This document shows positions 1 to 32,584 of a DNA stretch of 32,584 bases, in pieces (the first letter of the stretch is position 1; every line of letters begins with the position of its first letter). The notes beneath the pieces are model-generated. The model ran no database searches. It was not told the origin of the DNA and worked only from the letters and a program-made list of their open reading frames with translations. Source of the stretch: a virus; IMG/VR virus record IMGVR_UViG_3300030329_004064, positions 1 through 32,584 of that record, one strand, 5' to 3'. The position numbers and the translations under genes are program-made.

Positions 1-1091
1 TGTTCAAGACAAGGATTACCACCTGCTACTCTATGGTCTTTATCATCTCCACCATTTTTCATTCTTGAATAGTGTTTCATATTTTCTAACCACGCAAGCC
101 CTGGTTCTCCATTATCACATATTCTTTCTGCTATATCTGTATAATCTTGTCCTAATTCAGCAAATACTGAATTGTTAGATGTCCAACCATATTGTTCTCT
201 ATGTGGATTCTTTTTATAATTTTTTAGATTGATATATTCTTCTGACGATGGGTCACCAAAAACTATTTCAGCAGTTCTTCTAACATTACCTGCCACTACA
301 CATTTACCAATAAGATTCATTATATCTACGATTGTAGTTACTGATATAGGTTCACCTATATTTTTGTCTAATACTTTCCGTATATCATTATGAACTTCTT
401 TAAGTGGTTCGTGACCGCTTGATACACCACCAAATCCTTTAATAGGTTCACCGGCATCTCTTATTTTTGAATAATCAAAATCAACAGCCGTTATACCAAG
501 AAAATATGAATCAAGTAATCTAGCCATTGACTCAACCCAACCTTCTCTTGTATCAGGTATCACATATGTTTCTGTTTTTCTATCAGTTTTAGGACCTCTT
601 ACTACAAATTGTCCTGCACCTTTTGTATCAAATCCTACACCAACTCCAACCATTGAAGCATCCATTAAGAATGTAAATGGTTTTGATAAATCTTCTTTTA
701 GATTGTCAGTTGATACAAAAGCACAATTGTTAAGGGCGGCGTATAAACCTCGTTCTTCTGTTATTGGAGTTCCCATTGCCCAAAGACCTCGGCCTGGTGG
801 TAGAAATTTCATATTAAATATTCTGTCGTACATTTCTTGAGCACTTCGTTGTGCCTGCCACGCGTTCCACCCTAAATGATGTGATTCTATCCATTTCTTT
901 TGCATGTTGTAAGTACCTTCAACGACTCGTTGAACGGTTTCCCACCACATCTCGTTTTTTCCATCTTCTTTTAATCTTGAATATGTTCTCATATAAACGA
1001 GTTCACCTAATCCATTAAAACCAAAAGGTGCTCTTTTTCGTTTATAACTATCAATAAAATTTTCGGACAAACGAAATTTTCTATAGTCCAT
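1..1091 (-). CDS. nrdJ: Adenosylcobalamin-dependent (class II) ribonucleotide reductase, 3' end cut by window
   Basis: Makes deoxynucleotides from ribonucleotides for phage DNA synthesis, using vitamin B12 instead of a radical-generating subunit. The frame is open from an ATG at 1091 to the window edge, giving 363 residues. Visible class II landmarks are FLPPGRGLWAMGT (about 96-108), NNCAF with Cys123 (matching the reducing cysteine Cys119 of the Lactobacillus enzyme), FLMDASMVGVGVGFD (141-155), AGNVRRTAE (267-275), SNNSV (305-309), and at the edge GGNPCLE with Cys361, the expected thiyl-radical cysteine. The remaining C-terminal part lies outside. An AGGAG ribosome site precedes the start, and a copy of the repeated promoter-like element lies about 40 bases upstream. 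The GNVRR and NPC motifs plus length before NPC favour the monomeric class II type over class I NrdA. The family call is firm; the substrate level (di- or triphosphate) is not shown. Confidence 0.9.
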   Translation of the reverse strand, partial: MDYRKFRLSENFIDSYKRKRAPFGFNGLGELVYMRTYSRLKEDGKNEMWWETVQRVVEGTYNMQKKWIESHHLGWNAWQAQRSAQEMYDRIFNMKFLPPGRGLWAMGTPITEERGLYAALNNCAFVSTDNLKEDLSKPFTFLMDASMVGVGVGFDTKGAGQFVVRGPKTDRKTETYVIPDTREGWVESMARLLDSYFLGITAVDFDYSKIRDAGEPIKGFGGVSSGHEPLKEVHNDIRKVLDKNIGEPISVTTIVDIMNLIGKCVVAGNVRRTAEIVFGDPSSEEYINLKNYKKNPHREQYGWTSNNSVFAELGQDYTDIAERICDNGEPGLAWLENMKHYSRMKNGGDDKDHRVAGGNPCLE

Positions 1092-1130
1092 TTATATCTC
1101 CTCGCTTAATTTTATAACCTTTGTGGGGTC

Positions 1131-1142
1131 ATATATAAATAT
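1131..1142 (-). promoter_or_regulatory. Repeated promoter-like element upstream of nrdJ
   Basis: Sense strand reads ATATTTATATAT followed by GACC. It is one of nine copies, all in gene-free intervals upstream of minus-strand starts. It begins right at the stop codon of the 31-residue ORF and lies about 40 bases before the nrdJ ATG. It is probably a phage promoter; the transcription start has not been shown. Confidence 0.55.
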
Positions 1143-1237
1143 TATTTATCTTCATTTTCATCAGAAGAATTTTCAATAATTGTACAAGAATATGTCCAAT
1201 AATCTTCTGGTACTTCTATGTAAATTGGATATTTCAT
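1142..1237 (-). CDS. 31-residue small protein coupled to the helicase gene
   Basis: An ORF of 31 codons (MKYPIYIEVPEDYWTYSCTI, then an acidic Glu/Asp/Ser/Asn tail ending in lysine). Its ATG overlaps the stop of the helicase gene as TAATG, and a GGGAG ribosome site lies a few bases upstream inside the helicase gene, so translation coupled to the helicase is likely. The acidic tail and the good ribosome site argue that it is real, but it is too short for a family assignment. The repeated promoter element follows directly after its stop, so the ORF fills the whole interval between helicase and promoter. Confidence 0.5.
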   Translation of the reverse strand: MKYPIYIEVPEDYWTYSCTIIENSSDENEDK

Positions 1238-2592
1238 TAATCGTCTCCCATCATATCATCAAATTTAGATGATAATAATTTTCTTGATAAATTATCTCTA
1301 TTATCAATTTTTTGTTGTTGTTCTTTACCACCTACTGATGAAGATTCAAATATCTCCATTTTACCAGTATTTGTATTTACTTTAGCGGGATAAGTAATAC
1401 CATCAGGACCGAATCTATTCTTGATAACATGGAATCTACCCGTATTACCTATCTTATCTTCTACTTTTCTACTTAATGACATTACAAAATCTGCTGTCAT
1501 AACTTTTTGATATGATTCAGATACTTTTGTAGCTTCAATCACATCTTCATCAAGAGCACTTCTATTAGCTTGTGATGCAGTCCATATTGGTATTTCAAAT
1601 TCACCGGCTAATCCTCTCAAGTCTTCATATATGTTACCAAGTGCATGTCTTACCTCTCTTGAATTACTTGTATCTCTTAATATATCCGCATAATCTACGA
1701 CTACCATATCTACTTCAGTTCCAAGATTGATGATTCTTTTCAAATGAGCTGATAATGTATTTACAGAAGCTGTTTTTGTTGGAAAATACTTGATAACTAA
1801 ATCACCTTTTAATTTTTCCATTTCACTTTCAACATCTTCTTTATGATATTTAAGATTTTGATTTGCTACACCTGTAAATATTGAATCATATCTCAAACCA
1901 ACATAAGCCTCGTTCAACTCTAATGAATAATGAACTATATGTTTTCCTCGTTTCATCGCGTTTGCACCGATAGCAGCCAACACCCAAGTTTTACCAACAC
2001 CAGCTGGAGCAACAATCACACCAAGTTCTCCACCACCTAAACCACCTTGTGTTAATTCATCAATTACTTCCCAACCTGTTGATACCGTTTCTCTAGCTGT
2101 TTCTGAATATCTATCTTCAATATGTTCAATATATTCGTGTCCTATGTTTCTTTCCGTACCAGCATTTAAAGCATCATCAACTAATCTTTTTATTTGTTCA
2201 TAATCACCTTTACTCTCTAATATTTCAACTGATTGTAGAATAGCACTTTTCAATGTTTGATTCTTAAAGAAGTCAAGACATTTATCTTGTATAAAATCTA
2301 AATCAGGTGCATCCATATATCTAAATATCTCTTTTAGATTTTCAACTACTGATGTCTTTAATATATCATTTTCAATTTCATTTGTTTTTACTTTAAACAC
2401 ATCAAGAGTTATACACTTTCTATATTCATCAAAATATTTTTTACATTCTTTTACAATCCATTTTAAAGAATCACTATCGTAATTACTTTCATCTAAAATA
2501 TCGTGAATTTGTTCAAGAAAAGTTTGATTCTTCATCAAAGATGATATTGACTTAACTTGAAATGTATGTCCAAATTCTGTTAATTTATCCAT
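1237..2592 (-). CDS. gp41: Replicative DNA helicase, DnaB/T4 gp41 type
   Basis: Hexameric 5'-to-3' helicase expected to unwind the fork and work with the phage primase. The 451 residues show an N-terminal helical region (1-165) and a RecA-like motor: STGWEVIDELTQGGLGGGE (171-189) leading into Walker A APAGVGKT (195-202), the HYSLELNE segment with the likely catalytic Glu (221-228), Walker B MVVVD (296-300), and WTASQANR (337-344), the sensor motif of this family. Length is close to T4 gp41. The start overlaps the end of the RNase H/FEN gene by 8 bases and its stop overlaps the next small ORF, so it belongs to the ssb-uvsX-rnh-41 operon. No primase domain is fused. Confidence 0.88.
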   Translation of the reverse strand: MDKLTEFGHTFQVKSISSLMKNQTFLEQIHDILDESNYDSDSLKWIVKECKKYFDEYRKCITLDVFKVKTNEIENDILKTSVVENLKEIFRYMDAPDLDFIQDKCLDFFKNQTLKSAILQSVEILESKGDYEQIKRLVDDALNAGTERNIGHEYIEHIEDRYSETARETVSTGWEVIDELTQGGLGGGELGVIVAPAGVGKTWVLAAIGANAMKRGKHIVHYSLELNEAYVGLRYDSIFTGVANQNLKYHKEDVESEMEKLKGDLVIKYFPTKTASVNTLSAHLKRIINLGTEVDMVVVDYADILRDTSNSREVRHALGNIYEDLRGLAGEFEIPIWTASQANRSALDEDVIEATKVSESYQKVMTADFVMSLSRKVEDKIGNTGRFHVIKNRFGPDGITYPAKVNTNTGKMEIFESSSVGGKEQQQKIDNRDNLSRKLLSSKFDDMMGDD

Positions 2593-3649
2593 TTAATCCT
2601 CTAAATCTATCTAATCTAACAAATTCCATAATCCAAGTATCTAGATTTTTAATTTGTGTAGATAACTTATCTTTTAAAAACATTGTTTGAAATTTATACT
2701 TAATCAATTGTGGAACATCACCATTCACAGCACCTTGAATTTTCATCTTCGTATGATTTGGTATGTCTACATTGTTTAATTGCATAAGTAAATAATTTCT
2801 CTTAATAATATTACTACTATTTTTTATATTTTCCAAGACTTTTATTTTTTTATCTGAATTTCCTACAAATGTTAGTAATTCTTTTACATCAAATTTTTCA
2901 TCAGACGAAATTTTCGGACAAAATTTTTGTAGACTTTTAAGACCAACACCTCTAACACCATCTATATTATCTGACTTGTCACCATCTAATATTCTATATG
3001 TTAAAAAATTATGTGAAGGTATACCATACTCATCAAAAACTTGTCTATTATCATAAAGTTTCTTTTTTGTTGGACTCCAAACTTTCACTCTATCGTCTAC
3101 TAGTTGTATAAAATCTTTATCTGTAGACATAATAAATATATCACTATCTTTTAAAATTTGTTGTGATATATAAGCAATAGTATCATCAGCTTCGATACCA
3201 TCAATACAAACTAAAGTCAATGGTAATTGTTCAAGATATTCAATCAATCTACCCATTTGTTGTTTCATAGAAGCTTCTTCATCTTGAGGAGCTGTTCCCC
3301 AATCTACATTACGATTAAGTCTACTTTTAATTTTACGATTCGCTTTATATTCTGGATAAAATTTTCGTCTTCGTTTACTACCATCTTTACCATCAAAAAC
3401 TATAATACATCTTGAAGGTTTTAATATATCACAAGTATATCTTATTGACCTGAGAAATCCAATCATTCCACCAATATGTAAACCATCATCGTTAATAGAA
3501 GGATTAACTGCGAATGACCTGATAAATGTATTCAAGCCATCCACAATTAAAACTCTATCATTTAGATGTGTTACTGATTTATGTTCTTGGTCTTTGATTT
3601 GGTCTAAAAATGATATAAACTTTTTATTTAAATCAGTTTTAGAGTTCAT
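2585..3649 (-). CDS. rnh: 5'-3' exonuclease / RNase H of the FEN family (T4 Rnh-like)
   Basis: Flap endonuclease-type enzyme expected to remove RNA primers and 5' flaps on the lagging strand. Of 354 residues, 30-40 hold the first metal-binding Asp in VLIVDGLN; IVFDGKDGSKRRRKFYPEYKANR (about 83-105) carries the arginine/lysine-rich arch region; DGIEADD (about 150-156) and STDKDF (about 174-179) supply the acidic cluster; and LDGDKSDNIDGVRGVGLKS (about 222-240) is the helix-hairpin-helix DNA-binding motif. All are typical of the PIN-like FEN superfamily. The start lies inside the end of uvsX (11-base overlap) and the stop overlaps the helicase start, so it is translated within a tight replication operon. 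T4 Rnh is 305 residues; this one has a longer N-terminus. Confidence 0.87.
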   Translation of the reverse strand: MNSKTDLNKKFISFLDQIKDQEHKSVTHLNDRVLIVDGLNTFIRSFAVNPSINDDGLHIGGMIGFLRSIRYTCDILKPSRCIIVFDGKDGSKRRRKFYPEYKANRKIKSRLNRNVDWGTAPQDEEASMKQQMGRLIEYLEQLPLTLVCIDGIEADDTIAYISQQILKDSDIFIMSTDKDFIQLVDDRVKVWSPTKKKLYDNRQVFDEYGIPSHNFLTYRILDGDKSDNIDGVRGVGLKSLQKFCPKISSDEKFDVKELLTFVGNSDKKIKVLENIKNSSNIIKRNYLLMQLNNVDIPNHTKMKIQGAVNGDVPQLIKYKFQTMFLKDKLSTQIKNLDTWIMEFVRLDRFRGLNG

Positions 3650-4757
3650 CTACTACCTCATCAGTTTCTTCTACATCATCAATACCTAACTCTTTTGAAT
3701 CATATTTAAGAATACAAGCTTCACATATTCTATCATAACAATAATCTTTCAACTCTGAATTTTCTAACATAAGTGTTTCAAAGTCTTTAGATTGGAATTT
3801 GTGTTCTTTAATCAATTCACCAGTTTCAGTATCAACTTGTGGTAGTGTATACCAAGAACCACCAACTTTACATATTTTGTGTTCTTTCATTGTCGTCAAC
3901 CAACTATCGAAGTCAGCAATACCTGTATCAAAATACAATGGAAACTCAGCAGTTCTCATTGGAGGACCTAATCTGTTTTTGATTACTTGTCCTTTTATCT
4001 TAATACCAATAGTATTCTTACTACCATCTTTGATTTGTCCCATATTCTTAAATCGAACACGAGTTGATGAGTGAAATGGAAGAGCCTTACCACCTGAAGT
4101 AGTCCACGGGTCTCCGAACATCACACCTAACTTTTGTCGTAATTGATTTGTAAAAACCAATGCGACTTTTTGTCGAGCTATCATTTGAGTAATCTTTCTC
4201 ATAGCCTTACTTATAATAATAGCTTTAGCAGTTGCCCAACCATCTTTGTCAAAGTCAGCATCCATTTCTACTTTTGTAGAAGCAGCTGCTAATGAGTCAA
4301 CTAAGATTGTAACCATTTTGTCTTTATTTGATTCTCTGATTTTAGTAACAATTGTTTCAATAGTATCAAATATTTCTTCAACCGTTTCAAGATGAACATA
4401 TAACATACTCTTCGTATCTACACCAATCGCTCGTAAGAACTCTTGAGATACTGCGGATTCTGTATCAATGTAAACTGCTACACCATCTTTTTTCTGTGTT
4501 GAAGCTAACAAATGAGAACCTATCAAAGACTTACCACTACCTTCTAAACCATTCAACTCTGTAATCTTACCTACTCCAATACCACCGTTTGGTCTATTAG
4601 ATATTGCTAAGTCTAACATTGTTGAACCGGTCGAGATATAATCCGTTACATCAGTAGGATTCTCATCTTCTTCAAGAAAGTAAGCAACCTTTTGATGTTT
4701 GAATTGTTTATTTAGTTCATCGGCTATTATTCCAGCCAATTCGTCTTTCTTAGACAT
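3639..4757 (-). CDS. uvsX: RecA-family recombinase UvsX
   Basis: Strand-exchange ATPase for recombination-dependent replication and repair. The 372 residues show Walker A GLEGSGKS (70-77), the DTE motif with Glu100 (98-100), Walker B ILVDS (151-155), and the L2/allosteric region FTNQLRQKLGVMFGDPWTTS (202-221) followed by GGKALPFHSS. The pattern fits UvsX/RecA, and the acidic C-terminus (DDVEETDEVVDEL) is like the regulatory tail of RecA proteins. AAGGAGAAG precedes the start. The gene sits after the SSB gene, matching its known partner role, but is separated by a 141-base structured interval (see 4778-4882). It overlaps the downstream rnh-like gene. Confidence 0.92.
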   Translation of the reverse strand: MSKKDELAGIIADELNKQFKHQKVAYFLEEDENPTDVTDYISTGSTMLDLAISNRPNGGIGVGKITELNGLEGSGKSLIGSHLLASTQKKDGVAVYIDTESAVSQEFLRAIGVDTKSMLYVHLETVEEIFDTIETIVTKIRESNKDKMVTILVDSLAAASTKVEMDADFDKDGWATAKAIIISKAMRKITQMIARQKVALVFTNQLRQKLGVMFGDPWTTSGGKALPFHSSTRVRFKNMGQIKDGSKNTIGIKIKGQVIKNRLGPPMRTAEFPLYFDTGIADFDSWLTTMKEHKICKVGGSWYTLPQVDTETGELIKEHKFQSKDFETLMLENSELKDYCYDRICEACILKYDSKELGIDDVEETDEVVDEL

Positions 4758-4777
4758 ATACTTCTCCTTATGATGTT

Positions 4778-4882
4778 GAGGTATCTGAGGTGGAACTTAC
4801 AAGGAACTTATTTATGCTAGAGTTCATCTTCTTGATTCTAGCTGGGCTTTCAACCTTCCTATGTCGAGAGCTCAAATACCTC
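4778..4882 (-). promoter_or_regulatory. Structured RNA candidate between the SSB and uvsX genes
   Basis: The transcript here can close on itself with a 12-base-pair stem: GAGGTATTTGAG (sense of 4871-4882) pairs with CTCAGATACCTC (sense of 4778-4789), with one G-U pair. Inside it, AGGAA pairs with TTCCT, and within that GCTAGA pairs with TCTAGC; a short GG/CC hairpin (GGTTGAAAGCC) lies beside it. The upper strand of the main stem can instead form GAGAG/CTCTC with the bases just after it, so two forms exclude each other. The main stem ends about 20 bases before the uvsX ATG. No known riboswitch class is recognised. A cis-regulator of uvsX or an mRNA-processing structure is plausible. Confidence 0.45.
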
Positions 4883-4898
4883 TCCATATTATTTGTTT

Positions 4899-5678
4899 TT
4901 AACTATTGAATAATTGGTCAAAAGCGTCTTCTACATTTTCTGTTTTAGCAGGGGCAGTAGCAGTTTTGTTCTCTGTACTTGTCTCTGTAGTTTCAGAAGT
5001 TGTAGCTGTTTCATCACTATTTTCATCACTTGGATTCAAATAGTTTTTAAGAGCTTCTTTTAAATCATCATAAGTTGGTTCAGTATACAACTCATTAATA
5101 TCACTCTGAGTATTAAAGATAGACTCTAGTTGAGCTTTATCTTCTGTAATCGGAGTCATATTCGGTTTAACCCTAACGGTTGTTTTACCATACTGATTAC
5201 CAGCTTCTGCTGGTGTTTGTCTTTCTATCATAATGTCACGACCATTTGTTGGGTCTGTGATATCACCATAGTCAGGGTCAGCTATTACACTTAATAACTC
5301 TTGGTAAACCGTTTTACCGAATCCCCAAAACTTAACACCCTCAGACTCTTGACCTCTAACAATCACAGGAGCAAAAGTTCTCATTTTAGGTTCAAGTCTT
5401 TTACCTTGAATCCATTCATCTTTATTACCTGTTGATTTTAGTTTGTCAGCGAATTCCTGAACTGGGTCAGGTCTTCCGTGTGAAACTGGTGATAGATAAG
5501 TTTTGTTATCACCTAAGTTATAATGAAAAAATAATTCAATGAAAGGATTGTCTTTATTGAATTTATAAGGAACAATACGAACAACTTGTTTACCCGGTTG
5601 TGGTTTCCAAAATTGTTTTGTAGTTGTTGAAGTTGATTCTAACTGAGTTAGACGATTTTTTATGGCATTTATGTCCAT
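4899..5678 (-). CDS. gp32: Single-stranded DNA-binding protein, T4 gp32-like, without the zinc site
   Basis: Coats single-stranded DNA and recruits replication and recombination proteins. The 259 residues show a gp32-like OB core (KQFWKPQPGKQVVRIVPYKF 21-40, IELFFHYNLGDNKTYLSP 47-64) and then a Ser/Thr/Glu-rich linker from about 216 ending in an acidic tail VEDAFDQLFNS, the protein-interaction tail of the family. T4 gp32 (301 residues) binds zinc through one His and three Cys. Here the matching stretch reads SPVSHGRPDPVQ, and the protein has no cysteine at all, so the zinc site is lost. It is first in the replication operon (uvsX, rnh, helicase downstream) behind a promoter-like element. The gp32 role is strongly supported by tail, core and neighbours. 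Confidence 0.82.
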   Translation of the reverse strand: MDINAIKNRLTQLESTSTTTKQFWKPQPGKQVVRIVPYKFNKDNPFIELFFHYNLGDNKTYLSPVSHGRPDPVQEFADKLKSTGNKDEWIQGKRLEPKMRTFAPVIVRGQESEGVKFWGFGKTVYQELLSVIADPDYGDITDPTNGRDIMIERQTPAEAGNQYGKTTVRVKPNMTPITEDKAQLESIFNTQSDINELYTEPTYDDLKEALKNYLNPSDENSDETATTSETTETSTENKTATAPAKTENVEDAFDQLFNS

Positions 5679-5757
5679 TTTCTTTCTCCTGTGTTTTATT
5701 GTTTATCGTTTATTATTTATGGTTAAACCTATAACCATATAACCTATTTTTACATCG

Positions 5758-5769
5758 TATATAAATATA
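5758..5769 (-). promoter_or_regulatory. Repeated promoter-like element upstream of the SSB gene
   Basis: Sense TATATTTATATA followed by CGATG, about 80 bases before the SSB start and just after the stop of the 135-residue gene. It shares the core with eight other copies. It probably drives the ssb-uvsX-rnh-helicase operon. This interval (5679-5800) holds no other gene; the rest is A/T-rich leader. Confidence 0.55.
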
Positions 5770-5800
5770 CAAACCTTTTTCCAAACATACAAGCTTTTTT

Positions 5801-6208
5801 TTATTTTTTTTCTTTTATATTAACTATTTTAAAAATTCTTGTTGGAATTTCTTTTAATCCATCTGAATTTGTAATCAATAATGTATTTCTAAAATCTTCC
5901 CAAGGTACTACAAATTTACTATCCATTAATCCGTTATTTAACTTTACTACAACTTCATTCAATCCATTAATTGTATACAAAGTATTAGTAAATTTTTTTC
6001 TATGTAAAGAAATTGTTCCTGGTACTTTATTATAATCTACAGCGTTTGTCGCATCTACATTATAAGTACACATTAATTCATCTACATTATCTTCATTTTG
6101 TAACACATATATCTTATCAAAAACAATTTCGTAAACTGATTCTATCTGTTCTAGAATATTTTCTAGAATATCTTTCGTTGCAAATGTACATAATAATTGT
6201 GTTTTCAT
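5801..6208 (-). CDS. Conserved-looking hypothetical protein, 135 residues
   Basis: I cannot assign a function. It is a soluble mixed alpha/beta protein beginning MKTQLLCTF and containing NKVPGTISLHRKKFTNTLYTINGLNE (about 80-105) and VVPWEDFRNTLLIT (about 118-131); this compact, aromatic-rich pattern looks like a folded domain rather than chance coding. There is no signal peptide or membrane segment. Its ATG directly follows the stop of the 500-residue possible nuclease (6209), so the two are co-translated. The polymerase-nuclease-this protein trio sits between the baseplate cluster and the SSB operon, which suggests a DNA-metabolism role, but only by position. Confidence 0.75.
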   Translation of the reverse strand: MKTQLLCTFATKDILENILEQIESVYEIVFDKIYVLQNEDNVDELMCTYNVDATNAVDYNKVPGTISLHRKKFTNTLYTINGLNEVVVKLNNGLMDSKFVVPWEDFRNTLLITNSDGLKEIPTRIFKIVNIKEKK

Positions 6209-7711
6209 TTAAATATCCTTTTTTCCTTTAGCTTGACTTTTTGGCATTATTAGAAGTCTAGCACCGAACATAAAAGTTTTACCACCATTCCAACCTATGT
6301 CCATTTCACCTGTATATCTAGCTACTAAATGTGGTTTATATGGTTCCGCAAATCTTGGGAATTTACTAGCTGTTCCGTATATTTTTGGGTTCCACATTAA
6401 ATGACCTGTTCCACTTACCTGTAAATTAACTCCTTCCGCTTCTCCATCATTATTTGTCATCATTGATACGGTAAAAGCAGCTGAGTCCTGCATTAGAATA
6501 TTACAATTATTGATACCCGCTTTTCCACTATCATAATCTTTACCGAATACTGATAACAATGCGATATCTTGTCCTCCTCGGACTTTTGATAAATCTCTTC
6601 TAACAGCCCAACCTGATTTGTCCATAAAATAAGCATCTATTTTTCTTTTTTTCTTTAACAATGCTTTAACTCTTGTAAATCTAGCTGGTTTCCATAATTG
6701 TATTTTCTGAGTCCATTTTGTTGTAGTTTTTTTACTACCTTGATGGATTACTATAAAACCTTTATCATCTACTTCAACATCAGTCATACCTTTAAATACG
6801 GTAAAATCTTTTTGTTTAATAACTGAATTTAAAAAATCATCAGTAGATTTTCCTATGATACCTTGAAATGCTGATGTGAAATCTTTATTGTAAAATGTTT
6901 TTAAAGAACCATATTGTTGATAAGATGCTGGTAATTCTTTACCACTCTTGTCTACATAATCTCCGTGTTTGTATGAAACAAAAAAGTTTGGTTTTCCTTT
7001 AATTCCAAATGCCAAATCAGCTTTTGGACTTCCTGATACTTTAGCTCCACCATCTATATCTATACCAGTATCTTTACCATCAATATATAATGGTAATGGT
7101 GAATGTCCTTTACCTATCATAGAACTCAAATGATTATCTAAATTAGTGATTTGCATTTTTTCATATCCAATACCAGGAGCTAATTTTGATTTCACTTCAA
7201 CACCACTCAATTTAGATAATTTATATAAAGTACTTATTTTACCAAGATATGTATCTGATGGACTTGATGCCTTTGAAACATTCAAATGACAAATTCTTTC
7301 ACCATATTGCGACCTAACTTTTATAACACTACCAGCAGTCGTAATATATATTTTTTTACTTTTTGATACTTCTTTTTTCAAATCTGATAAACTATATACA
7401 TTTTTACTTGTATCATATGTAGCGCCCGCTCCTGATAATGTTTCATCTCTATATTTTCCTGAAATAATATCATTAATTTGTTCATCTGAAATATTATTAC
7501 CAGCACCTAAATCTTTTACTAATTTAGAATCTTTATGTGGTTTCACACCCTCTGTTAAATTAAGAAACAATAAATCTATAGCTTCTTCTTGTATGTTAAG
7601 TTCTCTCATTGTATTTCTTAACTCTATTAAATGTGTTGGATTTTTGGGATTAGGCATTCCATCGTGAACACGATGAGACCATTCTAGTAATATTTTATCT
7701 ATTATTTCCAT
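6209..7711 (-). CDS. Possible PD-(D/E)XK-type nuclease, 500 residues
   Basis: Not firmly assigned. The N-terminal 50 residues (MEIIDKILLEWSHRVHDGMP, then a helical segment) look like a separate adaptor domain. The middle holds SPKADLAFGIKGKPNFFVSYKHG (about 228-250): an Asp (232), a hydrophobic strand and then S-Y-K (246-248), the spacing expected for a PD-(D/E)XK nuclease core with Ser replacing the usual acidic residue, followed by ASYQQYGS (262-269). The C-terminal half has many beta-strand-like, Gly/Asn-rich stretches and ends GARLLIMPKSQAKGKKDI. It abuts the family-A polymerase gene upstream (its ATG follows that stop) and the 135-residue gene downstream, consistent with DNA processing. 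A structural role cannot be excluded. Confidence 0.6.
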   Translation of the reverse strand: MEIIDKILLEWSHRVHDGMPNPKNPTHLIELRNTMRELNIQEEAIDLLFLNLTEGVKPHKDSKLVKDLGAGNNISDEQINDIISGKYRDETLSGAGATYDTSKNVYSLSDLKKEVSKSKKIYITTAGSVIKVRSQYGERICHLNVSKASSPSDTYLGKISTLYKLSKLSGVEVKSKLAPGIGYEKMQITNLDNHLSSMIGKGHSPLPLYIDGKDTGIDIDGGAKVSGSPKADLAFGIKGKPNFFVSYKHGDYVDKSGKELPASYQQYGSLKTFYNKDFTSAFQGIIGKSTDDFLNSVIKQKDFTVFKGMTDVEVDDKGFIVIHQGSKKTTTKWTQKIQLWKPARFTRVKALLKKKRKIDAYFMDKSGWAVRRDLSKVRGGQDIALLSVFGKDYDSGKAGINNCNILMQDSAAFTVSMMTNNDGEAEGVNLQVSGTGHLMWNPKIYGTASKFPRFAEPYKPHLVARYTGEMDIGWNGGKTFMFGARLLIMPKSQAKGKKDI

Positions 7712-9076
7712 TTATAACCTCTTTGTTATGTCTTTCATATCACCATAATTTTTACCCATTTTAGCTTTGGTTAAAAATACAGGTTTGTAATCAACCCTTT
7801 TAGTAGGTAAATCACAATCATCTTCTAGTATCTTTTTGATTTCTTTCAAAGTTTTTACTCCATCTTGTTCTGAAAAGTCAAACAGGAAACTATCGTAACC
7901 ATAAAGAACTAACTTTGTTTTTTTACCTTCTCTTAATAAATAGTCTTGAATTGATAAAATCTTCTTAATATTCATTTCAGTTTCATAACCTTGAATTAAA
8001 TAATTAAAGAGTTTATTCCTATTTAAATCATCATAATTTTCAAATAATAGTTTCCGTCTATAAATATCACTAAAAACACAATTATGTGTATTTATTTCAT
8101 TCCATTTTTTATTTATATAATCATATGCTTTTTGATAAAAATATGATAATTTTGTGTGTTCTTCACGAATACCACCATATAATATTTGAAATGTTTTTTG
8201 TTTTGCTTCATCATATGAACAACCATATTTATGAGCAAAATATTGATGTACTGAAGTACTATGTCGATGCATAAAATTAAAATCAGTTAAATTACCAATC
8301 AATCTTAAATGATAAGCATCAAAGTCAAATTCTACTAATGAATCATTTTCTGGTATAAATGCTTTTCTTTGTTCTTTTGTTAAAGCAGCGAAGTTAACCG
8401 TACCAAATGAATTACTTGGACGACCTGTTGTTGTCCATAGATTGTAATTACTATATAATTTACCATCTGATATATGTTTCTTCACTCTGATATCAAATAT
8501 ATCACATACATCATCTGATACTTTAAGTCCATTCTTTTCAATCTCCCAAAAAGCCTGTATTTTATCTACTGAACCATCTCTCGCGAACCAACCTTCATCA
8601 TTTATTAAATCATTTAATTTAGGCTGTAACCATTCAAACATCTGTTTTGATAGTTCATCACAATACTCTTTATGCTTCGAAATTGGCACTATTTCGTTAA
8701 GTTTTTTTACATTGTAGTACTTGTTACTCAAGAAATCTATTGCATTATTTCGTAAATTTGTCTTAAATGGCTTACTTTTTAACCACCAATGACATTGATT
8801 TAAACAAAGAACTTTTTTATGTTTAGTAAATATTGGTTGTAATTTTTTAGAATCAGGTGTAAAAATAATACCTTCATTCAACTCACCTATATGTGAATAA
8901 TCCTGTAACATCTCTGAACAATCAGGATGTAATTGTGGAATAAATTCACCTTTATATAAAGTACCTTCTTTTAAATCTATCTCCCGTGTATACAATAATG
9001 ATAACTTATTATTCTTATGTAAAGGATGTAAATTAGGGTCTGAATATATAGGTATAACAATATAACTTTTAAACAT
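7712..9076 (-). CDS. Divergent family-A DNA polymerase domain protein, 454 residues
   Basis: The C-terminal 250 residues match the palm and fingers of family-A polymerases: WEIEKNGLKV (177-186), like the ME..GI.ID segment before the palm; TTTGRPSNS (215-223) with the conserved Arg219; motif A EFDFDAYHLRLI (249-260) with catalytic Asp251; fingers helix AKQKTFQILYGG (291-302) keeping Lys292, Phe296 and Tyr300; NYLIQGYETEMN (358-369), like the N..xQG motif; and motif C LYGYDSFLF (391-399) with Asp395. Oddities: the steric-gate Glu of motif A is His256, the HDE of motif C is YDS, and the Arg four before the fingers Lys is Tyr. The N-terminal 170 residues show no 3'-5' exonuclease motifs. Polymerase fold likely; activity and whether it is the replicase are uncertain. 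Confidence 0.75.
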   Translation of the reverse strand: MFKSYIVIPIYSDPNLHPLHKNNKLSLLYTREIDLKEGTLYKGEFIPQLHPDCSEMLQDYSHIGELNEGIIFTPDSKKLQPIFTKHKKVLCLNQCHWWLKSKPFKTNLRNNAIDFLSNKYYNVKKLNEIVPISKHKEYCDELSKQMFEWLQPKLNDLINDEGWFARDGSVDKIQAFWEIEKNGLKVSDDVCDIFDIRVKKHISDGKLYSNYNLWTTTGRPSNSFGTVNFAALTKEQRKAFIPENDSLVEFDFDAYHLRLIGNLTDFNFMHRHSTSVHQYFAHKYGCSYDEAKQKTFQILYGGIREEHTKLSYFYQKAYDYINKKWNEINTHNCVFSDIYRRKLLFENYDDLNRNKLFNYLIQGYETEMNIKKILSIQDYLLREGKKTKLVLYGYDSFLFDFSEQDGVKTLKEIKKILEDDCDLPTKRVDYKPVFLTKAKMGKNYGDMKDITKRL

Positions 9077-9118
9077 ACTACAATATATAACCTTTTTATT
9101 TAAAAAACAAGCTTTTTT

Positions 9119-12100
9119 TTATACTGCTACATTAACAGCTGTTTCATTTGCAGGTGGTGATGGTGGTGGGGGTGGTGGATATAATATATTCATAAATTTG
9201 GCGGCTTGTGATATTTGTTCTGGTATTGTTAAAACCCATTTGTTATTTTTAATACAAATAACTAATGCATTTTCTGTGGGATTATTAAATACATTCAGAA
9301 CATCATATTGTATAGACAATAGATAACTTTTTCCATCTTTAGATTTAGTAGTTTTTAGTGTTGCCAGTGGAGCTTTAGCTTTAAATAAATTGTTTACTAC
9401 TTCTTCTAATTTTGCAATATATTCATCGGCAGCTGCCAATGCTTCTGCTGTTGAAATATCTATACTATCAAACAACTCAGAAATAGGTTCTGTTTTGGCA
9501 CGGATAAAAGTGTTTACTTGATATACGAAATCTAAATCTGGATTATTATTTTCTAAAGGTTTAACATAAAGTAAAAATGGTAAAAGTTTATTTATACCTA
9601 TAAGACCAAAATCATCTGATAGAGCTGTCGGTTCTATTACTATATTCTCGTGTTGCCAAGAATCAATCTCCACATCTTGTAAATGTCTTTGTTTTACATC
9701 AGGCCGTAGTTTCATCACACAATTTAAAGTAGTTTCATAATTACCTGGTGATACATTATGTGAAACACCCATTACCTGATAAAATACTGAATTATCATAT
9801 CTTTTTGGTAAATACCCTATACGAAACATATCTCCAACACAAAATGCACTATTTCCATATAATTGTAAAGATATAGCATAATTTGTAAGTGTTGGTACTT
9901 TTTCTGTACTCTCTCTTACAAGTACTTTTGTAAAATAATCATAAGTATTTTTTCTGTAATCTACATTGAATTGTTTTTGTAATAATTCTTTATTTTCAGC
10001 GAAATCCATAGTTGGATATGCTGATGCTTCAATTATTTCTTCTTCCGGTTCTTCTACTACATCACTACTTTTATTAATTTCTTCTGCAATTTTATTAGCC
10101 ATTATATCTGTTTTATCATTAGAATAATCACCATTAATTTGTGTATTCGCGAGATATCCAGTATCTGTAGTTTGATGATTCAACATTCCTTTTGGAAATT
10201 TTTCTCTATTTTGCCAGTTAATCCAGTCGTTTGAAATTAGTTTATAATATTCAGTATTAGTATGTTGTGGAACATATTCTACTTCATAATTGGCTACTTT
10301 TCCTTCTCGTTCACCCATTTGATTAATAATTTCTCTTGATTGAGCCTGTGCTATCAAACTACTAACAGGCGCTTTAGTTAAACCGGCTTCTCCCAATGAA
10401 GCTAAAGCTATTTCACTACTAATTAAATCACCACCTCCAAATTGTAAATTCATTGACATATTTCTAATTATTGAGTTAGGAGATGCGGGATTAAATTTAA
10501 ATAGATTATCATATGACTCAGGTTTATTAATGGTAGCTACTCTCTCAACCATAGCCAAGTCTGTATCAGTACAACCAATTGTTTCATCTACCCAACCTAT
10601 TTTTCTTGATAAGCCTGGTGGGTCTTGATTTAACATCATCCAATTCCACACATAACCTGTATCTTGTTGTAATATTCTAGATACATAATGATAAACATCA
10701 CTTAATTTATCTGCATCTTTAATAGCTCGTTTTAAAACTTTTAATTGAATAAAAACTTCTCTTATTGGTATTTTATTTGAATCTTTTAAATCTTGAGTTA
10801 ACCCTCCATATTCATCAGTTCCTAACTTTCTTGTATTATATGTATCGTCCCAATTATCGGGTAATATAAATGGTAGTTTTCTATATCGACTACCTAAAAA
10901 AGTTTGTCTCTTATACATTGAACTTTCCCAATGACACAAAGAATGCCATGGAGTACTAAAAGTAATTGAATCACTCCATTCATTATCAAAATCATCTTTA
11001 TCAAAGTATTTTGCAAATTCATTATTTAGTATATTATCTTCAAACCAACCCCAAGAAACATAAACTGCATCTGGACCGGTAGATGGTATTTTTGCACCAT
11101 CTTCGTCTTCTTTATAAGTACCTCGCCAATAAATACCTAACTCAACATTTAATTGTGATGGTTTATTAAAATCAGGAGAACCTAAATACTCAGCTGAAAA
11201 TTGGTCTACATATTTACTATATTTTTCTGCGTGGTCTGTTGAAAATTTTTCATTAGGAAAAAGTTGTTTATCTGGAAACAAAGTATTCGCTGCCTGTGAT
11301 AAAATTCTATACTCTAAATTCGCTAGAAGATTTTTTTTGGCTACACCGAAATGAGTTTCTTCTGTCAAAGTCGGATTTGTTAATACCGTATTATGTGACC
11401 ATAAATCTATTTCACAATTCCAAGATAAATCACTAGGGTCAAAATCACTTCTCGCTGCTCCTACTAATCCTTGTATAAATTGTATATCATAATCAGAATC
11501 GTGTATTTGACCATCTTTATCGGGTATACCATCTTTACTTGTTGTTCCATATATTATTTCATTATACATACTTCTTTGTTCTTCTTGTAATTTTAACAAA
11601 TCTTCTGGATTGTATAATGTAAAATTCTTTTTATGTGTCCAACCAAAATCGACAAATATTTGAGCTCCAGGTCTTAGAAAGTATCTACTATAAATTTGGT
11701 CATATTCTTCTTTATCATATACTTTAAATTGTACGGTTGATTTCATTGTTCCGGAATAACCACCATAAGAACTACCTTGTGTGCTAGAACGAACATTTAA
11801 TATTCCAGCGGGTGGTCGAAGTTTTCTTATACCAGGATTAGTCGCGTAATCTAAATCAGTATAAGTTTCTCTTTGTGAAGGTAATATAGAATTAGGGTCA
11901 AACTCATCACCTCCAATCGGTTCATAAAGTTTTCTATCTCCCGTTCTCATATTGTAAGTACCTAACATATAAACTTTTCCTAATTTATCAGAAGGTGTTC
12001 TACTTATTGTAGTTACTTTTATTTTAGGTGCTTCACCTGAATCTATATTAGATTTTGTCCAATTATAACGCTTTGTTGCAAAATCAAGTTCTTGTTTTAA

Positions 12101-12358
12101 TGTTTCTTCAACATCTGCTTCTGTTTCATCACCCGTTTTTTGTACAACAGAAACAGCTGTCCACATACGAGCAAACGGTGTTTTAGAACTATAATAACCT
12201 TGACCTCCAAAACTATCTTCCTGTAAATCAGTTTCTTCCATACCAGCTTGACTATCGTTTATACCAACACCGGCACCCTTTTCTTCCATAATTTGAATTT
12301 TTCTTCTGATTCTTTCAGGTAATGTTGCACCGAAAGCTCTTGTATGTATTTTACCCAT
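9119..12358 (-). CDS. Large baseplate hub-like structural protein, 1079 residues
   Basis: Virion protein of the baseplate, judged by context and sequence style. Around residues 180-240 it has ILNVRSSTQGSSYGGYSGTM (185-204) followed by TVQFKVYDKEEYDQIYSRYF and PGAQIFVDFGW, the 'many residues set the frame of a tail spike or hub' segment common in T4-like marine baseplate proteins. Near the C-terminus YAISLQLYGNSAFCVGDMF and YQVMGVSHNVSPGNYETTL resemble the beta domains of hub proteins of the gp27/gpD type. It ends in a proline run (YPPPPPPSPP) and a short tail. No lysozyme domain is visible. It follows the LysM-like gene by two bases and is last of the tape measure-1057-LysM cluster. Exact T4 counterpart unknown. 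Confidence 0.7.
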   Translation of the reverse strand: MGKIHTRAFGATLPERIRRKIQIMEEKGAGVGINDSQAGMEETDLQEDSFGGQGYYSSKTPFARMWTAVSVVQKTGDETEADVEETLKQELDFATKRYNWTKSNIDSGEAPKIKVTTISRTPSDKLGKVYMLGTYNMRTGDRKLYEPIGGDEFDPNSILPSQRETYTDLDYATNPGIRKLRPPAGILNVRSSTQGSSYGGYSGTMKSTVQFKVYDKEEYDQIYSRYFLRPGAQIFVDFGWTHKKNFTLYNPEDLLKLQEEQRSMYNEIIYGTTSKDGIPDKDGQIHDSDYDIQFIQGLVGAARSDFDPSDLSWNCEIDLWSHNTVLTNPTLTEETHFGVAKKNLLANLEYRILSQAANTLFPDKQLFPNEKFSTDHAEKYSKYVDQFSAEYLGSPDFNKPSQLNVELGIYWRGTYKEDEDGAKIPSTGPDAVYVSWGWFEDNILNNEFAKYFDKDDFDNEWSDSITFSTPWHSLCHWESSMYKRQTFLGSRYRKLPFILPDNWDDTYNTRKLGTDEYGGLTQDLKDSNKIPIREVFIQLKVLKRAIKDADKLSDVYHYVSRILQQDTGYVWNWMMLNQDPPGLSRKIGWVDETIGCTDTDLAMVERVATINKPESYDNLFKFNPASPNSIIRNMSMNLQFGGGDLISSEIALASLGEAGLTKAPVSSLIAQAQSREIINQMGEREGKVANYEVEYVPQHTNTEYYKLISNDWINWQNREKFPKGMLNHQTTDTGYLANTQINGDYSNDKTDIMANKIAEEINKSSDVVEEPEEEIIEASAYPTMDFAENKELLQKQFNVDYRKNTYDYFTKVLVRESTEKVPTLTNYAISLQLYGNSAFCVGDMFRIGYLPKRYDNSVFYQVMGVSHNVSPGNYETTLNCVMKLRPDVKQRHLQDVEIDSWQHENIVIEPTALSDDFGLIGINKLLPFLLYVKPLENNNPDLDFVYQVNTFIRAKTEPISELFDSIDISTAEALAAADEYIAKLEEVVNNLFKAKAPLATLKTTKSKDGKSYLLSIQYDVLNVFNNPTENALVICIKNNKWVLTIPEQISQAAKFMNILYPPPPPPSPPANETAVNVAV

Positions 12359-12360
12359 AT

Positions 12361-12633
12361 TTAATCACCTTGAGCGTATTCTGTAGAACTTGGTATTCTT
12401 AATTGAATATTTTCTGGAACATTTAATGTGAATAAATTATTAGCACGAGCTATATACCACCATAAACTTACATCACCATAAAAATTATACGCTAATAAAT
12501 CAAGTCTATCACCAAATTGAGTTATAACATATATATCATCATCACTCACTGGTATATTATCATAATATGTTGACCTATAAACTAATTTACCATCATCTTT
12601 TCTTACTTGTTCTGTATTTCTATATCTATCCAT
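12361..12633 (-). CDS. gp53: LysM-like baseplate protein, gp53/gpX type, 90 residues
   Basis: Small baseplate protein. Residues 30-75 read DDDIYVITQFGDRLDLLAYN, then FYGDVSLWWYIARANNLF and NVPENIQLRIP, a LysM-like fold pattern (GDRLD, YGD, WWYIARANN, RIP) shared by T4 gp53 N-termini and phage P2 gpX-type tail proteins. It is much shorter than T4 gp53 (196 residues), so only the LysM-like domain is present. It lies between the two large baseplate genes, ten bases after one and two before the other, where a peptidoglycan- or wedge-binding baseplate protein is expected. The LysM-like assignment is good; equivalence to gp53 is an inference. Confidence 0.72.
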   Translation of the reverse strand: MDRYRNTEQVRKDDGKLVYRSTYYDNIPVSDDDIYVITQFGDRLDLLAYNFYGDVSLWWYIARANNLFTLNVPENIQLRIPSSTEYAQGD

Positions 12634-12643
12634 AATTTATTCC

Positions 12644-15600
12644 TTATTGTCTATCTGAATTATCTGAATAATATTTGTAGCCATAGTGTGGAACTAATCC
12701 TTTGTTATTACCATCAGCATCCATTCCAGGAACTTTATCATTAAGTATTTTATAACTAATATTTGCTGTAATATATCTTGGTACTTTATAATTATCACCC
12801 ATTACACTTTCCCAAGGTCCACTAAACGAATAATTTATACTTTGTATAAAACCTAAAACACCATTTATATATTCAGCTGATTCATTACCTCCAGGTTGAC
12901 CACCATATAAATCAGCTAGTCTTAATCGTGTTAGTGGTGGTTTTGGTCTTGTGTACCCAATATTATCATCTTTAAAATATTGTGGATAACATAAATTTGT
13001 TAAATAATCTAATTTAGCATAAATTCTATCTAATTCTATTGGGTTCATCGCATATAACTTCATCGTAAAATTTAAATCTCGTGTACTACTTTGATAAGTG
13101 TATACAGGTTCACTTCTACCAATAAATGTAGATTCAGCCCAATTTGCATTCACATTTTCATTTATATCTTCAATGTAACCTCTAAAAGCTAATATTTTCT
13201 CATTTCTTAAATCTTTAAAATAAAATGGATAACCGTGTTTAACACTATGAATATTTTTATCAGCTGGTTTTGAAATTGCTGGAATGTCATCTTTATCAAT
13301 AGGAGCTAATGTCATTTGGTCACCTACAATACCTTCAACATTAACTGGAGTTCCATCTATAGATTCATTTACATTATTTACTAAATCACCACCTAAAGTT
13401 GAAATTTCTTCTGAGTTCTTTTTTTGGTTATTGAATGGTTTTCCGAATGATGGGTCTATTTGTTTAAATACATCCATATTTAATTTAGCATTTTTATTTT
13501 TAAAGACATCGAGTGCACCCATAAAACCATCTCGTTTTCTTTCAGTATATTTAGATTCGTCAAGTACCCAACTTCGAGTTACTCTAACTTTTACAAATGG
13601 AATATTTGATGAAAATAAAGACAATGGATTATAAAAATATTGAAATTGTTGATGACCTCCAACTAAACCTGCTTCTATATCATCATATTTTCTTTGATTG
13701 GCTTTTTTACCTGGTTCAGTCATATTAACGGCAGAACCATGTTTTATATCTCTATGAACCATATAAGCACCTAAACCTGAAACCATTTGTATACCCATAA
13801 ATTTGACACCATCAGCTGATATTGCATATTTAGCTAGTCTTACAGCATCTTCTAAATGTGCCGAAACAATATTATCTCTACCATTTCCATTATCAGAGTG
13901 TGATGGTATAGGTCGTGTAATGTATGGTTCAGTTCCTCTATCAAATGTTAATGGTAAAAATCCACCATTTCCTACAAAGGGTTCATATGATGAACCTACA
14001 GCAGTTTTTGATTGAACCTTTTCCCAATCAATTAAGTTATCTATATGATTAGTATATATATCCCCTAGTGTAAGTTCTGTTACTGGGTTTCCTGCTATTG
14101 TTAAAGTTCTACCAGCATTATTTTCAATCAAAGCTGGAATATTATTATAACCAGCTCCATCTCCTATCTCAATACCTTCACCATCTGTATAATAATTATT
14201 AAATGTAGCATCATCACCTGAACCTGGATATATCTCATCATAAATAGTCCCAGCACCATTTGCTATTCCATCAACTATATGATATTCAGAAAGAATACCA
14301 CCATCAATTTCATCTTGAATATATGGTGTAAAACCGGTAGCATGTGGTCCTCCATCACCAGTCAGTCCACTAGTGTTTATAAAATCTACACCATCAGTTA
14401 TTTGTGCACTAAAATTAATCCATTCTGATGTCCAAAGTATACCGGGATTTGTATATTGTAAATCTTCAGGCAATCCTGTTATATTTGTAAATTCTGAATC
14501 CATTAAATGTTTTCTATTTTTTGTAAAACCTGTCATATAAAGATTATACACACCAGCTGGTATTAAATGGTCTATTGTACCATCATCATCATACTCTGTG
14601 TAATAATGCATACCTAAACCAATACCTGGATTCTCATAATGTGCTATAGAAGTTCCTTGAAATTCAGAAATTGAATTATAAAGCTCTCCTGTTCCAGGGG
14701 CTCTGTTACGAGTAAATCCAGTCATTACATCAGTATCAATCCAATTAACTCCACCATATATATGACCATACTCTGATTCCCACATATTACCTTGATTTTG
14801 ATATTGTGGTCCAGCATCTTGTGTTTCAACTGATATACCAACTAATTGTTCTTGTAGAGGTTGTAAATTTAATGTAAATCCATTGGCGTGAATATTTGGA
14901 ATCACATTTATACCAGTATCAAATTTATGATAACCATCTACCCAAGACATTTCCCATAATTCTCCGAGGTTCGTAAATTCTTCACCTACTACACCCGAAA
15001 ATAAAGTGTCATCTTCTTCAGTAAGTCCTGGAACAAAACCTGGACTAAAATGAAGTTCAGGTGCGTGAACAGATTGAAATTCAGGCTCAATACCTTCGTA
15101 AAATATAGTTCCACCTTGTTCTGGACTAATATTAAATTCAAGTCCGTTTATAGCATTAAATTGTGTTGTATATATGTTACCTTCTTCTATAGGTCCTAAC
15201 CAAGTGAATCCATTAGCGTGAATATTTTCAATTGTATCTACGACATCTTCTGATGTTACTCCTAAAAGACTACCCTCAGTAACCCATTGTGTTTGTGGTG
15301 CATTTAAATCTTGTTGATAATTTATTAAAATACTTCCTAAAGTACCTGGATTAGTATATTCATCTCCGTCAATTCCAATAAATAGAGAAGGACTTAAATG
15401 TTCTAAACTCGGTGTAAATCCGACAGCAAAATCATTATTAATCACATCAATAGGACTACTATCTAATATACCACCAAAACCTAAATCTCCTGGATTGGTG
15501 AACACATTTCCTACAATACCACTAAATAAAGTATCATCACCTTCTTGAAGGTAACTCACAAAACCAGTACTATGTATATCTGTTATAGTATTAACCATTT

Positions 15601-15817
15601 GTTGGTCAGGGTCAATACCTTGCCACATTCCACCTGGATTTTCATAAGTACTTCCTTCTATCCCTAAAAAATCAGTACCTTGAACATTTATTGTAAATCC
15701 AGTAGCATGTACATCTTCTATATAATTTACACCAGTATTTATTTTCAATTCTTTATCACCCGTAAAAACAGATGATAAATCAGATAGTCCACCTTGTGAT
15801 TGTCCACCTTGGGCCAT
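12644..15817 (-). CDS. Baseplate protein with an N-terminal array of nine repeats, 1057 residues
   Basis: Residues about 30-500 hold nine imperfect repeats, each with a GF(T/V) core (at 40, 85, 133, 203, 260, 313, 367, 430 and 495; spacing 45-70), usually preceded by H-A-N/T-G and followed by F/L-x-G-I-x-G and Y-x-N-P-G-x-(L/M)W. From about 700 the style changes: YPFYFKDLRNEKILAFRGYI, STRDLNFTMKLYAMNPIELD and RIYAKLDYLTNLCYPQYF look like tail-tube initiator/baseplate proteins of the gp48/gp54 kind, and the C-terminus is GYKYYSDNSDRQ. It overlaps the tape measure stop as TAATG and is followed by the LysM-like gene. I infer an initiator-type baseplate protein carrying a repeat array that may face outward. 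No exact family recognised. Confidence 0.65.
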   Translation of the reverse strand: MAQGGQSQGGLSDLSSVFTGDKELKINTGVNYIEDVHATGFTINVQGTDFLGIEGSTYENPGGMWQGIDPDQQMVNTITDIHSTGFVSYLQEGDDTLFSGIVGNVFTNPGDLGFGGILDSSPIDVINNDFAVGFTPSLEHLSPSLFIGIDGDEYTNPGTLGSILINYQQDLNAPQTQWVTEGSLLGVTSEDVVDTIENIHANGFTWLGPIEEGNIYTTQFNAINGLEFNISPEQGGTIFYEGIEPEFQSVHAPELHFSPGFVPGLTEEDDTLFSGVVGEEFTNLGELWEMSWVDGYHKFDTGINVIPNIHANGFTLNLQPLQEQLVGISVETQDAGPQYQNQGNMWESEYGHIYGGVNWIDTDVMTGFTRNRAPGTGELYNSISEFQGTSIAHYENPGIGLGMHYYTEYDDDGTIDHLIPAGVYNLYMTGFTKNRKHLMDSEFTNITGLPEDLQYTNPGILWTSEWINFSAQITDGVDFINTSGLTGDGGPHATGFTPYIQDEIDGGILSEYHIVDGIANGAGTIYDEIYPGSGDDATFNNYYTDGEGIEIGDGAGYNNIPALIENNAGRTLTIAGNPVTELTLGDIYTNHIDNLIDWEKVQSKTAVGSSYEPFVGNGGFLPLTFDRGTEPYITRPIPSHSDNGNGRDNIVSAHLEDAVRLAKYAISADGVKFMGIQMVSGLGAYMVHRDIKHGSAVNMTEPGKKANQRKYDDIEAGLVGGHQQFQYFYNPLSLFSSNIPFVKVRVTRSWVLDESKYTERKRDGFMGALDVFKNKNAKLNMDVFKQIDPSFGKPFNNQKKNSEEISTLGGDLVNNVNESIDGTPVNVEGIVGDQMTLAPIDKDDIPAISKPADKNIHSVKHGYPFYFKDLRNEKILAFRGYIEDINENVNANWAESTFIGRSEPVYTYQSSTRDLNFTMKLYAMNPIELDRIYAKLDYLTNLCYPQYFKDDNIGYTRPKPPLTRLRLADLYGGQPGGNESAEYINGVLGFIQSINYSFSGPWESVMGDNYKVPRYITANISYKILNDKVPGMDADGNNKGLVPHYGYKYYSDNSDRQ

Positions 15818-18636
15818 TATGCTCTCCTCACCGCTATACCTTCATTTAATAATCTATTCATTAATCTATTATTCTCTTCTAATAATGTATTTGTTTTATT
15901 TTGATTGTCTGAAAGTCCACCTAGAGGACCACTTTTTAATCCCATCACCGTATCATCTGAACTAAATCTTTGTACGGGTTGACCCGGTCTTGAAATAAAA
16001 TCTCCTGCAGGGTCTGGTGCGAACCTATTATCACTAAACGAAACACCATATACTGGTTTAAGGAATGTTGATTTTTCTTTATCTTTTTTAAATTCAATTG
16101 ATGCTATCGTCGCTATCAAGTCTTGAAGTAAGTTACCAAACCATTCTTTAAGTCTTCCAAGTGCACCGTCTTTTCCTTCTAATTTATCCATAGCTTGATT
16201 CATTTTTAATACTAAAGAATCTGCTAAGCCACCTTTTGTTTGTTCTAAACCTAGAGCTTTATAAAAAGCATCTTTAAATTCTGTGTCATTTTCTAATTGT
16301 TTGAATCCTATTTTCATTTGAGTAGCTAAATCTTGAGCAATTGCATTTTCGTCAAAACCAAATAATGTTTTAAGAAAATCCATTCCCGAACGATAACCGG
16401 CTCCTGCCTTATCTTTCATCTTCGCTATATTTTCTTTAGTTTTTTGTGTCAAAGAAGTAAAATCTGTATTTGCTACTTTTTCCATCATAGATTTAGGAGA
16501 AGGGAATATCTTATCAGCTATTTCTTTTAGTTTTACTTTCAATTTTTCCCACGATTCACCCGAAAAAACTACATTCCAATCTATACCCGAAAACCATCCT
16601 GAAAATAAACCTGTAAATGCTCCGCCACCTTTTTTCTCTCCACCCGTTGCCGTAAACAAATCATCACCTATAGCAGTTTTTAATATATTTCCCAAACCTT
16701 CCTCTTCAATTTGTTTTACCGTAGTATCTCCGATTTGTTTGATACTAGTAGCTATTTGTGATTTAGCTTCACCATCAATTATATTACCGACACCTCCACC
16801 TTTACCAAAAAATAAACCACTAAGCAAGCCTTGGCCCGGTTTTATACCCAAAATTTCTTTTAGCTTATTCCAACCTTTTTTAACCAAGTCCCATATGTTT
16901 TCAAACATATTTTTATCTGGGTCGAATTTAAAGAAATCTTTAAATGATTGGATAGCTTCATCCACCGTCATAATTACATCTGTTCCTTTTTTCTTTATCT
17001 TAAAAAATTGAAGTGCCAGGCCTAAAAATTGCCTACCTAAGTTTTTAGCCATATCAACTATAGCTGCACCTTTTGTCATTGGTTTTCCTTTCTCTATTAT
17101 CTTTTCTAATTTACCATTAATTTCTTTCTCTACTTCTTTTTCTTCCCACTTAAAGAAATCTTTACCAATTTCCCATTCTAAATCTTTATTAAATATAATT
17201 CCAAATATACTACCTATTCCTTTTTGTACATCACCTAAAAATCCCGCTGCATTTTCAAAGAATCCTGTCTCCATTATTCTAGTAAAAGTTTTTTCAATCG
17301 TTTCAAAATAAGTTGCACCTTCTTTAGCTGCAGTACTTCTCATTTGTCCTGTAAATGAAGCTTGTAATTCTTCTAATTCAGTTAAAGTATTTTTAGCTGT
17401 TAATAGATTTGTATTAAAACTACCCATTGAATCTTCTTGGATATTATCCATATCAGCTGTTCCTTTAGCTAACTTCATAACTTGTTGAACATTCATATTA
17501 GCAGCTTCAGCTACAGCTTGTAATTGTAATGGAGATAACTCACCCATATCAATACCATCTAATTGCTCTTTAATGGATTCCATCGCTCCGGCTGTATCAC
17601 CAGCGTAGGCTCTTCTTCTAGCTTCGTGTAAATTAATTCTTTTTCCCAACATAATAGAAGCTTGCATTTCTTTATTCAATGAATCTTCAAAATTTAATAA
17701 ACCACTCATTGTATTAGAAACATCTTTAATACTCATACCAAGTTTTCTAGCGTGTATAGCTGATTTTACAAAATTCTCTAAACCACCTTTAGAATATTTA
17801 GCCATATCTTCAGTTGACTCAGATATATCCTGTAATATCTGTCCCGGAGCTACATCGTTCATAGCTGATAATAAACCTACTTGTTCAGATAAAGTGTGAG
17901 CTTGGTCGTGTGAAATATCGTATGCTAAACTAAAACCACCAACGATATTAGTCATAACTTGAGATGTTGTTCCAAGAGCTTTAGCACCGTCTGCTATGTT
18001 AAATGCTAGTTGACCAGACTTAGAAACACCTACACCAAATTCAGATGAAAATACTTGAGCTGTACCAACAACTTCTTGAAATGTTAAACCAGATGTTATA
18101 ATCTGAGATTCAAAATTTCTAAAAAATTCGTTTAAATTATTATTAACTTGTGGGTCTGTAAATACTATTCCTAACTGACTTCTAAGTTCAGCTGTAGTTT
18201 TTTCCCAATGTGAAAGTATTAATGTAAATAATGCCGAGAAAGCAGCCATAAATTTAAATGAAAACATACTTTGTGTTACTTCACCTATAGCACCCATTGT
18301 TTGTGTAACCGTAGAAAATGCCACACTACCAGCTTCTTTCATATGACCACCCATACTACTTCCAAATCGTTTCATAGCCTCTATTCCACTATCAGCTGCA
18401 TGTCTTAAATTTGAACCTAATTCTTGAGCGTGGTCGGCAGCTTGATTTGTATTTCTAGCTGTTTCTCCCATATCACCACCTAGTTGGGTTGCATAACTAA
18501 CTGCTTTACCCATAGCACTACTTAATTGATTAGCTGAAGCTGTAGCACCTACAATTGTATTCTGGATACTTTGAAGAATATCTTGTTGCTTACTTAAAAG
18601 CTGATTCTGTCTTTTTATTTGTTCAGGTGTTGGCAT
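15817..18636 (-). CDS. Tail tape measure protein, 939 residues
   Basis: Sets tail length, like T4 gp29. The N-terminal 120 residues are a helical, Ala/Gln/Ser-rich coiled coil (IKRQNQLLSKQQDILQSIQN and on), followed by a hydrophobic stretch MFSFKFMAAFSALFTLILSHW (124-144). The rest is long, mostly helical, with Lys/Glu-rich and Gly-rich segments (for example GLLSGLFFGKGGGVGN near 610-630) and no enzyme motif. Length and composition fit a tape measure for a medium contractile tail. It follows the chaperone-like frame with a promoter-like element between, and its stop overlaps the next baseplate gene. Name based on context, size and composition. Confidence 0.8.
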   Translation of the reverse strand: MPTPEQIKRQNQLLSKQQDILQSIQNTIVGATASANQLSSAMGKAVSYATQLGGDMGETARNTNQAADHAQELGSNLRHAADSGIEAMKRFGSSMGGHMKEAGSVAFSTVTQTMGAIGEVTQSMFSFKFMAAFSALFTLILSHWEKTTAELRSQLGIVFTDPQVNNNLNEFFRNFESQIITSGLTFQEVVGTAQVFSSEFGVGVSKSGQLAFNIADGAKALGTTSQVMTNIVGGFSLAYDISHDQAHTLSEQVGLLSAMNDVAPGQILQDISESTEDMAKYSKGGLENFVKSAIHARKLGMSIKDVSNTMSGLLNFEDSLNKEMQASIMLGKRINLHEARRRAYAGDTAGAMESIKEQLDGIDMGELSPLQLQAVAEAANMNVQQVMKLAKGTADMDNIQEDSMGSFNTNLLTAKNTLTELEELQASFTGQMRSTAAKEGATYFETIEKTFTRIMETGFFENAAGFLGDVQKGIGSIFGIIFNKDLEWEIGKDFFKWEEKEVEKEINGKLEKIIEKGKPMTKGAAIVDMAKNLGRQFLGLALQFFKIKKKGTDVIMTVDEAIQSFKDFFKFDPDKNMFENIWDLVKKGWNKLKEILGIKPGQGLLSGLFFGKGGGVGNIIDGEAKSQIATSIKQIGDTTVKQIEEEGLGNILKTAIGDDLFTATGGEKKGGGAFTGLFSGWFSGIDWNVVFSGESWEKLKVKLKEIADKIFPSPKSMMEKVANTDFTSLTQKTKENIAKMKDKAGAGYRSGMDFLKTLFGFDENAIAQDLATQMKIGFKQLENDTEFKDAFYKALGLEQTKGGLADSLVLKMNQAMDKLEGKDGALGRLKEWFGNLLQDLIATIASIEFKKDKEKSTFLKPVYGVSFSDNRFAPDPAGDFISRPGQPVQRFSSDDTVMGLKSGPLGGLSDNQNKTNTLLEENNRLMNRLLNEGIAVRRA

Positions 18637-18684
18637 TGATTTTTTTCTCCATAGAACATCTTGTAATAAAAACCATTTCTATTC

Positions 18685-18696
18685 TATTATAAATAT
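18685..18696 (-). promoter_or_regulatory. Variant of the repeated promoter-like element upstream of the tape measure
   Basis: Sense ATATTTATAATA, about 50 bases before the tape measure start. It matches the first nine core bases of the other copies and lacks the TATGA tail, so it may be weaker. It lies in the 74-base gap between the end of the chaperone-like second frame (18711) and the tape measure. Confidence 0.4.
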
Positions 18697-18710
18697 CAAA
18701 AAATCAAAAT

Positions 18711-18956
18711 TTATCTAGGTTTTTCGAACTGAGGTCTATGAATCTGTGTACCCTTGTTAGGTTTCATAGCTTTTTCCTGTGCGTCATTTTCAGCTTTTCG
18801 TGTATCAGCTAATTTATTAAGATACCACATTCGTAAATAGACTGGCATGTTATAGACTTCTGAAAAACTAAATCCATTACCGTGATAACATAACAGAAAA
18901 ATCTGTTCGTGTATGTCAGGTTTATTCTTAGGCGTTAGGCCAAAAAAAGCTGACGG
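18711..18956 (-). CDS. Second tail-chaperone-like frame, probably read by ribosomal frameshift
   Basis: An open frame of 81 codons with no ATG, GTG or TTG before residue 38 or so; the first ATG lies inside NMPVYLRMWYLNKLAD, a segment that looks conserved. It overlaps the 3' end of the 18928-19695 gene. At 18942-18948 that gene carries seven T's on the sense strand (GC-TTTTTTT-GG). A +1 or -2 slip there joins it to this frame, adding 76-77 residues (total about 327). The gene pair sits just before the tape measure, exactly where lambda-like and many other tailed phages use a G/GT-type frameshift to make two tail-assembly chaperones. A non-ATG start such as CTG is the alternative. Function is inferred from layout, not from a known family match. 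Confidence 0.55.
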   Translation of the reverse strand, partial: PSAFFGLTPKNKPDIHEQIFLLCYHGNGFSFSEVYNMPVYLRMWYLNKLADTRKAENDAQEKAMKPNKGTQIHRPQFEKPR

Positions 18957-19695
18957 TCAGTGGTATTGCTACCTCGACCGTATCACCTCCTGGAAACTCT
19001 ACTTCCTGTGTTAATTCAATATCTGGAGAAATTCGTTGTATTTCGTTTCTCAAAGCTAGTGAATCTTTAGCTAACATATTTTCAACGGATTGACCAATTT
19101 CTAATTTATCTGTAACACCACTATAATCTGTTATTATATGTTTTAATCTTGTTGTTATTGTAGAATCAATTAAAGAACCTAATTTTTTCTTAGATTCAAG
19201 TTCTCTTACAATTGCATCTTCTTCAATACCAGTAAGTAATTTAAATTTAACAACAGATTTAGAAATAGGTAATTGAAATGTAAATTCATTTTTAGAATAA
19301 TTAACATCTTTCGGTAATTCTTTAAATGGACAATCTGTAAGATTAAATTCATAATCCATTTTTTCATCTATATTATCTGGATTCTGTACTTGAACTTGAT
19401 ATTGTGGTCCATATGCTAAAATTCTAATAGCAATCATTATAGCGTTTTTATCACCTAATATTAAATTATTAATTGAAACACCTGGTGTAAGAATCAATGA
19501 ATCCATTAATTTTTCAAGAGCTGCACCTTTCTTTATAAGATTAGTAGAAGTAAGAATATCTTCTTCTTTAGCTGTCATATATTTGATTTCTATTTTACCA
19601 TCATACAATGGTGAATCTTTTCCGTATATTTTACCACCACTAGGTAAATCTACAATTTCACTTGGAAATTTTTGTTGTTGTTTTTCTTCTGGCAT
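18928..19695 (-). CDS. gp26: Baseplate/tail assembly chaperone-like protein, T4 gp26-like, 255 residues
   Basis: The N-terminal part reads PSEIVDLPSGGKIYGKDSPL (11-30), then IEIKYMTAKEEDILTSTNLI (36-55) and GDKNAIMIAIRILAYGPQYQ (81-100), the pattern of the T4 gp26-type baseplate family (PF12322), which is involved in hub assembly. The 3' end encodes SFFWPNA over a T7 run and overlaps a second frame. An AGGAGG ribosome site and ATG at 19695 fit well. Position before the tape measure gene and the overlapping frame suggest it also serves as the tail assembly chaperone (G-like) for the tape measure. Length exceeds T4 gp26 (208). Family call moderate, chaperone role an inference. Confidence 0.68.
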   Translation of the reverse strand: MPEEKQQQKFPSEIVDLPSGGKIYGKDSPLYDGKIEIKYMTAKEEDILTSTNLIKKGAALEKLMDSLILTPGVSINNLILGDKNAIMIAIRILAYGPQYQVQVQNPDNIDEKMDYEFNLTDCPFKELPKDVNYSKNEFTFQLPISKSVVKFKLLTGIEEDAIVRELESKKKLGSLIDSTITTRLKHIITDYSGVTDKLEIGQSVENMLAKDSLALRNEIQRISPDIELTQEVEFPGGDTVEVAIPLTVSFFWPNA

Positions 19696-19704
19696 TTTAG
19701 CCTC

Positions 19705-19887
19705 CTATGATTTTGATTCAGAAACTGATGCTTTTCTGTAGTCTGTAACTAATTTTTTAATTTCACCGATAGCTTTTCTAGCTCTACCACCAGCTGCCTT
19801 TGTACCTTTTTCTGCAAATGTATTATGATTTTCTTCAAATTCAGTAAAAAGATTTTTTATATTATTATATAATTTATCTGTTGACAT
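19705..19887 (-). CDS. Small basic histone H1/Hc1-like protein, 60 residues
   Basis: The sequence runs DKLYNNIKNLFTEFEENH (4-21), then AEKGTKAAGGRARKAIGEI (25-43) and KKLVTDYRKASVSESKS. The two helices joined by KxAGxRARK and the ending YRKASVxESK follow the pattern of the bacterial histone H1-like Hc1 family (PF07432), in which short proteins bind or compact DNA. A GGAG site six or so bases upstream of the ATG supports expression. It lies between the endolysin (10 bases) and the gp26-like gene (9 bases), in the P-20391 operon. DNA binding is an inference; a role in packaged DNA or in host nucleoid change is open. Confidence 0.6.
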   Translation of the reverse strand: MSTDKLYNNIKNLFTEFEENHNTFAEKGTKAAGGRARKAIGEIKKLVTDYRKASVSESKS

Positions 19888-19897
19888 AACTTTTCTC

Positions 19898-20371
19898 CTA
19901 TACTTCTAAGGCTCTTCTGAACCAACCGAAGTAAAATTTTTCTTGTTCTGGTTTTGCGTTTATTAAATCTACATAGTATTTTACACGATAAGCTCTAACT
20001 CTTTCAATATTAATACCTTTGAGTGCTTTACAAGTAGCGGGTCCTAATCCACCATCTACATCTATTCCTTTTCCTGCACTATTAGCTGCTCTTTGTAATA
20101 TCTTAACTGCTGTTCGTCTTCCCATATTTACACACATATCAAAAAAGATATGCCATAATTCTTGAGGTACAGATTCAATACGGTTTTTATCCCAATAATC
20201 TCGTTTATAGATTTCTCTCGCTTCTTCGATTGTTAGATTTTTAATATCAACTTCTGGATAAAACCTTTTAGTGATTCCATACTTAGTTTCACCACCTAAA
20301 TCTTTGGGGTCGTTTACATAACCACCTTCGTGTTCTAAAACCTTTTCAATAATTTCTTCAAATGTTTTCAT
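19898..20371 (-). CDS. Endolysin, glycoside hydrolase family 108 muramidase, 157 residues
   Basis: Cuts the glycan strands of peptidoglycan. The N-terminus has EHEGGYVNDPKDLGGETKYG (13-32) with the probable catalytic Glu15 in the EGGY motif typical of GH108 (N-acetylmuramidase, ZliS-like). Residues 45-75 (TIEEAREIYKRDYWDKN) match the family's next helix pair, and DVDGGLGPATCKAL (103-116) is the C-terminal PG_binding_3-type part. There is no signal peptide or SAR segment, so release would need a holin or the protein acts from the virion. It is first in the operon behind a promoter-like element and follows the tail-tube terminator, so it is a late gene in the tail region. Confidence 0.85.
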   Translation of the reverse strand: MKTFEEIIEKVLEHEGGYVNDPKDLGGETKYGITKRFYPEVDIKNLTIEEAREIYKRDYWDKNRIESVPQELWHIFFDMCVNMGRRTAVKILQRAANSAGKGIDVDGGLGPATCKALKGINIERVRAYRVKYYVDLINAKPEQEKFYFGWFRRALEV

Positions 20372-20390
20372 ATAACCTCATAACTTATTC

Positions 20391-20402
20391 ATATATAAAT
20401 AT
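20391..20402 (-). promoter_or_regulatory. Repeated promoter-like element upstream of the endolysin
   Basis: Sense ATATTTATATAT followed by GAATAAG, about 20 bases before the endolysin start and 12 bases after the hairpin terminator of the tube gene. The close packing of terminator then element supports a new transcript start here. It is one of nine copies. Confidence 0.6.
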
Positions 20403-20414
20403 ATATAAAGAATG

Positions 20415-20446
20415 AAAAACCCTCAACTTTTTTTGTCAAGGGTTTT
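20415..20446 (-). terminator. Intrinsic terminator after the tail tube gene
   Basis: Sense AAAACCCTTGAC pairs with GTTGAGGGTTTT (12 base pairs, two of them G-U), loop of seven A, and a T-rich right arm running on to TTTTTC. It lies about 18 bases past the tube stop. It separates the tube transcript from the endolysin operon. Confidence 0.8.
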
Positions 20447-20463
20447 CTATTCAATTTTACTTC

Positions 20464-20952
20464 TTAGAATTGAAGTATTGCGTAATCGTATCTTAATGTT
20501 AAATTTATGTCAACAGGGTCACTTGACGAAAAATCTAAATCATTAAAATTGGCTGCTTGAATAAAAGTACCTTTTAACAACCATTCTTCAACAACATCAC
20601 CCACTGGTCCCAATACTTGAAATCCTATATCTTTCTTATAAAAATCTGAGTAACCATCTCTACCAGTAACTGACTCGTGATGTAACCTAATCCACTCCAT
20701 TACACCTTGAGCAGCTGATGGTACAACTGGGTCGTAAAGAGTAACTTCGATAGGTTCCCAAGTCGCTTTTCCGTGTACATATCTTTTTACATTCATATGA
20801 TGAAGTTCAACTTCTTCAAAAGATATAGAAGGTCTCGCCATACTCTTTACTAGAAATGCTGGTAATCCATTCAGACTCATGGAATAACGCATTTTCAGTT
20901 TAGGTTCAAAGGCTCTAAACATTATTTCTTCAGCTGATATTAATTCTGCCAT
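20464..20952 (-). CDS. gp19: Tail tube protein, T4 gp19-like, 162 residues
   Basis: Inner tube subunit through which DNA passes. Length (162) matches T4 gp19 (163). Visible features: FEPKLKMRYSMSLNGLPAFLVKS (15-37), VELHHMNVKRYVHGKATWEP (48-67) and IEVTLYDPVVPSAA, and near the end AANFNDLDFSSSDPVDINLTLRYDYAIL (133-160), the pattern of tube proteins where the last strand closes the ring. It stands alone between the terminators at 21041 and 20415 with its own promoter-like element upstream, so it is a one-gene unit, fitting the high copy number needed. Start fixed by a GGAGAAAT site. Confidence 0.85.
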   Translation of the reverse strand: MAELISAEEIMFRAFEPKLKMRYSMSLNGLPAFLVKSMARPSISFEEVELHHMNVKRYVHGKATWEPIEVTLYDPVVPSAAQGVMEWIRLHHESVTGRDGYSDFYKKDIGFQVLGPVGDVVEEWLLKGTFIQAANFNDLDFSSSDPVDINLTLRYDYAILQF

Positions 20953-21011
20953 CTAATTTCTCCTTACTATTTTATCGCTTATTTTTTTTGTTACACATAA
21001 GCATATTATAC

Positions 21012-21023
21012 ATATATAAATAT
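21012..21023 (-). promoter_or_regulatory. Repeated promoter-like element upstream of the tail tube
   Basis: Sense ATATTTATATAT followed by GTATAATATG, about 60 bases before the tube start and directly after the sheath terminator. One of nine copies; the TATAATATG that follows may contribute a -10-like box. Confidence 0.6.
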
Positions 21024-21040
21024 AGAAAATATAAAAAAAA

Positions 21041-21061
21041 GAGTATACATTTTGTATACTC
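21041..21061 (-). terminator. Intrinsic terminator after the second sheath gene
   Basis: Nine-base-pair perfect stem (sense GAGTATACA / TGTATACTC) with a three-base loop, followed in the sense direction by TTTTTTTTAT. It lies about 25 bases past the stop of the 777-residue sheath and just before the next promoter-like element. Confidence 0.85.
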
Positions 21062-21086
21062 TTTTTATTTTTTTATTTGTATTTTT

Positions 21087-23420
21087 TTATTCTTCGAAGG
21101 AAGCACCTGTTCTTTGTATAGTAAAATCTAACATAATGAACTCAGCTGTTTTCGTAGGTTGTAAATAAATCTGACCTATTAATTGATTTCTATCAATTGT
21201 GTTTGCAGTATTATTTGTATCATCCATAACAACTTTGAATGCACTTAAGCCACTTTGTGATTTTACTCTTTCTAAGAATGGTTGAGCTATATTCAAGAAA
21301 GATTTTCTCAATGCTGGTGTATTCTGTTCAAACAATAAGAATCTCGATGAACTCGCTATAAACTTCTTAACTCTAATTAATAATCTTCTAACATTAATTC
21401 TATCAAGTGCTGATAGTTTCTTCTGTAATGTTTTTTGACCGAATACTACAACTCCTTGACCAGGGAAAGTAGCAATTGGATTAACATTAGATTTATAAAG
21501 AGTATTTCTTTGACTTTCAAGAAGTTTTCTTTCAGTTTGTATCGCTGTGACTTTTCCTCTATTTAATCCCGCGGGAGCAAACCATGGTTGAGCTACTTTA
21601 TCGTTGAATGATAATACTTCAGATACAGCTACTGAAGGTGGTATCCATCTAAGTTTAGATTCACTATCAGTAATTTGAACCCAAGGCCAATATGTAGCAG
21701 CATAATTTGTATCAAAACCTTCCGCTTGACTAGTAGCTGTAGTAACATTTGAATCATAATCAGAACAATCAAATACAAAGAATGTGTCTTGTCTATCTTC
21801 ACACATATCAACAGCTTTATTAATTAAAGCACCGTGATTATTAGATGTTAATCCAGGCATAAATAATAAATTAATGTCATATTCATCTTGATTCCTTAAT
21901 AAATTAATCGCGTCTTCATATGAAGTCTTACCATTGGCAGCTGATGTTGGATTAAGTCCTTGTGTATTTGTCTCTGTAATTTTTTCATAGAAGTTTATAG
22001 GTTCTTGTATATTCCCATCTGAACCATTCGCGAATCCACCTCCCTGTGAACCACTACCTTCAGCTGGTAGAGATGCTGAAGCTTCTGGATTTGTTAAATT
22101 TCCATTTTCATCTAAATAATTTGGAGTTTGTTTCATTACTTCAACTCTTACATATTTAGACTTATTAACAAAAGAACCAGAAACTTGAATGTATGGTTCT
22201 GTTGTTCCCGACCCTCGTAATGTTTGTACTTGGTCACCAATAACTCTTGCGATGTAATTATTTTGAGTTGGGTCTAATGATAAATCAGTCCATTGTTCTA
22301 ATACTAATTTTCTTTTTCTTGTATCATTTCCTCTTCTAATAAGTAATGTAAAAGTTCCTCTAGAATTATTTACATCTTGTATTTCCCATCTGAAATTATG
22401 TTTAGAACCACTCTTAATTAAATCATTACTTATATGTTCACCTTTAAATGATGTACTGCTAGCTGTATTTTCATTTTGATTATTAAGTATTGAACCTTCT
22501 GTTAAGGCATGAAGTTTAAATGGTGTACATAATTTAGATAAATTATATGAACCACTACTTACTTGTGTGACAATTGAACCTGATGCAGTACAATCAATTG
22601 TAAGGTCTTGTAAAGCTTTTCTATTATTCCATCTTGTTAATTGTGAACCTGAATAATATGCTCCGGCTACACTTGAAGTAAGTGACAGATATGAACTTGA
22701 AGGTGATGATGACCACGCACTAGCCGAAACATATGAAGTAAGGCCGTGTAATGAACCACTATTATTAATAGAGTCTCTTAAATTTTCAGTAAGATGAGTA
22801 GTGTTTGAACCTGTAGAAACGGTAATAAATGTAGAACTATGTGCTGAGGCTGTAGCTTCTGCTAATTTTTTAAATCTAAATTCTACACCAGCAAAACTCA
22901 TTGAAGTATTGTTATGAATACCAGGTCCGAAAAATATTTGCCCTTTTGCATAATCTGCAACTTGATTCGCGTCTGTATGTGTACCACTACCTAAACCTAT
23001 GACATTCTCATCTATAGATGATAAGATTGCACCTTTGTCACTAACATTTTGTACATGCATATTTTTATGTAATGATGATGAAATCCAAGTATCTACATCG
23101 GCTGGACCGAAACTTGAATTACTAGCTTTACTTGAACCATTACCTGCTACTCTTACTATTGTAACAGGACCTTTATATTTTAAATAATTTTTTGCTGTTA
23201 GTGTTGTGAAATATTCAAAGTTTGCTCCACTCGAACTTTCGTATGTAGTACCAAAGATAGCATCTAATTCGGTAGGATTATTTATTATTGTTGGTACTAA
23301 AATAGGACCTTTCACACAAGGACCTATAATAGCTGCTCCGATATTTCCCAACGCAGCTGGTAAAAAAGAAGCATCTATTTCTTTTGTTAATACACCTGGA
23401 CTTATGATTTTTTCCGACAT
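21087..23420 (-). CDS. gp18: Tail sheath protein paralogue 2, 777 residues, with large insertion
   Basis: Contractile sheath subunit. The N-terminus (MSEKIISPGVLTKEIDASFLPAALGNIGAA) and the last 200 residues (RLLIRVKKFIASSSRFLLFE, KVVMDDTNNTANTIDRNQLI, FTIQRTGASFEE) closely match the neighbouring 611-residue sheath. It is 166 residues longer because of a Ser/Thr/Gly-rich insertion at about 120-320 (for example SASAWSSSPSSSYLSLTSSV), which sits in the outer, variable domain of sheath proteins. T4 gp18 has 659 residues. It is downstream of the 611-residue gene, separated by a hairpin-bearing 63-base gap, and ends at a strong terminator. A decorating or host-range role of the insertion is speculation. 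Confidence 0.88.
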   Translation of the reverse strand: MSEKIISPGVLTKEIDASFLPAALGNIGAAIIGPCVKGPILVPTIINNPTELDAIFGTTYESSSGANFEYFTTLTAKNYLKYKGPVTIVRVAGNGSSKASNSSFGPADVDTWISSSLHKNMHVQNVSDKGAILSSIDENVIGLGSGTHTDANQVADYAKGQIFFGPGIHNNTSMSFAGVEFRFKKLAEATASAHSSTFITVSTGSNTTHLTENLRDSINNSGSLHGLTSYVSASAWSSSPSSSYLSLTSSVAGAYYSGSQLTRWNNRKALQDLTIDCTASGSIVTQVSSGSYNLSKLCTPFKLHALTEGSILNNQNENTASSTSFKGEHISNDLIKSGSKHNFRWEIQDVNNSRGTFTLLIRRGNDTRKRKLVLEQWTDLSLDPTQNNYIARVIGDQVQTLRGSGTTEPYIQVSGSFVNKSKYVRVEVMKQTPNYLDENGNLTNPEASASLPAEGSGSQGGGFANGSDGNIQEPINFYEKITETNTQGLNPTSAANGKTSYEDAINLLRNQDEYDINLLFMPGLTSNNHGALINKAVDMCEDRQDTFFVFDCSDYDSNVTTATSQAEGFDTNYAATYWPWVQITDSESKLRWIPPSVAVSEVLSFNDKVAQPWFAPAGLNRGKVTAIQTERKLLESQRNTLYKSNVNPIATFPGQGVVVFGQKTLQKKLSALDRINVRRLLIRVKKFIASSSRFLLFEQNTPALRKSFLNIAQPFLERVKSQSGLSAFKVVMDDTNNTANTIDRNQLIGQIYLQPTKTAEFIMLDFTIQRTGASFEE

Positions 23421-23444
23421 CTATGATTCTCCAATTTTTTTTAA

Positions 23445-23472
23445 CAGAGAGTGAGAATTAACCCACTCTCTG
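23445..23472 (-). other. Perfect 9-base-pair hairpin between the two sheath genes
   Basis: CAGAGAGTG and CACTCTCTG (9 base pairs) enclose an 10-base loop. It lies about 12 bases past the first sheath stop. In the sense direction it is followed by TTAAAAAAAA, not T's, so it is not a classical terminator. It could be an RNA-stability or cleavage structure that sets the ratio of the two sheath mRNAs. Confidence 0.5.
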
Positions 23473-23483
23473 CTTTAAGTTAC

Positions 23484-25319
23484 TTATTCAGGAAACGCTG
23501 CACCTGTTGGTTGAATTGTGAAATCAAGAATAATAAATTCAGCTGTTCTTGTTGGTTGTAAGAATATCTGACCTATCAGCTGATTTCTATCAATCGTATC
23601 AGGTGTATTATTTGTATCATCCATTACCACTCTAAACGCACTCAAACCACTCTGTGATTGAACTTGTTCAAGGAATGGATTAACAATGTTCAAGAATCTT
23701 TTTCTCAATTGAGTAGTGTTTTGTTCAAACACCAAGAATCTTGAAGAAGAAGCGATAAACTTCTTAACTCTTATAAGTAGTCGTCTTACATTAACTCTAT
23801 CAAGAGCCGAAGCTTTCTTCTGTAATGTTTTTTGTCCAAACACCGTTACACCCTGTCCAGGGAAGGTTGCTATTGGATTAACATTCGAATCATATAATGT
23901 GTCTCTCTGACTTAATAAAAGTTTTCTTTCTGCTTGGATTACGGTATCAAGACCACCACGATTTAGACCTGCTGGTGCAAACCATGGATGAGCTACTTTA
24001 TCATTAAATGCATATACACCACCAAGTACAACTGAAGGTGGTACCCATCTCAATGAACCATTTACTCGTGCATCTGCTATTTGAACCCAAGGCCAATAAA
24101 CGGCTGCGTAATTTGTATCAATTGTATCAGCTTGCTGTGTGGCTACTGAAACACTAGAATTGTAATTTGTACAATCTGCTATATAAAAAGCATCTGCTCT
24201 ACTTTCACACATATCAACTGCTTTTTGAACAAGTGTACTACTATTCTGAATAGTAAGACCCGGCATCAATAATAAATTTATATCATATTCATCTTGATTC
24301 GCTAAAAGATTAATAGCATCTTCATATAATGTTTTAACAAGAGTATTACCCGGATTAAATCCTTGTACATTTGTTGAACTAACACTTTCATAAAAAGCTG
24401 CTGGAACTGATGCTGAATATCCGTGTTGATTACCCCATAAATCAAAATCATTTGCTCCGGCAGTAGCTTCTGAGAAAGATGAACTTTGATTACCTGGTAA
24501 AGAACCTGTTAAAACACCATCTCTTCGTGTACCATTTTCATCTAAATAATTAGGTGTTGGTGAAGCTATTGATTTAACTCTTATAAATTTAGATTTAACT
24601 GGAAATTCTCCAGTTGTTTTAATATATGGTTCACTTGTTCCACTACCTTCAAGACTGAAATCTTGGTTACCAATAACTCTTTCTATATAATTATTTGAAT
24701 TAGGGTCAATTGAAACATTGTTCCAACTTTCTAATACTGATTTTCTTTTAATAGTATCACCACCACTTCTAACTAATACATTAAAAGTTCCTTTTGTTAT
24801 ATTTCTACCTGTAATTTCTATTCTGTAATTATCTGAAGAACCTGAAATTAGTGTATTATTACTACCTGCATGAGAACCAGAATGGTCTGTATACGCTGCT
24901 CTTCCATTTCCATAATTATTATAGATAATACCATCACCTATTGTTTCAAATGTTATTGATGCGTCCGGGGTTCCACTTGTTTGAGACTGAATATAAGTCT
25001 CACCATCTTTCGCTTTATAAACGACTGCAGATGCTGGTGTACCGTCTGAAATTCTAATTACGGTTAATGGACCGGCATTTTGTAAATATTGTTCGGCTGC
25101 GTGTGAAGTTAAGTATTGATAATAATTTGAACCACTCCTAAATGTTGTACCAAATGTGTTTTCAAACTCACTAAATGTTTGAACTACGGTAGGAATCATA
25201 GCTGGACCCTTAACCGTTGGTCCTATGATTGCTGCTCCAATATCACCAATTGCTGCTGGTAAAAACGAAGCGTCTATTTCGTTGGTAAATACACCGGGAG
25301 ATACGACTTTTTCTGCCAT
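23484..25319 (-). CDS. gp18: Tail sheath protein paralogue 1, T4 gp18-like, 611 residues
   Basis: Contractile sheath subunit. The N-terminus MAEKVVSPGVFTNEIDASFL (1-20) is the typical sheath start that hooks onto the neighbouring subunit. The C-terminal domain contains NVNPIATFPGQGVTVFGQKT, then RVNVRRLLIRVKKFIASSSR, and ends DFTIQPTGAAFPE, the strongly conserved sheath core that forms the handshake with other subunits and lines the tube. It has its own promoter-like element about 65 bases upstream and AGGAG before the ATG. Its paralogue follows directly. The shorter middle region makes it closest in length to T4 gp18 (659), so it may be the basic sheath. Confidence 0.9.
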   Translation of the reverse strand: MAEKVVSPGVFTNEIDASFLPAAIGDIGAAIIGPTVKGPAMIPTVVQTFSEFENTFGTTFRSGSNYYQYLTSHAAEQYLQNAGPLTVIRISDGTPASAVVYKAKDGETYIQSQTSGTPDASITFETIGDGIIYNNYGNGRAAYTDHSGSHAGSNNTLISGSSDNYRIEITGRNITKGTFNVLVRSGGDTIKRKSVLESWNNVSIDPNSNNYIERVIGNQDFSLEGSGTSEPYIKTTGEFPVKSKFIRVKSIASPTPNYLDENGTRRDGVLTGSLPGNQSSSFSEATAGANDFDLWGNQHGYSASVPAAFYESVSSTNVQGFNPGNTLVKTLYEDAINLLANQDEYDINLLLMPGLTIQNSSTLVQKAVDMCESRADAFYIADCTNYNSSVSVATQQADTIDTNYAAVYWPWVQIADARVNGSLRWVPPSVVLGGVYAFNDKVAHPWFAPAGLNRGGLDTVIQAERKLLLSQRDTLYDSNVNPIATFPGQGVTVFGQKTLQKKASALDRVNVRRLLIRVKKFIASSSRFLVFEQNTTQLRKRFLNIVNPFLEQVQSQSGLSAFRVVMDDTNNTPDTIDRNQLIGQIFLQPTRTAEFIILDFTIQPTGAAFPE

Positions 25320-25384
25320 TATAATTCTCCTAATTTTTTTGTTAGACTATTTAAATATGTACTTGATAACCACAAGATATCGTC

Positions 25385-25396
25385 ATATATAAATAT
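25385..25396 (-). promoter_or_regulatory. Repeated promoter-like element upstream of sheath 1
   Basis: Sense ATATTTATATAT followed by GACGATA, about 65 bases before the sheath 1 start. One of nine copies. The remainder of 25320-25445 is an AT-rich leader with no ORF. Confidence 0.6.
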
Positions 25397-25445
25397 ATGT
25401 GAGATTTCGTAAACTGACTTTTATTTTTTGTTTTTGAAAAAAAAA

Positions 25446-25745
25446 TTAAGAATTTTCAGTTGTTTCTACTTTAGGGGCTGGAACAAATTCACCATCACCG
25501 ATATTAAGTGTACCCATACCATACTTGTCTTGAAGAGTAGTAATAAACTCTTTTTCTGCCTCTTGAGTTTTCGCGTATTCTGACATAACTTCTTTTTCTT
25601 GTTCATGCAAAGAATCTAATTGTGATTCAAAATTATATCTTGAAAGCTGAATTTGACCTATAGCACTTTGAATATTAAAATAATTTTTTCTAATATCTGT
25701 GATTTTATTTAGTTCTTCTGGTTGTAGTTTGATTGCTTCTGACAT
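25446..25745 (-). CDS. Coiled-coil hypothetical protein, 99 residues
   Basis: Nearly all helix: heptad-like hydrophobics run from residue 8 to 75 (EELNKITDIRKNYFNIQSAI, QIQLSRYNFESQLDSLHEQE, then AKTQEAEKEFITTLQDKYGM), followed by GTLNIGDGEFVPAP and a short polar tail. No cysteine, no membrane segment. The composition fits a small structural or assembly protein; no family recognised. It is a one-gene unit with its own promoter-like element 32 bases upstream, between the gp15-like and sheath genes, so a function in neck or tail assembly is likely by position only. Confidence 0.75.
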   Translation of the reverse strand: MSEAIKLQPEELNKITDIRKNYFNIQSAIGQIQLSRYNFESQLDSLHEQEKEVMSEYAKTQEAEKEFITTLQDKYGMGTLNIGDGEFVPAPKVETTENS

Positions 25746-25776
25746 TTATAACCTCCATTAAATTAATGTTTATTTC

Positions 25777-25788
25777 ATATATAAATAT
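25777..25788 (-). promoter_or_regulatory. Repeated promoter-like element upstream of the coiled-coil gene
   Basis: Sense ATATTTATATAT followed by GAAATAAAC, about 32 bases before the ATG at 25745. One of nine copies. A weak A-run/T-run hairpin near 25804-25820 follows the preceding gene. Confidence 0.6.
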
Positions 25789-25819
25789 ATATTTTTTATT
25801 CAAAAAATGATTTTTTTTT

Positions 25820-26677
25820 TTAATCTACTAAATTTTCTGTAAAAATTACTTTACCTGTAGTTCTTTTTGTTTGTAAAGTGGAAATCTTATTAGTAACTAT
25901 TGAATTATAATCTTCTGGTAATAGATAAGCTTTTGTCATTACTGAAAAATTACTTTTGATAAATCTTTGACCAGCCTGGTCCATTTCTGATGCATCTGAT
26001 ATACTTTCAACTAAAGAATAAAATTTTCTTTCTTGAGCTGTTCCCCAATATTGATTATTAAATTCAATAAATGATTCTGTTAAAGTATTCATTTGTTCAA
26101 TGAAATTAGACCATAAAATAACTTCATAAGTTACATTAACATAATTAGGAACGGTAGTAACTACAAATTCAGTAACTGGTTTCATACCCTGTTGTACAGC
26201 GAATCTATCATATCTATTTGTTTTAGACCAAGTTTTTCCTACTATATAATCACTATCTTCTCGTTTTAAATCGTGTTCCATACCAACAGGTAATTCTGTA
26301 CTTTTAGCTACTTCTGTTCTTTTTATCATAATCAAAGGTAAGATTAGACCTCCGTTTTTGTCTCTTAATACTCCTTGTTTTCTAGCTGATACCCATCTTT
26401 CTTGATTTGCATACATAACTGGAACTTTAAATATTTCATTATTCTCTTTAATTGTAGGTCTAATTATTTCTTTAATAAATCCCATTATAGATGTATCAAC
26501 ATCTTTTAAAGTTACAGCATAATTTTTTGTAAAATCTGTACCAGGTGAATATGATACAGCTTTATTTTCACTTCTAATATTAGGTTTCGCATTCAATTCT
26601 TTTGTAGAAACTTGATTAGCTCTATTAATACTTTCTTTACTTACAATCTGTTTATTTGTAATTGGTTTAACTGCCAT
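25820..26677 (-). CDS. gp15: Tail completion/sheath stabiliser protein, T4 gp15-like, 285 residues
   Basis: Caps the tail tube and sheath and joins them to the neck. The region KENNEIFKVPVMYANQERWV (77-96) closely follows T4 gp15's 'VPITYASKEHF' core, with ILPLIMIKRTEV (108-122) and a later NVTYEVILWSNFIEQMNTLT (about 180-199), like gp15's YELSIFTRYEDDMFQIVEQI. T4 gp15 has 272 residues. The first 55 residues are an added, low-complexity N-terminus. Neighbours support the call: it is last in the neck operon after the gp13- and gp14-like genes, the same order as T4. Its start overlaps the small gene before it by 11 bases. Confidence 0.78.
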   Translation of the reverse strand: MAVKPITNKQIVSKESINRANQVSTKELNAKPNIRSENKAVSYSPGTDFTKNYAVTLKDVDTSIMGFIKEIIRPTIKENNEIFKVPVMYANQERWVSARKQGVLRDKNGGLILPLIMIKRTEVAKSTELPVGMEHDLKREDSDYIVGKTWSKTNRYDRFAVQQGMKPVTEFVVTTVPNYVNVTYEVILWSNFIEQMNTLTESFIEFNNQYWGTAQERKFYSLVESISDASEMDQAGQRFIKSNFSVMTKAYLLPEDYNSIVTNKISTLQTKRTTGKVIFTENLVD

Positions 26678-27074
26678 TTTTTCTCAATGCTCTCAATTTA
26701 TCAAGTTTATTATTTACTTTACCTTTTTTAACATTATCTATTTTTACATTTGAATCATCTGCTTTAGACAAAAATACATTTCTTTTTATATCTACATCTA
26801 CAGCTGTATTTTCATCATATACATTTAAATTACCATTTTTAACTTTTATGTTATCTATCTTACCTATTAAAGTATTCATCATAGATTCCATCTTCTCACC
26901 ATATACATTTGTATCTTCTTTGTAAACACCTGTGGATTTATTATCGATACTATTACCACTAACAACTTCTTTTTTTACTTGTGGTTTTTCTGGTTGTACA
27001 AAATTAGGATTCTTTGATAACTTTTCAGTATCATATTTTGTTATTTGTTTTCCTATAATTTGTTGTACAGCCAT
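26667..27074 (-). CDS. Small gene inserted between gp14- and gp15-like genes, 135 residues
   Basis: No family recognised. It starts MAVQQIIGKQITKYDTEKLS and then turns into a polar, Asn/Lys/Val-rich chain with repeats of N-V-K-x-N-G-N-L-N-V-Y and K-x-D-x-V-K/N, ending KLDKLRALRKNGS. The first residues resemble those of the following gp15-like protein (both MAVxxIxxKQI), which hints at a shared targeting or anchoring piece. It overlaps the gp14-like stop by one base and the gp15-like start by 11 bases, so the four genes are co-translated. A neck-associated linker is possible. Confidence 0.65.
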   Translation of the reverse strand: MAVQQIIGKQITKYDTEKLSKNPNFVQPEKPQVKKEVVSGNSIDNKSTGVYKEDTNVYGEKMESMMNTLIGKIDNIKVKNGNLNVYDENTAVDVDIKRNVFLSKADDSNVKIDNVKKGKVNNKLDKLRALRKNGS

Positions 27075-27547
27075 TATCTTGGTCTCTCTTCAATCTGTAA
27101 TGATGATAGTTTTGCATAATGTGCAGTAGCTCTTATTTGATGTTTATATCCTGGATGTCCAGCTACCAATTGAGGTTCCGTTGTTCCATTGATTTCCCAA
27201 TATTGGTCATTCCAATCTACTATATCACCAATTTCAGGATAAAAATTCAATGAACCACTTGCCAGATTTTCTCTTTGAAAATACATTTCTATATCACCTC
27301 TATAATCTGCACCAAATTCATCTTGTTCTATTGTAGGTTCATTATAAAGAATCAAACAATTAACTCTAAAACCTACATCATAATATTTTGTTGTTGACTC
27401 ACCATATAAATTTTCTTCTGTATTTTCTACATTTACTTTATAAACATCTACTGATTGACCTACAATTTCATCAATCAACTCTTCATTCATAGAGTTCATC
27501 AAATCAAATTCTTTTTTTGGCATAAAAAATGGTGATGTTCTTGACAT
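27074..27547 (-). CDS. gp14: Neck protein, T4 gp14-like, short form, 157 residues
   Basis: Part of the head-to-tail connector. Residues 30-75 (QSVDVYKVNVENTEENLYGE, then RVNCLILYNEPTIEQDEFGA) follow the gp14 pattern 'VECYYVPRE...IFGED' with a YGE in place of FGED, and IGDIVDWNDQYWEINGTTEP (105-125) matches gp14's 'GDLIYFPMDNSLFEI'. T4 gp14 has 256 residues, so this is a reduced version without the C-terminal part. Placement directly after the gp13-like gene (4 bases) and before gp15 keeps the T4 order. Homology is inferred from motif pattern and order. Confidence 0.68.
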   Translation of the reverse strand: MSRTSPFFMPKKEFDLMNSMNEELIDEIVGQSVDVYKVNVENTEENLYGESTTKYYDVGFRVNCLILYNEPTIEQDEFGADYRGDIEMYFQRENLASGSLNFYPEIGDIVDWNDQYWEINGTTEPQLVAGHPGYKHQIRATAHYAKLSSLQIEERPR

Positions 27548-27551
27548 AATA

Positions 27552-28730
27552 TTATCCTATATATATTTTAAGTGGTGCTCTTCCCAATACTACACTTTGT
27601 GCTTGTGCTTCAGTTGCTTCCATTTCTGCTTTAGCTGTTAAAGATACTTGTTCTAAAAACATCTTTAACTCTTCGATTAACATATTTTTTTCTTCTCGAC
27701 CTTCTGCTTTTAATGCTTCTCCGTCAAGTGATACTTCTCCATTAGGTATTGGCATAGATGAATATTTACTTCTAACAATACCCAATAATTCTTTAGCTAA
27801 TGCTAATGTATATCTTCTTATCCATTGTCTTCCTACAGAATTTATTTCTGAATATGTAATAAATTTATATGGTACATTTGATGGGTCTGTTGTTTTTCCT
27901 GTAGTATAAGTTGAAGTTAATGAATTTCTTTCACTTCTTACATAATAATTAAAGAAAACTTTATCACCTACATCTTTAGCTTGTGGTATAGGAAATAATC
28001 TTAACTTATTATTAACTAATTCAAAAGAAAATTGAGCTTTTCTAATTTTATCATTTGTTTCAATTGCATTAGCTCGTGTAATATCGTGATGAATTGGTCT
28101 CAGTATAAATGAAACAGCGGGTGCTACATTACCCATTCCGAAGTTATCTAACATATTTCGTTGTTCAAATGAACCAGCGAATGGGTCATAGAATCTTGTT
28201 ACAGCTGATGGTCCATAATTAAATATAGTTTGTATTTCTAATCTTTCACTAGAATGACTTGAATTTGAAAATGAAGCTTCTGTTGGTATATCATAAACTT
28301 GTTGTTGTTTTAATGTTATTGAACCTGTATGTAAAGTTGTATCACCTCCCACATTCGCGAATGTTCCATATTTATCAGATAAAAATATCGCTGACCCTCC
28401 TGCAGGCTTTACGGGATTAAGTGAACCAGTACTCATTGAACCAGATATTCTATCACTATTACCATAGTGTTCCCACATCCAATTTCTTATATTATAATTA
28501 TTTATATGTGATGAATAATCTGATGTCGCTTCTTCAAAACAAGCATAAATTGATGAACTAGGTATTTCTAGTTGCATGACAGGATGGCCCATTTTTCTAG
28601 CTACATATTTACATACTTCAACTGATTCTGAATGAAAAGTTTCATCGGCATCATATAATCCAAAAGGAGTATCTCCTCTGGCTGATGTAGTTATTGTTGG
28701 GTCTTCATAAACATATATTTCTTTTGACAT
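27552..28730 (-). CDS. gp13: Neck protein, T4 gp13-like, 392 residues
   Basis: Head-to-tail connector component. The C-terminal third has GRQWIRRYTLALAKELLGIV (about 299-318), then GEVSLDGEALKAEGREEKNM, the segment seen in gp13 neck proteins of T4-like marine phages ('W.KRY..AL.K.....G.V.L.GQ'). The N-terminal half has ACFEEATSDYSSHINNYNIR (63-82), a helix typical of the family, and a Ser/Gly-rich loop region (95-170), making it longer than T4 gp13 (309). It leads the neck operon behind a terminator and a promoter-like element. Strong by order (13-14-x-15), moderate by sequence. Confidence 0.7.
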   Translation of the reverse strand: MSKEIYVYEDPTITTSARGDTPFGLYDADETFHSESVEVCKYVARKMGHPVMQLEIPSSSIYACFEEATSDYSSHINNYNIRNWMWEHYGNSDRISGSMSTGSLNPVKPAGGSAIFLSDKYGTFANVGGDTTLHTGSITLKQQQVYDIPTEASFSNSSHSSERLEIQTIFNYGPSAVTRFYDPFAGSFEQRNMLDNFGMGNVAPAVSFILRPIHHDITRANAIETNDKIRKAQFSFELVNNKLRLFPIPQAKDVGDKVFFNYYVRSERNSLTSTYTTGKTTDPSNVPYKFITYSEINSVGRQWIRRYTLALAKELLGIVRSKYSSMPIPNGEVSLDGEALKAEGREEKNMLIEELKMFLEQVSLTAKAEMEATEAQAQSVVLGRAPLKIYIG

Positions 28731-28753
28731 ATTTAAACTCCAGGTTACCTATC

Positions 28754-28765
28754 ATATATAAATAT
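28754..28765 (-). promoter_or_regulatory. Repeated promoter-like element upstream of the neck operon
   Basis: Sense ATATTTATATAT followed by GATAGGT, about 25 bases before the gp13-like start and just past the capsid terminator. One of nine copies. Confidence 0.6.
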
Positions 28766-28781
28766 GTGATAAAACGAAAAA

Positions 28782-28801
28782 ACCCTATCAAAAGATAGGG
28801 T
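28782..28801 (-). terminator. Intrinsic terminator after the major capsid gene
   Basis: Eight-base-pair perfect stem (sense ACCCTATC / GATAGGGT) with a TTTT loop, followed in the sense direction by TTTTTTCG. It lies about 50 bases past the capsid stop and ends the core-capsid unit. Confidence 0.88.
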
Positions 28802-28853
28802 CTTTTCTTAACTAATCAACCTCCCTATATTAAGAGGTTAGTACAGAATTAAC

Positions 28854-30506
28854 TTATACTAAGTTTAAGTCTGCACAATAGATTTTACCATAAAACTCTG
28901 GTCTAATCATTTTCTTAGCGTATCGTGTCATTACACCTTTTCTTGGTGTGAAGTCACTTGGGTCATACACTAGAGGAGTCATAATCAATGGAACATATGG
29001 GGCATATACCGCACCTGTTTCAAGGAAGTTACTACCTCTGAATCCAGTTAGGATAACATTTTCAGTCATATATGGATTTTTGTACACTTGGAATCTATTT
29101 TGTAGAGCTCCAATTTGTGAAACACCCATAGCGAACTGAGACTTGTTACCGTCTGTAGCTGCTGCGTATCCTGGAATTGACTCTAGAATTGTTGCTACTT
29201 TTGGAGATACAACAACAAAGTTAGCACCACCTCTTAGAGTTAATTGATGAATAGTATTTGACACTTTTTGAATTTTTTCAACAAGTGTTTGATACCATTC
29301 GAACCTAGTGTAAGCCAAATCACCTGCATTACCTGCAACTGATGTTGTAAACGATGCACTTGCTGAATCATACACATTACCAACTTTAGCTGACCAGTAA
29401 TCTGTAGTAACAGCATCATTGATTAACATATCAAGTATTTCTAAATCAATTTCCATTGAAATATACTCACTTAACATAGATGTTAATTCAGCTTCTGCGT
29501 CTACAGAATGATAAGCGTTTAAGTCTTGTGCTAATTCAGGAGTCCATACAGCTTTCAACTTACGAGTTTTAGCTACAATAGGTCTACTTCTTAGTTTCAA
29601 GTCAACTTCAGGAATTGCTAATGAATCTTGAGTAGCATTTCCGTCTCTATCCTCAAAATCACCTCTTGATGATTCTGTATTAGATACGATTGGTTTAACG
29701 GTTAATGAACCAGTAGTTTTTAGTCCTAGTACACCATCACTATCTTGTAGAATAGTTGTAAATGTACCTGGATTTGTATCATCACCAGTAATGCTTCTGT
29801 ACTGACCGCCTTTATACTCAGAAACGGTAGCATCGAAATCACCACCTACAGATACTTCCCAACCTCTAACAGCTGCTGTATCAACTGGACCAGTAACTGC
29901 TGCCGATACTTTTATTAATCCTGAACCTGAATTATCAGAGTCATAATTAATATCAGCCATCGATGCTGCTGAACCAGTAACATTTAGTGTTTGAGCTGAG
30001 CCTGTTCCTACGGTATATCCGTATTTACCTGTTCCATAAAATCCTTTATCAGGATATGGTGTAGATGAACCAGATGGTGAAAATGGACCAGTGTTACCAT
30101 GAATTGAATCACCTTGTGTAAATCCACCTCTTGTTTTTCCGTGTTGGAAATCAAGATAGAATACAAGACCAGATGGTAAATTCATAGGCTGTACTGATAC
30201 AAATTCTTGAGCTGCGATTTCACCAAAAATTCTTCGAACTAGTGGTAGAGCAACTCCTGACCATTCTTCGTCACCTTTATAGTTTCCGCCAGCACTTCCT
30301 GCAGAAGGACTTGTTTTCGAAAACTCATTAATTAATTGCTTTGCCTGATTTTCAAGCAAAGTAGCCATACTAGAACGCTGAAACTCTTCATTCAAACCAT
30401 CAAGTAAGCCAGTTTTTTCCCATTTAGTAACGAGACCCTTAGCTTCTGCTTGTTGCTTTTTCATCGGAGAGGCGTCTAATAAAGCTTCATTTATGTAGTT
30501 TGACAT
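28854..30506 (-). CDS. gp23: Major capsid protein, T4 gp23-like, 550 residues
   Basis: Head shell subunit. Clear T4 gp23 matches: LLENQAKQLINEF (50-62), like 'IFENQEKDF'; ALPLVRRIFGEIAAQEFVSV (86-105) followed by QPMN, like 'MGMVRRAIPNLIAFDICGVQPMN'; RKLKAVWTPELAQDLNAYHS followed by AEAELTSMLS, like 'RQLKAAYSIELAQDLRAVHGMDADAEL'; and GAVYAPYVPLIMTPL near the end, like 'AGIYYAPYVALTPL'. The first 80 residues are likely removed by the prohead protease, as in T4. A central Gly/Ser/Asp-rich region (about 120-270) replaces the T4 insertion domain. It follows the core gene by 10 bases and ends at a terminator. Confidence 0.95.
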   Translation of the reverse strand: MSNYINEALLDASPMKKQQAEAKGLVTKWEKTGLLDGLNEEFQRSSMATLLENQAKQLINEFSKTSPSAGSAGGNYKGDEEWSGVALPLVRRIFGEIAAQEFVSVQPMNLPSGLVFYLDFQHGKTRGGFTQGDSIHGNTGPFSPSGSSTPYPDKGFYGTGKYGYTVGTGSAQTLNVTGSAASMADINYDSDNSGSGLIKVSAAVTGPVDTAAVRGWEVSVGGDFDATVSEYKGGQYRSITGDDTNPGTFTTILQDSDGVLGLKTTGSLTVKPIVSNTESSRGDFEDRDGNATQDSLAIPEVDLKLRSRPIVAKTRKLKAVWTPELAQDLNAYHSVDAEAELTSMLSEYISMEIDLEILDMLINDAVTTDYWSAKVGNVYDSASASFTTSVAGNAGDLAYTRFEWYQTLVEKIQKVSNTIHQLTLRGGANFVVVSPKVATILESIPGYAAATDGNKSQFAMGVSQIGALQNRFQVYKNPYMTENVILTGFRGSNFLETGAVYAPYVPLIMTPLVYDPSDFTPRKGVMTRYAKKMIRPEFYGKIYCADLNLV

Positions 30507-30516
30507 TTATTTTCTC

Positions 30517-31608
30517 CTAATCTCTAATCAAACCTGCTAGTTTTCTAAACCTGTTAGCAACAACATTTTCTTCAGTAATCACTTTCTGAGATTTCTTAGA
30601 AGGTTTTGTTGATGCTATAGGAGCACTAGCAACTTCTTTTAAAGATTTTCGTTTAGGTATTCCGTTATTTTCGTTGAGTTGCTCAGCGACCGTCGAGAAT
30701 ACGAGTTTAATTTCACGAGTAGTTTGGGCTCTATCAAAATTTTCGACTATTTTTAATTTTTGATTGTTGTCCAAACTATACTCTTTAAATAGTTTGTTTG
30801 TATAAAGCAATTTAGCATTTAGAATATTAACTTCGTGAAGTTTGTCTTTCAAGAAATGTACAGCTTCTTTATACTCAGCTAATTCATTCACAGAATTATT
30901 AGCTATGTGATAAAGTGCTTCTACTTCTTCAGCAGTCAAATCTTCAGTACCATCCTCATCTATTTCAGACTCGTCAAGTTCATACTCTTCTTCAACTTCT
31001 TGTTCTTGTTGAATCGGAGCTTGAGCTTGAGGCTGAGCTTGTGGTTGTGGTTGTCTTTGAGCTTCTCTAACAACTGGTTTTTCTTCTGCATCAATTTCTT
31101 CTTCAAGTTCTTTGATTACAGAATCCAAATCAAGATTACTCTGTTTACCTTCCCAAACACCGTCACCTTCAGGGTCGTCTAACATTCCACCTGTACCTGC
31201 TCCGATAATACCACCGAGAGGTCCACCCACCATATAGCCTAAGCCACTGGCAGCTGCTGGAATAACAAATCCTTCTTCAACATCTGTTTCGTCTGGTACA
31301 CCATCACCATCTAAATCATCTACAGGAAGTTCATCATCTACAGGAACTTCACCGTCCACTGCAGGTACATCGTCTACAGGAATATCATCTACAGGAATAT
31401 CATCTACAGGAACTTCGTCACTCGGTAGTTCTTCACCTGTTTCATCATCGATTCCGTCACCATCTACATCATCTTCTTGTAGTTTTGCTGATAGCATTGA
31501 TTTTAGTTGAGGAGTGAATGCTTCTTCTAAAGCTGCTTTCGCATTTTGTAAAGCTGTTTCACGAACCGCTTTAGCATCTGCTATTGCTTCTTTCAATAAA
31601 TCACTCAT
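30517..31608 (-). CDS. gp22: Prohead core/scaffold protein, T4 gp22-like, with acidic repeats, 363 residues
   Basis: Internal scaffold for head assembly, expected to be degraded by the prohead protease. It starts with an Ala/Glu/Lys-rich helix and has two DxDGDGxxD-type stretches (48-56 and 99-107, similar to calcium-binding thrombospondin-3 or EF-hand loops) around a run of P-V-D-D units (VPVDDIPVDDIPVDDVP, about 66-82). A Gly-rich hydrophobic stretch (114-143) and Gln/Glu/Pro-rich linker follow. Two helical segments end in NRFRKLAGLIRD, typical of gp22 C-termini. Located just before the capsid gene, as in T4 (gene 22-gene 23). The acidic repeats and glycine segment are unlike T4 gp22. Confidence 0.82.
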   Translation of the reverse strand: MSDLLKEAIADAKAVRETALQNAKAALEEAFTPQLKSMLSAKLQEDDVDGDGIDDETGEELPSDEVPVDDIPVDDIPVDDVPAVDGEVPVDDELPVDDLDGDGVPDETDVEEGFVIPAAASGLGYMVGGPLGGIIGAGTGGMLDDPEGDGVWEGKQSNLDLDSVIKELEEEIDAEEKPVVREAQRQPQPQAQPQAQAPIQQEQEVEEEYELDESEIDEDGTEDLTAEEVEALYHIANNSVNELAEYKEAVHFLKDKLHEVNILNAKLLYTNKLFKEYSLDNNQKLKIVENFDRAQTTREIKLVFSTVAEQLNENNGIPKRKSLKEVASAPIASTKPSKKSQKVITEENVVANRFRKLAGLIRD

Positions 31609-31659
31609 TGATTTTCTCCATTATATTTTATTTTGGAATAAGTTTATTAGGAAACTTAA

Positions 31660-31705
31660 TAATGTTAAGTTATATTTAGACACCGTATAAGGTTACAGAC
31701 GGTGT
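31660..31705 (-). promoter_or_regulatory. Hairpins in the leader of the core/capsid operon
   Basis: Two short inverted repeats in the leader: ACACCGT/ACGGTGT (31680-31686 and 31699-31705, loop of 12) and AACTTA/TAAGTT (near 31653-31671). Both lie between the promoter-like element and the gp22-like start, so they would be in the 5' leader of the most highly expressed mRNA. A stabilising 5' structure or a weak terminator for an upstream transcript is possible; no T run follows. Confidence 0.35.
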
Positions 31706-31718
31706 ATTATAGTTTGTG

Positions 31719-31730
31719 TATATAAATATA
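31719..31730 (-). promoter_or_regulatory. Repeated promoter-like element upstream of the core/capsid operon
   Basis: Sense TATATTTATATA followed by CACAAAC, about 110 bases before the gp22-like start. It is the copy with the longest leader. It lies just past the stop of the bS21 gene (31757). The interval 31609-31756 holds no gene. Confidence 0.55.
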
Positions 31731-31756
31731 TAATTTTTTAAAAAAATTAATAATTT

Positions 31757-32005
31757 TTAATATTTTTTTTCAACTTTTTGTATAGCATATTTATTTCTTA
31801 ATTTTGCCATATTCTTTTTTTCTCTACGAATTTTTGAAGGTTTTTCATAGTATTCTTTTTTTCTTAAATCTAAAAAAAGATTACTTTCTTTTACTTTCTT
31901 TTTAAGAACTTTTAAAGCTCCTTCTACATTGTTGTTAAAAACCGTTACTGATAACCCTGTCGCTTTGTCTTTAGGTCTTTTCCTAAAGTTCTTTCTTCTT
32001 TTCAT
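31757..32005 (-). CDS. rpsU: Ribosomal protein bS21 homologue, 82 residues
   Basis: Small-subunit ribosomal protein that helps start translation near the anti-Shine-Dalgarno region of 16S rRNA. After a basic N-terminal addition (MKRRKNFRKRPKDKATG), residues 18-82 follow the bS21 pattern: NNVEGALKVLKKKVKESNLF (25-44), like 'PFDVALRRFKRSCEKAGV', then DLRKKEYYEKPSKIRREKK (46-64), like 'EVRRREFYEKPTTERKRAK', and a basic tail. The EYYEKPS motif is of the proteobacterial type rather than the Bacteroidetes type. Phage bS21 genes have been reported in some marine myophages; this copy lies 12 bases after a hypothetical gene and just upstream of the core/capsid operon. GAGG before the ATG. Confidence 0.85.
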   Translation of the reverse strand: MKRRKNFRKRPKDKATGLSVTVFNNNVEGALKVLKKKVKESNLFLDLRKKEYYEKPSKIRREKKNMAKLRNKYAIQKVEKKY

Positions 32006-32017
32006 TTATACCTCATT

Positions 32018-32584
32018 TTATTTATTTTTTGTATGGTCAAACCATCCCTTGTCATCTAATCCTAAATTGTATTTTTTATCAAAGTCTATAACTTGTTGTG
32101 TTGTTAAAGAATCTGCTGGAGTATATTCAGCCGTTGCTCTTGAATCTATATTTAACCAATCATCAGGTTGCCCAAATTCACTTTTATCAATCTTTCCATA
32201 AAATCTTTTACCTTCTGGTCTATCTACTTGAATAATGTTAGCTCCTCCATAAAGAGGTTCAGGACTTCCCCATCGGTTTTCAGAATCAAATTGTTTTTTA
32301 CCTCTAGCATCCCATTGATATTTTCCTACATCTCTATGAGGTAAAGTTAATTTCTTATTATTTACAAAATCATCTTGAGGGATAGTAAAATTATTTTTGT
32401 CCACAGCTATTTTCTTTTTATAGTTTGGTTCCCAAGTCGGATGTTGCATTTTAAAGGTCTTCTTTTTGAAATCAGGAAAAGAAAAATTATCTTGAGGATA
32501 ATCATACATCCAATTATCATATTGTTTTTCAGTAATAGTTTGATAATTTTCTTTTAATTGTTGAATATGGCGTTTAGTTATTTT
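32018..32584 (-). CDS. Hypothetical protein, 5' end beyond the window
   Basis: An ATG exists at 32509 (163 codons), but the frame stays open upstream to the window edge (residues like KRHIQQLKENYQTITEKQYD), so the real start is probably outside and the annotated protein longer. The sequence is polar and Asn/Lys/Asp-rich with aromatic, proline-bound motifs (YPQDNFSFPDFKKK, then WEPNYKKK; later WGSPEPLYGGANIIQVDRPE), and ends GWFDHTKNK. No domain recognised, no membrane segment. The style (extended, aromatic and proline-rich) suits a protein that runs along other virion proteins. It is followed by bS21 after 12 bases, so both share a transcript. Function unknown. Confidence 0.7.
   Translation of the reverse strand, partial: KITKRHIQQLKENYQTITEKQYDNWMYDYPQDNFSFPDFKKKTFKMQHPTWEPNYKKKIAVDKNNFTIPQDDFVNNKKLTLPHRDVGKYQWDARGKKQFDSENRWGSPEPLYGGANIIQVDRPEGKRFYGKIDKSEFGQPDDWLNIDSRATAEYTPADSLTTQQVIDFDKKYNLGLDDKGWFDHTKNK

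Follow-up and report, generated by a model that had tools for sequence, protein, structure and literature searches.

The sequence evidence makes it very probable that a T4-like pair of tail-assembly chaperones, TAC-N and a longer fusion TAC-NC, is made by a +1 ribosomal frameshift, with an upstream hairpin as the stimulator. The locus lies in a window, i.e. the whole stretch of viral DNA that was analysed, 32,584 nucleotides long (IMG/VR record IMGVR_UViG_3300030329_004064). An overlapping frame, its conservation among relatives, a slip motif and the covariation of the hairpin are the observations on which this view is built. The comparative data give strong support to the original prediction of a G/GT-type programmed shift ahead of the tape measure gene. 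The features of the locus are the following:

15817..18636, minus strand: tape measure gene, 939 aa (from its position and a BLASTP match to the immuto tape measure)
18711..18956, minus strand: +1 open frame including its stop, coding for TAC-C, 77 residues after slip Phe250
18711..19695, minus strand: TAC-NC, the putative 327-aa fusion made via the +1 shift (read through with AGCT taken as S)
18928..18930, minus strand: 0-frame stop UAA
18928..19695, minus strand: TAC-N, gp26-like 0-frame product of 255 aa (an ORF with PF12322 and phrog_150 matches)
18937..18948, minus strand: conserved slip region TTTTTTTGGCCT, read as FFWP in frame 0 and as F-F-G-L in frame +1
18946..18948, minus strand: slip codon UUU for the leading Phe of FF, with a pyrimidine as the next base; putative P-site codon during the +1 slip
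18953..18981, minus strand: stem-loop ACGGUC-GA-GGUA-GCAA-UACC-ACU-GACCGU, ending 4 nt 5' of the slip UUU (from the fold, covariation and shuffle z)

The 3' end of the gp26-like gene reads AGC TTT TTT TGG CCT AAC GCC TAA on the minus strand, with a T7 run on this sense strand at 18948-18942. The +1 frame is limited upstream by a TGA (18959-18957), is open from 18956 to 18714 and ends in a TAA (18713-18711), and its first ATG, GTG or TTG is an ATG located 33 codons past the slip, inside NMPVYLR. The T run, the overlapping frame and the absence of a start before this ATG had all been pointed out beforehand and are confirmed in the window sequence; the expected gain of 76-77 residues agrees with the 77 that the shift adds after the slip Phe. 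The chance of a frame of such length by composition is about 6e-3 for the plus strand and is estimated at about 1e-3 for the sense strand, which is unusual but not astronomically rare. We consider the frame non-chance because the overlapping frame is conserved in 86 of 88 loci.

The N domain of TAC-N matches PF12322 (T4_baseplate; E 9.4e-11, 42.2 bits against a cut-off of 24.5), a family that is matched by both T4 gp26 and T4 gp51, and the protein also matches phrog_150 at E 2.4e-11. The locus is directly upstream of the tape measure gene, as judged from gene order and from the similarity of the 939-aa protein to the one annotated as tape measure in Flavobacterium phage immuto (BLASTP E 1e-12 over 93 residues); the 939-aa protein itself has no PHROG or Pfam match. 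An AlphaFold2 model of the 327-aa fusion, computed without an alignment, had a pLDDT of 35 and was set aside. A search of the window against Rfam gave no match, and no tRNA genes were found in it. The window also carries two tandem tail sheath genes (21087-23420 and 23484-25319, both phrog_23), a 60-aa ORF within the tail module (19705-19887) that belongs to the histone H1-like Hc1 family (PF07432, E 1.5e-17), and a GH108-type endolysin gene (PF05838, 19898-20371) located between the genes for tail tube and tail chaperone; the endolysin is found in contig L002 as well.

The loci compared were those of the window, of the IMG/VR contig L002 (83% identical in the N domain), of seven phage records and of 80 further IMG/VR contigs; L023 was left out as it is cut before the gene end. 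In 86 of these 88 loci, the window counted and isolates among them, the +1 frame is open across the gene end, and it extends for about 54-114 further codons unless cut short by the end of the contig, which falls within the frame in five cases. Only L019, with a premature stop, and LR756511 (L007), whose extension lies in the -1 frame, depart from this. The gp26-like gene of L019 stops before its usual end and is likely an assembly error or a decayed copy. Three loci with a longer -1 frame (L040, L042 and L051) were considered as -1 cases and rejected, since the conserved domain is encoded by their +1 frame.

The +1 products share the pattern FFGLxP...IHEEIFxLxYHGxGGFTFxDVYNMPxYLRxFYxKxL. Beyond the 0-frame stop, dN/dS values of close pairs are between 0.04 and 0.16, i.e. 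there is purifying selection, the absence of which would have spoken against the frameshift. For the window and L002, pS is 0.69 and pN is 0.25, and the resulting ratio of about 0.16 (Jukes-Cantor) is a rough value with synonymous sites near saturation. Distant pairs give values near or above 1; the analysis is restricted to close pairs because distant ones saturate the synonymous sites and align poorly. The wobble position, i.e. the least conserved one, is the third codon base of frame 0 before the slip and that of frame +1 after it. An hhalign comparison of 32 +1-frame C domains with 8 -1-frame C domains gave a probability of 82% and E 1e-5 over 55 columns, which is moderate support, and the end of T4 gp51 is similar to the C domains by eye. 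A weak similarity of the C domain to Pfam DUF6760 (PF20546; best E 0.0044, 4 of 32 members, below the cut-off) is not claimed as an assignment.

In the subclade of the window, the slip UUU is preceded by a covarying stem-loop whose end is 3-5 nt 5' of it, a position that abuts the E-site codon; the original prediction did not include this element. The 48 nt that include the hairpin of the window have a predicted folding energy of -13.9 kcal/mol. When 39-nt segments ending at the slip were compared with synonymous resamplings in 72 loci, the natural sequences were more stable (mean z -2.13), and segments that end at least 24 nt upstream of the slip had z values near zero. Split by group, the mean z was lowest for the window's subclade (-4.0), reached -1.4 for the remaining members of the clade and was about zero for the SP-15-like phages; with GC3-matched resamplings the respective values are -2.95, -0.70 and +0.5, and the window alone reaches only -1.4. 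Pair counts point in the same direction: 89.4% of the cells are paired in the window's subclade, as opposed to 76.7% after shuffling and 19-56% with slid partners, and there are 26 double-change cells against 8.2 after shuffling. At -31/-7, where both partners are third codon bases, 27 of 27 sequences are paired, with six pair types among them. A second hairpin class (B1) has a shorter stem with the 3' arm at the same position, is 90.9% paired and covaries; outside the window's subclade the hairpin is weaker.

A covariance model constructed with the window and L002 left out recovered the element of the window at E 4.7e-16, much of the score coming from primary sequence; it had no further match in the window and did not match any -1 or SP-15-like locus. 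RNAalifold, applied to the alignment of the window's subclade (A2/group A), returned a weak and different fold and did not pick the helix, and our verdict on the hairpin rests on the pair counts and the synonymous shuffles. What is found is a stable stem a few nucleotides 5' of the shift site with its pairing under selection, as expected of a refolding hairpin. No comparable upstream structure was seen in sixteen -1 loci (mean z -0.16). Downstream of the slip, segments of the +1 frame have mean z values between -0.9 and -0.35, a weak folding from which no downstream stimulator is claimed. A Shine-Dalgarno-like element, GGAGGTGAT (GGAGGTGA), is located at 18982-18990 of the window, about 34-43 nt upstream of the slip, and is retained by about 13 members of the window's subclade; it was rejected as a stimulator, being too far away for a ribosome at the slip.

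The hairpin might be real and yet only block -1 shifts, or have another role such as mRNA stability, in which case the +1 shift would need only UUU-Y. The hairpin is not indispensable for +1, since the SP-15/LIS04/GXN1 group has the +1 frame with no detectable hairpin, and published upstream hairpins also attenuate -1 shifts (PMC3639245, PMC6321510). However, the spacing of 3-5 nt matches that of the RF2 stimulator, and the hairpin tracks the +1 loci and is absent in the -1 loci, so we regard a hairpin with no part in the +1 shift as unlikely and retain it as the probable stimulator.

The slip site has the overall pattern [not U]-UUU-Y. Most loci have UUU-UUU-UGG, and seven, including the isolate immuto, have UUU-CUU-UGG; the rarer variants are UUU-UUA-UGG (L088), UUU-CUA-UUC (L005), UUU-UUU-CAC (SP-15), UUU-UUU-AGU (LIS04) and UUC-UUU-CGU (GXN1). 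Among 72 non-redundant loci the script calls UUU at the slip in 71 (binomial P 3e-7 relative to usage in the gene, shared ancestry uncorrected), and the next base is T or C in all 72, as compared to 25% after other UUU codons (again uncorrected). The base before the slip UUU is C in the window and is U in a single locus out of 72, where about 28 would be expected from third positions that are 38% U (shared ancestry uncorrected). The codon 5' of the slip UUU (18949-18951 in the window) ends with G or C in 60 of the 72 loci, as opposed to the 12.4 expected from amino acid and codon usage (likewise uncorrected for ancestry), and no such bias is found in the codons preceding other UUU codons. The avoidance of U before the slip UUU fits a blocking of -1 shifts, but this does not explain why G is preferred over A. 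UUU-pyrimidine sites are reportedly prone to +1 shifts, a finding ascribed to Schwartz and Curran (1997).

The direction of the shift had been left open between +1 and -2. A -2 frameshift, known from the tail genes of phage Mu (PMC5009743), would lead into the same target frame with one residue more, and the necessary re-pairing is possible wherever the run is T7. A shift of the Mu type would need re-pairing two bases back at every site, and GXN1 (UUC UUU CGU) and L005 (UUU CUA UUC) allow none that is free of mismatches; because of these two +1 is favoured, and all variants fit +1 at UUU-Y. In addition, a hairpin abutting the E site is expected to oppose backward movement (PMC6321510), and we consider the -2 reading improbable.

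Transcriptional slippage on the T run, giving a mixed mRNA population, would draw on the seven T's present in the window and in most relatives. A run of seven bases is short for the polymerase, however, and slippage would leave the hairpin and the bias of the base at -1 unexplained; moreover, the run is broken in eight loci, the cultured immuto among them, where TTTCTTT or TTTCTA contains no run longer than three and the frame is intact. This explanation is very improbable. The broken runs also bear on the original prediction, which had taken loss of the T run with an intact frame as evidence against itself. Such loci do occur (seven with TTT CTT TGG, one with TTT CTA TTC), yet UUU-pyrimidine is kept in each of them, which means that the mechanism has to be corrected from the run to the UUU-Y site and the frameshift reading is not refuted.

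TAC-C could also be thought of as a separate protein, made by translational coupling or from a weak start codon, in as much as a small ORF is annotated at this place in Mel-JY01, immuto and SP-15 and some loci have an in-frame TTG or GTG upstream. But there is no conserved start codon for TAC-C among the relatives, where an ordinary start would have counted against a frameshift, and 28 of 86 loci have no start until more than 20 codons past the slip, i.e. inside the conserved domain. The +1 frame of the window is closed by the TGA three codons upstream of the slip, and conservation starts at the slip itself (FFGL), so that a separate TAC-C is again very hard to credit. In the records MW353176, PP395634 and NC_031245, the TAC-C region appears as a separate small hypothetical gene or is partly missed. 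Finally, an assembly error in the form of a homopolymer indel, conceivable at a site of this kind, is refuted by the conservation, as 86 records, among them complete isolate genomes and variants with a broken run, show one and the same relation of the frames.

The occurrence of the slip, its direction and rate, the action of the hairpin and the chaperone function are inferred. In the proposed +1 mechanism most ribosomes would stop at 18928 and give TAC-N. A minority would slip by +1, the tRNA-Phe on the first UUU (18948-18946) re-pairing one base further on (with UUU, or UUC in some relatives), and reading would continue with UUU GGC CUA... to yield TAC-NC, the C-terminal domain of which may be comparable to the end of T4 gp51. 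The ribosome would unwind the stem-loop (18981-18953), which would then refold behind it. When the first UUU occupies the P site, the base of the stem would abut the E-site codon, at a distance of three to four bases from the codon in the P site, and the refolded stem would favour forward over backward movement, in place of the Shine-Dalgarno helix of RF2. TAC-N would coat the tape measure and TAC-NC would recruit tube subunits; the product ratio and the chaperone roles are taken from the lambda model (PMC5009743). In E. coli lysate, Huang, Cho and Chang found that upstream hairpins stimulate +1 and attenuate -1 shifts, a 12-bp upstream hairpin reaching about 60% of the +1 stimulation seen with the Shine-Dalgarno helix and reducing -1; the site in those measurements was CUU-UGA in a system lacking RF2, and not UUU-Y (PMC6321510).

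Most of the other T4-like relatives examined have a comparable extension in the -1 frame at the homologous place, which the original prediction had not noted. This is the case in P-SSM2, HTVC008M, Cr30, Syn9, Ochrobactrum phage OC, Moby and AsFcp_2, as well as in RHph_I46, PVA8, 121Q, PA5oct, Atu_ph07 and XacN1, and the site in these phages is T-TTT-TTC, T-TTT-TTT or a close variant. K364 (L110) and ZQ1 (L111) have -1 extensions at non-standard heptamers, CTT TTT GCG and ATT TTC ATT. L007, a 595-kb phage record, has -1 at T TTT TTC, and SP-15-like phages and relatives from the window's clade in the same broad family are +1. The window has no -1 heptamer (X XXY YYZ), as UUU is preceded by C and the +1 frame carries the extension. 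In a quick N-domain tree, the window's clade together with LR756508 forms one group of 46 rows (SH-aLRT 99), all +1, and a second +1 group consists of SP-15, LIS04 and GXN1. The frameshift direction must apparently have changed at least twice, deep placements being unsure on long branches. We lean slightly towards the view that a large clade of T4-like marine phages turned -1 into +1 at the same codon pair, with the base before UUU changed and the self-complementary hairpin added as stimulator, refolding where the mRNA leaves the ribosome.

It is useful to compare the locus with known systems. Tail chaperones of T4-like phages, related to gp26 and gp51, are reportedly frameshifted in some groups (Vladimirov, Gautam and Davidson 2022, Virology 566:9). 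A later paper cites poly-T -1 signals in T4-like chaperones from the 2022 study (PMC12846349), and another also cites that study (PMC10885494). The window shares with the T4-like chaperones the PF12322 N domain, the position upstream of the tape measure gene, the gp51-like C-terminal extension and the shift at the homologous FF. The differences are that T4 has two genes (gp26 and gp51) in place of a putative frameshifted pair, and that the inspected T4-like groups use -1 at U-UUU-UUC/U, where no upstream hairpin was detected, as opposed to +1 with a hairpin. In the G/GT system of lambda, too, two tail chaperones, one short and one long, share a start and are encoded ahead of the tape measure gene, as inferred for the window; lambda shifts by -1, and the likeness is one of arrangement.

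The RF2 gene (prfB) has in common with the window the +1 direction, the slip of a P-site tRNA on a pyrimidine run and a stimulator about three nt upstream that abuts the E site (PMC12421855). RF2 relies on a Shine-Dalgarno helix and has a stop codon in the A site, whereas the window has an mRNA hairpin and a sense codon there; Shine-Dalgarno hexamers near the RF2-type spacing are found in 1 of 72 loci, and the site is not of the RF2 type. Upstream refolding hairpins that were designed or derived from SARS-CoV also lie close upstream, raise +1 and lower -1 (PMC3639245, PMC6321510), as the hairpin of the window probably does; those are parts of reporter constructs or a -1 attenuator, unlike the conserved natural element at a +1 site seen here. 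The haloarchaeal myovirus HSTV-2, compared by description, is a case where a +1 frameshift, i.e. the same direction, was suggested for the tail chaperone locus of a myovirus (PMC5009743).

Frameshifted T4-like tail chaperones were already known, and the +1 direction in this clade together with a covarying upstream hairpin appears to be new; in a search largely confined to papers outside subscription, we found no description of this direction in the window's clade or of a natural covarying upstream hairpin. We know of no upstream hairpin reported for HSTV-2. To our knowledge, upstream hairpins have been seen to drive +1 shifts in laboratory constructs only, and the present case, if true, would be the first natural +1 frameshift of this kind known to us. 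We speculate that such a device may suit hosts which make little use of Shine-Dalgarno pairing (the host of immuto is Flavobacterium sp. LMO8). Frameshift direction is usually fixed for a given site, but here homologous genes appear to use the same codons for slips of either -1 or +1; judging from the sequences, the direction may be set by the base before UUU and the hairpin behind the ribosome. The locus may offer a natural system in which an effect seen in reporter constructs can be tested. In addition, the annotation of an abundant group of uncultured phages would gain a protein that it lacks, and the story of T4-like chaperones would reach phages from Flavobacterium to Microcystis.
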